This document shows positions 1 to 64,000 of a stretch of 64,000 nucleotides of DNA, in pieces. Source of the stretch: Actinomadura sp. J1-007 (GTDB taxonomy: Bacteria > Actinomycetota > Actinomycetes > Streptosporangiales > Streptosporangiaceae); contig NZ_WING01000001.1 in NCBI RefSeq assembly GCF_009793335.1, positions 682,001 through 746,000 of the forward strand. Direction: 5' to 3'. The notes below the pieces were generated by a model that was given only the letters and a program-made list of their open reading frames with translations, was not told the origin of the DNA and made no database searches. Positions within the stretch are counted from its first letter, which is position 1, and each line of letters opens with the position of its first letter. The position numbers and the translations under genes were made by a program.

Positions 1-353
1 CGCTCCAGCACACCCGACTTCACGCCCTGACTCCCACGCGCGCTCCCGCGCGCGCCCGCGTAACGACCCGTCCACGCGCACATCCGCGCCAGCACCGTCC
101 TGGCCTGCCCGGCCTGCATCCCCCCGGGCAGGCCATCGCCGTTTCCGGAGGCGGCCCGAACCCGCCCCTGTCAAGGTTCGGACACCCGCTCGACGGGCGC
201 GTACGGCCCCTCCCGCGCGCGTTCGCCGTCCCCGCGGCCCCCGAGAGTGTGCGACGCGCCGAGTCCCGTTGTCCTGAGGCGGTCGCCCTTGGGTCTCCAG
301 GACACCTAGCAGGTCGTTTTAACATTTCATTACTTTTGACTCGGGGAGTGCGC
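1..353. other. left-edge non-coding stretch with possible tail of an upstream gene
   Basis: No convincing gene lies here. Frame 1 reads nine codons and then a TGA at 28-30, which could be the last codons of a gene outside the window, but too little is present to judge. TGTCCTG at 270-276 pairs with CAGGACA at 298-304 and could form a hairpin just before an unusually AT-rich patch (about 317-340) that probably holds the promoter of the histidine kinase. Confidence 0.35.
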
Positions 354-2315
354 ATGGAGACGGCAGGACACGACCGGACGGCGGGCCGAGCGCCCTTACT
401 GCTCGCCCTGGCGGCGGTCGCGGCCGTCTGCGCCTCGCTCGTCATCGGCGCCTGGGTCCCGGAGGACCGCCGGATGGTCTGGTGGCACCCCGAGATCGTG
501 ATCGCGCTCTCCTGGACGCCCGTCGCCGCGCTGCTGCTGCGCTACCGGCCGGGCCTGCGGGTCGGCCTGCTCATGCTCACGGCCGGCTGCGGCGCCGCGC
601 TGTACGTCCTCGCGCTCAACCTCGGGCCCTGGTTCGACCTGCACGGCTGGGCGGGCGCGGGGTTCCTGGAGTGGCTCGGGACGTGGCTGTGGGCGGTCGA
701 CACGTTCGCGCTGACGCTGGTGCTGCCGCTGATCTTCCCGGACGGGCGGCTGGTCTCGCGGTGGTTCCGGCCCGTCCTCGCGGTCGCGCTGGCCGTCCCG
801 GCGATCGTGGCCGCGCACCTGACGATCGACCCGGACGCGCGCCGGTTCCACCACGGGGTTTCGGTCTACCCGTTCCAGGACATCCCGGTCGTGATCAGCG
901 CCACCATCCTCGGCACGCTGCTGCTCGGCCTGGTCTCGGTCGTCCTGCGGTTCCTGCGGTCCCCGCCCGACGTGCGCAGGCAGATCGCGTGGGTCATCTA
1001 CCCCGGCGTCCTCGCCCAGGCCGTCATCTACGTCGGCGAGACCACCCCGATCGGCGACCCGCTCCGCAACGTCGCGATCGCGGCCGTTCCGGTCTGCATC
1101 GCGATAGCCATCACGCGCTACCGGCTGTATGACATCGATGTGGTGATCAGCAAGACCCTCGTGTACGCCGGGCTGGCCGGCGTCCTGACCGGCGTGTACT
1201 TCGCGCTGGTCGGCGCGGTGAGCCTGCTGCTGTCCGACCACGGGCAGATCGCGGGGCTGGCGGGCGCGATCGCCGCGGGCGCGGTGTTCGAGCCCGCGCG
1301 GCGGCGGCTCCAGCGGGCGGTGGACGGCCTGCTGCGCGGCGAGCGCGACCCGTACCGCATCGCCGACTGGCTGAACCGCAGGCTCCAGACCGCCCCGAGC
1401 CCGACCGCCGCGCTCGCCGTCGCCGCCGAGGTGGCGCGGACGGCCCTGCACGCGACCGGCGTGCTGATCGAGGTGCTGGACCGCGACGGCCGCACCGTCT
1501 CGGCGGAGGACGGCGTCCTCGGCGACCGGCCGCAGCACATCCCGCTCGTCTGGCACGGCGAACCGGTCGGGCGGCTGCTGTTCGGCGTCACCCACACGCC
1601 CGACGCCCGGCTGTCGGGCATCCTCGCGCGCAACCTCGCCGAGCTCGCGAACGCCTCGCGGCTCGCCGCCGACGTCCAGCGCTCCCGCGAGCGGATCCTG
1701 CGCACCCGGGAGGAGGAGCGGCGCAGGCTGCGCCGCGACCTGCACGACGGCCTCGGCCCGACGCTCGCCAGCCTCGCGATGACCGTGGACGCGACGCGCA
1801 TCACGCTGAAGAAGGACCCGGAGGCCGCGGACGCGCTGCTGGAGCACCTGCGCACCACCATGGGCCGCACCATCGGCGACATCCGGGAGCTGGTGTACGA
1901 CCTGCGCCCGCCCGCGCTGGACGAGCTCGGCCTGGCCGGCGCGATCGAGGCCCTCGGCGGCGTGGTCTCGACGGGCGACGGCCCCAAGGTCGCCGTGCAC
2001 GTGGACGGGGATCTCGCCAGCCTCCCGGCGGCGGCCGAGGTCGCCGCGTACCGGATCGTCCAGGAGGCCCTGACGAACGTGCACCGCCACGCGAAGGCCG
2101 GCGCGGCGACCGTCCGCCTCCACCTGAACGGCGACCTGCACGTGACGGTCGGCGACGACGGCGTCGGTCTGCCCGAGGCGGTGCGGTCGGGGATCGGGAT
2201 GTCGTCCATGCGCGAACGCGCCGCGGAACTGGGCGGATCCTGCACGGTCGGCCCCGGCCCCGAGGGCGGGACCGTGGTGCGGGCCCGGCTCCCGGTCAAC
2301 GGCGCCCATCCCTGA
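354..2315 (+). CDS. sensor histidine kinase, NarL/LiaS type (HisKA_3)
   Basis: A 653-residue membrane sensor kinase. The first 300 or so residues are mostly hydrophobic segments, followed by a GAF-like stretch (about 345-445). The dimerisation/phosphoacceptor motif RDLHDGLGP places the phosphorylated histidine at about residue 464, typical of HisKA_3 kinases that partner NarL/LuxR-type regulators. The ATP-binding domain has the N-box NVHRHAK (Asn575) and a G-box near residue 615. The ATG at 354 is preferred over upstream starts because GGGGAG sits five bases before it and the low-GC promoter-like region would otherwise be coding. No response regulator lies downstream, so any partner is upstream of the window or elsewhere. 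The signal sensed cannot be read from the sequence. Confidence 0.85.
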   Translation: METAGHDRTAGRAPLLLALAAVAAVCASLVIGAWVPEDRRMVWWHPEIVIALSWTPVAALLLRYRPGLRVGLLMLTAGCGAALYVLALNLGPWFDLHGWAGAGFLEWLGTWLWAVDTFALTLVLPLIFPDGRLVSRWFRPVLAVALAVPAIVAAHLTIDPDARRFHHGVSVYPFQDIPVVISATILGTLLLGLVSVVLRFLRSPPDVRRQIAWVIYPGVLAQAVIYVGETTPIGDPLRNVAIAAVPVCIAIAITRYRLYDIDVVISKTLVYAGLAGVLTGVYFALVGAVSLLLSDHGQIAGLAGAIAAGAVFEPARRRLQRAVDGLLRGERDPYRIADWLNRRLQTAPSPTAALAVAAEVARTALHATGVLIEVLDRDGRTVSAEDGVLGDRPQHIPLVWHGEPVGRLLFGVTHTPDARLSGILARNLAELANASRLAADVQRSRERILRTREEERRRLRRDLHDGLGPTLASLAMTVDATRITLKKDPEAADALLEHLRTTMGRTIGDIRELVYDLRPPALDELGLAGAIEALGGVVSTGDGPKVAVHVDGDLASLPAAAEVAAYRIVQEALTNVHRHAKAGAATVRLHLNGDLHVTVGDDGVGLPEAVRSGIGMSSMRERAAELGGSCTVGPGPEGGTVVRARLPVNGAHP

Positions 2316-2347
2316 CACCGTCCCTGCGAAGACACCGTCCCTGCGAA
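2314..2347. repeat. 17-bp tandem duplication across the kinase stop codon
   Basis: GACACCGTCCCTGCGAA occurs twice head to tail (2314-2330 and 2331-2347). The first copy begins inside the TGA stop codon of the histidine kinase gene. Confidence 0.8.
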
Positions 2348-2403
2348 CGCTCCGAGAACACGCTGACCGCCACAACACCCGGATATGTGAAAACCCCCGG
2401 TGG

Positions 2404-2448
2404 GAGGGCCGATGGCCGCCCCCCGCCAAGAAGGTGCCATCGGCCCTC
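2404..2448. terminator. hairpin between convergent kinase gene and dapF
   Basis: A perfect 12-bp stem (GAGGGCCGATGG at 2404-2415 with CCATCGGCCCTC at 2437-2448, 21-base loop) lies between the 3' end of the kinase gene and the 3' end of dapF. It has no T-run on either side, as is common for actinobacterial terminators. It could serve both convergent genes. Confidence 0.6.
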
Positions 2449-2637
2449 GGGCTCCGAACGGTTCCGGGGCTCCCATCCCAGTCCCGTACGGGCCATTCAC
2501 CAGAGGGTGTGCATCTCAGAAGTTAGGCCCGCCGGGGTCCCGCCGGTCAGGGACAACGGTCCCGTTCCATCCGGGACCTGCCCGACGACCGCGATTCGCG
2601 CTGGTGGGAGCGGTGTCCGCGTTGGGACGAAGGGGCC

Positions 2638-3489
2638 TCAGAGCCAGCCCGGGTAGGTCTCGCCCTCCGCGACGAGCTCGGCGGGCCCCTTGAGGTGGCT
2701 GGTCGTCCCGTCGAACGTCACCGTGAGCCGTCCGCCCGGGACGTCCACGGTCCACTCGCCCTCCGGCAGCGCGCCCCCGTCGAGCCCGTACGACTCGTAC
2801 GGCGCCTCGGGGCCGATGGCCGCCGCGGCGGCCACCGCGACCGTTCCGGTGCCGCACGACCGCGTCTCCCCGGAACCGCGCTCGAACACGCGCATTTCCA
2901 GGTGGTGGTCACCGATCGTACGGAAGAACTCGACGTTCACGCCCTCGGGGAACGCAGCGGGGTCGAAGCCCGGCGCACGCGACAAGTCGAGCCCGACGAC
3001 CGGCGCGTCCACGGGGCAGGCCAGGTGGGGATTGCCCATGGAGATGCGCTTGCCGGTGAACGTCTCGCCCGCGACGGTCGCCTCGCCTCCGCCGAGGTAC
3101 GCGGGCGGCCCCATTTCCGCGGACACGTCCCCGGCGCCTCCCAGGCTCACGCCTCGTACTCCCGCGCGCGTGGCGATTCCCCACTCGCCCGGCGCGGCGA
3201 GGCCCGCCTCGACCAGGTAGCGGGCGAAGACGCGGATGCCGTTGCCGCACATCTCGCCGATGCTGCCGTCGGAGTTGCGGTAGTCCATGAACCATTCGGC
3301 GCCCGAAGCCTCGATCTCCGGGATTCCGGCGGCCTTCGCCCGGACGACGCGCAGGATGCCGTCGGCGCCGATGCCCGCGCGTCTGTCGCACAGCCGCGCC
3401 ACCACGTCCGCGGACAGTTCCAGGGTTCCGTCCGGGTCGGGCAGGATCACGAAGTCGTTCTCGGTGCCATGGCCCTTAACAAACCGCAT
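2638..3489 (-). CDS. dapF: diaminopimelate epimerase
   Basis: DapF interconverts LL- and meso-diaminopimelate, the last step before lysine and the source of the meso-DAP used in cell-wall cross-links. The 283-residue protein has the normal length. Both catalytic cysteines are visible: Cys81 in GEMCGNG and Cys212 in RSCGTGT. The start is set at the ATG opening MRFVKGHGTEND, the conserved N-terminus; the reading frame extends 30 codons further upstream but that part is not family-like. It lies 20 bases downstream of miaA and is probably co-transcribed with it. Confidence 0.95.
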   Translation of the reverse strand: MRFVKGHGTENDFVILPDPDGTLELSADVVARLCDRRAGIGADGILRVVRAKAAGIPEIEASGAEWFMDYRNSDGSIGEMCGNGIRVFARYLVEAGLAAPGEWGIATRAGVRGVSLGGAGDVSAEMGPPAYLGGGEATVAGETFTGKRISMGNPHLACPVDAPVVGLDLSRAPGFDPAAFPEGVNVEFFRTIGDHHLEMRVFERGSGETRSCGTGTVAVAAAAAIGPEAPYESYGLDGGALPEGEWTVDVPGGRLTVTFDGTTSHLKGPAELVAEGETYPGWL

Positions 3490-3509
3490 GGAACGATCGT
3501 ATGACCTCG

Positions 3510-4427
3510 TCAGGGGGCGGACGCCAGCGCCGCCTCCACGGCCCTGTCGGCGAGGTCGGGTGCGTCGTACGGAAGCCACACCACGCGCGGATCACGCCGG
3601 AACCACGACTCCTGCCGACGGGCGAAGCGCCGCGTGGAACGGATCGTCTCCTCTTTGGCGCGTTCCTCCGTCCACTCGCCGTCCAGGTAGCGCAGGACCT
3701 GGGCGTAGCCGAGGGCCCGGCTCGCGGTGACGCCGTTCCGCAGGCCCCGCTCCTCCAGCGCCCTGACCTCCGCGACGAGGCCCGCGTCCCACATGCGCTC
3801 GACGCGGACGGCGATCCGCTCGTCCAGCTCGGGCCTGGGGACGCTCAGGCCGATCTGCGCGACCGCGCCGTACCGGTAGCGGTGCTCGGGCAGCGTCGCG
3901 GTGAACGGGCGGCCGGAGATCTCGATCACCTCCAGCGCGCGGACGATCCGCCGCCCGTTGCTGGGCAGGATCGCCTCGGCCGCCGCCGGATCGAGCCCGC
4001 GCAGCCGTTCGTGCAGGACGCCGGAACCCGTCCCGGCCAGCTCGTCCTCCAGCCGCGCCCGGACGGCGGGGTCGGTGCCGGGGAATTCGAGGTGGTCGAG
4101 CGCCGCCCGCACGTACAGCCCGGAACCGCCGACGAGCACGGGCGTACGGCCCCGTCCGCGGACGGCCGCGATCGTCTCGGCGGCGAGCCGCTGGTACTCG
4201 GCGACGCTCGCGGTGACCGCCGCGTCCCAGACGTCCAGCAGGTGGTGCGGGACGCCGCGCATCTCTCCGGGGGCCAGCTTGGCGGTGCCGACGTCCATGC
4301 CCCGGTACAGCTGCATCGAGTCGGCGTTGACCGCCTCGCCGCCGAGCCGCAGGCACAGCTCCACGGCGAGATCGGACTTTCCGGCGGCGGTCGGCCCGAC
4401 GACCGCGATCACGTCTGGTGAGCTCAC
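3510..4427 (-). CDS. miaA: tRNA dimethylallyltransferase
   Basis: MiaA transfers a dimethylallyl group from DMAPP to N6 of A37 in tRNAs that read codons starting with U. It makes the substrate for MiaB, encoded upstream on the same strand. The 305-residue protein begins at a GTG and carries the P-loop GPTAAGKS (11-18) and the DSMQLYRGMDVGTAK substrate-binding segment. Length and order match the family. The stop lies 20 bases before the dapF start, so miaA-dapF look like one transcription unit. Confidence 0.95.
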   Translation of the reverse strand: MSSPDVIAVVGPTAAGKSDLAVELCLRLGGEAVNADSMQLYRGMDVGTAKLAPGEMRGVPHHLLDVWDAAVTASVAEYQRLAAETIAAVRGRGRTPVLVGGSGLYVRAALDHLEFPGTDPAVRARLEDELAGTGSGVLHERLRGLDPAAAEAILPSNGRRIVRALEVIEISGRPFTATLPEHRYRYGAVAQIGLSVPRPELDERIAVRVERMWDAGLVAEVRALEERGLRNGVTASRALGYAQVLRYLDGEWTEERAKEETIRSTRRFARRQESWFRRDPRVVWLPYDAPDLADRAVEAALASAP

Positions 4428-4523
4428 ACGCTAATTCTCGCAACGGAGTGGGTATGCACGTGCTGTACGGGCGCCGGGCGGTCTCCGGCCGGCGCCGACC
4501 GGACGAGGATTCGGGGGGATCTC

Positions 4524-4769
4524 ATGTCCATCGTCGACAAGGTCAAGGAAATGCTCGGCCAGAACGCCGGCAAGGCCAGGCAGGGCGTCGAGAAGGCCGG
4601 GGACATGGCCGACAGGAAGACCGGCGGCAAGTACTCCGACAAGATCGACAAGGCCCAGGACCAGGCCGGGAAGTACATCGACAAGAACGAGAGCGGCCAG
4701 GGCCAGGCCAACCGGCAGAACGAGCCCGGGGACGGGACGCCGGGGGGCGGCGGCCGCCCGAACGCCTGA
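4524..4769 (+). CDS. MT0933/Rv0909-type antitoxin-like small protein
   Basis: An 81-residue, highly charged protein starting MSIVDKVKEMLGQNAGKA, with the TGGKYSDKIDKAQ core that characterises the actinobacterial MT0933_antitox family. GGGGGG lies five bases before the ATG. The Gly/Asn-rich tail (GDGTPGGGGRPNA) looks disordered. It is encoded on the strand opposite to the mia/dapF cluster and occupies the gap between miaA and the LigB-like gene. No toxin gene is visible beside it, so the antitoxin name rests on family resemblance alone; a role as a small structural or stress protein is equally possible. Confidence 0.75.
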   Translation: MSIVDKVKEMLGQNAGKARQGVEKAGDMADRKTGGKYSDKIDKAQDQAGKYIDKNESGQGQANRQNEPGDGTPGGGGRPNA

Positions 4770-4817
4770 ACGGCCGCCTGGCCGCCTGAACGCCTGTAGC
4801 GGCCGGGCCCCGGCCCC

Positions 4818-5656
4818 TCAGGCGTCCGGGACGCTCTCAGGCGCCTCGGAGCGCCTCCAGCTCGCGACGTGGTAGCCCACGCCGTACGGCGCGGCGCGCG
4901 CGAGCCGTTCCGCCTCGTACCGCCCGCTGTCGGCCCGGCCGCCGCCGGTCCGGCCGCGCGCGTCGTCCGCGCCCCCGCACGCTCGGCGGCGGAGGGGCGC
5001 GACGCGCCGGCCGCGCCGGCGAGCACCTGCCACGCCGCCCGCCCCGCCGCCTGGAGATCGCGCGACAGCTCCGCGTCCAGCCGGGCGAGGGCGGCGGCGT
5101 CGCCCCGTCCGAGCGCGTCCGCGACGGCGTCGTCGTAGGGCGCGCCGCGTTCGTCCAGGTAGCCCGGCGCCTTCTCCGACAGGCACGCCGGGCCGTCCCC
5201 CAGCACGAGCAGCGCGACGCCGTCGGCCGCTCCGGCCAGTTCGCGGCCAAGCTCAAGGCATTCCGCGGGTTCCGCGTCCCACGCGACGGACTGGTAGCGG
5301 ACGCGTTCGGGCACGCCGGTCCTGGACAGCAGCCAGTGTCCGATCGTCAGTGACAGCGGCAGCTCAGGCCCCGTTCCCCACGTGAGGTCCGCGCCGTACG
5401 GGCGCAGGGTCGCCGTCACGTCCGGGCCGTACGCCCGGGTCTCGGGACCGCCGCCGACCACGAACACCGCGTCGGGCGCGGACGCCAGGCCCCGCAGGCG
5501 GGGCGGCCGGGTCGAGGCGTCGAGCACCGGGACGCCCAGCCGCCGTACGGCCTCGTCGCACGCGGCGCGCAGGCCGTCCAGCTCGGGAGCGGCCTCCCCG
5601 GCCACGGCCGGCACGAGGATGGGCGGGTGCGGGCACACCGCCGCCGAGATCAGCAC
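4818..5656 (-). pseudogene. class III extradiol dioxygenase (LigB)-like protein, frameshifted
   Basis: The GTG start at 5656 follows GGAGG at six bases. The frame then encodes a LigB-like N-terminus (SAAVCPHPPILVP) and normal sequence to about residue 220. The family's C-terminus (APYGVGYHVASWR) is encoded in another frame ending at 4818; without the shift the first frame would run on, unlike the family, to 4424. Adding one base near the C-run at 4972-4976 gives a continuous protein of 279 residues. The gene sits between miaB and miaA, a place where actinobacteria commonly carry this uncharacterised protein. It is either a sequencing indel or a recent inactivation; the substrate is unknown. 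Confidence 0.75.
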
Positions 5657-5755
5657 GCGGAGCCTCCAGACCGGGCGTTCCCGGGCCCGCGGCCGTACGG
5701 GCGCACGGCCTGCGCGGCGGCCGGGGATGCGTCGATCATGCCGGAGGACGGGCCG

Positions 5756-7306
5756 TCAGCGGCCGGTCGAGCAGCCCGGCGCGGCGGCCGCGGGGGCCGG
5801 AGCGGGCCGTCCGATGGACGGCATGCCGAGCGCGACGCCCTTCGCGCCGCCGTCGGCCGAGCCGCCCTGCCGCGCCTCCCAGGCGTCGCCCGCGCGCGTG
5901 CGGCGGACCGCGGCGGCGGGCTTGTCGGCGACGAGGTGGTGCGGCGCGGCGTAGGTGACCTCGACCGTGACCATGTCGCCCGGCCGTACGGGCTCGTCCG
6001 GCGCGCGGAAGTGGACCAGGCGGTTGTCGGCGGCGCGCCCGGACAGCCGCAGCGTCGCGTCGTCCTTGCGGCCCTCGCCCTCCGCGACGAGCACTTCCAG
6101 CGTGCGGCCGAGCTGCTTCTTGTTCTCTTCCCAGGAGATCTCCTCCTGGAGGGCCACGAGCCGCTCGTACCGTTCCTGCACGACCCGCTTCGGCACCTGG
6201 CCGTCCATGGTCGCGGCCGGGGTGCCGGGGCGCTTGGAGTACTGGAAGGTGAACGCGCTGGAGAACCGCGCCTCCCGCACGACGTGGAGGGTCTGCTCGA
6301 AGTCCTCCTCGGTCTCGCCGGGGAAGCCCACGATGATGTCGGTGGTGATCGCCGCGTCCGGGATCGCGGCCCGGACCTTCTCGATGATCCCGAGGTAGCG
6401 CTCCTGCCGGTACGAGCGCCGCATCGCCTTGAGGACGGGGTCGGCGCCCGACTGGAGCGGCATGTGCAGCGACGGCATCACGTTGGGCGTCTCGGCCATC
6501 GCGGCGATCACGTCGTCGGTGAAGTCCTTCGGGTGCGGGGAGGTGAACCGGACGCGCTCCAGCCCCTCGACGCCGCCGCACGCGCGGAGCAGCCCGGCGA
6601 AGGCGGACTGGCCGCCCCCGGTCATCGCGCGGACCTCGTCGGGCGCCGTCGCGAGCGCGCCGAACCCGGACCCGTACGCGTTGACGTTCTGGCCGAGCAG
6701 CGTGATCTCCAGGACGCCGTCGGCGACGAGCGCCTCCACCTCGGCGAGGATCTCGCCGGGGCGGCGGTCCCTCTCCTTGCCGCGCAGCGACGGGACGATG
6801 CAGAACGTGCAGGTGTTGTTGCAGCCCACCGAGATCGACACCCACGCCGCGTACGGCGACTCGCGCCGCGTCGGCAGCGTCGAGGGGAACGTCACCAGCG
6901 ACTCTTCGATCTCGACCTGCGCCTCGGCGCGCACCCGGGAGCGCTCCAGCAGCGCCGGGAGCGACCCGATGTTGTGCGTGCCGAACACCACGTCCACCCA
7001 GGGCGCGCGCTTGACGATCGTGTCGCGGTCCTTCTGCGCGAGGCAGCCGCCGACGGCGATCTGCATGCCCGGATGACCGTCCTTGACGGGCCGCAGGTGG
7101 CCGAGGTTGCCGTAGAGGCGGTTGTCGGCGTTCTCCCGTACGGCGCAGGTGTTGAACACCACCACGTCGGGCTCGGCGTCGCCCGCCCGGACGTACCCGG
7201 CGGACTCCAGCAGGCCGGACAGCCGTTCGGAGTCGTGGACGTTCATCTGGCACCCGTAGGTACGGATCTCGTACGTGCGGGGACCGCTCTGGATAGGCGC
7301 ACTCAT
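5756..7306 (-). CDS. miaB: tRNA-2-methylthio-N6-dimethylallyladenosine synthase
   Basis: MiaB is a radical-SAM methylthiotransferase that adds a methylthio group to i6A37 of tRNA, acting after MiaA. The 516-residue protein has the N-terminal auxiliary cluster cysteines (Cys19, Cys54, Cys88) and the radical-SAM triad CNNTCTFC (Cys162, 166, 169), followed by a TRAM domain and a low-complexity tail. The start is the ATG of MSAPIQSG, with TTGGGGAC a few bases upstream; an in-frame start 25 codons earlier is not conserved in type. The gene heads the minus-strand cluster miaB/LigB-like/miaA/dapF. Confidence 0.95.
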
Positions 7307-7462
7307 GACAGTCCCCAAGGGTACGTGCTGGCGATGGTCCCCGCGCGCCGTCGCGCGCTCGCCGCGACGCGCCGGTAACATCCGCCGAGGTGATCACGCG
7401 GAACGGCTCGAATCGTGCCGCCGACGTGGGGATTCGTGATCGTATCGGTACCGCGCGGGGAC

Positions 7463-7490
7463 TTGCCCGGCGATTCGGATGACGTAAAGT
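7463..7490 (+). promoter_or_regulatory. candidate leaderless promoter of gluA
   Basis: TTGCCC (7463-7468) and TAAAGT (7485-7490) are 16 bases apart, and the ATG of gluA follows eight bases after the -10 hexamer. No Shine-Dalgarno precedes that ATG. The geometry fits transcription starting at or next to the start codon. Confidence 0.5.
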
Positions 7491-7498
7491 CCGGGCCC

Positions 7499-8302
7499 AT
7501 GACGGACAGCGAAGGCGGGCCCGACCTCACCAAGGGCGGCGGGCCTACGGCGGAGACCGCGGGCGACGGGCCCCTCGTCGTCGTCGAGAACGTCAACAAG
7601 CATTTCGGAGAGCTGCACGTTCTCAAGGACATCAACCTCACCGTGAACCGCGGCGAGGTCGTCGTCGTGATCGGACCGTCAGGCGGGGGCAAGTCGACCC
7701 TGTGCCGGTCGATCAACCGGCTGGAGCCGATCGACGGCGGCACGATCCTGGTGGACGGCAAGGAGCTGCCCAAGGAGGGCAAGGAGCTGGCGAGGCTCCG
7801 CGCCGACGTGGGCATGGTGTTCCAGTCGTTCAACCTGTTCGCGCACAAGACGATCCTCGACAACGTCACGCTCGGGCCGATCAAGGTGCGCAAGCAGGGC
7901 AGGCAGGAGTCCGAGAAGCACGCCATGGAGCTGCTGGACCGGGTCGGCATCGCCAACCAGGCCCAGAAGTACCCCGCGCAGCTCTCCGGCGGGCAGCAGC
8001 AGCGCGCCGCGATCGCGCGCTCCCTCGCGATGAAGCCGAAGGTGATGCTGTTCGACGAGCCCACCTCGGCGCTGGACCCGGAGATGATCAACGAGGTCCT
8101 GGACGTCATGAGCGGGCTCGCCCGCGACGGCATGACCATGGTCGTGGTCACCCACGAGATGGGGTTCGCGCGCAAGGCGGCGCAGAAGGTCGTGTTCATG
8201 GCCGACGGCCAGGTGGTCGAGGAGAACACTCCCGAGGAGTTCTTCACCAACGCGCGCACCGACCGCGCGAAAGACTTCCTTTCCAAGATCCTCACGCACT
8301 GA
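7499..8302 (+). CDS. gluA: glutamate ABC transporter ATP-binding protein
   Basis: Cytoplasmic ATPase of a polar amino acid importer. The 267-residue protein has Walker [10 protein letters not shown] (59-67), the LSGGQQQR signature, Walker [10 protein letters not shown] and the switch histidine in VVTHEMG. About 25 non-conserved residues precede the ATPase core; the ATG at 7499 is chosen because of the promoter geometry. It is first in the gluABCD unit and 41 bases before gluB. Glutamate as substrate is inferred from the four-gene order typical of actinobacteria. Confidence 0.9.
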
Positions 8303-8343
8303 GCCGTCGGGGCTCCGGCAGGAAAGCAGAGGTAGACGAGAGC

Positions 8344-9213
8344 ATGCGAGTTCGACGTTTCGGCGCCCTGGTCGGCGCGGGGGTCGCGCTGTCCCTGGCG
8401 CTCAGCGCCTGCGGCAGCGACACCGAGAAAACCGAGGCCAAGAGCGTTGCCCAGAAGGCCAAGGACGACAAGAAGCTGACGATCGGCATCAAGTACGACC
8501 AGCCCTCGCTCGGCCTGAAGAAGCCCGACGGCACGTTCGACGGCTTCGACGTCGACGTCGCCCGCTACGTGGCCAAGGAGCTCGGCGTCCCCGAGAGCGG
8601 CGTCACGTTCAAGGAGGCCCGCTCCGAGAACCGCGAGTCGTTCCTCCAGGGCGGCCAGGTGGACCTCGTCTTCGCGACGTACTCCATCACCGAGGCCCGC
8701 AAGCAGCAGGTCGGCTTCGGCGGCCCCTACTACGTCGCGCACCAGGACACGATGGTCCGGGCCAACGACAACGGCATCAAGAAGGCCGAGGACCTCAAGG
8801 GCAAGCGGCTGTGCCGCGCGGCCGGGTCCAACTCGTTCCGCCGCGTGACCGAGGGCCCGCCGGACGGCAAGCTCGCCGTCAAGGGCGTGAAGCTCGTCGA
8901 CGCCTCGTCCTACTCCGACTGCGCCGCCAAGCTGAAGGCCGGCGCGCTGGACGCGGTCAGCACCGACGACCTGATCCTGGCCGGCTTCGCCAGCCAGCAG
9001 AAGGGCTCGTTCAAGGTCATCAACGCCCCGTTCACCGACGAGAAGTACGGCATCGGGATCAAGAAGGGCGACAAGGAGACCTGCGAGGCCGTCAACAAGG
9101 CCGTCACGAAGATGTACTCCGACGGCACCGCCAAGACCCTGCTCGACAAGCACTTCTCGGGCACCGGCCTGAAGCCCACGACGACCGTCCCTCAGTTCGA
9201 GGGCTGCGCCTGA
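8344..9213 (+). CDS. gluB: glutamate-binding lipoprotein of ABC transporter
   Basis: Extracellular solute-binding protein (family 3), 289 residues. The signal peptide ends in the lipobox LSAC followed by GSD, so the mature protein is anchored by a lipidated cysteine. The body has the two-lobed family-3 fold signatures, for example FDGFDVDVARYVAKELG and DLVFATYSITEARKQ. It is the expected partner of GluA/C/D. AGAGG lies upstream of the ATG. Confidence 0.9.
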   Translation: MRVRRFGALVGAGVALSLALSACGSDTEKTEAKSVAQKAKDDKKLTIGIKYDQPSLGLKKPDGTFDGFDVDVARYVAKELGVPESGVTFKEARSENRESFLQGGQVDLVFATYSITEARKQQVGFGGPYYVAHQDTMVRANDNGIKKAEDLKGKRLCRAAGSNSFRRVTEGPPDGKLAVKGVKLVDASSYSDCAAKLKAGALDAVSTDDLILAGFASQQKGSFKVINAPFTDEKYGIGIKKGDKETCEAVNKAVTKMYSDGTAKTLLDKHFSGTGLKPTTTVPQFEGCA

Positions 9214-9305
9214 TCCCAGGCTGAGGCCCGCCACGGCGACGCGGTCCCGGAGCGCCGAACGCGCCCCCGGGACCGCCGCCGTGGCCACCGACCCGCTGGA
9301 ACGCC

Positions 9306-10007
9306 ATGGAACAGCTACTCGACCTGCTTGACTTCGGTCCGTTCTTCGACCATTTCGACACGATCCTCGAAGGGTTCTGGGCGACGATCCGCCTGGCCGC
9401 CGCGGCGGCGGTGCTCTCGCTCATCATCGGCACCGTGCTGGCGGCCTTCCGGGTCTCCCCGATACCGGTGCTGCGCGCCGTCGGGACGGTCTACGTCAAC
9501 GTCCTGCGCAACACCCCGCTCACGCTGGTGCTGCTGATGTGCAGCCTCGGGCTGAACGACACGCTCGCGCTCACCTTCTCGTCCGACGCCAACACCAGCT
9601 ACTACTGGTGGGCCGTGCTCGGGCTGTCCGGCTACACCGGGGCGTTCGTCGGCGAGTCGCTCCGCTCGGGCATCAACACCGTCCCGCTCGGGCAGGCGGA
9701 GGCGGCGCGCTCGATCGGGCTGACCTTCTCGCAGTCGCTCCGCATGATCATCCTGCCGCAGGCGTTCCGCGCGGTGATCGCGCCGCTCGGCAGCGTCTTC
9801 ATCGCCATGATCAAGAACACCACGGTGGCCATCGCGGCCAGCTACGCGGAGATCGCCACGCAGATGAAGAGCCTGGTGGACCTGCCGTCGTTCGCCAGCG
9901 GCACCATCCCGCTGTTCATCGGCGTGGCCGTCGGCTTCATGATCCTCACCCTGCCCGCCGGGTTCTTCTCCGGCTGGCTGGCCAAGCGGATGGCGGTGGC
10001 GCGGTGA
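9306..10007 (+). CDS. gluC: glutamate ABC transporter permease
   Basis: A 233-residue inner-membrane permease of the HisM/GlnP type with several hydrophobic helices and the EAA-like loop EAARSIGLTFSQSLRMIILPQA, which contacts the ATPase. Its stop codon overlaps the GTG start of gluD by four bases (GTGA), implying translational coupling. It should form the membrane channel with GluD. Confidence 0.9.
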   Translation: MEQLLDLLDFGPFFDHFDTILEGFWATIRLAAAAAVLSLIIGTVLAAFRVSPIPVLRAVGTVYVNVLRNTPLTLVLLMCSLGLNDTLALTFSSDANTSYYWWAVLGLSGYTGAFVGESLRSGINTVPLGQAEAARSIGLTFSQSLRMIILPQAFRAVIAPLGSVFIAMIKNTTVAIAASYAEIATQMKSLVDLPSFASGTIPLFIGVAVGFMILTLPAGFFSGWLAKRMAVAR

Positions 10008-10996
10008 CCAGGGAAGCGACCGTCCTGTTCGACGCCCCGGGGCCCCGGGCGCGGGCCCGCCACCGGGTGCTGACCGCCGTCTCCGGGCTCGTCCTGCTCG
10101 GGTTGATCGCGCTGCTGGTGATGCGCCTCAACGACAAGGGCCAGTTCGCCAAGGAGCTGTGGGACCCGTTCCTCAAGGCCGACGTCTGGAAGAACCTGAT
10201 CCTGCCCGGCCTGTGGAACACACTGAAGGCGGCGGCGCTGGCCTCGGTGCTCTCGCTGCTGTTCGGCGTCGTCTTCGGGCTGGGCCGGCTGTCGGACCAC
10301 TGGTGGATCCGGATCCCCGCCGGGGCCGTCGTGGAGTTCTTCCGCGCGATCCCGCTGCTGATCCTGATCTTCCTGGCGTTCTTCCTGCCCAACAAGATCA
10401 GCCCGGTCGTCGCCGAGTCGCCGTTCGGGACGTTCCAGCGCGTCCTGGTCGACAACTTCTTCTCGATCTTCGGCGTGGAGATCAACGCGGGCACGATCGT
10501 CGTCCCGGCCTTCGCGGCCGTGGTGTTCGGCCTGGTGATGTACAACGGCTCGGTGCTCGCCGAGGTGGTCAGGGCCGGCGTGCTGTCGATCCCGAAGGGC
10601 CAGTCGGAGGCCGCCTACTCGATCGGGCTGCGCAAGAACGGCGTGATGCGCCTGATCCTGCTGCCCCAGGCGGTCACGGTGATGATGCCGGCGATCGTGA
10701 GCCAGCTCGTGGTCGTCCTCAAGGACACCGCGCTCGGCTTCATCATCGCCTACGCCGAACTGCTCCAGGCGGGCTTCAAGCAGGTGCCCGCCAACTACCA
10801 CAACAACATCATCCAGGCCGGCATCGTCGTCGGCATCATCTACATCGCCATCAACATGTCGATCAGCCGGATCGCGACGTGGCTGGAGGCGCGCAGCCGC
10901 CGCAGCCGCAAGACCGCCGCCAGGACGATGGGCGGCGACGTCGGCGCGCCGCCCGCGCCCGGCATGTCGGTCGCCGGCGGCCCCGGAGCCGCCTGA
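10004..10996 (+). CDS. gluD: glutamate ABC transporter permease
   Basis: A 330-residue permease with an N-terminal cytoplasmic segment, a helix near residues 20-40, the EAA-like loop SEAAYSIGLRKNGVMRLILL and a longer hydrophilic C-terminus than GluC. The GTG start overlaps the gluC stop. A strong hairpin follows, so this is the last gene of the operon. Confidence 0.9.
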   Translation: MTREATVLFDAPGPRARARHRVLTAVSGLVLLGLIALLVMRLNDKGQFAKELWDPFLKADVWKNLILPGLWNTLKAAALASVLSLLFGVVFGLGRLSDHWWIRIPAGAVVEFFRAIPLLILIFLAFFLPNKISPVVAESPFGTFQRVLVDNFFSIFGVEINAGTIVVPAFAAVVFGLVMYNGSVLAEVVRAGVLSIPKGQSEAAYSIGLRKNGVMRLILLPQAVTVMMPAIVSQLVVVLKDTALGFIIAYAELLQAGFKQVPANYHNNIIQAGIVVGIIYIAINMSISRIATWLEARSRRSRKTAARTMGGDVGAPPAPGMSVAGGPGAA

Positions 10997-11035
10997 CCGG
11001 CGGTCGGCCTCGCGTCCGACCGTGAACGCCCGCAG

Positions 11036-11069
11036 GGGGCGCCGCCGGGGAATCCGGCGGCGCCCCTTT
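11036..11069 (+). terminator. rho-independent terminator after gluD
   Basis: A perfect 13-bp stem (GGGGCGCCGCCGG at 11036-11048 with CCGGCGGCGCCCC at 11054-11066), a five-base loop and a short TTT tract, 40 bases past the gluD stop. Confidence 0.85.
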
Positions 11070-11083
11070 CGGTTGCGCAGAAC

Positions 11084-12178
11084 GTGATGGTGGACGTCGT
11101 GGTGATCGGGTCAGGGCAGGCGGGACTGTCGGCGGGCTACTACCTGCGGCGTTCCGGCCTGGATTTCGTGATGCTGGACCACTCGCCGCGTCCGGGCGGC
11201 GCGTGGCAGTACCGCTGGCCGACGCTCACGCTCGGCGCGGCGCACGGGATCCACGACCTGCCGGGGATGCCGCTGGGCGAACGCGACGGGAGCCGTCCCG
11301 CTTCCGAGGTCGTCTCCGAGTACTTCGGCCGCTACGAGAAGGCGTTCGACCTGCCCGTGCACCGTCCCGTGGACGTCACGCGGGTGGAGGACCTGCCGGA
11401 CGGGCGGCTGCTCGTGGAGACCTCCGAGGGGCCGTACGAGACGCGCGCGCTGATCAACGCCACGGGCACGTGGGACCGTCCGTTCTGGCCGCACTACCCC
11501 GGTATGGAGACGTTCGCCGGACGCCAGTCGCACACGGCCGACTACCGGGGGCCCGACGAGTTCGCGGGCGAGCGCGTGGTCGTCGTCGGGGGCGGCGCGT
11601 CCGGCGTCCAGGCCCTCCTGGAAATCGCTCAGGTGGCCGCAGAGACGACGTGGGTGACCAGGCGTCCGCCGGTATGGGTGGACGGTCCGTTCGACGAGCA
11701 GCGCGGCCGTGACGCCGTCGCGCGGGTCGAGGACCGCGTCCGCCGCGGGCTGCCGCCCGGCAGCGTCGTCGGCGCGACCGGGCTGCTGCTGACCGACGAG
11801 GTGCGCGCGGCCCGCGAGTCGGGCGTGCTGCGCCGCGAGCCGATGTTCGACCGCATCACCCCGGACGGCGTCGAGTGGGCGTCCGGACGGCACGTGGACG
11901 CCGACGCGATCCTCTGGGCGACCGGCTTCCGCGCCGCCCTCGACCACCTCGCGCCCCTGCGCCTGCGCGCGCCCGGCGGCGGCATCCGCATGGACGGCAC
12001 GCACGTCGCGGGCGACCCGTACGTCCACCTGCTCGGGTACGGGCCGTCGGCCAGCACCATCGGCGCCAACCGCGCAGGGCGGATCGCCGTCAGGGACATC
12101 ACGCGCCTCCTGAACGCACCCGGGGACGGGCGCGACGCGCGCGGCGTACGCGGCGCGGGCCTGGCGGCGACCGGCTGA
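11084..12178 (+). CDS. flavin-containing monooxygenase/NAD(P)-binding oxidoreductase
   Basis: A 364-residue FAD-dependent enzyme. The N-terminal dinucleotide motif GSGQAGLSAGYYL is followed by the ATG-type motif NATGTWDRPFWPHYPG, a second Rossmann motif VVVGGGASGVQALLE for NAD(P)H, and ILWATGFR near the C-terminus. The pattern matches the Pyr_redox_3/FMO-like group that oxidises small organic substrates; the substrate cannot be named. The start is uncertain between GTG 11084 and ATG 11087. Neither has a Shine-Dalgarno, and the gluD terminator ends only 15 bases upstream, so its promoter must overlap that hairpin. Confidence 0.8.
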   Translation: MMVDVVVIGSGQAGLSAGYYLRRSGLDFVMLDHSPRPGGAWQYRWPTLTLGAAHGIHDLPGMPLGERDGSRPASEVVSEYFGRYEKAFDLPVHRPVDVTRVEDLPDGRLLVETSEGPYETRALINATGTWDRPFWPHYPGMETFAGRQSHTADYRGPDEFAGERVVVVGGGASGVQALLEIAQVAAETTWVTRRPPVWVDGPFDEQRGRDAVARVEDRVRRGLPPGSVVGATGLLLTDEVRAARESGVLRREPMFDRITPDGVEWASGRHVDADAILWATGFRAALDHLAPLRLRAPGGGIRMDGTHVAGDPYVHLLGYGPSASTIGANRAGRIAVRDITRLLNAPGDGRDARGVRGAGLAATG

Positions 12179-12410
12179 ACGACACGTTCGCCCACCCGTT
12201 CCGCCGCCGGTCCGAGGGTTCGCCTACGCGCGCGCCCGCGGTTGCGCGCCCCGTCCGGCCGCGTGCCGCAGCGCCCAGCCGCGTGCCGCGCCGTCGGGCG
12301 CGATGCCCGTCGCGGGTGGCGGGGTGTCCCGGTGAGCGGTTTGTTTCTTTCCGAGTTCAACTGGCCCGTCATGGCCCCAACCGATCCCCGTATGCGGGAC
12401 GATTCCTGTT
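12179..12410. other. intergenic stretch, nothing recognised
   Basis: A 232-base gap between two plus-strand genes. I see no gene, strong hairpin or clear promoter in it. Confidence 0.4.
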
Positions 12411-14423
12411 ATGACCGCTCGTGCGACACTCCCCTACGGCTCCTGGCCTTCCCCCATCTCCGCCGCCGACGTCGCCCGCTCCCGGCTGCGCCTCGGTTTC
12501 CCCACCGTCGCCGGCGATGACGTCTGGTGGCAGGAGGCCCGTCCCGAGGAAGGGGGCCGGACCACGGTCGTCCACCAGCGCGGCGGTCACCGGACCGAGC
12601 TGCTCCACGCGCCGTGGGACGCCCGGACCCGCGTGCACGAGTACGGCGGGCGGTCATACCTGCCGATCCGCACCGGCGACGGCGGCGCCATCGTCTTCTC
12701 CAACTACGAGGACCAGCGGCTGCACCGGCTCGACGAGGGCGACCCGAAACCGCGCCCGTTGACGCCGGAACCGGCCGTCCCCGCGGGTCTGCGCTACGCC
12801 GACTGCGTGCTCTCCCCCGACGGCACGGAGATCTGGTGCGTTTGCGAAGGGCACATCGCCGCGCCCCCCGCCGAAGGCGGAGCGGACGGCGGCGGCGAGC
12901 CGGGGCCGGAGGGGATCAGGCGCGCGATCGTCGCCGTCCCCCTGGACGGCAGCGCCGCCGAGGACGCCTCGGCGATCCGCGAGCTGGTCACCGGCGCGCA
13001 CTTCTACGCCAGCCCCGCGCCGTCCCCGAGCGGAGGGCACCTGGCATGGGTGCAGTGGAACCACCCCCGGATGCCCTGGGACGGCACGGAACTGCGCGTC
13101 GCCGCCATCGAGGACGGCCACACCGTCGCGCCCCGCACCGTCAAGGGCGGCCTCACCGAATCAGCGCTCGCGCCGCTGTGGGCCGACGACGAGACCCTCT
13201 ACGTCATCTCCGACTGGCCGGGCTGGTGGAACATGTACCAGGTCGGCCTGCACGGCGAGTCCGCGCAGGCGCTGTACCCGGCGGAGGAGGAGTTCGCCTC
13301 GCCGCTCTGGCAGCTCGGCGGCATGCCGTACGCGCTGCTCGGCGACGGCCGCCTCGCCGTCCTGCACGGCGAGGGCGACATGCGGCTGGCGGTCTACGAC
13401 CCCGAGACGCTCGACCTCACCGAACTGGAGCTGCCCTACTCCCACTGGGCGCCGCAGGTCTCCGCGGACGGCTCGACCATCGTCGCCATCGGCGGCGGCC
13501 CCGACGTCCCCGATTCGGTCGTGCGGATCGACACCGCCAACGGGCGCGTCGAGACGCTGCGCCGCGAGACGGCCCACCTCCCGGACGCCGCGTACCTGTC
13601 GCGGCCTCGCACCGAACGCCTGGAAGGGCCGTTCGGACGCCCCGTGCACGCGTACGTGTTCCCGCCGACCAGCCCCGACGCCGCCGCACCCGAGGGCGAG
13701 CTCCCTCCGTACGTGGTGTTCGTGCACGGCGGGCCCACCGGGCGCGTCTCGACCGTCCTCAACCTGGAGCGGGCGTACTTCACCAGCCGCGGCATCGGCG
13801 TCATCGACGTCAACTACGGCGGTTCGGCGGGCTACGGCCGCGCGTACCGCGAGCGGCTCCGCCGGCAGTGGGGCGTCGTGGACGTCGAGGACGCCGTCTT
13901 CGCCGCCAGGGCCCTCGTCGAACGCGGCATCGCCGACCCCGAGCGGCTCGCCATCAGGGGCGGCAGCGCGGGCGGCTGGACGACCCTCGCCGCCGCCACC
14001 CAGACCGACCTGTTCAAGGCCGCCACGTCCTACTACGGCATCAGCGACCTCCAGAGCTTCGCCGGGGCCACGCACGACTTCGAGTCGCAGTACCTCTTCG
14101 GGCTGATCGGGCCGCTTCCGGGGTTCGAACGGGCGTACGAGGAGCGTTCGCCGCTCAACCGCGCCGACCGCACCGCCTGCCCCGTTCTGCTGCTCCAGGG
14201 CCTCGACGACCCGATCGTCCCGCCCGACCAGTCGGAACGCTTCGCGGTGGCGCTGGCGGAGAAGAAGATGCCGTACGCCTACCTGACGTTCGAGGGCGAG
14301 TCGCACGGCTTCCGACGGGCCGAGACCACCATCGCGTGCCTGGAGGCCGAACTCGCGTTCTACGGCCAGACCCTCGGTTTCAAGCCGAAGGACGTGGACC
14401 CGATCGACCTCACCGTCGGCTGA
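12411..14423 (+). CDS. S9 family prolyl oligopeptidase-type peptidase
   Basis: A 670-residue serine peptidase of the acylaminoacyl-peptidase/DPP type. An N-terminal beta-propeller region (about residues 20-400) is followed by an alpha/beta-hydrolase domain. The catalytic serine is Ser519 in RGGSAGGW, the acid probably Asp599 or Asp600 in GLDDPIVPP, and the histidine His632 in GESHGF. No signal peptide is seen, so it likely degrades peptides in the cytoplasm. A strong terminator follows. Confidence 0.9.
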   Translation: MTARATLPYGSWPSPISAADVARSRLRLGFPTVAGDDVWWQEARPEEGGRTTVVHQRGGHRTELLHAPWDARTRVHEYGGRSYLPIRTGDGGAIVFSNYEDQRLHRLDEGDPKPRPLTPEPAVPAGLRYADCVLSPDGTEIWCVCEGHIAAPPAEGGADGGGEPGPEGIRRAIVAVPLDGSAAEDASAIRELVTGAHFYASPAPSPSGGHLAWVQWNHPRMPWDGTELRVAAIEDGHTVAPRTVKGGLTESALAPLWADDETLYVISDWPGWWNMYQVGLHGESAQALYPAEEEFASPLWQLGGMPYALLGDGRLAVLHGEGDMRLAVYDPETLDLTELELPYSHWAPQVSADGSTIVAIGGGPDVPDSVVRIDTANGRVETLRRETAHLPDAAYLSRPRTERLEGPFGRPVHAYVFPPTSPDAAAPEGELPPYVVFVHGGPTGRVSTVLNLERAYFTSRGIGVIDVNYGGSAGYGRAYRERLRRQWGVVDVEDAVFAARALVERGIADPERLAIRGGSAGGWTTLAAATQTDLFKAATSYYGISDLQSFAGATHDFESQYLFGLIGPLPGFERAYEERSPLNRADRTACPVLLLQGLDDPIVPPDQSERFAVALAEKKMPYAYLTFEGESHGFRRAETTIACLEAELAFYGQTLGFKPKDVDPIDLTVG

Positions 14424-14433
14424 ACAGCTCCAC

Positions 14434-14474
14434 CGCAAGGAACCGTCCCCCATCGGGGACGGTTCCTGCGTTTT
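14434..14474 (+). terminator. rho-independent terminator after S9 peptidase
   Basis: Stem GGAACCGTCCCC (14439-14450) with GGGGACGGTTCC (14455-14466) and a four-base loop, extended by an A-T pair and three further pairs with one bulge, then TTTT at 14471-14474. It separates convergent genes. Confidence 0.9.
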
Positions 14475-14525
14475 CAGGCCCGTTCGCCTGCGGCTTCAGG
14501 TACTTGTGGGCGCGTTCTCAGGTTT

Positions 14526-15467
14526 TCAGGCCCGCTTGTCGGCGGCGCTGCGCAGCACGTTGACGTCGTTGTCGAAATACGGCGAGAACGAGCGCCAGTG
14601 CGTGTTGCCGCCGCCCTGGTAGCCGCCGATGACGCCGTTGATGTAGCCCGTGTGCGTCTTGCCGTTGTACTTGAGCAGCCAGGGGCTTCCGCTCGTTCCG
14701 CCGTAGAAGCCGGAGCAGTCCATGCGGACCTGGTACTTCGACTGCCGCGCCGTCTTCGCCCGGCAGTAGATCGGCTGGTCGCGCTTGTCGTAGGCGATCC
14801 GCGGGTAACCCGTCACGTTCACGTACTTGCCGACGCCCTGGTTGACGCCCAGCATGTTGTAGCCGACCGCGGCCTCGATCGTCTTGCCCTTCAGGGGGTT
14901 GAGCCCGATGAAGCCGAAGTCGAGGTCGGGATCGCTCTTGGACGCCCACCGCTGGTCGACCAGCAGCATCTTCGCCGTCCACGTCCCGTACGGCCGCTTG
15001 CCCTTCTCGTACTTGGGCACGAACGCCACCTTGCTCACGTAGCCCGCGCCGCGCCCGCCGTGGATGCAGTGCGCCGCCGTGATGAGCAGCTTCTTCGAGT
15101 ACGAGTGCACCACGCTGGCCGTGCAGTAGTGGTCGCCCGAGCCGTTGTTGAAGAACAGCGCGCCGAGCGTCGGGATCCCGTGGAACGCCGTGGAGCGCGG
15201 CACCGCCTGCGCCGCGGCCTGCGTGCGCGCCGCTCCGCCAGGCGCCTCGGCGCGTCCCACCGGCTTCGCCGCCGCCATCCGCTTGGCCGTCCAGTACCGC
15301 GCGGCCTCGTTCGAGTCGGCCGCGCTGATCCGCACGCTGGCGGACGTGTCCACGACCCGCTTCTCCGCGCCGTCCCCCGAGGACAGCCACACCGTCCCGG
15401 CCCCGGCCGCGACGACCCCCGCGGACGTGCCGAGCACGACCGTCCACCACTTCCGACCCCTGTGCAT
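14526..15467 (-). CDS. secreted trypsin/V8-like serine protease
   Basis: A 313-residue exported protease. Residues 1-30 form a basic start plus a hydrophobic segment (signal peptide or anchor), followed by a pro-like region rich in Ala. The triad is His133 in ITAAHC, Asp183 in DLDFGF and Ser259 in GGTSGSPW. Four cysteines (115, 134, 235, 251) could form two disulfides. The start is the ATG opening MHRGRKWW; the frame extends 13 codons upstream. It converges on the S9 peptidase gene with a terminator between them. Confidence 0.88.
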   Translation of the reverse strand: MHRGRKWWTVVLGTSAGVVAAGAGTVWLSSGDGAEKRVVDTSASVRISAADSNEAARYWTAKRMAAAKPVGRAEAPGGAARTQAAAQAVPRSTAFHGIPTLGALFFNNGSGDHYCTASVVHSYSKKLLITAAHCIHGGRGAGYVSKVAFVPKYEKGKRPYGTWTAKMLLVDQRWASKSDPDLDFGFIGLNPLKGKTIEAAVGYNMLGVNQGVGKYVNVTGYPRIAYDKRDQPIYCRAKTARQSKYQVRMDCSGFYGGTSGSPWLLKYNGKTHTGYINGVIGGYQGGGNTHWRSFSPYFDNDVNVLRSAADKRA

Positions 15468-15611
15468 TCGCCAGAACCTACCGACTCCCCCGCACCGCCA
15501 CAACACGAATGATCATCCCCGAATCCCCCATGTCGCCCGGCCCTCGCCGACCGGCGGCAGGGCGGGGCAGAGGCGGAGGGCCGGAGCGGAGGGGGCGGCG
15601 GGGCGCCGGGG

Positions 15612-17138
15612 TCAGCGGGCGAACTCGATGGCGCGGGACTCGCGGACGACGGTGACGCGGATCTGGCCCGGATAGGTCAGCTCGTCCTCGACCTGCTTGG
15701 CGATGTCGCGGGCGATGACCTGGGCCTGGATGTCGTCGACGGAGTCCGGCTTGACCATGACGCGGATCTCGCGGCCGGCCTGCATGGCGAAGACCTTCTC
15801 CACGCCCTCGTGCTTGTCGCGGGCGATCTCCTCCAGCCGTTCGAGCCGCTTGACGTACGCCTCCAGCGACTCGCGGCGCGCTCCCGGCCGGCTGCCGCTG
15901 ATCGCGTCGGCCGCCTGGGTGAGGACGGCCTCGACCGTGCGGACCTCGACCTCGTTGTGGTGCGCCTCGATGGCGTGCACGACGTCCTCGTCCTCGCCGT
16001 ACCGCCGTGCGATCTCCGCGCCGATCAGCGCGTGGCTGCCCTCGACCTCGTGGGTGAGCGCCTTGCCGATGTCGTGCAGCAGCGTGCACCGCTTGGCGAT
16101 CTCGACGGGCAGCCGCAGCTCGCTCGCCATGACGCCCGCGATGTGCGCCGACTCGATCAGGTGCATGAGCACGTTCTGGCCGTACGAGGTGCGGTAGCGG
16201 AGCTGGCCGAGCAGCGCGATCAGCTCGGGGTGCATGTCGGTGATGCCGACCTCCACGAGCGCGTCCTCCCCCGCGCGCACGCAAAGCTGCTCCACGTCCG
16301 ACCGGCTGCGGTCGTAGACCTCCTCGATCCGCTGCGGATGGATCCGGCCGTCCAGAACGAGCTTTTCCAGGGTGAGCCGTCCGACCTCCCTGCGAACGGG
16401 GTCGAAACAGCTCAGCAGCACCGCCTCGGGGGTGTCGTCGATGATGAGGTTGACGCCGGTCGTGGACTCGAACGCGCGGATGTTGCGTCCCTCGCGCCCG
16501 ATGATGCGGCCCTTCATCTCGTCGCTCGGCAGGTGCAGCACCGACACGACCGACTCGGCCGTCTGCTCGCTGGCGACCCGCTGGATGGCGAGCGTCACGA
16601 TCTTGCGGGCGCGCTTCTCGCCCTCGGCCCGCGCCGCGTTCTCGATCTCCCTGGTCAGCGGGATGGCCTCGCGCTTGGCCTGGTTCTCGATCGCGGCGAC
16701 CAGCTCGCTCTTGGCCTGCTCGGCGGTCAGCCCGGCGGCGCGTTCGAGGACCTGCCGCCGCTCGTCGTCCAGGCGCCCAAGTTCCTGCTTGCGGGACTCC
16801 AGGCCGCGCTTGCTCTCGGAGAGGCGCCCCGACCACTCCTCCAGCCGCCGCACCTCGCCGTCGAGGCGCTGCTCCCGCTCCGCGAGGCGGCTCTCGCGGC
16901 GTTCCAGGTCCTCGCGCATGGTCCGGAGGTCCTCGCGTGCGGCGCGGGCCTCCTCCTCAAGCTCGGCGCGGGCGGCGTTCGCGATCTCCTGGGCCTGCTT
17001 CTCGGCGCGTTCGAGGATCTCCTGCGCCTCGGCCTCCGCCGCGGCGGCGCGGCCGAGACCCCCGGGTCGGCGCAGCAGCACGATCACGAGAGCGACCAGG
17101 GTCACCAGCAGTGCTGCACCCAGCAGGACGCTCTCCAT
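15612..17138 (-). CDS. rny: ribonuclease Y
   Basis: Membrane-anchored endoribonuclease that starts mRNA decay. The 508-residue protein has the full layout: one N-terminal transmembrane helix (about 4-22), a long charged coiled coil (about 30-190), a KH domain with GRIIGREGRNIRAFE, and an HD domain with LLHDIGKAL. Its C-terminus reads TVVRESRAIEFAR, typical of the family. Length and start agree with the family. It lies on the same strand downstream of recA-recX, separated by an 800-base gap, so it probably has its own promoter. Confidence 0.95.
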   Translation of the reverse strand: MESVLLGAALLVTLVALVIVLLRRPGGLGRAAAAEAEAQEILERAEKQAQEIANAARAELEEEARAAREDLRTMREDLERRESRLAEREQRLDGEVRRLEEWSGRLSESKRGLESRKQELGRLDDERRQVLERAAGLTAEQAKSELVAAIENQAKREAIPLTREIENAARAEGEKRARKIVTLAIQRVASEQTAESVVSVLHLPSDEMKGRIIGREGRNIRAFESTTGVNLIIDDTPEAVLLSCFDPVRREVGRLTLEKLVLDGRIHPQRIEEVYDRSRSDVEQLCVRAGEDALVEVGITDMHPELIALLGQLRYRTSYGQNVLMHLIESAHIAGVMASELRLPVEIAKRCTLLHDIGKALTHEVEGSHALIGAEIARRYGEDEDVVHAIEAHHNEVEVRTVEAVLTQAADAISGSRPGARRESLEAYVKRLERLEEIARDKHEGVEKVFAMQAGREIRVMVKPDSVDDIQAQVIARDIAKQVEDELTYPGQIRVTVVRESRAIEFAR

Positions 17139-17955
17139 GAGGCAGATCCTTCCTCGCCCACGGACCCCGTGATCGGAGCCCTGCCTCGCGAGGATTTACC
17201 CGCACCCGCCCGGGCGGCCGGGTACACGGAATCCCCGAGCCGCCGATCGCGACCCGGTGACTCGGCCGAAAACGGCCAAGGACGTGTCCTCTATGCCTCT
17301 CAACTGCTCGAACGTGATCAGTCGTATCGCAATCCGCGGTGCGCGGAGTAACTCCTCACTGCCGTAACGGTAAGCGGCATGGAGGTAATGAGCAAGCAAA
17401 CCCCGGGCATTCCGGACTAACCGAACGCCCGCGTGAGGAGTGCCTTACCGTCCCCCGGCCTGCCCCGAGCCACCGCCGACCTGCCCCGTCACGGCCCGCC
17501 CGTGTCAGGAAAGGGTCAGCGCACCGTCAGGGACCACCGCGCCTCCCCGGCGTGTCGTTCCCGGACCGAAACCCCACCCCACCCAACGCCCCAATCCCCC
17601 GTTCTCCCACACCACGCCCTCCCCGCACCAGCCCCCGTAGTCCCACCACTCCTAGCCCCACCTCGCCGACATCTCCCGCACCCGTCGCCCCCGCCCGTAC
17701 CCGCCCGGCGGGTGCCGAGCGGCAGCAATGGTGGGGTCAGACGTTCGTTGACGGACGATCCCTCGCGGGCGTTCGTTGGCAGACGCCGGTCAGCGGCGTC
17801 CACTGGTGGGCGTTCGCGCGGCGTCGGAGTAGCGGACGGCAACAGGTGCGCAGGGCACGCGGACGGTTGTTCTGCGGTTGGGACGGGCGAACGCCAGGAG
17901 GAGGGGAAGAACGAGTGCTGGAGCAAGAAGCGGGCCGCGCTCTTCCCCGCTCGGT
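17139..17955. other. 817-base gap between recX and rny
   Basis: I find no recognisable gene here. Reading frames longer than 60 codons exist on both strands but look like low-complexity, unconserved translations. The part at 17570-17690 is strongly C-rich on the plus strand. A perfect 7-bp hairpin (GACGCCG 17782-17788 with CGGCGTC 17794-17800) and a small GGCCG-AAAA-CGGCC hairpin (17264-17277) are present. The promoter of rny should lie at the low-coordinate end. Confidence 0.45.
17572..17600 (-). other. G-quadruplex motif on the minus strand
   Basis: Read on the minus strand this segment has five runs of three to five G separated by one to four bases, matching the usual G3+N1-7 pattern. It lies about 360 bases past the end of recX, in the recX-rny gap, and would be in the recX transcript if that reads through. 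Confidence 0.6.
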
Positions 17956-19893
17956 TCAGTCCATATCGGGGTCTTCGGCGAACTCGTCGACGTCGGCGCC
18001 CTCTTCCGCGAGCGCCTCCTTGACGACGCGGTAGGCGAGGCCGGGCGAGTAGCCCTTGCGGGCGAGCACGCCGACCAGGCGGCGCATCCTCTTCGCCGGA
18101 TCAACTCCCCGCGTGGCCCTCAGTTTCCGGGCGATGAGGTCCCTGGCGGCCTGCTCCTCATCCTCCGGCGTGACCTCCTCGACGGCGTCGTTCACCGTCT
18201 CGGCGTCGACGCCACGGCGACGGAGCTCGCTGGCGAGCGCACGCTTGGCCAGTCCGCGTCCCGCCTGGCGGGTCCGCACCCAAGCCTGGGCGAACGCGAC
18301 GTCATCAATGAGCCCCACATCGGTGAACCGTCCAAGGACCCCCTCAGCCACATCGTCCGGGATCTCCTTGCGTCGCAACGCGTCGGCGAGCTGAGCACGC
18401 GTACGAGGCGACGATGCAAGGAGCCGCAAGCAAATCTCTCGCGCCGCGGACTCCGGATCGGCGGGCGGCCCCTTCTTCGCGTTCCCGTCCCGCCGCCCCC
18501 TCTTCCGGCCGCCCCGACTCTCTTCCCAAGGATTGTCGGAGCCGCCCCCAAAAGCCTTCTTCCGCCCGCCACCGCGCCCAGATGCGCCCCTCCGCCCACC
18601 TGCGGCAGCCGCCCCACCTGCGCCCCGCTCCGGGCCTACCTCCTCCGCGAGCACATCCGAGCCGCCCTGCCCGCCCGGGACCCACCGTTCCCCCGGGCCT
18701 CCCTGCCCGTCCGAACGCGTTCGCGCGTCCGACTCCGCCTGCCCGTCTGGAGCCGACCGCATATCCGAGACAGCCTGAACCCTCCGGCGTGACCGCCCAC
18801 CACCCGGGGCTGTCTGAACGTCTGGAGCCGTCTGATCACTCGGGGTTGGCTGCCGGTCGGAGTTGGCCTGAACGTTCGTGACGGGCTGCGGGTTCGAGGA
18901 CGGCTGGTCGTTCGGCGGCTGGCTCCCGGGGCCGGGCTGCTTGGCGGGCTGCTTGGCGGGCTGCTTGGCGGGCTGCTTGGCGGGCTGGGACGCGGTCTTC
19001 TCACCGAGGACGGGGCGCGTCCTGTCGGCGGCTGTGAGGTCGGCCGTGCTTGGGGGCACGGCACTTGGGTCATCCCGCCGGTCGCTCGCTTTGGACGCGG
19101 CAGGGCCGGGCCTGGTCCGCGGGTTCTCCTCGGTAGGGGCTGGGGGCTTCGCGGCAGGCCCGCGTTCGGAACGGCCGGGATTCTGGCCTTCCTGCTCGGT
19201 CGTCCACGGGTTGGTCCCGGTGATCGCCCAGGGCACGGCGCCGGACGCGTGCGGGAGCGTGGGAGCGACCGCGCCGTTCTCGTCGGAAGGCTCCGCCTCG
19301 TTCTCGCTTGAGCCTGGTACTGGCTCGTCGACACGCTTCCGAGCGAAGTCTTGAACGGCAGCCGCGCCGGCCTCGGGAGCAGAGTCGTTATCGACGGTGC
19401 TGTCGGGCTGGGCGACGGTGGCCCCGGCGGTGGGGTTGAGATGTGAGGCAGGCCCCGTTCCGGCAGCGGGGCCGGGCTGAGGGGTGAGGCCGGCAGCGGG
19501 GCCGGGCTGAGGGGTGAGGCTGGCAGCGGGGTCGGGCTTGGTGGTGGGGCCGGCACCAGGGGTGGGGCGTGAGGCTGGGGCTGGGGCTGCGCCAGAGTCG
19601 GGGGGTGGTTCGAGGGCCGCCTCGGGCTCGGGAGCTGGGTTGAGCTCCGGAGTTGGGTCGAGCCCCGAAGTTGGGTCGGGCTCGGGCTCCGGAGTTGGGT
19701 CGGGCTCAGGCTTGGAGTCCTGCTCGGTGGCGGGGGCAGGGGCGCGTGAGGGGAGGGTGGGTGGCGGGGGGACGGGGGTGGGCTCTTCGGTGAGCCATGG
19801 GTTGGACTCGGGGGTGGCCCAGGGGACGGGTTTGGGTGGGGTCGGTTCGTCCCAGGGGTTTCGGGGCGCCTCGTCCTCGGGTGGGCGGGTCAT
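17956..19893 (-). CDS. recX: RecX regulatory protein with long disordered N-terminal extension
   Basis: RecX binds RecA filaments and limits recombinase activity. The conserved RecX fold is confined to about residues 478-640 (for example RTRAQLADALRRKEIP and VGLIDDVAFAQAWVRTRQ). In front lies a stop-free extension of some 470 residues, rich in Pro, Ala, Gln and acidic residues. NPW occurs at residues 12-14, 31-33, 228-230 and 454-456. Two of these sit in the longer repeat PWA-x(4)-NPW-x-TE. AKQP is repeated four times (encoded at 18934-18981) and PQPGPAAG twice. Typical RecX proteins are 150-270 residues. A start nearer the core is possible, but the frame stays open and the motif repeats suggest real coding. 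It follows recA by 178 bases. Confidence 0.85.
   Translation of the reverse strand: MTRPPEDEAPRNPWDEPTPPKPVPWATPESNPWLTEEPTPVPPPPTLPSRAPAPATEQDSKPEPDPTPEPEPDPTSGLDPTPELNPAPEPEAALEPPPDSGAAPAPASRPTPGAGPTTKPDPAASLTPQPGPAAGLTPQPGPAAGTGPASHLNPTAGATVAQPDSTVDNDSAPEAGAAAVQDFARKRVDEPVPGSSENEAEPSDENGAVAPTLPHASGAVPWAITGTNPWTTEQEGQNPGRSERGPAAKPPAPTEENPRTRPGPAASKASDRRDDPSAVPPSTADLTAADRTRPVLGEKTASQPAKQPAKQPAKQPAKQPGPGSQPPNDQPSSNPQPVTNVQANSDRQPTPSDQTAPDVQTAPGGGRSRRRVQAVSDMRSAPDGQAESDARTRSDGQGGPGERWVPGGQGGSDVLAEEVGPERGAGGAAAAGGRRGASGRGGGRKKAFGGGSDNPWEESRGGRKRGRRDGNAKKGPPADPESAAREICLRLLASSPRTRAQLADALRRKEIPDDVAEGVLGRFTDVGLIDDVAFAQAWVRTRQAGRGLAKRALASELRRRGVDAETVNDAVEEVTPEDEEQAARDLIARKLRATRGVDPAKRMRRLVGVLARKGYSPGLAYRVVKEALAEEGADVDEFAEDPDMD
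18934..18987 (-). repeat. 12-bp tandem repeat inside recX
   Basis: GGGCTGCTTGGC is repeated four times perfectly (18934-18981) plus a half copy. On the coding strand it encodes AKQP repeats in the RecX extension. Confidence 0.9.
19461..19520 (-). repeat. 30-bp tandem duplication inside recX
   Basis: Two identical 30-base units (19461-19490 and 19491-19520) and a degenerate third copy from 19521. They encode the duplicated PQPGPAAG segment of the RecX extension. Confidence 0.85.
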
Positions 19894-20071
19894 GCGGGGG
19901 CACCCGGAGCGCTGAGCCCGGCGGGGTCAGCGGCCGGGCCCTCGGGAGCGGCGGCGCCATCGGGGAAGGTCCGCGCACCGGCGAGCCGGTGCCGGGTAAG
20001 GCGCCGCCGCCCTACATACGAGATCATCGCCCACACTTCGTCAAGAGTCACCCGGATTGGCAGATTCCTTG

Positions 20072-21211
20072 TCAGGAATCACCCGGCTTGGAGCCCCTGG
20101 CGCTCTTCTTGACGGGCATCGGGGGCTTGGGGGCCGGAGTGGCCTGGGGCTTGGCGGGCTCGGCGTCGGCCGCGGGCTTGGTCCCGTCGGCGGCGGGCTC
20201 GGCCTCCTTGTCGACCTTCGGGCCGACGCCCAGCTTCTCCTTGATCTTCTTCTCGATCTCGTCGGCCATGTCGGGGTTGGCCTTGAGGAAGTTGCGGGCG
20301 TTCTCCTTGCCCTGGCCGAGCTGGTCGCCGTCGTAGGTGTACCAGGCGCCGGACTTGCGGACGAAGCCGTTCTCCACGCCGAGGTCGATCAGGCCGCCCT
20401 CGCGGCTGATGCCGATGCCGTAGAGCAGGTCGAAGTCGGCGACGCGGAACGGCGGCGCCATCTTGTTCTTGACGACCTTGACGCGGACGCGGTTGCCCAC
20501 GGCCTCGGTGCCGTCCTTGAGGGTCTCGATGCGGCGGACGTCGAGGCGGACGGAGGCGTAGAACTTCAGCGCGCGCCCGCCCGTGGTGGTCTCGGGCGAC
20601 CCGAACATGACGCCGACCTTCTCGCGGAGCTGGTTGATGAACAGCGCGGTGGTCTTGGTCTGGTTGATCGCGCCGGTGAGCTTGCGCAGCGCCTGGGACA
20701 TCAGGCGTGCCTGGAGGCCGACGTGGCTGTCGCCCATCTCGCCCTCGATCTCGGCGCGGGGGACGAGCGCGGCGACCGAGTCGATGACCACGATGTCGAT
20801 CGCGCCGGAGCGGATCAGCATGTCGGTGATCTCCAGCGCCTGCTCGCCGGTGTCGGGCTGGGAGACCAGCAGGGCGTCGATGTCGACGCCGAGCTTGCCG
20901 GCGTACTCGGGGTCGAGCGCGTGCTCGGCGTCGACGAACGCGGCGATGCCGCCCTTCTTCTGGACGCTGGCGACCGCGTGGAGCGCGATCGAGGTCTTGC
21001 CCGAGCCCTCGGGGCCGTAGACCTCGACGACGCGGCCGCGCGGGAGGCCGCCGATGCCGAGGGCGATGTCGAGGGCGATCGCGCCCGTCGGGATCACCTC
21101 GACCGGGGCGCGCGCCTCCTCGCCCATCCGCATGACCGAGCCCTTGCCGAACTGCCGCTCGATCTGCGCGAGGGCGGTTTCGAGAGCCTTCTCCCGGTCG
21201 TTCGCTGCCAT
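20072..21211 (-). CDS. recA: recombinase RecA
   Basis: RecA forms filaments on single-stranded DNA, drives strand exchange and triggers LexA cleavage. The 379-residue protein has Walker A GPEGSGKT (66-73), the [11 protein letters not shown] region and the usual acidic/Lys-Pro-rich C-terminal tail. The start is the ATG of [11 protein letters not shown], preceded by AAGGG at six bases; the frame is open 41 codons further upstream but crosses the promoter. An SOS box lies about 140 bases upstream. recX follows on the same strand. Confidence 0.97.
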
Positions 21212-21317
21212 GACGTGCCCTTGTCTTCCTGTCGTGAGTGCCGGCTCTCGGCCGCCTTGCGATGTCGAGGGCGACGTTACGGGGAGCCACCGACAGTTCT
21301 CGAGACCCCGGCGCAAC

Positions 21318-21326
21318 TGTGGATAA
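21318..21326 (-). other. consensus DnaA box in the recA leader
   Basis: The minus strand reads TTATCCACA, a perfect match to the DnaA-box consensus, about 107 bases before the recA start and just downstream of the SOS box. A single box may be chance. Confidence 0.45.
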
Positions 21327-21349
21327 CGTCGCATGCCGCGCCCAGCTTA

Positions 21350-21365
21350 CCGAACACTCGTTCGA
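21350..21365 (-). promoter_or_regulatory. SOS (LexA) box of recA
   Basis: CCGAACACTCGTTCGA matches the actinobacterial LexA operator TCGAAC-N4-GTTCGA at all but the first base, and CGAAC/GTTCG is a perfect dyad. On the minus strand a TAAGCT -10-like hexamer (21348-21343) follows immediately, so LexA bound here would block the recA promoter. Confidence 0.8.
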
Positions 21366-21456
21366 TCATGGCGGCGCGCACCGAATTGCCCGGGAATCTC
21401 CGTGCGCCGGGCGGCCTCCACCCCGTACGCTGGCGCCGTCCACGGAGGGTTCCATC

Positions 21457-22317
21457 ATGACGCTGACCGTCCTCTTCTGCGTCGATCCGCTCCACCCCCG
21501 GCGCGTTGACCCGCACTACTCCCGCGAGGCGGCCGCCGTGCGGGACCACTATGGCGAAATCGCACTCGTCGACCATGAGGCGCTGCGGCGTGGTGACGCG
21601 GCGGCAGCGGTGCGCGCCGTCCCGGGTGACCTGGGGGCCGCGTGGTACCGGGGCTGGATGCTCACGGCCGAGGAGTACGCGGCGCTCGCTTCGGCGCTCA
21701 AGGCTCGCGGCACGGTCCTGCTGACGCATCCGGAGGATTACCGGCGCGCGCACGAGTTGCCCGGATGGCATGACACGTTCGCGGGGCTGACCCCGCACAG
21801 CGTGTGGCAGCCTCTCGCGCCGCGCCAGGAGCCGCAGGATCTGAGCGAGCTGGTACGGCCGCTCAACGGCGGGCCCGGCATCGTCAAGGATTACGTGAAA
21901 TCCCGCAAGCACGAGTGGGACGAGGCGTGCTTCGTTCCCGACGTGAAGAATCTCTCGCAGCTCCGTACGGTCGCGTCGAAGATGGTCGCGCTACAGGACG
22001 ATTTCCTCGCGGGCGGTCTGGTCGTGCGTGAATACGAGCCATACGACGGTGAGGGCGAGTCGCGCGTGTGGTGGGTGGACGGAGAGCCCGCTCTCGTGGG
22101 GCCGCATCCCGACAGTCCCGATATCGAGCCTGAGCCGGAGCTCGACGCGGTCGCCCCGGCCGTACGCGCTCTCGGCTGCCGTTTCATCACCACCGACCTG
22201 GCGCGCCGCTCGGACGGAGAGTGGCGCGTGGTGGAGGTCGGGGACGGTCAGGTGAGCGACCTGCCCGGCACCGTCGATCCCATGGATCTGTACGCGCATC
22301 TGCCCGTACCGGATTGA
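21457..22317 (+). CDS. ATP-grasp domain-containing protein (DUF4343-like)
   Basis: A 286-residue protein whose C-terminal half resembles ATP-grasp ligases: a lysine-containing segment GIVKDYVKSRKHEWDEAC, the strand LVVREYEPY and the metal-binding region EWRVVEVGDGQVSDLP. The N-terminal part (LFCVDPLHPRRVDPHY) resembles the pre-ATP-grasp domain of DUF4343 proteins. GGAGGG lies seven bases before the ATG. It is divergent from recA and first in a set leading to a lipoprotein, a second ATP-grasp enzyme and a DUF350 protein. The ligated substrates are unknown. Confidence 0.75.
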   Translation: MTLTVLFCVDPLHPRRVDPHYSREAAAVRDHYGEIALVDHEALRRGDAAAAVRAVPGDLGAAWYRGWMLTAEEYAALASALKARGTVLLTHPEDYRRAHELPGWHDTFAGLTPHSVWQPLAPRQEPQDLSELVRPLNGGPGIVKDYVKSRKHEWDEACFVPDVKNLSQLRTVASKMVALQDDFLAGGLVVREYEPYDGEGESRVWWVDGEPALVGPHPDSPDIEPEPELDAVAPAVRALGCRFITTDLARRSDGEWRVVEVGDGQVSDLPGTVDPMDLYAHLPVPD

Positions 22318-22556
22318 CGGCCTGTCCACGCCCTTCGCGAGGCGAACGGACGTGGTGCCTGGACGCGTGCGATCGGGCGGCGTTCGCACGGAACGGACGG
22401 TGCCCGCCTTGTGACGGAACCGGAATGGGCACCCCTTCCGTCCCATAACGGCCCACCCCTAGGCTATGGCTCCGCGACGCCGGAATCCTTCCCCGCGGGA
22501 CGTCCGGTCCAGTCGTCCGGAGCCTCCCGGCCGCTCGCCGTCTCGTTTCGAAGGAC

Positions 22557-22943
22557 GTGTTCCCCTTGCCCCCACAGGAGCCCACGCGCCGGCTCAGCTC
22601 GCGCGCCGTCAAGGTCGGAATGGTGAGCGCGCTGTCGTTGACCCTGGTCGCCTGCGGTTCCAAGTCGACCACGGCGTGGTGCGTGGACCGCTACGCCCCG
22701 GCCGTCGGGAAGACCAAGGGCGGTTACAAGGTGGTCTCCGACAGCCTCTGCAACACGCGGGACATCGACAACGGCACGATCTCGTACGGCCGGTACTTCT
22801 GGTATTACGGCGGCAAGCGGGATTCCAACGGGTACGCGACGGGCGGCACCTCTTTCGGACCGAGCAAGGGCAAAATCAAGTCGGGCAGCGGCCACACGCT
22901 GAGCCGGGGAGGCTTCGGCGGCGGCGGAAAGAGCGGGGGCTGA
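22557..22943 (+). CDS. small putative lipoprotein (DUF1190/YjfM-like)
   Basis: About 128 residues. A hydrophobic stretch ends in the lipobox LVAC followed by GSKSTT, so the mature protein is probably lipid-anchored outside the cell. It has two more cysteines and ends in a Gly/Ser-rich tail with the RGGFG motif seen in enterobacterial YgiB/YjfM proteins. The start is either GTG 22557 or TTG 22566; AAGGA at 22551-22555 fits the TTG better. It abuts the next gene with one base between stop and start, indicating coupling. Assignment to DUF1190 is from motif and context only. Confidence 0.65.
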   Translation: MFPLPPQEPTRRLSSRAVKVGMVSALSLTLVACGSKSTTAWCVDRYAPAVGKTKGGYKVVSDSLCNTRDIDNGTISYGRYFWYYGGKRDSNGYATGGTSFGPSKGKIKSGSGHTLSRGGFGGGGKSGG

Positions 22944-22944
22944 G

Positions 22945-24102
22945 GTGCGCCGCACCCGTTCGAAGCCGCGGGATGACTGGGCCGAGAAGGTCGAGACGCA
23001 CGGGCTGGCCTTTCACCGGACCGCGCATCCGGAACATCTGACGCGTCCCTACTGGGACGAGTCGGTGCACTACGTCTTCGAGATGGACGAGGTGCTGGCC
23101 CTTGAGGAAGTCGTCGAGGAACTGCACCGGATGTGTCTGGAAGTGGTGGAGCACGTCGTCTCCACCGGCCGGTACAACGTGCTGGGCATCCCCGACTGGG
23201 TGGCGCCGCTGATCGAGGAGTCGTGGCGGCGGCGGGACCCGCACCTGTACGGGCGTTTCGACCTGCGCTACGACGGCGACGGGCCCGCGAAACTGCTGGA
23301 GTACAACGCGGACACCCCCACGGCGCTTGTCGAGAGTTCGATCGTCCAGTGGTTCTGGTTGCAGGACGTCTTCCCCGAGGACGACCAGTGGAACTCCATT
23401 CACGAACGTCTGGTCGACCGCTGGAAGCGGATGGCCGCCGATCTGGCCCCCGGCCCGACGCACTTCGCCTGGACGAACGGCGATGAGACCGGCGAAGAGG
23501 TCATGACCATCGCCTACATGCAGCAGACCGCCGAGGAGGCGGGTATCCCCGGCATGGCGATAGCCATGGAGGACATCGGGTGGCATTCAGGCCGCGAACG
23601 GTTCCTCGACCTGGACGAGAACGAGATCCGTACGCTGTGCAAGCTGTACCCCTGGGAATGGATCGTCTCCGAGCCGTTCGGCAGGAACATCCCCGGCGCG
23701 CCCACAGCCTGGATCGAGCCCATCTGGAAGATGGTGCTCTCCAACAAGGCGCTGCTCGTACTGCTGTGGGAACTGTTCCCCGGACACCCGAACCTGTTGC
23801 CCACGTACCTCAACACCCCCTCGAACCTGACCTCGTACGTGCAGAAACCGCTGCTCGGACGGGAAGGCGCCAGCATGCGCATCGTCACTCCCGACGGAAA
23901 CGAACAGCGCACGCAGGGCGAGTACGGCGCGGAAGGGTTCGTGTTCCAGGAATTCTGTGCTCTGCCCGAGTTCGATGGGGAGCATCCCGTCCTCGGCGCG
24001 TGGGTCGTGGAGGACGAGTCCGCTGGGCTCGGAATCCGCGAGACGTCCGGCCTCATCACCGATGACACGTCATCGTTCGTCCCCCATCGCATCCCGCTTT
24101 AG
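22945..24102 (+). CDS. glutathionylspermidine synthase-like ATP-grasp protein
   Basis: A 385-residue protein of the GSP-synthase C-terminal (ATP-grasp amide ligase) family, like YgiC/YjfC. Family landmarks include GRFDLRYDGDGPAKLLEYNAD, DTPTALVESS, NKALLVLLWELFPGHPNLLP and KPLLGREGAS. There is no amidase half, so only ligase activity is expected. Actinomycetes generally do not make glutathione, so the substrate is probably not glutathionylspermidine. It is coupled to the lipoprotein upstream and followed by a DUF350 gene 43 bases later. Confidence 0.85.
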   Translation: MRRTRSKPRDDWAEKVETHGLAFHRTAHPEHLTRPYWDESVHYVFEMDEVLALEEVVEELHRMCLEVVEHVVSTGRYNVLGIPDWVAPLIEESWRRRDPHLYGRFDLRYDGDGPAKLLEYNADTPTALVESSIVQWFWLQDVFPEDDQWNSIHERLVDRWKRMAADLAPGPTHFAWTNGDETGEEVMTIAYMQQTAEEAGIPGMAIAMEDIGWHSGRERFLDLDENEIRTLCKLYPWEWIVSEPFGRNIPGAPTAWIEPIWKMVLSNKALLVLLWELFPGHPNLLPTYLNTPSNLTSYVQKPLLGREGASMRIVTPDGNEQRTQGEYGAEGFVFQEFCALPEFDGEHPVLGAWVVEDESAGLGIRETSGLITDDTSSFVPHRIPL

Positions 24103-24145
24103 CGGCGAACGCCGAAACCCCCTGTAGAACCTCCTAAGGAGAACG

Positions 24146-24598
24146 ATGTCTCTCGCGCTCGACGACGACCTCGGCCAGATCCTCGCCGAGGGCGTGGGGG
24201 CGATCTTCGCCTACGCCGCGGTCGGCCTCGCGCTGTTCGTCCTCGGCTTCTACATCGTGGACTGGACGACGCCGGGCCGGCTGATCTCGATCATCCGGCG
24301 GGACCGCAGCCCGAACGCCACGTTCCTGGCCTGCGCGGCGACCGTCGGCATCGGCCTGATCGTGGCCGTGTCGATCTTCTCCGCGGGCGGCGACCTGCTC
24401 GAAGGGCTGATCCGGGTCGCCGTGTTCGGGGGCGTCGGCGTGATCGCGCAGGGCCTGGCGGTGCTGATCTTCGACCGGATCGTCGGCGTGGACGTGCGCG
24501 GGTGCGTGGCCGAGTCGAAACTGGAGCCCGCGGTGATCCTGCTGGGCGTGGCGAACGTCGCGATCGGCCTCGTCACCGCCATGGCCGTCTACGGCTGA
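24146..24598 (+). CDS. DUF350 family membrane protein
   Basis: A 150-residue protein with four hydrophobic helices (about 19-40, 60-80, 92-112 and 130-150), matching DUF350/YjfL. CTAAGGAG is placed four bases before the ATG, a strong ribosome site. Co-occurrence of DUF350, a GSP-synthase-like ligase and a small lipoprotein parallels the E. coli yjfLMC set. The biochemical role is unknown. Confidence 0.85.
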   Translation: MSLALDDDLGQILAEGVGAIFAYAAVGLALFVLGFYIVDWTTPGRLISIIRRDRSPNATFLACAATVGIGLIVAVSIFSAGGDLLEGLIRVAVFGGVGVIAQGLAVLIFDRIVGVDVRGCVAESKLEPAVILLGVANVAIGLVTAMAVYG

Positions 24599-24626
24599 CG
24601 CAGGGACGAGCGGTGGCACGGCAGGG

Positions 24627-24821
24627 TCAGTGCAGGCTCTGCGGCACGTCGAACGTGGCGACGACGGCCTTCCAGACCCTCTTGGCCGGTTCGCCTTCGG
24701 CGAGTGCCTGTTCGATCGTGCGGCCTCCCAGTTCGGCTATGACGTAGTCCTTGGCCACGCTCTGGGCGTAGCTCTCGCCGAACTGCTGGTTCATCCGTTC
24801 CCAGAACTGTGTGAGCCGCAC
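24627..24821 (-). CDS. DUF3046 protein
   Basis: A 64-residue protein with the pattern FWERMNQQFG...DYVIAELGGRTIEQALAEG...VWKAVVATFDVP, characteristic of actinobacterial DUF3046. It starts at a GTG. The function is unknown; the gene is usually a close neighbour of recA-recX. The putative -10 TAACGT (24833-24828) ends six bases before the start, so the mRNA is probably leaderless. Confidence 0.85.
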   Translation of the reverse strand: MRLTQFWERMNQQFGESYAQSVAKDYVIAELGGRTIEQALAEGEPAKRVWKAVVATFDVPQSLH

Positions 24822-24827
24822 CCGCCC

Positions 24828-24833
24828 ACGTTA
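24828..24833 (-). promoter_or_regulatory. -10 element of DUF3046 gene (leaderless)
   Basis: On the minus strand GGATAACGT contains TAACGT six bases before the GTG start, with no Shine-Dalgarno between. Confidence 0.4.
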
Positions 24834-24885
24834 TCCGAGGCGGCGGCGCCTCCCGTCCGGATCGCGCCTCCTTGGGACGGGCCGC

Positions 24886-26183
24886 TCAGCCGAGCGATCC
24901 GGCGATGTCCTCGGGCGCGCGCGGCTCGCGTCCGGCCGTGTACTCGCGGTGCAGGCCCGTCAGGTAGCGTTCGACCGCTTCGACCACGCGCGCGGTGCGG
25001 TAGGAGGGGAAAACGTCGAACGCGTGCTGGCTCCCCTTCATCTCCGCGTAGATGACCGGTGAACGCGACGCGTCGCGCAGCCGCTCCACGAACCGCCTCG
25101 CCTCGGCCACGGGAATCAGCGAATCCCGACTCCCGTGGATGACGAAGAAGGGCGGGGCGTCCTCACGGAGGTAGTGCACAGGGGACGCCTTGGCGAACGC
25201 CTCGCGATCCTCCTTGAACGGGCGCTTCACCACCATCCGCTCCACCAGCCGGGTCGCGCCCATCGGTACCGGCCACGGCCCGGGTTCGACGAAGTCGTAC
25301 ACGCCGTAGAACGGCACCGCGCCCTGCACGCTGGTGTCCACGTCCTCGAAACCGGGCTGGAAATCGGGCACGTTCGCCGTGAGCGCCACCATCGCGGTGA
25401 GGTGCCCTCCGGCCGATCCGCCGGTGACGCAGAGGAAGTCGGGGTCGGCGCCGTACTCCTCCGCGTGCTCGCGGTACCAGCGCAGGAAGTGCTTCAGGTC
25501 GACCAGGTGCTCGGGCCAGGTCGCCCGGGGACTCAGCCGGTAGTTGACGTTGAAGCCCACCCAGCCCTGCACGGCCATGTGGTTGAGCAGGGGAAGGCCC
25601 TGCTCGCGTTTGTCCCCGATGACCCAGGCCCCGCCGTGGATCTGCATCAGCCCCGGACGCAGCCGCCCCCCGCAGCGGCCCCGCCAGCCCCGCCGGCCGC
25701 GCCGTCGGCCGCCGGGCTGTAGACGTCGAGTTTGAGCCGTAGCCGTCCCTCCTCCCGGAAGACGACGTTGCGCGTCACGCGCACGCCGCGGCGGGGCAGC
25801 AGGCACAGCGGCGGAACGATCAGGTGGGAGCGGGGGTAGCGCGGGGCGCCCTCGGGATCGAGGTCCAGCGGAACGCCGCTCTCGCGCAGCGTCACGGTCG
25901 TCCGCCTGGCCGCGGCGATGGTCGCGACCGTTCCCGCGACGCCGGCCGCGCCGAGGACGAGCCCGATCCAGCCGGCCCAGCCCGCCGAGCCCTCAAGGCC
26001 CCCGTACACGGCCGCGAGAACGAGCCCGGCGATCTCGGCGACGAGCAGGTGCGGCGCCAGCTCGATGGTGAGCCACCCCGCGAAGAAGCTCGGCACCAGG
26101 ACGGCCGGGCGGCGGCCGGGACGGTGGGCGTTCAGCGCGAGCAGCAGGGAGACGGCGCCGACGGCGAGCAGCACGTAGGGCAT
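24886..26183 (-). pseudogene. membrane-anchored alpha/beta hydrolase (lipase/esterase), frameshifted
   Basis: The ATG at 26183 begins a frame with three or four hydrophobic helices followed by RNVVFREEGRLRLKLDVYSP, the usual lead-in to an esterase domain. It then runs into a stop. The hydrolase continues in another frame: QIHGGAWVIGDKREQG (oxyanion HGGAW), the nucleophile motif TGGSAGG, Asp in HGSRDSLIPV and His in KGSQHAFD. Adding one base near the six-C run at 25666-25671 joins the two halves into a 432-residue protein. The HGGAW motif fits the hormone-sensitive-lipase-like group. Confidence 0.8.
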
Positions 26184-26273
26184 GCCACGTACTTACCCGG
26201 TCAAGTGCTTGCTTACAACGTGACGCGGGACACGGCCGCGCGTTCTGTCGGACCCGCGAGGCAGGATGGGGAC

Positions 26274-29200
26274 ATGACCGCTGACGTGCTCGAACGCTTC
26301 TCGCCTGCGACCCGCGCCTGGTTCGCCGGGGCGTTCGCCGCGCCCACCGCCGCGCAGGCCGGGGCGTGGGCGTCGATCTCCGGCGGCGACAACACCCTGG
26401 TCGTGGCCCCGACCGGCTCGGGCAAGACCCTCGCGGCGTTCCTGTGGTCCCTCGACCGCCTGTCCGCCGCGTCCCCGGCCCCGGCCCCCGCCCCGGCCCC
26501 CGCCCCGGCGGCGTCCTCCGAGGAGCCCGCCGCCTCGAAACGCCCCGCGAAGGCCCGCGCCCGCGAATCCGCCGCGCACGGCCAGGCGAAGGAAGGCCAG
26601 GCCCCCGATCCCCTGCGCCGCTGCAAGGTGCTGTACGTCTCGCCCCTCAAGGCGCTCGCGGTCGACGTCGAACGCAACCTGCGCGCCCCGCTCACGGGCA
26701 TCCGGCAGGCCGCGCGCCGCCTCGGGCTGCCCGAGCCCGACATCCGCGTGGGCATGCGGTCCGGCGACACCCCCGCCGACGAGCGGCGGCGCCTGGCCGT
26801 CAAGCCGCCCGACATCCTCATCACCACGCCCGAGTCGCTGTTCCTGATCCTGACATCGCGCGCCCGCGAGTCGCTGCGCGGCGTCGAGACGGTCATCGTC
26901 GACGAGGTGCACGCGGTGGCGGGCACCAAGCGCGGCGCGCACCTGGCGCTGTCCCTCGAACGCCTCGACGCCCTGCTCGACCGGCCCGCCCAGCGCATCG
27001 GCCTGTCGGCGACCGTCCGCCCGGCCGACGAGGTCGCGGCGTTCCTCGGCGGCGCGCGGCCCGCGTCGGTCGTCCAGCCCCCGTCCGACAAGGTCTTCGA
27101 CCTCGACATCGTCGTTCCCGTCGAGGACATGGGCGAGGTGGCCGACTTCGTCGGCGGCGCCGGGGAGGCCGACCCGCGCCGGCGCAGCATCTGGCCGCAC
27201 GTCGAGGACCGCCTGCTCGACCTCATCGGCGCGCACCGCTCGACGCTCGTGTTCGCCAACTCGCGGCGTCTCGCCGAGCGGCTGTGCGGCCGGCTCAACG
27301 AACTCGCCTACGAGCGTGAGCACGGTGAGGCGCTTCCCGAGCACCACTCCCCCGCCGCGATGATGGCCGAGGCGGGCAGCGCCAGGGGCGCGCCCCTGGA
27401 GATCGCGCGAGCGCACCACGGATCGGTGTCCAAGGAGGAGCGGGCCGGCATCGAGAACGCCCTCAAGGAGGGCCGCCTGCCCGCCGTCGTCGCCACCTCC
27501 AGCCTGGAGCTCGGCATCGACATGGGGGCGGTCGACCTGGTCGTCCAGGTGGAGTCGCCGCCGTCGGTGGCCAACGGGCTCCAGCGCGTCGGGCGCGCGG
27601 GCCACCAGGTCGGCGCGGTGTCCAAGGGCGTCATCTTCCCCAAATATCGGGGCGACCTGGTGCAGACCGCCGTCGTCGCCGAGCGGATGCGCCGGGGCGA
27701 GATCGAGGAGCTGCGCTATCCGCGCAACCCCCTCGACGTCCTCGCGCAGCAGATCGTCGCGATGGTCTCGATGGACGAATGGACGGTCGACGACCTCGAA
27801 ACCCTCGTCAAGCGCGCCGCCCCCTACGCGACGCTGCCCCGTTCCGCCCTGGAGGCGACCCTCGACATGCTCGCGGGCCGCTATCCGAGCGACGAGTTCG
27901 GCGAGCTGCGCCCCCGCCTGGTGTGGGACCGCGTCACCGGCGCGCTCAACGAGCGTCCGGGAGCCCAGCGGCTCGCCGTCACGAGCGGCGGCACCATCCC
28001 CGACCGCGGCCTGTTCGGGGTGTTCCTCGTGGGCGAGAAGGCGTCGCGCGTCGGCGAGCTGGACGAGGAGATGGTCTACGAGTCGCGCGTGGGCGACGTG
28101 TTCGTCCTCGGGGCGAGCTCGTGGCGCATCGAGGACATCACCCCCGACCGGGTCCTGGTGTCGCCCGCCCCGGGGCAGCCGGGCAAGCTGCCGTTCTGGC
28201 ACGGCGACCAGCTCGGGCGGCCCGCCGAGCTGGGGCGCGCGCTCGGCGCGTTCGCCCGCGAGCTGGCCGCGCTGCCCGCCGACACCGCGCGCGAGCGGGT
28301 CTCGGCGGCCGGGCTGGACGACTGGGCCGCGGGCAACCTGGTCTCCTACCTCGCCGAGCAGCGCGAGGCCACCGGGCACGTGCCCGACGACCGCACGATG
28401 GTCGTCGAACGGTTCCGCGACGAGCTCGGCGACTGGCGCATGGTCGTGCACTCGCCGCTCGGGGCCCGCGTGCACGCGCCGTGGGCGCTCGCCATCGCGG
28501 GCCGCCTCCGCGAGCGCTACGGGGTCGACGCGCAGGCCATGCACGCCGACGACGGCATCGTGATCCGCATCCCCGACATGGACGAGGCGCCGGGCCTCGA
28601 CCTCGCCGCCTTCGACGCCGACGACATCGAGCGGATCGTGGTGGACGAGCTAGGCGGATCGGCGCTGTTCGCGGCCAGGTTCCGCGAGTGCGCGGCCCGG
28701 TCGCTGCTGCTGCCGCGCCGCCGCCCCGACAAGCGGATGCCGCTGTGGCAGCAGCGCCAGCGCGCCGCGCAGCTCCTCGCCGTCGCGAGCAAGTACCCCT
28801 CGTTCCCGATCGTGCTGGAGACCATGCGCGAGTGCCTCCAGGACGTCTTCGACGTTCCCGGGCTCGTCCGGCTCATGCGCGACATGGCGGGGCGCAAGGT
28901 GCGCATGGTGGAGGTGGAGACCTCCGAGCCGTCCCCCTACGCGCGCTCGCTGCTGTTCCACTACGTGGGCGCGTTCATGTACGAGGGCGACTCGCCCCTC
29001 GCCGAACGCCGCGCCCAGGCGCTCGCGCTCGACTCCGCCCTGCTGTCGGAGCTGCTCGGCCAGGCCGACCTGCGCGAGCTGCTCGACCCCGAGGTCGTCA
29101 CCGACACCGAGCTGGAGCTCCAGCGGCTCTCCGCCGACCGGCGCGCCCGCGACCTGGAGGGCGTCGCCGACCTCCTGCGCGCCCTCGGCCCGCTCACCAC

Positions 29201-30986
29201 GGCCGAGGTCGCCGCGCGGACGGAGCCCGAGCACGCCGCGTCGGCGCCCGCCTGGCTGGTCGAGCTGGAGGGCACGCGGCGCGCGATCCGGGTCCGCGTC
29301 GCCGGGGAGGAGCGCTGGACGGCCATCGAGGACGCCGGACGGCTCCGCGACGCGCTCGGCGCACCGCTGCCCGTCGGCGTTCCCGAGGCGTTCACGGAGC
29401 CGGTCGGCGATCCCCTGGGCGACCTCGTCTCCCGCTACGCGCGCACGCACGGGCCGTTCCGCGCCGCGGACGTCGCGTCCCGTTTCGGGCTGGGCGTGGC
29501 CGTCGTCGCCGAGGCGCTGCGCCGCCTCGCCGGGGCCGGACGGGTCGTGGAGGGCGAATTCCTGCCCGTGGAGACGGTTTCGGGGCCGCTCACCAGCGAA
29601 TGGTGCGACACGGGCGTCCTGCGCACGCTCCGCCGCCGCTCCCTCGCGCGCCTGCGCGCGGAGGTCGAGCCGTCCCCGCCGGAGGCGCTCGGACGGTTCC
29701 TGCCCGTCTGGCACGGCATCACGGGCGGTTCGCGCCTGCGCGGGATCGACGCGCTCGTCCAGACGATCGAGCAGCTCCAGGGCGCCGCGGTCCCCGCCTC
29801 GGCCCTCGAATCGCTGATCCTGCCGTCCCGGGTCGCGGGCTACAGTCCGGCGATGCTCGACGAGCTGACGTCCGCGGGCGAGGTCGTGTGGGCGGGCCAG
29901 GGCGCCCTGCCGGGCGGCGACGGATGGGTGTCGCTCTACCTCGCCGACACCGCGCCGCTGCTCATGCCCGAGCCCGCCGACATCACCCTGACGCCCGTCC
30001 ACCAGGCGGTGTTGGACGCCCTCGGCGACGGCGGCGCGCTGTTCTTCCGCACCCTCTCCGACCGCGTCAACGCCGGCGGGGCCACGGCGGCCGACCACGA
30101 CCTGGTCACCGCCGTGTGGGACCTGGTCTGGTCGGGCCACCTCACCAACGACACCCTCGCCCCGTTGCGCGCCGCGCTCGGCTCGGGGCGTCCCACGCAC
30201 CGTTCCCGTACGACGCGGCGCGGCCGGCCCGTGCTGCCGTCGCGGACGGGTCCGCCGACCGTCGCGGGACGCTGGTGGCCGCTCCCGGCGCGCGAGACCG
30301 CGCCGACGCTCCGTTCGCACGCGCTGGCCGAGTCGCTGCTTGAGCGCTACGGCATCGTGATCCGCGGCGCCGTCGCCGCCGAACGCACCCCAGGGGGATT
30401 CTCCGCCGTCTACCCGGTCCTGCGCGCGTTCGAGGAGAGCGGACGGTGCCGCCGGGGCTACTTCGTGGAAGGGCTGGGCGCAGCGCAGTTCGCGCTGCCC
30501 GGTGCGGTCGACCGGCTCCGGGCGCTGCGGCCGTCCGCTTCGCCCGCCGTCCCCGACGATCTCGGCGCGCTGTGGGAGACGCCCGCGCCGGGCCGCAAGG
30601 CCGCCGAGGGCCGCCGCGCCCTGGTGCTCGCCGCCGCCGACCCGGCCAGCCCGTACGGCGCGGCGCTGCCCTGGCCCGCCCGCGACGAGGAGGTCGCGAG
30701 CGGACACAAGCCGGGGCGCAAGGCCGGCGCCCTCGTGGTCCTGGTGGACGGCCATCTCGCCCTCTACGTCGAACGGGGCGGACGCACGCTGCTCACCTGG
30801 GACGACGACCCCGACGTGCTGCAACCCGCGGTCGACGCCCTGGCATTGGCCGTCCGGGAGGGCGCGCTCGGCAAGCTCACCGTCGAACGCGCCGACGGCG
30901 AGTCCATCGCCGCCTCGCCCTTGGCGGCGGCCCTGGAGTCCGCCGGCTTCCACCCGACCCCCCGCGGCCTCCGCCTCCGAGCCTGA
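26274..30986 (+). CDS. lhr: Lhr family ATP-dependent helicase
   Basis: A 1570-residue superfamily-2 DNA helicase implicated in DNA repair. It has Walker A APTGSGKT (45-52), the DEVH box in VIVDEVHAVAG, SAT in GLSATVRP, the motif VI region QRVGRAGHQ, and then the long winged-helix and C-terminal domains typical of Lhr. A low-complexity Pro-Ala stretch (about residues 68-80) interrupts the region between motifs I and Ia. The start is the ATG of MTADVLERFSP, the family's usual N-terminus. Its 3' end overlaps, on the opposite strand, the reading frame of the EamA transporter. Confidence 0.93.
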   Translation: MTADVLERFSPATRAWFAGAFAAPTAAQAGAWASISGGDNTLVVAPTGSGKTLAAFLWSLDRLSAASPAPAPAPAPAPAASSEEPAASKRPAKARARESAAHGQAKEGQAPDPLRRCKVLYVSPLKALAVDVERNLRAPLTGIRQAARRLGLPEPDIRVGMRSGDTPADERRRLAVKPPDILITTPESLFLILTSRARESLRGVETVIVDEVHAVAGTKRGAHLALSLERLDALLDRPAQRIGLSATVRPADEVAAFLGGARPASVVQPPSDKVFDLDIVVPVEDMGEVADFVGGAGEADPRRRSIWPHVEDRLLDLIGAHRSTLVFANSRRLAERLCGRLNELAYEREHGEALPEHHSPAAMMAEAGSARGAPLEIARAHHGSVSKEERAGIENALKEGRLPAVVATSSLELGIDMGAVDLVVQVESPPSVANGLQRVGRAGHQVGAVSKGVIFPKYRGDLVQTAVVAERMRRGEIEELRYPRNPLDVLAQQIVAMVSMDEWTVDDLETLVKRAAPYATLPRSALEATLDMLAGRYPSDEFGELRPRLVWDRVTGALNERPGAQRLAVTSGGTIPDRGLFGVFLVGEKASRVGELDEEMVYESRVGDVFVLGASSWRIEDITPDRVLVSPAPGQPGKLPFWHGDQLGRPAELGRALGAFARELAALPADTARERVSAAGLDDWAAGNLVSYLAEQREATGHVPDDRTMVVERFRDELGDWRMVVHSPLGARVHAPWALAIAGRLRERYGVDAQAMHADDGIVIRIPDMDEAPGLDLAAFDADDIERIVVDELGGSALFAARFRECAARSLLLPRRRPDKRMPLWQQRQRAAQLLAVASKYPSFPIVLETMRECLQDVFDVPGLVRLMRDMAGRKVRMVEVETSEPSPYARSLLFHYVGAFMYEGDSPLAERRAQALALDSALLSELLGQADLRELLDPEVVTDTELELQRLSADRRARDLEGVADLLRALGPLTTAEVAARTEPEHAASAPAWLVELEGTRRAIRVRVAGEERWTAIEDAGRLRDALGAPLPVGVPEAFTEPVGDPLGDLVSRYARTHGPFRAADVASRFGLGVAVVAEALRRLAGAGRVVEGEFLPVETVSGPLTSEWCDTGVLRTLRRRSLARLRAEVEPSPPEALGRFLPVWHGITGGSRLRGIDALVQTIEQLQGAAVPASALESLILPSRVAGYSPAMLDELTSAGEVVWAGQGALPGGDGWVSLYLADTAPLLMPEPADITLTPVHQAVLDALGDGGALFFRTLSDRVNAGGATAADHDLVTAVWDLVWSGHLTNDTLAPLRAALGSGRPTHRSRTTRRGRPVLPSRTGPPTVAGRWWPLPARETAPTLRSHALAESLLERYGIVIRGAVAAERTPGGFSAVYPVLRAFEESGRCRRGYFVEGLGAAQFALPGAVDRLRALRPSASPAVPDDLGALWETPAPGRKAAEGRRALVLAAADPASPYGAALPWPARDEEVASGHKPGRKAGALVVLVDGHLALYVERGGRTLLTWDDDPDVLQPAVDALALAVREGALGKLTVERADGESIAASPLAAALESAGFHPTPRGLRLRA

Positions 30987-31981
30987 CCCCCACCGGACGG
31001 ACGGTCCTCGCCGTGTACCGGCCCCTCACCCGACGCCCGTCCCTCGCCGGGCGGACGGTCCTCACCGGGCGGACGGTCCTCGCCGGGCGGACGGTCCTCG
31101 CCCGGGGTGCCCGGGACGCCGATCATGGCGACGGCGGCGGCGCAGACGGCCATGCCCGCGAGGGCGAGCGGGGCGAGGGACGTGCCGAAGCCCAGCCAGC
31201 CCCACAGCATGGTGGCGGGCGGGGTGAGGTAGAGCAGCGCCGAGACGCGGGTGACGCCGCTCCTGCGGACGTTCACCCAGTACAGGCCGTACCCGCCGAA
31301 CATCGCGAGCACGACGAGCATGGCGATCGCCGCCCAGAACCGCGCGTCGGCCGGCGGCGCGAGGCCGCCGTCGGCGGTCGCGAGGCCGGTGAACAGCACG
31401 GCGCTGATCCCCGCCTGGATCGCCAGGCCGTCGACGATGCCCGCCGTCGGGCGCGTGCGCCGCTCGACGAGCGTCGCGGCCACGAGCGACAGCATCGCCG
31501 CGAACGGCAGCGCGTACGCCCACAGCGGCACGTCCGGGTTGACGCCGAGGTCGCCGCCCACCACGAGCGCCACGCCGACGAGGCCGACCGCGAACCCGGC
31601 GATCTGCCGCGCGCCGGTCGGCTCGCCGAGCAGCGGCACCGCGAGGGCGACGGCGACGACGGGCTGCAACGCGCTGATCAGCGCTGTCGTGCCCGCCGGG
31701 ACGCCGTGACCGGCGGCGGCGAACACGCCGTACAGGTAGCCGGCCTGCCCCAGCGTGCCGATCACCAGGTGCAGGAAGAGATCGCGGCGGGAGACGCGGG
31801 AGCGCCGCCACGCCATCCAGCCGAGCAGCAGCGGCGCCGCGACGAGGAACCGCCAGGCCAGCAGGCCGCTCGTGGACGCGCCCGCCCGGGTCCCGAGCTC
31901 GGCGCCGATGAACCCCGAGCTCCACATCACGACGAACCCCGCTCCGAGCAGGGCGTCGGCACGGCCGGTCGGTGATGACAC
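30764..31981 (-). CDS. EamA/DMT family transporter
   Basis: A ten-helix drug/metabolite exporter; residues 1-300 carry the two EamA repeats (FVVMWSSGFIGAELG, LVGVALVVGGDLGV, ...). The GTG start has GGGAGGT eight bases upstream. The frame continues about 100 residues past the last helix through repeated GEDRPP units and then antisense to the last 223 bases of lhr before its stop. That tail is unlike EamA proteins. A one-base deletion near 31105-31115 would instead end the gene at 31062, clear of lhr. It is divergent from a TetR gene across a 47-bp operator and is probably its target. Confidence 0.8.
   Translation of the reverse strand: MSSPTGRADALLGAGFVVMWSSGFIGAELGTRAGASTSGLLAWRFLVAAPLLLGWMAWRRSRVSRRDLFLHLVIGTLGQAGYLYGVFAAAGHGVPAGTTALISALQPVVAVALAVPLLGEPTGARQIAGFAVGLVGVALVVGGDLGVNPDVPLWAYALPFAAMLSLVAATLVERRTRPTAGIVDGLAIQAGISAVLFTGLATADGGLAPPADARFWAAIAMLVVLAMFGGYGLYWVNVRRSGVTRVSALLYLTPPATMLWGWLGFGTSLAPLALAGMAVCAAAVAMIGVPGTPGEDRPPGEDRPPGEDRPPGEGRASGEGPVHGEDRPSGGGQARRRRPRGVGWKPADSRAAAKGEAAMDSPSARSTVSLPSAPSRTANARASTAGCSTSGSSSQVSSVRPPRST
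31047..31100. repeat. 18-bp tandem repeat at the EamA/lhr junction
   Basis: Three copies of CCGGGCGGACGGTCCTCR (31047-31064, 31065-31082, 31083-31100), with a diverged copy near 30991-31010. In the EamA frame they encode GEDRPP units. Confidence 0.9.
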
Positions 31982-31999
31982 GGAAACGGACCTCCCTAG

Positions 32000-32046
32000 G
32001 TATACACACCGGTATAGCTACAACCTATCTATACCGGTGTGTATAC
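32000..32046. promoter_or_regulatory. large TetR operator between EamA and tetR
   Basis: GTATACACACCGGTATAG (32000-32017) and its exact reverse complement (32029-32046) form a perfect 18-bp inverted repeat with an 11-base spacer. Each arm is itself a TATAC-N6-GTATA dyad, so two repressor dimers could bind. The right arm overlaps a TATACT -10-like hexamer (32042-32047) reading toward tetR. The left arm lies just before the EamA ribosome site. Confidence 0.85.
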
Positions 32047-32082
32047 TTGCGGTGTACTTTCCGGGTGAGAAGGAGCACACCG

Positions 32083-32658
32083 ATGTCCGTGGTCGAGCAG
32101 GGCAGGCCGCTCACGCCCGCCGCCCAGCGCGTGCTGGACGTCGCCGGCACGCTGTTCTACGAGCGCGGCATCGGCGGGGTCGGCATGGAGCTGATCGCCG
32201 CCGAGGCCGGGGTCACCAAGAAGACCGTGTACGACCGGTTCGGCTCCAAGGAGGCGCTGATCGTCGCGTACCTCCGCACGCGCGACCGGCGCTGGCGCGC
32301 GTTCGTGACCGAACGCGTCACGGCGGCCCCCGGCCCGCGCGCGGGCATCCTCGCCACCTACGAGGCCCTGGACACCTGGCAGCGGCGCCACAACGCCAGG
32401 GGCTGCTCCATGGTGAACGCCTGCGCGGAGCTTCCCGACCCGGAACATCCCGTTCACCGCGTCGCGGCGGAGGAGAAGGCTTGGCTGCGCGACGTCTACC
32501 GCAGGCTGGTCACCGAGGCGCGCTACGACGACCCCGAAAGTCTGGCCGACCGCCTCCTGATCCTCCACGAAGGGGCGATCGTCACGTACAGCATCGGCGG
32601 GCTCCCCGACTCGGCCCGCATCGCCCGCGACACGGCCGACGCCCTCCTGCCCCGCTGA
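32083..32658 (+). CDS. TetR/AcrR family regulator
   Basis: A 191-residue repressor with an N-terminal helix-turn-helix (RVLDVAGTLFYERGIGGVGMELIAAEAGVTKKTVYDRF, about residues 17-54) and an all-helical ligand domain. AGAAGGAG is placed before the ATG. It is divergent from the EamA exporter across a large symmetric operator and very likely controls both itself and the exporter; the inducer is unknown. Confidence 0.9.
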   Translation: MSVVEQGRPLTPAAQRVLDVAGTLFYERGIGGVGMELIAAEAGVTKKTVYDRFGSKEALIVAYLRTRDRRWRAFVTERVTAAPGPRAGILATYEALDTWQRRHNARGCSMVNACAELPDPEHPVHRVAAEEKAWLRDVYRRLVTEARYDDPESLADRLLILHEGAIVTYSIGGLPDSARIARDTADALLPR

Positions 32659-32742
32659 GCCCCGCCCCGACGGAACCCGGCCCCGAAACGACGCGTCCCC
32701 CTAGCGGCACCCCCTTGAGCGCTAACCGCGCCCCTTAAACCG

Positions 32743-35066
32743 CTAGCGGCGGCCCTTGAAAAGGGAGATCAGGCCGCGTAGGGCTCGTTCGTCCAGGGAG
32801 CCGAACGGGTTGTCGTGCACCAGGTACGTCCACGTGGCGGAAGGGCGCTTCATCCCGGCCGCCGCCAGGTCGATGCCGTCCTCCTTGGTGGCGGTCAGGG
32901 CCGTGAACGCCTCCACGGTGCGGTCGCGGGCGTCGCCGAGGAGCCTCTTGCCCGCCGGTACGGCCTCGGCGTTGAACTCGATCAGCGGGTCGATGCCGCG
33001 GCCCAGCGACCGCAGGTGGATGCCCTCGCGCAGGTCCCCGAGGAACGCCAGGTGCTCCGCCCAGCGGCGGTCCAGGTGGAACAGGGCGAGCTGGCGGGCG
33101 GCGTCGGCCACCGCCTCCTCGCCCGCGATCGCGACCAGTTCGGCGTGCCGTTCCGGGGCCCTCTCCGCCATGGCCCGGTCGGCGAGGTCGCCGCGCAGGA
33201 TCCGGTCGCGCTCGGCCATGACCGTGCCGCGCTGGAGGCCGATGAGCTGGTTGTAGCGCCAGGTGTTGCGGTGCAGTTCGAGGTCGACGCCCTCGGCGAC
33301 GCGCTGGGCGTGGCCGACGATCCAGTGCGAGCCCTTGTCGGTGATCAGCCCATCGTCGCCGGGCGCGCCCTTGGCCTTCTCGTCGGGCGCGTAGCGGGTG
33401 ACCAGGTCGTCCTGGAGGCTGGTGAGGAACACCGAGCCGCCCGGGTCGCCCTGCCGTCCCGAACGGCCCCGGAGCTGGTCGTCGAGCCGGCTGCTGTGGT
33501 AGCGGCCCGTCCCGACCACCAGCAGGCCGCCCGCCGCGGCGACGCGGTCGCGGTCGCCGCCGTCCGCGCCGCCGAGCCGGATGTCGGTGCCGCGCCCGGC
33601 CATCTGGGTCGAGACCGTGATCGCGCCGTACGCCCCGGCCTCGGCGATGATCGCGGCCTCCTCCGCGTCGTTCTTGGCGTTGAGGACGACGCAGCCCAGC
33701 CCCGTCCGGCCGAGCCGCCGCGCGAGCCGTTCGGACTCGGCGACGTCGCGGGTGCCGACCAGGACGGGACGGCCCCCGGCGTGCGCGGCGGAGATCTCCT
33801 CGACGACCGCGACCTCCTTGTCGGCGGTGGTCGCGTAGAGGCGGTCGGGGGCGTCGTCGCGGACGCACGGCCGGTTCGGCGGGACGACCGCGATCTCCAG
33901 CCCGTAGAACTCGGTGAGCTGCCCGGCGACGGCGAGCGCGGTGCCCGTCATGCCGCAGCGCTCCGGGTAGCGGCCGATCAGCTCCTGGACGGTGATCGAG
34001 TCGAGGATCTCGCCGGTCGGGGACGCCTCCAGGGCCTCCTTGGCCTCCACGGCCGCCTGGAGCCCGTCCGGCCAGCGCTGGAGCAGCGCGACGCGGCCCC
34101 GCGAGCCGCTGACCAGCTTCACCGCCCCGTCGCGGACGATGTAGTCGACGTCCCGGTGCAGCAGCACCTCGGCGTGCAGCGCGACGTTCACCGCCGTGAG
34201 CGTGCCGAGATGGTCGGAGGCGTACAGGTCGACGCCGCCGAGGGCGCGCTCCACCTCGCGCGCGCCCGCGGGGGTGAGCTGGACGTTGCGGGCCTCGTCG
34301 TCGGTCGTGTAGTGCAGGCCGGGCCGCAGCCTCCGCACGAGGTCGGCGTACGCGGGGTCGGCCGGGTCCAGGTCGGCGGCCCCGGCGAGGACGAGCGGCA
34401 CCATCGCCTCGTCCACCAGCACCGAGTCGGCCTCGTCCACGAGGACGACGGCGGGCTCGGGCAGGACCAGGCCGGCGGGGTCGGTGACCAGCCGGTCGCG
34501 CAGCAGGTCGAACCCGACCTCCGACACCGGCGCGTACGTCACGTCGGCCGCGTAGGCGTCCCGGCGGCGGTCGGGCGCCGAGGTCTGCCCGACCCAGTCG
34601 GCCGTCACGCCGAGCATCGCGTAGAGGGGGCCCATCCACTCGGCGTCGCGGCGGGCGAGGTAGTCGTTCACCGACAGCACGTGGACGCGGCGGCCGCGCA
34701 TCGCGTACCCGGACGCGGCGAGCGCCCCGGCCAGGGTCTTGCCCTCGCCGGTCGCCATCTCGGCCACGTGGCCCGCGAGCATGGCGAGGGCGCCGACGAG
34801 CTGGACGTCGAAGGGCCGCTCCCCCAGCGTGCGCCGCGCCGCCTCGCGGCCGAGCGCGCACAGTTCGGCGAGGTCGCCGGCGTCGCGCGGGCCCCGGACC
34901 CGCTCTCGCCGCGCAGCGCGGTGGCGGCGGCGGTGATCTCGTCGTCGGACAGGGCGCGGACGCGGTCCTCGCGTCGGCCCGCCTCCTCGGCGATCGCCCG
35001 GAACGGCGCGGGGTCCACGCTCCCCGGCCGCTGAACGAGCCGCCGCAGCCGGTCACGCAACGCCAT
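32743..35066 (-). pseudogene. secA2: accessory Sec translocase ATPase SecA2, frameshifted
   Basis: SecA2 exports a subset of proteins in actinobacteria. The ATG at 35066 (GGAGGGG five bases upstream) opens MALRDRLRRLVQRPGSVD, the N-terminal helix. The frame loses homology after about residue 57 (GESGSG). The remainder is in another frame that supplies DAGDLAELCALG, the Walker A ATGEGKT, VHVLSVNDYLARRDAEWMG, the DEAD-type VDEAD, and the C-terminal half to LISLFKGRR. Adding one base in the G/C run at 34889-34901 yields a 774-residue protein of normal SecA2 length. SecA1 would be elsewhere. The ATG at 34782 inside the second frame could make only a truncated form lacking the N-terminus. Confidence 0.85.
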
Positions 35067-35295
35067 GACGGCCCCTCCGATGTTCGCTCACGCTTCCCCT
35101 CAACGGGTCCGCGCGGTCCGGCGTTCCCGTGGAGATGATCTCAGGGAGGACCGGGCGGCGGTACCCGCTCCCCAGGAGGTCTGACCCCGAATTCCTCCCT
35201 CAGGTGGATCCCTTTTCGGCAGTTGCTTGAAAGGATCGAGACATTACGGGGTTGCGGTGGCCAGGGGAAGAGTCACCGCGGAACGGGGAGTCGCC

Positions 35296-35430
35296 ATGAC
35301 ACCGACCGCACGGCTGGCCGCCGCGCAGCGGCGCCGCCGCCAGATCATCAGCCAGACCGTCATCAGCCGGGCCATCCAGGACCCGAGGCGCACCGAGCGC
35401 CACGTGCCCGAGGCCACGGCCGCCAAGTAA
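35296..35430 (+). CDS. small basic hypothetical protein
   Basis: A 44-residue Arg/Ala-rich protein starting MTPTARLAAAQRRRRQ, with GGGGAG five bases before the ATG. A longer reading in the same frame from 35227 lacks a ribosome site. I do not recognise the family; the good ribosome site and isolated position favour a real small gene, but chance cannot be ruled out. Confidence 0.4.
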   Translation: MTPTARLAAAQRRRRQIISQTVISRAIQDPRRTERHVPEATAAK

Positions 35431-35549
35431 CCGCGCGCACCGGCCCGGCGCGGCCCGTTCCAGCGCTTCGCAGAGGCGGAACGGTCCCGGGCCGCTGCGG
35501 CGTGCCCGGCGCCAGGCCGGCGCCGGGCGCCTTGAGAGCCCGCCCTGAG

Positions 35550-35581
35550 GCGCCCCCACGCATCCGCCCGTGTGGGGGCGC
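35550..35581. terminator. hairpin between small gene and ROK gene
   Basis: GCGCCCCCAC (35550-35559) pairs perfectly with GTGGGGGCGC (35572-35581). It lies between convergent genes and could end both transcripts. Confidence 0.6.
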
Positions 35582-35660
35582 TTCGGGGCGTCCCGCCCCC
35601 GCACCCGTCTCCCGACCGCCTCCGCCGCGACGCCCGCCCGCGCGGGGCGGGTCGGACGGC

Positions 35661-36880
35661 TCAGTTGGAGTTGGCGGAGAAGACCTCGTCGCGGGCCTGC
35701 TCCAGCGCGGCGTGGATGGCGCCGCGCAGCACCGGGTTGCCCTCCACCTCGGTCACCGCGACGGCGGGCCGGGTGGGGCTGAAGCGGCCCACGGCCCGTT
35801 CGATGCGGGTGGCGAGGGGTGCGCCGCCCGCCTCGCCGAGCTGTCCCGACAGGACGATCAGCCCCGGGTCCAGGACGATGTTGACCGAGGTCACGCCGTA
35901 GGAGATCCGGTTGGCCAGCTCGTCCAGGAACGGCCCGCCGCGCCCCTCCCCGCGGCGGCGGCGCGGACGCACTCGACGGCGGTGGGCTCGGCGATGCCGT
36001 GCTCGTGGGCGAGGTCGCGGACGGCGTCGGCGCCGACCAGGGAGCCGTAGCCGCCCGCGAGCGCGGGGATGCCCCAGGTGGACGACTCGGTGACGCCCTC
36101 CTCCACCGGTCCGCGCCGGGCGGAGGCGGACGGCAGCGGCGCGCCGGGGACGGGCAGGTAGCCGATCTCGCCCGCGCCGCCCCAGCGCCCCCGGTGCAGG
36201 CGTCCGCCGAGCATGACCGACAGGCCGATGCCGCGGTCGAGCCACATGAGCGCGAAGTCCTCGGCGTGCCGGGCGGCGCCGTAGGCGCGCTCGGCGAGGG
36301 CCGCAAGGTTGACGTCGTTCTCGATCGTGACCGGGCGGCGCAGGTCGGTGCTCAGCGCGGCGAGGACGCCCTCGTGCCAGGCGGGCAGGTCGAAGGCGAA
36401 CTGGACGTCGCCCGTGCGGGGGTCGACGACCCCCGGGGTGCCGATGACGAAGGCGCTGAGCCGCGAGACCGCGACCTTGGCCGAACGGCACGCCTTGACC
36501 ACCGCGCTGTGGACCATCTTGACGGGGTCGTCGGCGCCGTTCAGATCGACGGTAACCTGGGCCGCGACACAGCCCGTGATGTCGGCGACGCCCGCGGTCA
36601 CCCCGTCCGGGCCGACCTGGAGGCCCGCGGCGTAGGCGCTCGACGGCACGACGGCGTAGAGCGCGGCGTTCGGGCCTCGGCCGCCCGCCTGCTCCCCGAC
36701 GACCTGGACCAGTCCGCGCTCCTCCAGCCGGGAGAGCAGTTGGGAGGCCGTGACCTTCGACAGGCCCGTGTGCTCGCCGATCTGGGCGCGGGTCAGCGGC
36801 CCCTGCCCGAGCAGCAGGTCCAGGGCGGCGCGGTCGTTCAGCTCGCGCAGCAGCCGCGGTGTCCCCGGGCGTCTGGCCAT
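35661..36880 (-). pseudogene. ROK family repressor, frameshifted
   Basis: The ATG at 36880 opens a winged-helix DNA-binding domain (LTRAQIGEHTGLSKVTASQLLSRLEERG) followed by a ROK sugar-kinase-like domain with ENDVNLAALAE. The frame leaves the family after ECVRAAAAG; the rest (FLDELANRISYGVTSVNIVLDPGLIVLSGQLGE) lies in another frame ending at 35661. One base added in the G/C-rich stretch 35934-35951 restores a 406-residue ROK protein. It is divergent from a sugar ABC operon with a dyad operator between them, so it should be the local repressor, relieved by the transported sugar. Confidence 0.85.
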
Positions 36881-36907
36881 GGTGCGACCCCTCGATGTCT
36901 CAATCCG

Positions 36908-36944
36908 CTAACAAGCGGTTATGTTTAGGAAAGTTTCTTGTTAG
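36908..36944. promoter_or_regulatory. ROK operator between repressor and ABC operon
   Basis: CTAACAAG (36908-36915) and CTTGTTAG (36937-36944) are exact inverted repeats 21 bases apart. Between them TTTAGGAAAGTTTC adds a smaller AGGAAA/TTTCTT dyad. This AT-rich element stands out in the GC-rich context and resembles operators described for actinobacterial ROK sugar regulators. Confidence 0.65.
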
Positions 36945-37137
36945 TTTACCCGCAAGCGCCCCGGCGCCCCCTACCCGGGGAGCGGGGCGCGCGCAGAGCG
37001 CCGACTGGCGAGCAGGGCGCCCGCGGCCGGTGCGAAGAACAGCCGGGCATGGCTGGACCCTAAAGGGTGCGGGCCCGGCTCGACCCGTACCGCGGCCGGA
37101 CGGCCACGCGAGGCGATGCCGGAAAGGATCCCCCGAA

Positions 37138-38403
37138 GTGAAGTACACCAAGATTGCGGCCGTGAGCGCCGCGATCGCCCTGGCCGCCACGGCCTGCGGC
37201 GGCGACGACAAGGACGACGCCGGCTCGACCAAGGACCCGGCGACGCTCAAGGTCTGGATGATGGGCGAGGGCACGCCGGAGCAGACCAAGTTCCTGGACG
37301 GCGTCGAGACCGAGTTCAAGCAGAAGCACTCGGGCACCGACGTGCAGATCAAGTACGTCCCGTGGCCGCAGGTCGCCACCACGTTCCAGAAGGCCGCGGC
37401 GGGCGGCGAGGGCCCGGACGTGACCGAGGTCGGCAACTCCGACGTCCAGTCGCACATCGAGCAGGGCTCCCTCGCCGACATCACCGACGAGTTCAAGGGC
37501 TGGGCCGACGGCAAGACGCTCAACAAGACCGCCCTGGAGAACGACGGCGCGAACGGCAAGACGTACGCGGTGCCGTGGTACGGCGGCGTGCGCGGCATCT
37601 GGTACCGGACCGACTGGTTCCAGGAGCTGAACATCCAGCAGCCGAAGAGCTGGGCCGACCTCGTCGCCGCCGCGAAGAAGATCCAGGACGCCAAGAAGGT
37701 CCCGGGCATCGGCGCGCCCACCGACCAGACCAACGCCCTGCTCAGCTTCATCTGGGGCAACGGCGGCGAGGTGGCCACCAAGGACGGCGGCAAGTGGGCG
37801 GGCAAGCTCGACCAGCCGCAGGCGGTCGAGGCCGTGAACTTCTACGCCGGCCTCGTCACCAAGGAGAAGGTCGCCCCCGAGAAGTACATCGGCAAGAACG
37901 AGCTGGAGGGCCCGCAGCGGGACTTCCCGCTCGGCAAGCTCGGCATGTACATCGACGGGAGCTGGGCGCTCAAGGAGATGAAGAAGATCTCCGAGAAGAA
38001 CGCCGACAAGTGGGCGGCGTTCCCGATCCCGTCGAAGGCCGGCGGCAACGCGCCGGTCATGGCGGGCGGCTCGGACGTGGCCGTCTGGAAGGACTCCAAG
38101 GCCAAGGCCGCCGCGTTCGACTACATCACCGTGCTCAACAACGCCAAGAACGCCAAGTCGTGGGCCGACATCAGCGGCTTCTCCTCGATGCGCAGCGACG
38201 TGACGTTCTCCGACCCGAAGCTGGCGGTCTTCACCGAGATCGCCGGGAACACCAAGTTCCCGCCGCTCAGCGCGGGCTGGGCCGAGTTCGAGCAGGCCAA
38301 GAAGGTGCTCCCGAACTCGCTCAAGGCGATCATGCAGGGCAAGGCGGCCGACAGCGAGCTGAAGAAGGCGAACGAGCAGGCCAACACGCTGCTCAACCCC
38401 TGA
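37138..38403 (+). CDS. sugar ABC transporter substrate-binding lipoprotein
   Basis: Family-1 extracellular sugar-binding protein, 421 residues, GTG start. The signal peptide ends in the lipobox ATAC followed by GGDD. Characteristic segments are LKVWMMGEGTPEQTKF, GEGPDVTEVGNSDV and PWYGGVRGIWYRTDWF. It heads a four-gene operon with two permeases and a GH3 glucosaminidase. No ATPase gene is present, so the transporter probably uses a shared MsiK-type ATPase encoded elsewhere. Confidence 0.9.
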   Translation: MKYTKIAAVSAAIALAATACGGDDKDDAGSTKDPATLKVWMMGEGTPEQTKFLDGVETEFKQKHSGTDVQIKYVPWPQVATTFQKAAAGGEGPDVTEVGNSDVQSHIEQGSLADITDEFKGWADGKTLNKTALENDGANGKTYAVPWYGGVRGIWYRTDWFQELNIQQPKSWADLVAAAKKIQDAKKVPGIGAPTDQTNALLSFIWGNGGEVATKDGGKWAGKLDQPQAVEAVNFYAGLVTKEKVAPEKYIGKNELEGPQRDFPLGKLGMYIDGSWALKEMKKISEKNADKWAAFPIPSKAGGNAPVMAGGSDVAVWKDSKAKAAAFDYITVLNNAKNAKSWADISGFSSMRSDVTFSDPKLAVFTEIAGNTKFPPLSAGWAEFEQAKKVLPNSLKAIMQGKAADSELKKANEQANTLLNP

Positions 38404-38509
38404 CGGCCCACCGTTCCCGCTGACCCGGACGGCGGGACGGACCGGCGCCCCTCCCGCCGGTCCGCCCCGCGAGGCCGGGCCCACCGCCCCCGCTGATCGG
38501 ACTGAGTCC

Positions 38510-39481
38510 ATGCTCGACACCGCTCCCGCGGTGCGGAGACCCCCGGGCCGGAGACCCTCCGGCCCGGGGCGGTCCCGCCGCCGCCCCCGGATGGGGCCGT
38601 ACCTGCTGATCGCGCCGACCGTGATCGTCATCGCCCTGCTGATGTTCTGGCCGATGATCCAGATCGGGATCATGTCGTTCCAGAAGGTCGGCAACCGCCA
38701 GCTCCGCGGCGAGCCGGCCGAACAGGTCGGCTCCGAGAACTTCGACACGATCCTCAACGACCCGTTCTTCTGGCAGACCCTGCGGCACACCGTGCTGTTC
38801 GCGGTCGTCGCCGTGACGCTCACGCTCGCCATCGGCACGCTCATCGGCCTGCTGCTCAACAAGCTCGGCGGCAAGATGGCGGGCTTCGTCTCCGGCGGCG
38901 TGATGGTCGCCTGGGCGACGCCGCCGGTCACGGCCGCCATCATCTTCACCTGGCTGTTCGGGACGACCGGCGGCCTGGTCAACTGGTCCCTGGACCTGCT
39001 GCCCGACTGGCTCGTCGGCGGCGGCTGGGACGACTACAACTGGTTCGCCAAGCCGCTGTCGACCTACACCGTCCTCACCGTCTGCGTGGTCTGGCAGGCG
39101 TGCCCGTTCGTCGCGGTGTCCGTCCTCGCGGGGCTGAAGAGCGTGCCCGGCGAGCTGTACGAGGCGGCGCGGGTGGACGGCTCGGGCCCCTGGCGGACGT
39201 TCTGGCGGATCACCTTCCCGATCCTCAAGCCGATCTTCCTGGTGCTGGTGGTCATGTCGATCATCTGGGACTTCAAGGTCTTCACCCAGCTGTTCATCAT
39301 GACCGGCCTCGCCAACCGCGACTCGTTCAACCTCTCGCTGTACGCCTACTCCGAGGCGTTCGGCTCGCTCAATCCGAAGCTCGGCATGGGCTCGGCGATC
39401 GCGCTGGTGCTCACGCTGATCCTGCTGATCGTCACCGCCCTGTACGTGCGGGTCATGGTGCGCCAGGGGGAGACCCGATGA
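38510..39481 (+). CDS. sugar ABC transporter permease (MalF type)
   Basis: A 323-residue permease with six or more transmembrane helices and the EAA loop ELYEAARVDGSGPWRTFWRITFP. A basic N-terminus precedes the first helix. Its last bases overlap the next permease start (ATGA), implying coupled translation. Confidence 0.9.
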   Translation: MLDTAPAVRRPPGRRPSGPGRSRRRPRMGPYLLIAPTVIVIALLMFWPMIQIGIMSFQKVGNRQLRGEPAEQVGSENFDTILNDPFFWQTLRHTVLFAVVAVTLTLAIGTLIGLLLNKLGGKMAGFVSGGVMVAWATPPVTAAIIFTWLFGTTGGLVNWSLDLLPDWLVGGGWDDYNWFAKPLSTYTVLTVCVVWQACPFVAVSVLAGLKSVPGELYEAARVDGSGPWRTFWRITFPILKPIFLVLVVMSIIWDFKVFTQLFIMTGLANRDSFNLSLYAYSEAFGSLNPKLGMGSAIALVLTLILLIVTALYVRVMVRQGETR

Positions 39482-40320
39482 GATCCAAGAGGCTCCGCAA
39501 GATCGCGCTGAACGGGACCGGGATCCTGGTCTTCCTGTTCGCGGTGTTCCCGGTGTTCTGGATGGCGTCCACGGCGTTCAAGCCCAACACCGAGATCTTC
39601 AGCACGACGCCGAAGCCGCTGCCGTCGCACCCGACGCTCGCGCACTTCGACCTGGTGCTGAACGGCGGCATCGCCGAGGTGTCGTTCTGGACCTACTTCC
39701 GCAACAGCGCCCTCATGGCCCTCGCCACCGTCGTGGTGTCGGGGCTGCTGGCGCTGATGGGGGCCACGGCGGTCGCCCGGTTCCGCTTCCGGTTCCGGAC
39801 CACCTTCCTGATCATGCTGCTGATCGTCCAGATGGTGCCGCTGGAGGCCCTGGTCATCCCGCTGTTCCTGGACCTGAAGCGGCTCGACCTGCTCAACAGC
39901 CTGCCCGGCCTGACGCTCGTCTACATCGGGTTCGCGGTGCCGTTCGCGATCTGGATGCTGCGCGGCTTCGTCGCCGCCGTGCCGAAGGAGCTGGAGGAGG
40001 CCGCCGCCATCGACGGCGCGGGCCCGATCCGGACGTTCTTCACGGTGCTGCTTCCGCTGGTCGCACCGGGCCTGGTCGCCACGAGCATCTTCTCGTTCAT
40101 CACCGCGTGGAACGAGTTCATCTTCGCCTTCACGTTCCTGGACGACCAGCAAAAGTCAACTCTGCCGATGATGCTGCAGTTCTTCTTCGGCCGCAGCGGC
40201 AACGCTTGGGGGCCCATCATGGCGGCGTCAACGCTGCTGACCATTCCCGTCATCGCCTTCTTCCTCCTCGTCCAGCGCCGCATGGTGTCGGGCCTGACCG
40301 CAGGGGCGGTGAAGGGGTGA
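39478..40320 (+). CDS. sugar ABC transporter permease (MalG type)
   Basis: A 280-residue permease with the EAA loop ELEEAAAIDGAGPIRTFFTVLLP and the C-terminal ending typical of MalG partners (LVQRRMVSGLTAGAVKG). Start and stop overlap both neighbours by four bases, so the operon is tightly coupled. Confidence 0.92.
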   Translation: MRSKRLRKIALNGTGILVFLFAVFPVFWMASTAFKPNTEIFSTTPKPLPSHPTLAHFDLVLNGGIAEVSFWTYFRNSALMALATVVVSGLLALMGATAVARFRFRFRTTFLIMLLIVQMVPLEALVIPLFLDLKRLDLLNSLPGLTLVYIGFAVPFAIWMLRGFVAAVPKELEEAAAIDGAGPIRTFFTVLLPLVAPGLVATSIFSFITAWNEFIFAFTFLDDQQKSTLPMMLQFFFGRSGNAWGPIMAASTLLTIPVIAFFLLVQRRMVSGLTAGAVKG

Positions 40321-41771
40321 AGGACGACGAGATCCCGCGCCTGGCACGGGGCACCCTGCTGCCCGCGTTCTCCGGGTCGAACGTTCCGCGCTGGCTGCGT
40401 GACGAGCTGGAACAGGGGCTCGGCGGCGTCACGCTGTTCGCGCTGAACGGCAACGTGCCGAGCCAGGAGGCGCTCGCCGCGCTCACCGCGGAGATGCGCA
40501 AGTCCGGCGACCCGTTCGTCACCATCGACGAGGAGGGCGGCGACGTCACCCGGCTCGGCGGCCACCTGACCGCGAGCCCGTACCCGGGGAACGCGGCGCT
40601 CGGCGCGGCGGACGACCCCGCCCTCACCCGGCGCGTCTACCGCTCGCTCGGCGCGGAGCTGACCGAGGCCGGGGTGAACCTCAACTTCGCGCCGTCGGTG
40701 GACGTCAACACCGCCGACGACAACCCGGTGATCGGCACCCGCTCGTTCGGCTCCGACCCGGAGCTGGTCGCGCGGCACGCCGCCGCGGCCGTGGCCGGGA
40801 CGCAGGAGGCGGGCGTCGCGGCCTGCGCCAAGCACTTCCCCGGGCACGGCTCCACCGTCGACGACTCCCACCTCGGCATCCCCCTCGTCGACGCCGACCT
40901 GGACCTGCTGGACCGGCGCGACCTGGTCCCGTTCCGGGCGGCGATCGAGGCCGGCACGCGCGCGGTGATGACCGGGCACCTCAACCTGCCCGGGATCACC
41001 CGCGGCGTGCCGGCCACCCTCTCCCCCGCCGCGATCACCGGGCTGCTCCGCGAGCGGCTCGGGTACGGCGGGGTGGTCGTCACCGACGCGCTCGACATGC
41101 GGGGCGCGTCCGGCGCGATCGGCATCCCCGAGGCGTCCGTGCGGGCGCTGATCGCGGGCGCGGACCTGCTCTGCCTCGGCCCGCGCGAGCACGCCGACAC
41201 GGTCACCGCCACCCTGGCGGCGATCGTCGCGGCCGTCCGCGAGGGGCGCCTGCCCCGCGAGCGCCTCGCGGACGCCGCCGCGCGCACGGCCGCGCTCAAG
41301 CAGTGGCTGTCGGGCGACACGACGGCGTCGGTGGACCGGGCCGCCGGCCTGGAGGCGGCGCGGCGCGCCGTCCGCGTCTCGGGCACGCTCCCCGGCTGGA
41401 ACGGCACGCCGCCGCTCGTCGTCGAGCTGGAGTCCGTCGGCAACATCGCCGTGGGCCCGACCCCCTGGGGGCTCGGGCCGTGGGCCCCCGATTCCGTACG
41501 CGCGGAAGGGCTCGCCGAGGAGTCGGGGAGTCTGCTGGAACGTGCCACGGGCCGCGGGCTCGTCATCGTGCTCCGCGACGCGCACCGGCACGCGGGCCAG
41601 CGGGCGCTCACCGGCGCCCTCCTGACGGCCCGTCCCGACGCGGTCGTGGTCGAGATGGGCCTGCCCGTCTGGCGTCCGGGCGGCGCCGCCCAGCTCGCCA
41701 CGTACGGCGCGGCGCACGCCAACGCCCAGGCCGCCGCCGAGCTCCTCGGCCTGGCCCCCGCACCCGCCTAG
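40317..41771 (+). CDS. glycoside hydrolase family 3, beta-N-acetylglucosaminidase (NagZ-like)
   Basis: A 484-residue GH3 enzyme, GTG start overlapping the permease stop. It has the KHFPGHG motif and the following DDSH, the histidine-aspartate pair specific to NagZ-type N-acetylglucosaminidases, and the nucleophile aspartate in VTDALDMRG. There is no signal peptide, so it acts on imported material. With the ROK repressor and transporter this points to uptake and cytoplasmic cleavage of GlcNAc-containing oligosaccharides (chitin or cell-wall fragments). The exact substrate is inferred. Confidence 0.87.
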   Translation: MKDDEIPRLARGTLLPAFSGSNVPRWLRDELEQGLGGVTLFALNGNVPSQEALAALTAEMRKSGDPFVTIDEEGGDVTRLGGHLTASPYPGNAALGAADDPALTRRVYRSLGAELTEAGVNLNFAPSVDVNTADDNPVIGTRSFGSDPELVARHAAAAVAGTQEAGVAACAKHFPGHGSTVDDSHLGIPLVDADLDLLDRRDLVPFRAAIEAGTRAVMTGHLNLPGITRGVPATLSPAAITGLLRERLGYGGVVVTDALDMRGASGAIGIPEASVRALIAGADLLCLGPREHADTVTATLAAIVAAVREGRLPRERLADAAARTAALKQWLSGDTTASVDRAAGLEAARRAVRVSGTLPGWNGTPPLVVELESVGNIAVGPTPWGLGPWAPDSVRAEGLAEESGSLLERATGRGLVIVLRDAHRHAGQRALTGALLTARPDAVVVEMGLPVWRPGGAAQLATYGAAHANAQAAAELLGLAPAPA

Positions 41772-41799
41772 GGGAACGGCGCCCGAGGAGCCCCCGAAC

Positions 41800-41843
41800 C
41801 CGCCCCTGCCCGGACCGGTCGACCACGGTCCCGGCAGGGGCGG
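41800..41843 (+). terminator. terminator after the GH3 gene
   Basis: CCGCCCCTGCC (41800-41810) pairs with GGCAGGGGCGG (41833-41843). After one symmetric C-C mismatch an inner GGACC/GGTCC stem extends the hairpin. Confidence 0.8.
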
Positions 41844-41921
41844 CCTCATACGGGCATCGCCTGAGGCCGCTCCGAGGCGCTCAGCCGCCGCGGGCCGGGC
41901 CTTCGCGGCAGGGGCCAAAGC

Positions 41922-41949
41922 CCGACCAGTCTGATCGGCAAGGGATACT
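41922..41949 (+). promoter_or_regulatory. operator and -10 of the Rrf2 gene
   Basis: CCGACCAGTCTGATCGG (41922-41938) is a 17-bp palindrome broken at only one symmetric pair and the central base. GATACT (41944-41949) follows as a -10 hexamer, seven bases before the ATG. The palindrome covers the -35 region, fitting autoregulation. Confidence 0.6.
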
Positions 41950-41956
41950 AGGGTCC

Positions 41957-42421
41957 ATGCGATTGTCCGCCCGGGTCGACTACGCGCTGCGTGCCGCCGC
42001 GGAGCTGGCGGTGGCCGGGAGTCATCCGGTGACCGCGGTCCAGCTCGCCGAGGCCCAGCAGATCCCGCCCAAGTTCCTGGAGAACATCCTCGGCCAGCTC
42101 CGGCGCTCCGGGCTCGTCCGCAGCCAGCGCGGCCCCGAGGGGGGGTACTGGCTCGCCAAGCCCGGCGAGAAGATCACGATGGCCGACATCATCCGCGCGA
42201 TCGACGGCCCGCTGCTCGGCGTGCGCGGGGAACGCCCCGAGCACGTCGGCTACCAGGGTCCCGCCCGTTCGCTCCAGGAGGTCTGGATCGCCCTGCGCGC
42301 GAGCGAGCGCGCCATCCTCGAACAGGTCACCCTCGCGCACATCGCGGCGGGCGAGCTGCCCGAGCCGGTGCGCAAGCTCACCGAGGATCCGGCCGCCTGG
42401 GAGAGCCCGTCCCTCATCTGA
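41957..42421 (+). CDS. Rrf2 family transcriptional regulator (cysteine-free)
   Basis: A 154-residue protein with the Rrf2 winged-helix start MRLSARVDYALRAAAELA, the recognition region IPPKFLENILGQLRRSG and the wing QRGPEGGYWLAKP. It contains no cysteine, so unlike IscR, NsrR or RsrR it cannot hold an Fe-S cluster through Cys. It probably binds the palindrome just upstream. The nei-like gene starts 18 bases downstream and may be co-transcribed. Confidence 0.88.
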   Translation: MRLSARVDYALRAAAELAVAGSHPVTAVQLAEAQQIPPKFLENILGQLRRSGLVRSQRGPEGGYWLAKPGEKITMADIIRAIDGPLLGVRGERPEHVGYQGPARSLQEVWIALRASERAILEQVTLAHIAAGELPEPVRKLTEDPAAWESPSLI

Positions 42422-42439
42422 CCGCGGCGGGGTGAGCTC

Positions 42440-43224
42440 GTGCCGGAAGGCGACGCGGTCTGGCTCGCGGCCCGGCGGCTGCACGAGGCGCTCGCCGGGC
42501 GCGCGCTGACGCGCGCCGACTTCCGCGTCCCCCGGTTCGCCGCGGCCGACCTGCGCGGGCGCGTGGTGCTGGAGGCCGTCGCCCGCGGCAAGCACCTGCT
42601 GGTACGGGTCGAGGGCGGGCTGACCGTCCACACGCACCTGCTGATGGAGGGGCGCTGGCAGGTGCGCAGGGCCGGCCCCCGCCGCGCGACCACCGGGTGC
42701 GGCTCGTCCTCGGCAACGACGAGTGGCTCGCCGTCGGCTACTCGCTCGGCCTGGTCGAGCTGCTGCGCACCGCCGAGGAGGACGGCGCGGTCGGGCATCT
42801 CGGCCCCGACCTCCTCGACTCCCGGTGGGGTCCGGCGCTCGCCGCCGAGGCCGTGCGGCGGCTCGGCGAACGCCCCGAGCGGGCGATCGGCGAGGCGCTC
42901 CTCGACCAGAGCAGGCTGGCGGGCATCGGCAACGTCTACAAGGCCGAGGTCCTGTTCCTGCGCGGCGTCAACGCGTGGACGGCCGTGCGGGACGTCGCGG
43001 ACCTCCCGGCCATGGTCGACCTCGCGCACCGGCTGCTGGACGCCAACAGGGAGCGCCACGGCCACATCACCACCGGCGACCTGCGGCGCGGGCACGAGCA
43101 CTGGGTGTACGGCCGCGCCGGGCGGCCCTGCCGCCGCTGCGGCACGCGGATCCTGCGGGCCGACCAGGCGTCCGACGTGGGGCCGCGCGTCACGTTCTGG
43201 TGCCCGCGCTGCCAGCCCGGCTGA
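42440..43224 (+). pseudogene. nei: Nei/Fpg family DNA glycosylase (endonuclease VIII-like), frameshifted
   Basis: A base-excision enzyme for oxidised bases. The GTG start gives PEGDAVW: catalytic Pro2 and Glu3, the Nei-type N-terminus. The first frame is normal to GRWQVRRAGP. The second supplies VRLVLGNDEWLAVGYSLG, the H2TH region SRLAGIGNVYKAEVLF and the zinc finger CRRCGTRIL...FWCPRCQ. Adding one base at the C-run 42676-42680 gives 261 residues, the normal length. It lies 18 bases after the Rrf2 gene. Confidence 0.85.
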
Positions 43225-43245
43225 CCCCGCTCCGCGCCCGCCCGC

Positions 43246-44292
43246 TCAGCCGTCCGGGACGACGACCACCCGGCCGCGCAGCCCGCCCTCGCCGAGCCTG
43301 GCGTACGCCTCCTCGACGCGTTCGAGCGGGAAGACCTCGACCTCGTTGCGGATCGCGCCGCGTTCGGCGAGGGCCACCACCTCCTGGACGTCCGCGATCG
43401 TCGATCCCTGGAAGGTGAACACCTCTCCGTCGCGCGGCAGCCCGCCGAACCAGGGGCCGGGGAACGTCCCGCCCGACGCGCCGACGAGCCCGTACGCGCC
43501 GCCCGGCCGCAGGGACGCGAGGCCCGCGCGGATCGTGCCGTCCGCGCCGACGAAGTCCAGGACGGCGTCGGCGCCGCGCCCGCCGTCCGACAGCGCCTTG
43601 ATCTCGCCCGGCGTCGCGCCGGTGGCGCCCGCCAGCGCCTCGTGGGCGCCGAGCTCGCGGGCGAGGCCGAGGCGGGCGGGATCGGCGTCCACGGCGACGA
43701 CGCGGGCGGACGTGAGCGCCCGCAGGAACTGCACGGCGAACGTCCCCAGCCCGCCCGCGCCGATCACGACCGCGAGGCCGCCGGGGACGACGCGCGGCAG
43801 CGCCCGCCGCACGGCGTGGTAGGCGGTGGCGCCGGCGTCGGTGAGCGGCCCGGCCGTCCGCGGGTCCAGGGTGCGCAGCGGGACCAGGTCGCGGACGCCT
43901 CCGGCGAGCACGTACTCGGCGAGCCCGCCGTCGCGCCCGTACCCGCGCCCCGCGAGGCCGTCGGGGCAGGACGAGTCGAGGCCGCGCACGCAGTACCAGC
44001 ACCCGCCGCAGGACGACGGCGACACCAGGGCCACCGCGTCGCCGGGCGCGACCCCGGTGGCGCCCGCGCCGAGCGCCGCGACGCGTCCGGCGGTCTCGTG
44101 CCCGAGGGTGAACGGCGCGCGCCAGCCGATCGCCTCGCCGACCTCGCGCGGGAGGTCCATCATCGTGAGGTCCGAGTGGCACAGGCCGCATCCCGCGACC
44201 CGCACGAGGACCTGCCCCGGGCCGGGCTCGGGCACCGGGACGTCCACCAGCGCCGGAGGCCGCCGCCACTCCACGATCCGAAACGCGCGCAT
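43246..44292 (-). CDS. zinc-dependent alcohol dehydrogenase family protein
   Basis: A 348-residue MDR dehydrogenase. Catalytic zinc ligands appear in CGLCHSD and GHETAG. The structural zinc lobe has four cysteines in CGGCWYCVRGLDSSC. The cofactor motif is GAGGLGTFAVQ followed by an acidic residue in VVAVDAD, favouring NAD(H). The start is the ATG of MRAFRIVEWRRP. It is downstream of the arsR-type gene on the same strand after 170 bases. The substrate is not known. Confidence 0.88.
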   Translation of the reverse strand: MRAFRIVEWRRPPALVDVPVPEPGPGQVLVRVAGCGLCHSDLTMMDLPREVGEAIGWRAPFTLGHETAGRVAALGAGATGVAPGDAVALVSPSSCGGCWYCVRGLDSSCPDGLAGRGYGRDGGLAEYVLAGGVRDLVPLRTLDPRTAGPLTDAGATAYHAVRRALPRVVPGGLAVVIGAGGLGTFAVQFLRALTSARVVAVDADPARLGLARELGAHEALAGATGATPGEIKALSDGGRGADAVLDFVGADGTIRAGLASLRPGGAYGLVGASGGTFPGPWFGGLPRDGEVFTFQGSTIADVQEVVALAERGAIRNEVEVFPLERVEEAYARLGEGGLRGRVVVVPDG

Positions 44293-44462
44293 CCGCCCGC
44301 ACCCTCCCGGCGCGGAGCCCCGCCGCACCGCCCGACCGACCGACACCCACCCGACTGAGCCGCGACCACCGTACGCCGGACCCCCGCGCCGCACGCGGCG
44401 GGGCCGGGCGGCACGGGGCCCGCGCGCGGCAGACCGAGAGCCCGCGCGCGGCGGGCCGCTGG

Positions 44463-44768
44463 TCAGGCGGTGCGGGCGGCGGCCGGGGCGGGGCCGGTGA
44501 GGGCGGTCATCAGGTCGGCCAGCTCGGCGAACGCGCCCGGCGCGACCGAGTAGCAGATCTGCGTGCCCCGCCGCAGGGTGGTGACCAGGCCCGCCTCGCG
44601 CAGCACCTTGAGGTGCTGGCTGATCGTCGGCTGGCTCACGCCGAACGCCTCGGTGAAGTCGCACGCGCAGATCTCGGGCTCCACGGCCAGGCGGCGGACG
44701 ATGCCGAGCCGTACGGGATGGCCGAGGGCGCGGAGCATCCCCACCTGGCGGTCATCGCTTTCGATCAT
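44463..44768 (-). CDS. ArsR/SmtB family repressor
   Basis: A 101-residue winged-helix repressor (FGVSQPTISQHLKVLREAGLV). Cys34 and Cys36 form a C-x-C pair in EICACDF, the position of the metalloid-binding ELCVCDL motif of ArsR, so As/Sb or a soft metal may be the ligand. A third cysteine is in ICYSV. It is divergent from an MFS exporter across 71 bases containing a 40-bp dyad operator. A TAGGGT -10 hexamer six bases before the ATG suggests a leaderless message. Confidence 0.88.
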   Translation of the reverse strand: MIESDDRQVGMLRALGHPVRLGIVRRLAVEPEICACDFTEAFGVSQPTISQHLKVLREAGLVTTLRRGTQICYSVAPGAFAELADLMTALTGPAPAAARTA

Positions 44769-44769
44769 G

Positions 44770-44798
44770 TTGACACCCTATCGTTGCCGGTCTATATA
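44770..44798 (+). promoter_or_regulatory. consensus promoter of the MFS gene
   Basis: TTGACA (44770-44775) and TATATA (44793-44798) with a 17-base spacer, a near-perfect primary-sigma promoter, rare in this GC-rich sequence. The operator begins at its -10. Confidence 0.8.
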
Positions 44799-44831
44799 GT
44801 CGAAACACTAAATAGTGTTTCCCCTATATAG
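44792..44831. promoter_or_regulatory. 40-bp symmetric ArsR operator
   Basis: The arrangement is CTATATAG, 3 bases, AAACACTA-AA-TAGTGTTT, 3 bases, CTATATAG. All elements are symmetric about 44811.5. It overlaps the -10 of the MFS promoter and the -35 region of the divergent arsR promoter, so bound repressor would shut off both genes. Confidence 0.85.
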
Positions 44832-44839
44832 GAGGGCCG

Positions 44840-46276
44840 ATGCCCGACCCCGGCGAGGAACCGTCCCCCGGCGAAGAGCCGGACCCCGGCGCGGACGAGG
44901 CGCGCGAGACCCTGCTGGCGCCGCCGCACCGGGCGCTGACGCTCGGCCTCACGCTCTCGGTCACCCTGGTGGCGTTCCTGTGGCTGGGCGTCACCACCGT
45001 CCTGCCGAAGATCGCCGACGAGCTGGACGGGCTGTCGCTGTTCGGCTGGGCGTTCACCGGGTTCATGCTGGCCAACATGGTCGGCACCGTGATCACCGGC
45101 CGGCTCGCCGACCGGACCGGGGCGGTGCGGCCGTACCTGATCGCGTTCGCGGTGTTCGTCGCGGGCTGCGCGGCCGCGGCGGCCGCGCCCACCTGGCACG
45201 TCCTGCTGGTCGCGCGCGCCGCGCAGGGCTTCGGCGTCGGCGGCGTCCTCACGCTCGTCTACCTCGGCGTCGGCCGCGCCTACCCGGAGCGGCTGCGCTC
45301 GAAGATGCTCGCGCTCGTCGCGTCCTGCTGGACGCTCCCGGCGCTGGTCGGGCCGGTCATCCTCGGCAGGCTCGCGGACGCCGCGGGGTGGCGGGCGGTG
45401 TTCGTGGTGTTCGTCCCGCTCGTGCCGGTGGCCGCGGCGCTCACGCTGCCCGGCCTGCGCCGGCTCGGCCCGACCAACGACGCGGGCCCGAGCAACCTGT
45501 GGGCGACCGTCGCCCTGGCGGTCGGCGCCGGGGCGATCATGGCGGGCCTCAGCGACCACGACCCGTTCGTCCTCGTGCCGCTGGTGGCGGCGGGCACGGC
45601 GATCACGGTTCCGGTGCTGCGCCGCCTGCTCCCGGCCGGGACGCTGCGCCTGCGCCGGGGCCTGCCGAGCGCCGTCGCGGTGCGCGGGCTGGTGAGCGTC
45701 GGCTACTACGGCAGCGAGGCGTTCTTCCCCCTCGCGATGACGACGGTGTGGGGGCTGTCGAGCACCGGCGCCGGCCTCGCCCTCGCGGTCGGCGCCGTCA
45801 CCTGGGTCGCCGGGGCGTGGCTCCAGGCCCGGGTGGACGAGCGCGGCGGCGACCGCGGCCGGCGGCTGCGCGTGGTCGCCGGGTTCGGCCTGCTCGTCGC
45901 CGGCCTCGGCGTGCTCGTCGCGGCCGTCGCCCTGCACGACGCGCTCCCGGTCGCGGTCGCCGCCGCCGGGTGGGGCGTCGGCGGGCTCGGCATGGGCCTG
46001 GTCTACCCGTCGGTGACCACGCTCGCGCTCGGCCAGGCCCGCGCGGGCGAGGAGGGCGCCACCAGCGCGAGCCTCCAGCTCTCCGAGACGCTCTCGGTGG
46101 CGGTGATGACGGGTCTCGGCGGCGCGGTCGTCGCGCTCGGCGTGTCGGCGGGCTGGGAGGAGGCGACGTCGTTCGCGGTCGTCTTCGCGATGACCGCCGC
46201 GGCGTCGCTGTTCGGCATCGGCGCCGGGACGCGCACCCTGGCGCGGCCGTCCGAGGCCGCCGTCCGCGCCGCCTGA
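44840..46276 (+). CDS. MFS transporter (probable efflux)
   Basis: A 478-residue major facilitator with 12-14 hydrophobic helices and the motif-A-like loop GRLADRTGAVRPYL between helices 2 and 3. A 30-residue acidic/proline-rich N-terminus precedes helix 1. AGGAGG lies five bases before the ATG. Control by the divergent ArsR-type repressor suggests efflux of the compound or metal complex that repressor senses. Confidence 0.88.
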   Translation: MPDPGEEPSPGEEPDPGADEARETLLAPPHRALTLGLTLSVTLVAFLWLGVTTVLPKIADELDGLSLFGWAFTGFMLANMVGTVITGRLADRTGAVRPYLIAFAVFVAGCAAAAAAPTWHVLLVARAAQGFGVGGVLTLVYLGVGRAYPERLRSKMLALVASCWTLPALVGPVILGRLADAAGWRAVFVVFVPLVPVAAALTLPGLRRLGPTNDAGPSNLWATVALAVGAGAIMAGLSDHDPFVLVPLVAAGTAITVPVLRRLLPAGTLRLRRGLPSAVAVRGLVSVGYYGSEAFFPLAMTTVWGLSSTGAGLALAVGAVTWVAGAWLQARVDERGGDRGRRLRVVAGFGLLVAGLGVLVAAVALHDALPVAVAAAGWGVGGLGMGLVYPSVTTLALGQARAGEEGATSASLQLSETLSVAVMTGLGGAVVALGVSAGWEEATSFAVVFAMTAAASLFGIGAGTRTLARPSEAAVRAA

Positions 46277-46299
46277 ACGCCCACCGGACGGCGCGGCGG

Positions 46300-46848
46300 C
46301 TACGCGGGCGCGGCGATGGCGGCCCGTTCGGCGCGGCGGGCGACGGCGCCGAGGATCTCCAGGCGGATGAACCCGGCGCCGCCCGCCCTGATCAGCAGCC
46401 AGTACGGCGCGAAGACCCGGCGGGCGAACGCGTCGGTGCCCCGCACGCGCGTCTCGAACACCAGCAGGGCGCCGTCGCCGTCCGGCTCGACGCGCAGCCC
46501 GAGCGCCGCCTTCGCCCAGCCCGGCGCGTCGAACGAGGCGAACTGGTCCGGGTCGCCGGGCGCGACCGGCGCGGTCTGCGGCGACATCCGCCAGAACTTC
46601 GCGATCTTGCCCTTGACCAGCTCGGACCCCTCTCGCACGAGCAGGGTCGGGGTCGGGAACGCGTCGATCAGCGGCCCGTCCAGCCGGGTCCGGCCCGCCG
46701 AGCGCAGCCGCATGAGCGTGCGGGCGACCGGCAGCTCCTCGGCGGTCAGCTCCATGACGGCGCGCCAGACCTCGTCGGGCGCGGCCGAGATCCTGCGGGT
46801 GTAGCGGGAACGGAAGTCGTAGTCGGGCAGTACGCGGTCGAGCTCCAT
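46300..46848 (-). CDS. hypothetical SRPBCC-like protein
   Basis: A 182-residue protein. Segments such as YTRRISAAPDEVWRAVMEL near the start and FETRVRGTDAFARRVFAPYWLLIRAG near the end resemble SRPBCC/polyketide-cyclase-like proteins; no catalytic residues can be assigned. The ATG of MELDRVLPDY is chosen because GAGGAG precedes it at the right distance. It is four bases after the TetR stop, so the two are co-transcribed. Confidence 0.65.
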   Translation of the reverse strand: MELDRVLPDYDFRSRYTRRISAAPDEVWRAVMELTAEELPVARTLMRLRSAGRTRLDGPLIDAFPTPTLLVREGSELVKGKIAKFWRMSPQTAPVAPGDPDQFASFDAPGWAKAALGLRVEPDGDGALLVFETRVRGTDAFARRVFAPYWLLIRAGGAGFIRLEILGAVARRAERAAIAAPA

Positions 46849-46852
46849 CGGG

Positions 46853-47428
46853 TCACTCCTCAACTCCGAGCGCGGCGGCGACCGCGGCGGCCAGCCGTGC
46901 GGGCAGGTCCGGCGGCGGCACGTCGCCGCCGCCGAGGAACAGGTAGGCGAAGACCGGGCCGAGCAGCAGGGCGTGCACGAACGCGGGGTCCGCGCCCGCC
47001 GCCTCGCCCCGGCGCTCGGCGCGGTCGAGGATCTCGCCGAGGACGGCGCGCTCGGAGTCGACGAACCCCGACGCGAACCGTCCGGCGAGCGCGGGGTCCG
47101 CGGCCACGTCGGCCAGCAGCCCGGGAACGGCCGGCCGCGCGTGCGGCGCGGACAGCAGCGCGACGATGCGCTCCCCCAGCGCGGCGAGGTCGCCGCGCAG
47201 CGTGCCGGTGTCGGCGGGCGGCGCGATGCCGGGGCCGTGCACGGCGGTCTCGAAGACCATCTCGGCCTTGGAGCGCCAGCGCCGGTAGATCCCGGCCTTG
47301 CCGACGCCCGCCCGCGCGGCGACCTTCTCGATGCTGAGGGCCTGGTAGCCGATCTCGTCCAGCAGGTCCCGGACGGCGGCGGCCACGGCCCCGTCCACGC
47401 GCTCCGACCGCGGTCGTCCCCGGTTCAT
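46853..47428 (-). CDS. TetR/AcrR family regulator
   Basis: A 191-residue regulator with an N-terminal helix-turn-helix (ALSIEKVAARAGVGKAGIYRRW, residues about 31-52) and a TetR_C-like domain. It is the first gene of a two-gene unit with the SRPBCC-like gene and is divergent from a LysR gene 208 bases away. An imperfect palindrome lies 14 bases upstream of its start. Confidence 0.88.
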   Translation of the reverse strand: MNRGRPRSERVDGAVAAAVRDLLDEIGYQALSIEKVAARAGVGKAGIYRRWRSKAEMVFETAVHGPGIAPPADTGTLRGDLAALGERIVALLSAPHARPAVPGLLADVAADPALAGRFASGFVDSERAVLGEILDRAERRGEAAGADPAFVHALLLGPVFAYLFLGGGDVPPPDLPARLAAAVAAALGVEE

Positions 47429-47441
47429 GGTCCGACCATAA

Positions 47442-47460
47442 ACGATACGAGCCGTTCCGT
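47442..47460. promoter_or_regulatory. probable TetR autoregulatory site
   Basis: ACGATACG-AGC-CGTTCCGT is an 8-3-8 inverted repeat with two mismatched pairs, just upstream of the tetR start, overlapping a TATCGT hexamer on the minus strand. Confidence 0.45.
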
Positions 47461-47570
47461 AAAGTAAAGACGGTCGGCGCCCGCCCGTACCCCCGTGCGT
47501 CCGGGCGGGTCGCCGCCTGACCGGGTCGCCGGATCCTGCGCCCGTACGGCGATTCTCGGAGCGGGCGCGC

Positions 47571-47629
47571 ACCCAAGTCAATTCTCGGGTTTTCTTGGAA
47601 AGACCCAAGGGTGAGTCTTGAGGTAGGTT
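47571..47629 (+). promoter_or_regulatory. LysR binding region and promoter
   Basis: An imperfect dyad (ACCCAAGTCAATTCTCGGGT, 47571-47590) and a perfect CTTGG-N6-CCAAG dyad (47594-47609) precede TAGGTT (47624-47629). That hexamer ends seven bases before the lysR ATG, with no Shine-Dalgarno in between. The layout fits autoregulation of a leaderless lysR message. Confidence 0.5.
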
Positions 47630-47636
47630 CGGCGCC

Positions 47637-48524
47637 ATGACCCTCGACGACCTGCGGGTGTTCGTGGCCGTCTGCGAGGCGGGCAACCTGAGCGCCGTCG
47701 CCCGGGACCTCGCGTGCAGCCAGCCGGCCGTCAGCCAGCACGTCAAGCGGCTGGAACGCGAGACGGGCCTCGCCCTGCTCGAACGCCTCCCGCGCGGCGT
47801 CGCCCCCACGCCCGCGGGCCGCATCCTCTACCGGGCCGCGGCCGAGGGCATCGCCGGGCTCGGCACGGCCCTGCGCCGCCTGGACGACCTGCGCGAGGGC
47901 GCGGGCGGGACGGTCCGCGTCGCGACGGGCGCCACGACCGTCCGGCACTTCATGGCGCGCGGCGTCGCGGCGTTCCGCGAACGGCACCCCGAGGTCACCC
48001 TCCAGTTCGAGACCGCGGCGTCGAGCGGCCGGTGCCTGGAGGCCGTCAAGGCGCACGGGGCCGATCTCGCCTGGGTCACCGTCGGCCCCCGCTTCGACGG
48101 CGTCGAGCAGCGGCCGTCCTGCGAGCTGCCCTGGGTCCTCGCCGTGCGGACCGACGACCCGCTCTCGCACCGCGCCTCGATCACGCTCGGCGACCTCGCC
48201 GGCCTGCGCTACATCGAGCTGCCCCCGCACTCCACCTCGCGGCTCCACCTGGAACGCCACCTCGACCAGCACGGCGTGCGGCTCACGTCCACGACCGGCG
48301 TCGCCGACTGGGACACCGCGCTGCTGCTCGCCGAGCTGGGTCTCGGGCACGCGATCCTGCCCGCGCTGCCCGGCTGGGCGTACGGGCCCGGCGGCGTGGT
48401 CAGCCTCGTCCCGATCCCCGACCTGCCGCCGCTCACCGCGGGCTGGGCGGCGCGGCAGTGGGACGCGCTGAGCCCGCTGGCGCAGGAGTTCGCCGACACG
48501 GTCGTCCGGCATCTCGCCACGTGA
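47637..48524 (+). CDS. LysR family transcriptional regulator
   Basis: A 295-residue regulator with the classic N-terminal helix-turn-helix (LRVFVAVCEAGNLSAVARDL, SQPAVSQHVKRLERETG) and a periplasmic-binding-like effector domain. The target is not evident; the neighbouring EEP hydrolase gene or itself are candidates. Confidence 0.9.
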   Translation: MTLDDLRVFVAVCEAGNLSAVARDLACSQPAVSQHVKRLERETGLALLERLPRGVAPTPAGRILYRAAAEGIAGLGTALRRLDDLREGAGGTVRVATGATTVRHFMARGVAAFRERHPEVTLQFETAASSGRCLEAVKAHGADLAWVTVGPRFDGVEQRPSCELPWVLAVRTDDPLSHRASITLGDLAGLRYIELPPHSTSRLHLERHLDQHGVRLTSTTGVADWDTALLLAELGLGHAILPALPGWAYGPGGVVSLVPIPDLPPLTAGWAARQWDALSPLAQEFADTVVRHLAT

Positions 48525-48583
48525 GCGAGCCCCCGGCCGGGGGCGGGCGGACACGGGGACGGCCCGCATGTGACCATCGGCTG

Positions 48584-49435
48584 ATGCGGATCGTGACATG
48601 GAACCTCTGGTGGCGGTTCGGGCCGTGGGAGGAGCGGAGCAAGGCGGTCCTCACCGTGCTGCGCGAGCTGCGGCCCGACGTCGTCGGGTTGCAGGAGGTC
48701 TGGGGGAACGGCGACGACAACTTCGCGGCCCGCGCCGCCGCGGAGCTCGGCCTGCACTGGACGTGGGCGCCGTTCGAGGGCGGCACCGGGCGCTGGCGGC
48801 AGCGGGCGGACGAGACCGGCTACGGCGTGGGCGTCGCGGTGCTGAGCCGCTGGCCCGTCGCCGCCCGCGCGGTCGCGCCGCTCCCGCCCGGCGTCAACGA
48901 CGACGGGCGCGTGGCGCTGCACGCCCTCCTGGACGCGCCCGAACGCCCCGTCGCGTTCTTCACCACGCACCTCGAACCCGTCCCGTCGCTGTCGGCCGTA
49001 CGGTGCGAGCAGGTGCGGGCGCTCGGCGCGTTCGTGGCGGCGCACCGGGACGCGACGGACTTCCCGCCAGTCGTGACCGGCGACCACAACGCCTGGCCCG
49101 ACTCCGACGAGATGCGCATGCTGGGCGGTTACAAGGCGCCGCCGTCGGCGCCGGGGCTGACGCTGATCGACGCGTGGGAGTTCGCGGAGCCCGGCGCGCG
49201 CCCGTACACCTGGGACGCTCAGAACCCGTTCGCCACGCCGCGCGGGGACCCGAGCGCCCGCATCGACTACGTCCACGTGGGGCAGCCGGGCCCCGGCGGG
49301 CTCGGCCGCGTCCTGTCAGTCGCCCGCGCGGGGACGGCCCCGGTCGGCGGCGTGTGGCCGTCCGACCACGCGGCCGTGGTCGCCGACCTGGCCGAGCACG
49401 CCGACCGTCCGAGCCCGGGACGCCCGCGCCTCTGA
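48584..49435 (+). CDS. endonuclease/exonuclease/phosphatase family hydrolase
   Basis: A 283-residue metal-dependent hydrolase of the EEP superfamily: TWNLWW (metal ligand Asn), LQEVWG (Glu), TTHLEP, GDHNAWPDS and the C-terminal SDHAAVVADL (Asp-His pair). The third motif reads GDHNA instead of the usual GDFNA. No signal peptide is seen. Substrate could be a nucleic acid, phosphoinositide or other phosphodiester. Confidence 0.85.
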   Translation: MRIVTWNLWWRFGPWEERSKAVLTVLRELRPDVVGLQEVWGNGDDNFAARAAAELGLHWTWAPFEGGTGRWRQRADETGYGVGVAVLSRWPVAARAVAPLPPGVNDDGRVALHALLDAPERPVAFFTTHLEPVPSLSAVRCEQVRALGAFVAAHRDATDFPPVVTGDHNAWPDSDEMRMLGGYKAPPSAPGLTLIDAWEFAEPGARPYTWDAQNPFATPRGDPSARIDYVHVGQPGPGGLGRVLSVARAGTAPVGGVWPSDHAAVVADLAEHADRPSPGRPRL

Positions 49436-49587
49436 CCAACGACCGGCACCGCTTCGCCCGCCCGGCCGACCGACCGTCCGTCCGCGAACGCCTCGGAAGG
49501 GGCGCGGCGACCCGGCTCGGAGGCGCTCAGCACCGCGGAGTGAGATTTGCGTGCCGTCCGGACAGGCGGCCCTGCCGTGACACGCGG

Positions 49588-49622
49588 ACGGCCCCGGCGC
49601 GCCGTGTGGCGTCCGGGGCCGT
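49588..49622 (-). terminator. hairpin after dps
   Basis: ACGGCCCCGG (49588-49597) pairs perfectly with CCGGGGCCGT (49613-49622), 12 bases beyond the dps stop on the minus strand. Confidence 0.65.
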
Positions 49623-49633
49623 TCCCGCGTCGG

Positions 49634-50101
49634 TCAGCTCTGGGCCTGGAACATCCAGTGCTGCTTCTCCAGCTCGGCCGTGATGCCGATGAGCAGGTCC
49701 TGGCTGACCTGGTCCGGCTCGTCGGTGGCCGCGATCCGCTCCCGGAACCGTCCGATGATCTGCGCGAGCGCGTCGACCACGGAGGCGACCGCCTTGTCGT
49801 CGGCGATGTAGCCGGCGTCGAGCTGCGGCAGCTCGGTGCGGTCGGCCACCGTGCGCGCCCGTCCGTCCGGGTTGACGCCGATCGCGATGGCGCGCTCGGC
49901 GACGTCGTCCATGCCCTGCCGGGCGAGGTCGACGATCTCGTCGAGGTGCTCGTGCACGACCTTGAAGTTGCGGCCGGTGAGGTTCCAGTGGGCCTGCTTG
50001 GCCAGCAGGGAGAGATCGATCAGATCGACGAGGGCCCCCTGGAGCGCTTCGCCCGTCGTCTTCTGGGCGGACTCGGTGAGCGGGCTCTTGACCGTCGCCA
50101 T
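49634..50101 (-). CDS. dps: Dps family DNA-binding ferritin
   Basis: A 155-residue ferritin-like miniferritin that stores iron and protects DNA in stress. The ferroxidase region KQAHWNLTGRNFKVVHEHLDEIV is present, and the length matches Dps. It lies on the strand of clgR but 210 bases beyond it, with a hairpin after its stop, so it probably has its own promoter. Confidence 0.92.
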   Translation of the reverse strand: MATVKSPLTESAQKTTGEALQGALVDLIDLSLLAKQAHWNLTGRNFKVVHEHLDEIVDLARQGMDDVAERAIAIGVNPDGRARTVADRTELPQLDAGYIADDKAVASVVDALAQIIGRFRERIAATDEPDQVSQDLLIGITAELEKQHWMFQAQS

Positions 50102-50311
50102 TGTCGGACTCCTTCCGCGTCATTCCGGTATGACCGTTACAACCTGGAAGGGTCCCCTCGTATGCCGGGCTCACTCGTGAGAACGCGCACACCCGCGGCC
50201 CGTTTAGGTCAAGTGAGCGTCAGCGGCGCGCCACGCGGGCGCGCCGGGCCGCGTCGCGACCCCGCGCGGCGCTCTCGCGCCGCCGGCCGGACCGGCCCGC
50301 CGCAGGCCGCG

Positions 50312-50668
50312 TCAGGCGGCGACCATGTCGGCGCGGAACTCCCCGGTGATCTCCTCGGGAGTCTCCGGGATGCTCTCGGCCGAGATGCGCTCGTGCTCGG
50401 GCGGCGCGCCCGCCATGACGGGCTCGTGCTGGAGCTCGGCGAGCGCCAGCGAATCGGCGACCTCGCGCAGTACGTGCGACAGCGGCACTCCCAGAGCCTT
50501 GCAGATCGAGGCGAGCAACTCCGAAGACGCCTCTTTCTGCCCCCGCTCCACCTCGGAGAGATACCCGAGGGAAACCCGTGCCGCCGCGGACACCTCACGG
50601 AGGGTGCGTCCCTGGCGCAGCCGCAGCTGCCGCAGTACGTCACCGAGCAGGCTGCGAAGCAGGACCAT
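50312..50668 (-). CDS. clgR: XRE-family regulator ClgR
   Basis: A 118-residue helix-turn-helix activator that controls clp protease genes in actinobacteria. The conserved start [20 protein letters not shown] and DNA-binding segment [20 protein letters not shown] are family-specific. The start is the ATG of MVLLR with GGAGGGAG seven bases upstream; ten extra codons upstream are not conserved in character. The location after cinA and pgsA is the usual one. The C-terminus ends in VAA, resembling a Clp degron, which fits known proteolytic control of ClgR. Confidence 0.88.
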
Positions 50669-50754
50669 CGTCTCGCTCCCTCCCTCAGTTCGGACCATCT
50701 GCCGGTTCCACCGTACCCGGCGGAACGGCGGCCGTGGCAGACCGTTGATTTCGT

Positions 50755-50768
50755 GTTCGCTCGGAACG
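50755..50768 (-). promoter_or_regulatory. possible ClgR operator
   Basis: GTTCGCTCGGAACG contains a GTTC-N5-GAAC dyad about 90 bases before the clgR start, in the gap after cinA. ClgR is known to regulate itself; the assignment of this site is tentative. Confidence 0.35.
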
Positions 50769-50779
50769 TAACGCTGTAA

Positions 50780-52075
50780 TCAGCCCCGTTCTTCCCGATC
50801 CTCCCGAGCATCCCGCGCCACGTCCTCCGGCGCAACCCCGGCCAGAACGCGTCTCAGCAGCTCAAGGGCGTGCACGACCGTCATCCTGCGGATCACCGCC
50901 CGGATCTCCATGCCCGTTCCCGGCACGGGGAGTCGCGGGGCGGTCACGAGCCGCTCGCTTCCAGGTCCGGCCAACCCGACGTAGACCGTTCCGACCGGAC
51001 GGCCGTCCTGGGGGTCCGGACCGGCCACGCCGGTCACCGCGAGGCCGTACCCGGCGCCCAGCCGGTCCCTGACGCCCTCGGCCATCTGCCGGGCCACCTC
51101 GGGGTGGACGGCGCCGTGCTCGTCCAGCAGGCCCGCGTCCACGCCGAGCATCCGGTGCTTCATGGACGTCGCGTACGTCACGGCGCCCCCCGCGAAGGTG
51201 TCGGACGATCCGGGCACGGAGGTCAGCTCCGCGCCGATCAGGCCGCCGGTGAGGGACTCGGCGACCGCGACCGTCGCGCCCCGCTCGCCCAGCAGCCGGT
51301 GCACGACCGAGGCGAGGCTCTCGTCGCCGGTCCCGTACACCGCGTCGCCGAGCAGCGCCCTGACCCGTCCCTCGGCCTCGGCGAGGCGCTCCTGCGCCGC
51401 GCCGCCGGCCGCGGTGATCCGGACCTTCACCTCCGCCGGGTCGGGCAGGTAGGCCAGCCGGATCCCGGGCATCGCCTCCACCTCGGCCAGCCGGGCCGCG
51501 ATCACCGACTCCCAGAGCCCGGCGGTACGGACCGTGCGGCGCGCGACGGCGAGCGGCCCCGCGCCGGCGGCGAGCTCCGGCAGCACCACCTCGTCCATGA
51601 TCGTCCGCATCTCGGACGGGACGCCGGGCAGCGCGTACACCACGCCCCCGCCGAGCTCGACGCGCAGCCCCGGGGCCGAGCCCGCCGAGTTGCGGAGCAG
51701 CGCCGCGCCCTCCGGGACGTCGGCCATGCGCAGCGCCATCGGCTGGAGGTCCCGGCCCGCCTTGGCGACCCGTTCGCGCAGCCGGGCCTCCAGGGCGGGG
51801 TCGCGGACGAGCGCGACGCCCGCCGCCTTGGCGAGCGCGTCGCGGGTGACGTCGTCGTAGGTGGGGCCGAGCCCGCCGGTCGTGAGCACCGCGTCGGCGC
51901 GGCCGAGCGCCTCCTCGACCGCCGCGACGATCACGTCCGGTTCGTCGCCCACGACGACGCTGCGCGTCACCTCGACGCCGCGCTCGGCCAGCCGCCGCCC
52001 CATCCAGGCCGCGTTCCCGTTGATCGTGTCGCCGAGCAGCAGCTCGTCCCCGACCGTCAGCAGTTCGACCCGCAC
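50780..52075 (-). CDS. cinA: competence/damage-inducible protein CinA (nicotinamide-nucleotide amidohydrolase)
   Basis: A 431-residue two-domain protein, GTG start. The N-terminal MoCF-like pyrophosphatase domain has ELLTVGDELLLGDTINGN and TTGGLGPTYDDVTRDALA. The C-terminal PncC domain has VAVAESLTGGLIGAELTSVPGSSD. PncC deamidates nicotinamide mononucleotide to NaMN, recycling NAD. It is 89 bases after pgsA on the same strand. Confidence 0.93.
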   Translation of the reverse strand: MRVELLTVGDELLLGDTINGNAAWMGRRLAERGVEVTRSVVVGDEPDVIVAAVEEALGRADAVLTTGGLGPTYDDVTRDALAKAAGVALVRDPALEARLRERVAKAGRDLQPMALRMADVPEGAALLRNSAGSAPGLRVELGGGVVYALPGVPSEMRTIMDEVVLPELAAGAGPLAVARRTVRTAGLWESVIAARLAEVEAMPGIRLAYLPDPAEVKVRITAAGGAAQERLAEAEGRVRALLGDAVYGTGDESLASVVHRLLGERGATVAVAESLTGGLIGAELTSVPGSSDTFAGGAVTYATSMKHRMLGVDAGLLDEHGAVHPEVARQMAEGVRDRLGAGYGLAVTGVAGPDPQDGRPVGTVYVGLAGPGSERLVTAPRLPVPGTGMEIRAVIRRMTVVHALELLRRVLAGVAPEDVARDAREDREERG

Positions 52076-52164
52076 ACCGCCCCCTCGCCCATCGAGATCA
52101 TGCCGTCCCCGAATCTACTCCCGGCCGGCCCGCCCGGAACCGGTGCGGTCGGCGGCGGCCGAGG

Positions 52165-52755
52165 TCAGGCGGGTGTGCCCGGACGGCGCAGCCGCCACGC
52201 CCGGACGACGTAGTCGGCCCCGGTGACGACCGTCACGGCGAGCGCCGCGCCCATGGCGAGCCAGCGCAGCGGGTCGAGCGGGCCCGGCAGGATGTAGAGG
52301 CCGATCGCGATCACTTGGAGCATCGTCTTCAGCTTGCCGCCCTTGCTCGCGGGGATCACGCCGCGGCGGATCACCACGAAGCGCAGCACGGTGATGCCGA
52401 TCTCGCGGACGAGGATGACCGCCGTCACCCACCACCACAGCTCGCCGAGCGCGGACAGGCTGATCAGCGCCGCGCCGGTCAGCGCCTTGTCGGCGATCGG
52501 GTCGGCGATCTTGCCGAAGTCGGTGACCAGGTTGCGGGCGCGGGCGAGGTCGCCGTCGATCTTGTCGGTGACGGAGGCGACCGCGAACACCGCGAACGCC
52601 GCGAGCCGCATGAGCGCGCCGTCCAGGAACAGCAGCCACACGAACAGCGGGACGAGGGCGATCCTGATCAGCGTGAGCGCGTTGGCGATGTTGTAGACGC
52701 TGGGCGGCGGCGGACCGGGGGCCCCGGCCGCCGGATCGGGCGTCCCCGCGATCAC
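52165..52755 (-). CDS. pgsA: CDP-diacylglycerol-glycerol-3-phosphate 3-phosphatidyltransferase
   Basis: Makes phosphatidylglycerol phosphate, the precursor of phosphatidylglycerol and cardiolipin. The 196-residue membrane protein has the CDP-alcohol transferase motif [19 protein letters not shown] followed by IADPIAD. Its GTG start overlaps the rimO stop (GTGA), so the two are coupled. Confidence 0.92.
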
Positions 52756-54230
52756 GACACGTCCGCGACGAGGTCCACGCCGTCGCTGCCCACCACGCGG
52801 GCCGCGACGATCTCGCCGAGCGCGAGGCCCTCGCCGCGGACCAGGACCGTGCCGTCCACCTCGGGCGCCTGGTGCTCGGCGCGCCCCTCGAAGCCGCCGT
52901 CCTCGGCCTTCTCCTCCAGCAGGACGCGGACCCGCGAGCCGATCCGGTCCTCGGCGCGCTGCGCGGTGAGCTCCTCGGCGAGCGCCGACAGCTCCTCGAC
53001 GCGGCGGGCGATCTCGGCGGGGTCGAGCTTGCCGCCGAGGCCGGCGGCCTCGGTGCCGTCCTCGTCGGAGTAGCCGAACACGCCGATCGCGTCGAGCCGC
53101 GCGTCGGTGAGGAACGCCGCCAGCTCCTCGAAGTCGTCCTCGCTCTCGCCGGGGAAGCCGACGATGAAGTTGGAGCGCACGCCCGCCTCGGGCGCGAGCG
53201 CGCGGATCTGGTCGAGCAGCCCGAGGAACCGCTCCCGGTCGCCGAACCGCCGCATCGAGCGCAGCACGGGCCCGCTCGCGTGCTGGAACGACATGTCGAA
53301 ATAGGGCGCGACGCCCGGCGTCGAGCAGATCGCCTCGATCAGCCCGGGGCGCGTCTCGGCGGGCTGGAGGTAGCTGACCCGCACCCGCTCGATGCCCTCG
53401 ACGGCGGCGAGTTCGGGCAGCAGCTTCTCCAGCGCGCGCAGGTCGCCGAGGTCCTTGCCGTACGAGGTGGAGTTCTCGCTGACGAGGAACAGCTCGCGGA
53501 CGTCGTGCCCGGCGAGCCAGCGGGCCTCCTCCAGCACCTCCGCCGGGGAGCGCGACACGTACGCCCCGCGGAACGCCGGGATCGCGCAGAACGTGCACCG
53601 CCGGTCGCAGCCGGACGCGAGCTTCAGCGGGGCCACCGGCCCGCCGCCGAGCCGCCTGCGCAGGACGCGGGGCCCGGACGCGGGCGCCACGCCCTCGGGC
53701 AGGTCCGCGATGGCGTCGCGGGCGCGGCCGGCGTCGCCGGGTCCGTCTCCGTCGCGGGGTCCGTCGGCGTCGCCGCCGTGGCCGGGGATGGAGACGCCGC
53801 CCGCGGAGGCGGAGCGCTCGACGGGGCTGATGGGCAGGAGGGTGCGGCGGTCGCGCGGGGCGTGCGCCGCGTGCGCCCGGCCCTCCATCACGTCGTCCAG
53901 CCGCTCGCCGATGTCGCCGTAGTCGTCGAAGCCGAGCACCGCGTGCGCCTCGGGCAGCGCCTCGGCCAGCTCCGCGCCGTACCGCTCGGCCATGCAGCCC
54001 GCGGCGACGACCTTGGCGCCCGAGTCGTGCGCGGCGAGCAGCGTGTCGATGGAGTCCTTCTTGGCCGCGTCGATGAAGCCGCAGGTGTTGACGACCACCA
54101 CGTCGGCGCCCTCGGAGCTCTCGGCCAGGTCCCAGCCCGCGCCCTCGATCCGGGCGGCGAGCTCTTCGGAGTCGACCTCGTTGCGGGCGCATCCGAGCGT
54201 GACGAGGGAGACCTTACGGCGTGCAGACAT
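52752..54230 (-). CDS. rimO: ribosomal protein S12 methylthiotransferase
   Basis: Radical-SAM enzyme that methylthiolates an aspartate of ribosomal protein S12. The 492-residue protein has N-terminal cluster cysteines 14, 50 and 79 and radical-SAM cysteines 208, 212 and 215 (CDRRCTFC), then a TRAM domain. Between the two cluster domains lies a Gly/Asp-rich linker (about 139-190, e.g. [17 protein letters not shown]) longer than in most RimO proteins. The start is the ATG of [14 protein letters not shown]. It is a paralogue of miaB in this window. Confidence 0.93.
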
Positions 54231-54341
54231 GCCCCTAAGGTAATGGGCGCGGGCGCCCGCGCAGACCGGAGCCCACGCCTTCGCCCGCCGCGCCCGCGCG
54301 CGGAGCCCGGGCCGCACCGGCGGCCGGCGTTCCGCCGCTGG

Positions 54342-55103
54342 TCAGGCGGCCTCGGGGTCGCGGGGGTCGAAGCTGAGGCGCAGGACGCCGCCGCCGTTGC
54401 TCGGCGTGCCGAGGTCCTTGCCGTTGACGGCCAGCCGGACGCCGGACGGGTTGCCGATCACGATGCTGATCTTCTTCTTGGCCGTCCACCGCTTGGAGTC
54501 GCCGGAGCGCAGCATCCCGCTGAACAGCTCCCTGCCCTTGTCGCCGCGGACGTTGACCCAGGTGGTGCGCTTGGCCTTGAGCCGCAGCTCGACGTTCTTG
54601 CGCGGCGCCGCCGCGACCGGGCCGCCCGCCTTCGGCGTCGTGGGCGCGGGCTTCGGCGCCGCGGCCTGGCCGCCGGGCGTCCCGGCGACCTGCCGCGCGG
54701 TGCGCTGCTCGCCGCCGCCGCCGCTGCCGACGATCTGGACGACGCCGTAGATCACCACGAGGGCGAGGGCGAGCGCCATCGCGGCGCTCCAGTTCGGGGA
54801 GCGCCGCTCGCGGAACGCGGCGACCGGCTGCTCGGGCTCGAACGCCGAGATGGCGGAGACGGGCTGCGGCGCGCCGCCGTGCGACTCGTCGAAGTCGCGG
54901 ACGAGCGGTTCGGGGTCGATGCCGATGACGCGGGCGATGCTGCGGATGTGGCCGCGCGCGTAGAAGTTGCCGCCGCACGCGGAGAAGTCGTCCTGCTCCA
55001 TCCCCCGGATCACCGTTTCGCGGATCCGGGTCTGGAGACTCACCTGGGTCAGGGTGAGACCGGCTCGCTGACGCTCTTTCGCCAAGGTCTCACCGATGCT
55101 CAC
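54342..55103 (-). CDS. RodZ-like helix-turn-helix membrane protein
   Basis: A 253-residue protein: an N-terminal XRE-like domain (SIGETLAKERQRAGLTLTQV), the RodZ signature FYARGHIRSIARVIGID, one transmembrane helix (about residues 110-130), a Pro/Ala linker and a C-terminal DUF4115 beta domain. RodZ proteins tie the cytoskeleton to wall synthesis; the role in a non-rod actinomycete is unclear. The GTG start has GGAGG six bases upstream. It lies between ftsK and rimO, its usual place. Confidence 0.85.
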   Translation of the reverse strand: MSIGETLAKERQRAGLTLTQVSLQTRIRETVIRGMEQDDFSACGGNFYARGHIRSIARVIGIDPEPLVRDFDESHGGAPQPVSAISAFEPEQPVAAFRERRSPNWSAAMALALALVVIYGVVQIVGSGGGGEQRTARQVAGTPGGQAAAPKPAPTTPKAGGPVAAAPRKNVELRLKAKRTTWVNVRGDKGRELFSGMLRSGDSKRWTAKKKISIVIGNPSGVRLAVNGKDLGTPSNGGGVLRLSFDPRDPEAA

Positions 55104-55499
55104 GCCGAGCCTCCCTTGCGAGCGACCATGACCAACCCCACTCCAGGAACACCAGTCTAGGAACCGCAATGCCCGCTGGGCGACAGACAACACGTTCGAA
55201 ACAGGGCAAGATTTCGCATCATTCCCGCCATGTCCGTACCCAGCCGCCGCCGCTCGCGCGGCGCGCCCGGCGACCGTCCCGGCCCGCTCGCCGCGCGGAG
55301 CGGCACGAGCACGAACGATCACCTACCTCGACCGTACGCGATCATGACGCCCACCGAGCGGGATCTGGCGAACGAATCGCGTAAGAATCGCCCTCCCCCG
55401 CGCCACGTCCAGATGAACGCCCCGGCCCGCCCCCGTCCCCGAAGCCCCTGAACACGCACCCACGTCCGCCGCCTATCGCGCGGGCGTCGGACGGGCCGG
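55104..55499. other. 396-base gap between ftsK and the rodZ-like gene
   Basis: No gene is supported. On the minus strand TAGACT (around 55160) is a good -10 hexamer about 50 bases before the rodZ-like start and probably belongs to its promoter; no convincing -35 accompanies it. Confidence 0.4.
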
Positions 55500-58151
55500 T
55501 CAGGCGTCGGTCGGGTTCGGCGCCGCGCCGTCCGCCCTCGCGGCGCCGCCGCCGCGCAGCTCGGCGAGGACGCCGGGGAGGTCGTCGGGCTTGGTGAGGA
55601 CGTCGCGGGCCTTGGAGCCCTCGCTCGGGCCGACGATGTCGCGGCTCTCCATGAGGTCCATCAGCCGGCCCGCCTTCGCGAACCCGACGCGCAGCTTGCG
55701 CTGGAGCATCGACGTGGAGCCGAACTGGGTGGACACGACGAGCTCGATCGCCTGGACCAGCAGGTCCATGTCGTCGCCGATCTCCTCGTCGATCTCCTTC
55801 TTCGGCCCGGCGACGTCGGTGACGTCCTCGCGGTAGACCGCCTCCATCTGCGCCTTGCAGTGGTCGACGATCCCGTGGATCTCCTTCTCGGCGACGAAGG
55901 CGTTCTGGATCCGCATCGGCTTGCTCGCGCCCATCGGCAGGAACAGCGCGTCGCCCTGCCCGACCAGCTTCTCCGCGCCGGGCTGGTCGAGGATGACGCG
56001 GCTGTCGGCGAGCGAGGACGTGGCGAACGCCAGCCGGGACGGCACGTTGGCCTTGATGAGGCCGGTGACGACGTCGACGCTCGGGCGCTGGGTGGCGAGC
56101 ACGAGGTGGATGCCGGCGGCGCGGGCGAGCTGGGTGATGCGCACGACCGAGTCCTCGACGTCGCGCGGCGCGACCATCATCAGGTCGGCGAGCTCGTCGA
56201 CGATCACCAGCATGTACGGGTACGGGGTGTAGACGCGCTCGCTGCCGGGGGGCGCGGTCAGCTTGCCCGCCCGCACCGCCATGTTGAAGTCGTCGATGTG
56301 GCGGAACCCGGACGCGGCGAGGTCGTCGTAGCGGCGGTCCATCTCGCCGACGACCCATTCGAGGGCCTCGGCCGCCTTCTTCGGGTTGGTGATGATCGGC
56401 GTGATCAGGTGCGGGATCCCCTGGTACATCGTCAGCTCGACCCGCTTCGGGTCGACCAGGATCATCCGCACCTCGTCGGGCGTCGCGCGCATCAGCACGG
56501 AGGTGATCAGGCCGTTGATGCAGGTGGACTTGCCCGCGCCGGTGGCGCCCGCGATGAGGATGTGCGGCATCTTGGCGAGGTTGGCGACGACCGTGCGGCC
56601 CTCGACGTCCTTGCCCAGCCCGACGATCATCGGGTGGTGCTCGTTGGTCGCGGCGGGCGAGCGCAGCACGTCGCCGAGGCTGACGATGTCCTTGTCGACG
56701 TTGGGGATCTCCACGCCGATCGCGGACTTGCCGGGGATCGGGGAGATGATCCGGACCTCGGAGCTCTTCACCGCGTACGCGATGTTCTTGGTCAGCGCGG
56801 TGATCTTCTCGACCTTGACCGCCGGGCCGAGCTCGATCTCGTAGCGGGTGATCGTCGGCCCCCGGGTGAACCCGGTGACCTGCGCGTCGATGTTGAACTG
56901 CTCCAGCACCTCGGTCAGCGCGTTGACGACGGTGTCGTTGGCCTTGGTGCGCGGCTTGGCGACGCTGCCGGGGCGCAGCATCGCCGGTTCGGGCAGCTCG
57001 TAGATCTCGCCGGACGACGACAGCGGGAGCTGCTCGCTGCGTCCCGGCGCCGGGGTCGGGTCGGGCACGCGCGGCTCGTCCGGGACGGTCGGCGGCGGGA
57101 GCTCGTCCTCCACCGGCGGCGCGGGCGGCGGCACGTCGGCGTCGCCGAACGGGTCGGGCTCGAACAGCTCGTCGGCCAGGTCGCGCTGGGGCCGCGCGTC
57201 CTTGCCCGGCTTGTCGTCCAGCAGCGGCGTGTCGTACGGCTTGGAGTGCTCGCCGACCTCCAGGGCGACGTCGTCGCCGGCGGCGTCCTTCCTGGCCCTG
57301 CGCCTGCGCGGGCGGGACGGCTCGTCGCCCTCGGCGCCGCCCGCGCCCCGTTCGGCGCGGCTCTGGAGCGTCGCGACGGCCCACAGGTCGGCGACCCGTT
57401 CGGGGACGCGGTTGATCGGCGTCGCGGTGACGACGAGCAGGCCGAACACCGACAGCAGCAGCAGCACCGGGACGGCCACCCAGCCGCTCAGCCCCGCCTC
57501 CAGCGGCGCCGAGACGAGCCAGCCGACGACCCCGCCGGCCTCGCGGACGCCCGGCATGTCCTTCGACGGCGACGGGATGCCCGCCGCGATGTGCAGCACG
57601 CCGAGCACGCCGACGGTGAGCGCGGTCATGCCGATGACGATGCGGCCGGTGTCCTCGTGGTGCTCGGGGTGGCGCAGCGTGCGCCACGCGAGCAGCGCGA
57701 GCAGGACGGGCAGCACCATGGCCACGATGCCGATGCCGCCCCGGGCGAGCTTCTCCAGCGCGATCGTGACCACGCCGTCCGGCCGGAACCAGGTGACCGA
57801 CGCCAGCACGATCGCCGAGGCGAGCAGGGCGAGGCCGAGGCCGTCGCGGCGGTGCTCGGGGTCGAGGTTGCGGGCGCCGTGCCCGTACGCGCGGAACACC
57901 GAGCCGACCGCGACCGCGGCGAGCTGGTAGAGCTTGAACAGCAGCTTGAAGAAGCCGAGGATCGCCTGGGGGATCGGATCGGGCTTCTGCGGCGGGCGGC
58001 CCTTGCCGCGGCCGCCTCCGCCCCGGGCGCCGCCCCCGCCCTTGGCGCCGGCGGCGGGCCGCTTGCGGGGGGCCTGCCCGGCGGGCTTGCGGGCCGCGCT
58101 GCCCCCGGTACGCGATGAGGTCTTCGCTCCCCCGGACGCACGTGTGGCCAT
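55500..58151 (-). CDS. ftsK: DNA translocase FtsK/SpoIIIE
   Basis: An 883-residue septal DNA pump. About four N-terminal membrane helices (residues roughly 80-240) are followed by a charged Pro-rich linker, the alpha/beta motor with Walker A GATGAGKST and Walker B VIVDELADLMM, and the C-terminal gamma winged helix (TSMLQRKLRVGFAKAGRLMD) that reads DNA orientation. The start at MATRASGG is preferred; an ATG six codons upstream is possible and neither has a clear ribosome site. Confidence 0.93.
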   Translation of the reverse strand: MATRASGGAKTSSRTGGSAARKPAGQAPRKRPAAGAKGGGGARGGGGRGKGRPPQKPDPIPQAILGFFKLLFKLYQLAAVAVGSVFRAYGHGARNLDPEHRRDGLGLALLASAIVLASVTWFRPDGVVTIALEKLARGGIGIVAMVLPVLLALLAWRTLRHPEHHEDTGRIVIGMTALTVGVLGVLHIAAGIPSPSKDMPGVREAGGVVGWLVSAPLEAGLSGWVAVPVLLLLSVFGLLVVTATPINRVPERVADLWAVATLQSRAERGAGGAEGDEPSRPRRRRARKDAAGDDVALEVGEHSKPYDTPLLDDKPGKDARPQRDLADELFEPDPFGDADVPPPAPPVEDELPPPTVPDEPRVPDPTPAPGRSEQLPLSSSGEIYELPEPAMLRPGSVAKPRTKANDTVVNALTEVLEQFNIDAQVTGFTRGPTITRYEIELGPAVKVEKITALTKNIAYAVKSSEVRIISPIPGKSAIGVEIPNVDKDIVSLGDVLRSPAATNEHHPMIVGLGKDVEGRTVVANLAKMPHILIAGATGAGKSTCINGLITSVLMRATPDEVRMILVDPKRVELTMYQGIPHLITPIITNPKKAAEALEWVVGEMDRRYDDLAASGFRHIDDFNMAVRAGKLTAPPGSERVYTPYPYMLVIVDELADLMMVAPRDVEDSVVRITQLARAAGIHLVLATQRPSVDVVTGLIKANVPSRLAFATSSLADSRVILDQPGAEKLVGQGDALFLPMGASKPMRIQNAFVAEKEIHGIVDHCKAQMEAVYREDVTDVAGPKKEIDEEIGDDMDLLVQAIELVVSTQFGSTSMLQRKLRVGFAKAGRLMDLMESRDIVGPSEGSKARDVLTKPDDLPGVLAELRGGGAARADGAAPNPTDA

Positions 58152-58283
58152 GGTTATGAGAGTAACCACGTAGGCTCCGGGTTCCCCAGGAACGAGGGCG
58201 GCGTGTTGCCCTTAGACCCCCCAAAGCCCCTCAGAACGCCCGCGAGGCCGCGCGGAACGCCCGCGGCACGGCGCGAGACGGGC

Positions 58284-58322
58284 GCGGGCCCGCGCGGCGG
58301 GACCACCGCCGCACGGGCCCGC
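58284..58322 (-). terminator. terminator after rnj
   Basis: A hairpin of GCGGGCCCG/CGGGCCCGC and GCGGCGG/CCGCCGC stems separated by one C-A mismatch, loop GACCA. It lies 45 bases past the rnj stop and upstream of ftsK. Confidence 0.8.
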
Positions 58323-58367
58323 GGAGCCGTCCGGAACGTTCCGTCCCGGCCGCCGGGGGCCCGCTCG

Positions 58368-60053
58368 CTAGACCTCCACCAGCACCGGGATGATCATCGG
58401 GCGGCGGCGGTAGTTGTCGCTCACCCACTTGCCGGCCGTGCGGCGGATGATCTGGCTGAGCTGGTGCACGTCGTTGACGCCGTCGCCCGCCGCGTCCTGG
58501 AGGGCGGCCTCCAGGCGCTCGATGACGTCCTCGAAGTCCTCGTTGACGATGCCCGCGCCGCGCGCGTGGATCTCGGGGCCCGCCACGACCTTGCCGGACG
58601 AGGAGTCGATGCCGACGACGATGGAGACGAAGCCCTCCTCGCCGAGGATCCTGCGGTCCTTGAGGGACGTCTCGGTGACCTCGCCGACCGACAGCCCGTC
58701 GACGTAGACGTACCCCGCGGGGACGGCCCCGACGATGCGGGCCTGCCCGTCGACCAGGTCGACGACCACGCCGTCCTCGGCGATGACGATGTTGTCGTCC
58801 GGGACGCCCGTCAGCGCGGCGAGCTTGGCGTGCGCCCGCAGGTGCCGCCACTCGCCGTGGATCGGCATGAAGTTGCCGGGCCTGGTCATGTTGAGCACGT
58901 ACAGCAGCTCGCCCGCCGACGCGTGCCCGGACACGTGCACGAGCGCGTTGCCCTTGTGGACGATCCTGGCGCCCCAGCGGGTCAGGCCGTTGATCACCCG
59001 GTTGACCGCGTTCTCGTTGCCGGGGATCAGCGACGAGGCCAGCATCACCGTGTCGCGGTCGGTGATGCGGATCTGGTGGTCGCGGTTGGCCATCCGCGAC
59101 AGCGCCGACATCGGCTCGCCCTGCGACCCCGTGCACACCAGCACGAGCCGGTCGCCCGGGATGTCGTCCAGCTCCTTCTGCTCGACCATGATGCCCTCGG
59201 GCACGGTCAGGTAGCCGAGCTCGCGGGCGACGCCCATGTTGCGCACCATCGAGCGCCCGACGAAGCACACCTTGCGCCCGTTGGCGACGGCCGCGTCGAG
59301 CACCTGCTGGACCCGGTGGATGTGTGAGGCGAAGCACGCGACGATGAGGCGCTCCTGCGCGGTGCGGAACACCTCGTCGATCACCGGGCCGATGTTGCGC
59401 TCGCTGGTGACGAACCCGGGCACCTCGGCGTTGGTCGAGTCGGACATCAGCAGGTCGATGCCCTCGGTGCCGAGCCGCGCGAAGCCGCCGAGGTCGGTCA
59501 GCCGCCCGTCGAGCGGGAGCTGGTCCATCTTGAAGTCGCCGGTCGCGAGGACGAGGCCGGCGGGCGTGCGGATCGCCACGGCGAGCGCGTCGGGGATCGA
59601 GTGGTTGACCGACAGGAACTCGCAGTCGAACGGCCCGAACGAGCGCCGCTCGCCCTCGGCGACGACCTCGGTCACCGGGCGGATGCGGTGCTCGGTGAGC
59701 TTGGCCTCCAGCAGCGCCAGGGTCAGCCTCGACCCGACGAGCGGGATGTCGCGCCGTTCGCGCAGCAGGTAGGGCACGGCCCCGATGTGGTCCTCGTGGC
59801 CGTGCGTGAGGATGACCGCCTCGATGTCGTCGAGGCGATCGCGGATGTACTCGAAGTCGGGCAGGATCAGGTCGATCCCCGGCTGCTCGGTCTCGGGGAA
59901 GAGCACCCCGCAGTCGACGACGAGCAGCCGTCCGCCGAATTCGAAGACCGTCATGTTGCGGCCGATCTCCCCCAGGCCGCCCAGCGCGACGATGCGCAGC
60001 CCGCCCTCGGCGAGCGCGGGCGGTGGTGAGAGCTCGGGGTGAGGATGGCTCAC
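58368..60053 (-). CDS. rnj: ribonuclease J
   Basis: A 561-residue metallo-beta-lactamase/beta-CASP ribonuclease with 5'-exo and endonuclease activity in mRNA and rRNA processing. The zinc motif THGHEDHIG (83-91) and later segments such as SGHASAGELLYVLNM are present. The GTG start overlaps the dapA stop by four bases, so dapA-rnj are translationally coupled, a common actinobacterial pair. With rny in the same window, two major mRNA decay enzymes are close together. Confidence 0.95.
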   Translation of the reverse strand: MSHPHPELSPPPALAEGGLRIVALGGLGEIGRNMTVFEFGGRLLVVDCGVLFPETEQPGIDLILPDFEYIRDRLDDIEAVILTHGHEDHIGAVPYLLRERRDIPLVGSRLTLALLEAKLTEHRIRPVTEVVAEGERRSFGPFDCEFLSVNHSIPDALAVAIRTPAGLVLATGDFKMDQLPLDGRLTDLGGFARLGTEGIDLLMSDSTNAEVPGFVTSERNIGPVIDEVFRTAQERLIVACFASHIHRVQQVLDAAVANGRKVCFVGRSMVRNMGVARELGYLTVPEGIMVEQKELDDIPGDRLVLVCTGSQGEPMSALSRMANRDHQIRITDRDTVMLASSLIPGNENAVNRVINGLTRWGARIVHKGNALVHVSGHASAGELLYVLNMTRPGNFMPIHGEWRHLRAHAKLAALTGVPDDNIVIAEDGVVVDLVDGQARIVGAVPAGYVYVDGLSVGEVTETSLKDRRILGEEGFVSIVVGIDSSSGKVVAGPEIHARGAGIVNEDFEDVIERLEAALQDAAGDGVNDVHQLSQIIRRTAGKWVSDNYRRRPMIIPVLVEV

Positions 60054-60988
60054 CTAGCGACCTCCGGAATGGTTACCTCCGGCACTTTGACTCCCCCAAT
60101 CGTGAGGTCTTCACGCAGGCGCTCGGCGAACTCCGGCTGGGCCTCGACGAGCGGCGCGCGCAACGGGCCGCCGCCCGGAAGGCCCAGCAGGTTCAGCGCG
60201 GCCTTGACGGCGATCGCGCCCTGCGTACGGGTCATGATGGCGGCGACCACGGGCAGCAGCCGCCGGTGGATCTCCAGCGCCCGCCCCTGGTCGCCGGCGC
60301 GGTGTGCGTCGATCATCTCATGGAGCTCGGCGCCCACGACATGCCCGACCACGCTGACGAACCCGGCGGCGCCCACCGAGAGCCAGGGCAGGTTGAGGAC
60401 GTCGTCGCCCGAATACCAGACCAGGTCGGTCTCGGCCATCACCTGCGAGGCGGCGAACAGGTCGCCCTTGGCGTCCTTGACCGCGATGATCCGCGGGTGC
60501 TCGGCGAGCCGCAGCAGCGTGTCGGTCTGGATCGGGACCCCGGCGCGGCCGGGGATGTCGTACAGCATGCACGGCAGGCCGGTGGCGTCCGCCACGGCCG
60601 TGAAGTGCCGCAGCAGGCCCTCCTGCGGAGGCTTGTTGTAGTACGGGGTGACCACCAGCAGCCCGTGCGCCCCGGCGGCCTCGGCCTGCCGGGCGAGCCC
60701 GAGCGTGTGCTCGGTGTGGTTGGTGCCGGCACCGGCCACGACGACGGCGCGGTCGCCCACCGCCTCGATCACGGCTTTCAGCAGGCGCTGCTTCTCGGCG
60801 TCGCTCGTCGTCGGCGACTCGCCCGTCGTCCCGTTGATCACGAGACCGTCGTGGCGCCGCTCGTCGACCAGGTGGGTCGCGAGGCGCGCGGCGCCGTCGT
60901 AGTCGACGCCGCCGTCCGGCAGGAACGGCGTGACCATCGCGGTCAGCATCCGCCCGAACGGAGCGTCACTCGGTGTGCTGGGTGCCAT
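60050..60988 (-). CDS. dapA: 4-hydroxy-tetrahydrodipicolinate synthase
   Basis: Condenses pyruvate with aspartate semialdehyde, the first committed step to diaminopimelate and lysine. The 312-residue protein has the Schiff-base lysine Lys171 (IIAVKDAKG), Tyr143 (MLYDIPGR), the GTTGE motif (53-57) and TPYYNKP. The start is the ATG of MAPSTPSD; a palindromic -10 element ends seven bases before it, with no Shine-Dalgarno, suggesting a leaderless mRNA. Confidence 0.95.
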   Translation of the reverse strand: MAPSTPSDAPFGRMLTAMVTPFLPDGGVDYDGAARLATHLVDERRHDGLVINGTTGESPTTSDAEKQRLLKAVIEAVGDRAVVVAGAGTNHTEHTLGLARQAEAAGAHGLLVVTPYYNKPPQEGLLRHFTAVADATGLPCMLYDIPGRAGVPIQTDTLLRLAEHPRIIAVKDAKGDLFAASQVMAETDLVWYSGDDVLNLPWLSVGAAGFVSVVGHVVGAELHEMIDAHRAGDQGRALEIHRRLLPVVAAIMTRTQGAIAVKAALNLLGLPGGGPLRAPLVEAQPEFAERLREDLTIGGVKVPEVTIPEVAR

Positions 60989-61479
60989 GCATCGAACGGT
61001 ACCGTTCCGGAGGATCGAGTTGGACCCGCAGGTCCCTCCCCGCGGGGGAATGTCACACCAGGTCGTCCGCCTGCGAGGGGTCTTGCGGAGGCGCCCGGCG
61101 GGCCGTCCGGCGGAAACCCCGGCGGCCCCCGTGCCGCGCGCCGGAAGAAGCGTCGCGGCCCCGCCCGCGCACGCGAGGAAATCCACCCGTTCTCCTCCAC
61201 CTCGCCCGAACGCCGCCCGGCGGCCGTCCGTGCTTTTTCCGGCCTTCCGGAGGCGCTGAAACCGCGGAGACGGAACCCGCGTGAACGTGAGGAAGCCGCC
61301 GCCACACGCTCGGGGGTACGCGTGGCGACGGCTCCCACAATCCACATCGTGGCACGCAAATGCCGCGTTACGGGGTCAGTCCGGCCACTTCCCGGACTCG
61401 GTTCAATAACGCGGCGGGCCGTGTCCGGGGCGCCTGCCTGCGGCTCCCGTGCGGCCGGGGTCCCGGCCCCCGCGCGCGG
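60989..61479. other. 491-base gap upstream of dapA
   Basis: No gene is recognisable; frames that stay open here are Arg/Pro-rich and overlap each other on both strands. The only clear element is the dapA promoter palindrome at its left end. Confidence 0.4.
60994..61007 (-). promoter_or_regulatory. palindromic promoter element of dapA
   Basis: GAACGGTACCGTTC is a perfect 14-bp palindrome. On the minus strand it contains TACCGT, a -10-like hexamer seven bases before the dapA ATG. It may be both the -10 region and a regulator site. Confidence 0.5.
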
Positions 61480-61677
61480 TCAGGCGCCCCGCCGGGACGC
61501 GGTGAGCCGGCGCAGGCGCACGCGGAGGTCCTCGACGTCCGGGGTGCGCACGAGCTCGTTGCCCCGGACCGCCCACCAGTGCCCGGAGCCGCCGCGGCCG
61601 ATCCGCCATCCGGTGAACTCGGCGGCCAGCTCGGTGAGCCGGGCGGCCTCGTTGCGCGCGGTCTGCTGCATGCCCAT
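61480..61677 (-). CDS. small hypothetical protein
   Basis: About 65 residues, starting MGMQQTARNEAARLTELAAEF; an in-frame start 15 codons earlier is possible. The segment FTGWRIGRGGSGHWWAVRG resembles short actinobacterial proteins with a W...G.WWA pattern and no assigned function. Confidence 0.6.
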   Translation of the reverse strand: MGMQQTARNEAARLTELAAEFTGWRIGRGGSGHWWAVRGNELVRTPDVEDLRVRLRRLTASRRGA

Positions 61678-61806
61678 CGGCCTCGTCCCCACTTCCCTTT
61701 CCGGCGGTAGGCTTACCCGCACCGATGAGTACCCCGCCGCACCATCGCTAGGCAGGGCTTCTGACCTGCTCGGACGCGCGTCCTGGAACGTTACGAGCGG
61801 GCTTGC

Positions 61807-62847
61807 CTAACGGCCATCGTTCTCTGGCGGTCCCGGCAGCCAGTTCGCGCGGTAACGGGCCCATTCCGCCGGATCGGTGGTCCAGTCGGCGTACACCCCG
61901 ACGCCGTACGGCCGCGCGGGCGGCCGGTCCAGCTCGTCGACGCCCCGCCGGACGCCCCGCAGCGCGCCGTCCAGGTCCTCCGCCCAGCCCATGGCCGGCC
62001 GGTAGGTGGGCACGCCCATGAACACGGTCGTCCGGTCGCCGATCGTCCTCAGCGTCCACGCGGTGTGCCGCGCGTAGTGCCATCCGGCCAGCGAACGGGT
62101 CGGCAGCGCCGCGTCGTACGTCATGATCGCGACCTGGTCGGCGCGGTCGGCGACGTCCTTGAGGAACCGCTCGGTCGGCCGCGGCGGGTAGCGCAGCCCG
62201 CCGGTCCTCGGCAGCAGCGCCTTGAGGACGGGCTGCGCCGCGTCCGCCAGCGTGCCCTGCTCCAGCGCCACCGACAGCAGGCGGCCCCGGGACCGGGTCA
62301 GCTCCCGCGTCCTGTCCAGCAGCGTCAGGAACGCCGCGTCGTCCGGGTAGACCGGCTCGAAGTCGTAGTGGATCCCGTCGAAACCGAGGTCGAGGAAGAC
62401 CGCGTCGGTCGCGAGGACCCGTTCGCGCACCGCGGCGTCGTCCAGGTCGATCGCCCCGTGCCCCTCGACCTTCCTGATCTGCCCGAGGTACGCCTGCGCG
62501 CGGACGCCCGGCGCGTGCCGGCGCACGGCCTCGATCAGCTTGCGGGCGTTGCGGTACTTGGCCGCGGGGACGCCGCCGTCCGGCTCGAACGGCCCGGCGT
62601 GGAAGAAGACGTCCGTCATCCGGTTCTCGCGGAGGAGCCGGCCGAGCGCCCGGTACTCGTCCTCGGTGTGGGCCTCGCCGACCCACTGGTGCCGGGCCCA
62701 CAGGGCGTTCGCCCCGGTCCCGGGCGACCGCGGCTCCGGCTGCCACCACACCCACGCGCCGGCCGGCGCGAGCGCGGCCAGCCCGAGCACGAACCCCGCC
62801 ACCCGGCCTGTCCACCGGATCGCCCGTCGTGCCCTTTTCCATGCCAT
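61807..62847 (-). CDS. membrane-anchored GH18-like (chitinase-fold) protein
   Basis: A 346-residue protein with a basic N-terminus and one transmembrane helix (about 14-35), so the rest is outside the cell. FDGIHYDFE matches the GH18 active-site signature with the catalytic Glu conserved, although one Asp of the DxxDxDxE pattern is replaced. Other barrel strands are seen in VAIMTYDAALP and FMGVPTYRP. The start is the ATG of MAWKRARRA. It may be a glycosidase or a binding-only relative; the substrate is unknown. Confidence 0.75.
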   Translation of the reverse strand: MAWKRARRAIRWTGRVAGFVLGLAALAPAGAWVWWQPEPRSPGTGANALWARHQWVGEAHTEDEYRALGRLLRENRMTDVFFHAGPFEPDGGVPAAKYRNARKLIEAVRRHAPGVRAQAYLGQIRKVEGHGAIDLDDAAVRERVLATDAVFLDLGFDGIHYDFEPVYPDDAAFLTLLDRTRELTRSRGRLLSVALEQGTLADAAQPVLKALLPRTGGLRYPPRPTERFLKDVADRADQVAIMTYDAALPTRSLAGWHYARHTAWTLRTIGDRTTVFMGVPTYRPAMGWAEDLDGALRGVRRGVDELDRPPARPYGVGVYADWTTDPAEWARYRANWLPGPPENDGR

Positions 62848-63047
62848 CGGGCCATGGTCCCGGACGGATCGCCCTTCCCGCCACTCACGGGCCGTCCACG
62901 GTTCCGTCCGCACCGCGCGTCGTGCCAGCGCGTCGCCGCAGGTGAGATGCATGATGCGCGTAGGCGGTCCGGCAGCCCGGCCGTACGGCACGGCCCTCGC
63001 GGCACCGCGGTCGCCACCCGTTCAACGGGGATGGAGGTCGAGCGGTC

Positions 63048-63395
63048 ATGCGACGACGATCGAACCGCGGCCGGACGGATCCCGGCCGCGCCCGCCGGGC
63101 CGCGGCCCGCGCCGCGTCCCGGACCGGCCGCACCCGAGACGCGCGCGCCCGTTCCACGCGCCGCGCCCCCGCTCCACGCCGTCCCCCGGCCCGCCGCGGA
63201 GCGCCGTCCGGCGGGCGAGCGGAGCCCGCCCACCGGACGGACGGGCCGCAGCCGCTCATCAGCACCCGCGCCCTGGCGATCCTGCTCACCGCCGGGGCGG
63301 CGGGCGGCGTCGCGGCGGCGTTCCCGTCCGCCGCGATCCCCATCGGCGTCGTCGTGGCGGTCCTGACCCTGCTGGCCCAGATCGTCCGCGACTGA
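63048..63395 (+). CDS. small Arg-rich membrane protein, hypothetical
   Basis: A 115-residue protein. Residues 1-70 are dominated by Arg, Ala and Pro (no recognised domain). Residues about 74-113 form two hydrophobic helices (LAILLTAGAAGGVAAAFPSA and IPIGVVVAVLTLLAQIV). A GGAGG lies somewhat far upstream of the ATG. The hydrophobic end looks real; the true start may lie further in. Confidence 0.5.
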   Translation: MRRRSNRGRTDPGRARRAAARAASRTGRTRDARARSTRRAPAPRRPPARRGAPSGGRAEPAHRTDGPQPLISTRALAILLTAGAAGGVAAAFPSAAIPIGVVVAVLTLLAQIVRD

Positions 63396-63411
63396 CAGGG
63401 CCGCGGGGGCC

Positions 63412-64000
63412 TCAGAACACCGGGATGATGTCCTCCGGGTCGATGAAGTCGACCGGGACGCCGTCGATGTCGAGCTCGGGGATGGCGGGGAACTCGATGC
63501 CCCAGCGCTCGACGATCGCGCGCACGCGGGCGATGGCGGTCTTCCAGTTGTCGGCCTGCTCCTCGAACGACAGGACGCCGAGGCCCGCGTCGCGGGCGTG
63601 GTTCATCAGGACGCGGTGGTTGCCGAGGAAGTACGGCGGCAGGTCCCAGAAGCCGTCCGGCGGCTCCCAGAGGATCATCGACAGGAACACGAACCCGGCG
63701 CGGAGCTGCTTGGTGATCTGGCCCTTGACGTCCTCGGTGAGCCCCGGCCACTCGTTCTCCAGGATCGTCATGCAGATCTGGAGGTGCCGGGACTCGTCCC
63801 GCCCGATGCGCTGGAACATCTCGCCGAACAGCGGATGCCGCGTCCCGGTCGCCATGCCCCTGAACAGCGTGGAGGCCGCCATCTCGCCCATCATGAAGCT
63901 GGTGAACAGCACCGCGAGCGAGTACTTGCGGACGGCGCTGTTGTAGCCCTGCCAGTAGCGGCCGCCGTTGTGGTAGAGCCAGCCGATGTTGTTGTGGGCG
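63412..64000 (-). CDS. ferritin-like diiron protein, 5' end outside the window
   Basis: The C-terminal 196 codons are present; the frame is open to the right edge. A helical segment with GEM followed about 32 residues later by RDESRHLQIC resembles the second Glu/ExxH half of a ferritin-like diiron site, as in AurF-type oxygenases or desaturases. The C-terminus ends PEDIIPVF. An internal ATG would give 166 residues, but homologous-looking sequence (YWQGYNSAVRKYSLAVLF) continues upstream, so the gene is longer. Confidence 0.75.
   Translation of the reverse strand, partial: AHNNIGWLYHNGGRYWQGYNSAVRKYSLAVLFTSFMMGEMAASTLFRGMATGTRHPLFGEMFQRIGRDESRHLQICMTILENEWPGLTEDVKGQITKQLRAGFVFLSMILWEPPDGFWDLPPYFLGNHRVLMNHARDAGLGVLSFEEQADNWKTAIARVRAIVERWGIEFPAIPELDIDGVPVDFIDPEDIIPVF

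Follow-up and report, generated by a model that had tools for sequence, protein, structure and literature searches.

A RecX protein of Actinomadura with a long, predicted disordered N-terminal extension and recurring tryptophan motifs

RecX is known as a compact protein that negatively regulates RecA filaments. Its gene is usually, although not universally, found next to recA. In the window analyzed here, a 64,000-nucleotide stretch of DNA from Actinomadura sp. J1-007, the recX frame (17956..19893, minus strand) begins with ATG and encodes 645 amino acids. The recA gene (20072..21334, minus strand) lies upstream on the same strand, with 178 bases between its end at 20072 and the recX start, and an RNase Y gene (15612-17138) lies downstream of recX. 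The 10.3 Mb genome contains a single RecX_HTH1 match, and it groups at genus level with genomes whose recX cores are equal to those of named Actinomadura loci.

Analysis of the 645-residue protein with Pfam placed RecX_HTH1, RecX_HTH2 and RecX_HTH3 at residues 484-522, 530-570 and 578-624, all above the cut-off, with no other Pfam match. An AlphaFold2 model built from 27 related RecX sequences contained nine helices at residues 480-630, most with pLDDT 93-97; together with the Pfam matches these define the RecX fold (18004..18456, minus strand; coordinates computed from residue numbers). The solved RecX proteins 3d5l, 3e3v and 3dfg matched the protein with E values from 3.3e-11 to 2.7e-07 over a span of at most residues 478-629. 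With three tandem three-helix bundles, a sequence relation to solved RecX proteins and an adjacent recA, the protein is by its sequence a member of the RecX family, from which RecA-filament binding and modulation are presumed. The bundles account for 151 of the 645 residues, in agreement with the original prediction that the fold occupies the last quarter of the frame.

The remaining N-terminal part, residues 1-479 (18457..19893, minus strand), is predicted to be unstructured: AlphaFold2 assigned it no secondary structure, and its pLDDT block means ranged from 36 to 66. Tandem arrays make up 323 of the 1443 nucleotides of this extension. They include an array with a period of 30 bases (10 amino acids, TPQPGPAAG type; 3.2 copies, 89% matches; 19460..19555, minus strand) and an AKQP array with a period of 12 bases (4.6 copies, 100% matches; 18933..18987, minus strand). 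The earlier observation of a long, repeat-bearing N-terminus, disordered by prediction, is confirmed, and the arrays support the reading that the AKQP and PQPGPAAG repeats arose by recent tandem duplication of DNA. Arrays are frequent in relatives too: among 76 extensions of at least 80 amino acids, 54 contain them, and they cover 19.5% of extension bases compared with 1.0% of core bases. The length of the spacer thus turns over by tandem duplication.

Translation of the frame confirmed four NPW tripeptides, starting at residues 12, 31, 228 and 454 and all within the extension, two of them inside the predicted PWA-x4-NPW-x-TE context. NPW 1 (residues 12-14; 19852..19860, minus strand) is followed by a first paired-tryptophan module, PWATPESNPWLTE (residues 24-36; 19786..19824, minus strand), which contains NPW 2 (19795-19803). 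A second module, PWAITGTNPWTTE (residues 221-233; 19195..19233, minus strand), contains NPW 3 (19204-19212), and NPW 4 (residues 454-456; 18526..18534, minus strand) stands approximately 25 residues ahead of the RecX fold. The four recX NPW sites are the only matches to AAYCCNTGG in the window (shuffle mean 1.73), but this count alone is not striking, because four matches were reached in 7 of 100 shuffles. In the complete genome, a DNA pattern for PW-x5-NPW matched twice, both times in recX (reversed control pattern, 0), and a pattern for NPWxTE matched three times, twice in recX. PW-x5-NPW as a general motif of the proteome was rejected, the exact spacing being absent outside recX in this genome.

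Whether the extension is translated was examined through its upstream leader, its divergence and its repeat periods. An alignment of 46 leaders revealed a conserved segment (19947..20074, minus strand, including the recA stop codon) that is followed directly by candidate recX start codons in short forms (MTAARESDPEARARE and others) and in long ones alike; the long extension therefore seems to be an expansion within the N-terminus. Across 11 close pairs of extensions, 340 of 2017 first codon positions, 309 of 2009 second positions and 516 of 2012 third positions differed. First and second positions thus change at 15-17% compared with 26% at the third, which was the highest in 10 of the 11 pairs, and constraint on the extension is weaker than on the core. 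Array periods were divisible by three in 188 of 192 cases. Among 23 long Actinomadura-type extensions, NPW was found 24 times in the coding frame, never in the two other forward frames and once in the three antisense frames. Taken together, leader and start position, codon-position divergence, array periods and the restriction of NPW to the coding frame all point to translation of the extension.

The contrary explanation is that translation of RecX begins internally, near residue 470, and that the long frame is untranslated. A short product would be workable, as many relatives have a RecX that begins a few codons ahead of the fold (for example L062 and L069). Some relatives carry a long gap with no open frame (L032, L037, L042). 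The frame restriction of NPW, the third-position excess and the array periods in threes all speak against it, as do the position of the leader directly before the full-length start and the synonymous variation, next to likely start codons, of the related motif DWGAWPD described below. We consider an internal start very improbable and rejected it; the full-length frame of the original prediction is upheld.

The leader itself is strongly conserved across the genus (GGGTGACTCTTGACGA...GCGATGATCTCGTATGCAGGGCGGCGGCGCC and a GC-rich hairpin), regardless of extension length. As a structured RNA it is a weak candidate: just one of 18 predicted pairs changed on both sides, and the single-sequence fold gave a z of -1.9. 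Since covariation is weak, the segment could be a promoter, an attenuator or another element; a search for a sigma-70-type promoter found none. The sole Rfam match in the region, RAGATH-31 at window positions 17897-17953 (plus strand) just downstream of recX, scored 24.6 bits, far below its threshold of 71.8, and is probably due to chance. At Streptomyces-type loci (L099, L224, L226, L228, L229) the recX start lies one codon past the recA stop and the two genes share a reading frame, such that read-through of the stop codon would yield a RecA-RecX fusion.

The distribution of NPW in relatives was compared with shuffled sequences. The 24 NPW of the 23 long extensions compare with 0.27 expected (shuffle mean; maximum 2 in 1000), and these extensions also contained 39 [NDST]PW (5.5 by shuffling) and 8 PW-x5-NPW (0 by shuffling). 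The count of 24 takes the first ATG as the start, which shortens L034, L133 and L144; with GTG permitted, the 23 extensions hold 29 NPW, and NPW is present in 15, [NDST]PW in 20, the paired module in 14 and [NSGD]PF in 10 of them. NPW is absent from 8 of the 23 and [NDST]PW from 3. Shuffles ignore shared ancestry, and the use of 11 hand-picked clade representatives reduces this effect of kinship but does not remove it; this set contained 20 NPW compared with 0.17 (maximum 3 of 2000 shuffles) and 10 paired modules compared with 0.18 (maximum 2). On the basis of these shuffles, we rejected the idea that NPW arises by chance or from composition. A second motif, [NSG]PF(A/G)(H/D)L, replaces or joins NPW in L060, L149, L144, L049 and L143; its [NSG]PF core occurred 20 times in the 23 long extensions compared with 2.2 by shuffling.

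Across 65 genomes of the genus, PW-x5-NPW matched 37 times in 30 genomes (reversed control pattern, 8). Ten of these matches, from 9 genomes, lie in the recX extension; as the extensions make up a very small fraction of the genomes, this is a strong concentration. Inspection by eye of 22 of the 27 matches outside recX (five without a locus were left out) placed all but one in doubtful frames; the exception, L163, is a folded-looking protein. In 13 aligned pairs of extensions, with an overall identity of 0.21-0.57, tryptophan was the most conserved residue (identical at 0.64 of positions, a value to which alignment scoring contributes in part). NPW thus occurs in a predicted disordered setting, recurs above composition and is retained while its surroundings change. 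This behavior is that of a selected short motif, as had been proposed, given the enrichment in long extensions and the confinement of PW-x5-NPW to recX in its own genome.

The extension is dispensable in many relatives and has been repeatedly gained or lost. A RecX match was present in 63 of 65 genomes of the genus, and on a midpoint-rooted tree of the 60 rows for which RecA and RecX were both available, an extension of at least 100 residues was present in 20 and absent in 40 (L043 was scored manually as short, as its frame looked non-coding, and L079 fell below the 100-residue cut). This distribution requires a minimum of 6 changes of state, of which 4 are forced by well-supported branches. 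Several deep branches are long (Thermomonospora echinospora, L142 and the pair L063 and L065), making loss from a long ancestor plausible; a midpoint-rooted tree does not give the direction. With 40 of 60 rows lacking a long extension, its function is not essential. The expectation that homologues keep a trace of NPW accordingly holds for most long extensions, in the proportions given above, and fails for these 40 rows.

Six Actinomadura loci (L032, L037, L042, L043, L066, L147) have recA-recX gaps of approximately 510-970 bases. In five of these gap loci that were inspected, a set that leaves out the twin of L043 and that of L147 (L029), stop codons interrupted the recX frame along part of the gap, and no NPW was seen. 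No tRNA genes were found in the long gaps of 8 loci. The long-gap loci are possibly decayed extensions or inserted DNA. Two further RecX matches (G047:C88:34151-34615 and G138:C9:72757-73239) contain one TGA in frame, which is either a sequencing error or a sign of a broken gene.

Long tails are also common in other genera of the family, as seen in 40 loci selected among the 242 genomes that gave a match; the initial 20 of these loci were picked for long frames. Over 131 loci the median extension was 117 amino acids and the largest 773, although these loci were chosen and are not a fair sample. Tryptophan pairs recur near the N-terminus of these proteins as DWGAW, as DW[NT]SGPW in Microbispora and as WSNTW or WNDTW in Embleya and Yinghuangia. 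The pattern [DEG]W-x(2-5)-W was found within the first 70 residues of 30 of 64 extensions of at least 60 amino acids outside the Actinomadura long set (shuffle mean 1.9, maximum 7). In a set of 76 extensions, tryptophan pairs were present in 45 (shuffle mean 12.2, maximum 22), a count that includes at least three (L079, L138, L145) from DNA upstream of the likely start. A DNA pattern for DWGAWPD matched once in each of 22 of 200 family genomes, representing 8 of 68 genera. Twenty of the 22 matches were in recX, 19 in the recX frame and one assigned through L187, a longer locus from the same genome. Of the other two, one lay in a frame of 97 residues and one in a 784-residue frame that encodes another protein. 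Its codons vary synonymously at Gly (GGN), Ala (GCC/GCA), Pro (CCN) and the last Asp (GAC/GAT).

A wider comparison revealed that RecX begins with TRRTDWxEY in Streptomyces mutabilis (L099). Of six loci from one other family, three (L224, L226, L228) have the same beginning and the other three are partly similar (TRRTEW, WRTDWAES, TRRSDWPEY). No such tryptophan pair was seen by eye in the remaining 20 loci of the class-wide draw (L230-L249). Position and letters suggest homology among these tryptophan motifs, and the PW-x(3-9)-NPW modules look like the local Actinomadura form of an N-terminal tryptophan pair. The earlier reading knew of no described RecX with this architecture, and no matching description was found in the titles and abstracts of the open-licence papers searched. 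The architecture is not unique to this gene: long tryptophan-bearing extensions exist in other genera of the family, and the unit to be explained becomes the tryptophan pair near the N-terminus.

We propose that the recX product would combine the RecX fold with a translated, intrinsically disordered N-terminal tether of variable length, and that the tether would bear one or more paired-tryptophan modules (here the two modules together with two single NPW) serving as short linear docking motifs. With the C-terminal fold acting on RecA, the tether would dock a partner. The likeliest partner would be RecA itself, on neighboring protomers, or some other protein located at single-stranded DNA; docking would raise the local concentration of RecX or set its targeting. 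Expansion and shrinkage of the spacer between motifs and fold by tandem duplication would leave the motifs conserved and the length not. RecA or a single-stranded-DNA protein is favored as partner because this is where RecX is established to act (PMC9252578). When RecA and RecX were folded as one read-through chain with a shallow alignment, RecA had pLDDT of approximately 30 over residues 195-286 and the tail less than 50, so that docking on RecA is unsupported by this model, and a crude scan identified no RecA column that tracked the long or short state. That a disordered tether presents paired-tryptophan motifs to a defined partner is a reading we hold with belief and doubt in about equal measure. 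The signs of translation, the predicted disorder, the motif enrichment, the specificity of the exact motifs for recX and the repeated gain or loss are computed results; the docking, the partner and the effect on RecA are inferred from them.

Part of the same evidence could be explained by tolerated ballast, in which slippage-prone GC-rich DNA and a relaxed N-terminus allow neutral changes of length and the motifs are inherited leftovers. The repeated changes of state on the tree (at least 6, with 4 forced), the arrays in 54 of 76 extensions and the weak constraint at first and second codon positions are all in keeping with this. Ballast does not account for the letters of NPW and DWGAWPD being kept while the remainder turns over, for the conservation of tryptophan above overall identity or for the recurrence of an N-terminal pair in several genera, and we regard it as unlikely. 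Alternatively, the tryptophans may be stickers in a Pro/Ala/Gly-rich spacer, giving weak self-association or contact with single-stranded DNA and forming RecX condensates at repair sites with no specific partner. Tryptophan number, spacing and flanks do differ greatly, some relatives have 14-25 tryptophans and no NPW, and [NSGD]PF stands instead of or beside NPW in 10 of 23 long extensions. Against this, the recurring letters (NPW, PW-x5-NPW, DWGAWPD) exceed the specificity that a sticker needs, and several extensions have just one pair, close to the N-terminus; we judge this explanation improbable as well. A docking tether is the reading we prefer to either.

In its broadest and more tentative form, which we put forward with more reservation than conviction, the proposal is that the N-terminal paired-tryptophan motif (DWGAWPD, DW[NT]SGPW, PW-x5-NPW and perhaps TRRTDWxEY in Streptomyces) may be an undescribed docking signal for a hub of RecA control. 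Streptosporangiales and Streptomyces-like actinomycetes would employ it, some lineages carrying several copies on long tethers and others having lost it, and RecX in these organisms would be a multivalent adaptor rather than a compact filament inhibitor. If the tail does dock a partner, it would add an evolvable layer of recombination control in a whole group of actinomycetes, and the tryptophan pair would be a ready bait for finding that partner. The long and short forms within one genus provide a natural system for the gain and loss of a motif-bearing tether on a constant enzyme.

The architecture is common to many relatives and dispensable in others. No description of it was found in the titles and abstracts of open-licence papers, and in this literature the phrase 'NPW motif' was found for human CD8 beta only. 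Short aromatic motifs with proline or acidic neighbors that dock partners from disordered tails are known from the SSB C-terminal tail and from eukaryotic NPF and DPW motifs. The SSB motif is acidic-hydrophobic, lies at the very C-terminus and needs a free C-terminus; in contrast, the four NPW described here are internal (residues 12-456 of 645), and membership of that class is not claimed.

Among RecX proteins, the Mycobacterium tuberculosis type shares with the present protein the RecX fold and the position downstream of recA (PMC3527212). The 15 actinobacterial orthologues analyzed in that account have 171-188 residues compared with 645 here, of which 479 form the extension, a description of size and not a criterion of the family (PMC3527212). 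Bacillus subtilis RecX (264 residues) is larger than the proteobacterial form and is, like the present protein, a modulator of RecA; it is set apart by description and not by sequence, as the account of it in the same source includes no motif-bearing disordered tail (PMC3527212). Arabidopsis RecX (382 residues) likewise has a C-terminal RecX fold behind an N-terminal part of unknown function. This part is described as including a mitochondrial signal, by prediction, together with a domain to which no function is assigned, unlike the extension studied here, and the comparison is one of descriptions (PMC6963530). A functional analogue, for which no homology is claimed, is the noncatalytic region of gamma-proteobacterial RNase E, where disordered sequence carries conserved short partner-binding microdomains on a conserved enzyme; as portrayed in that source, the RNase E region is C-terminal and has known partners, whereas the extension of RecX is N-terminal (PMC4435900).
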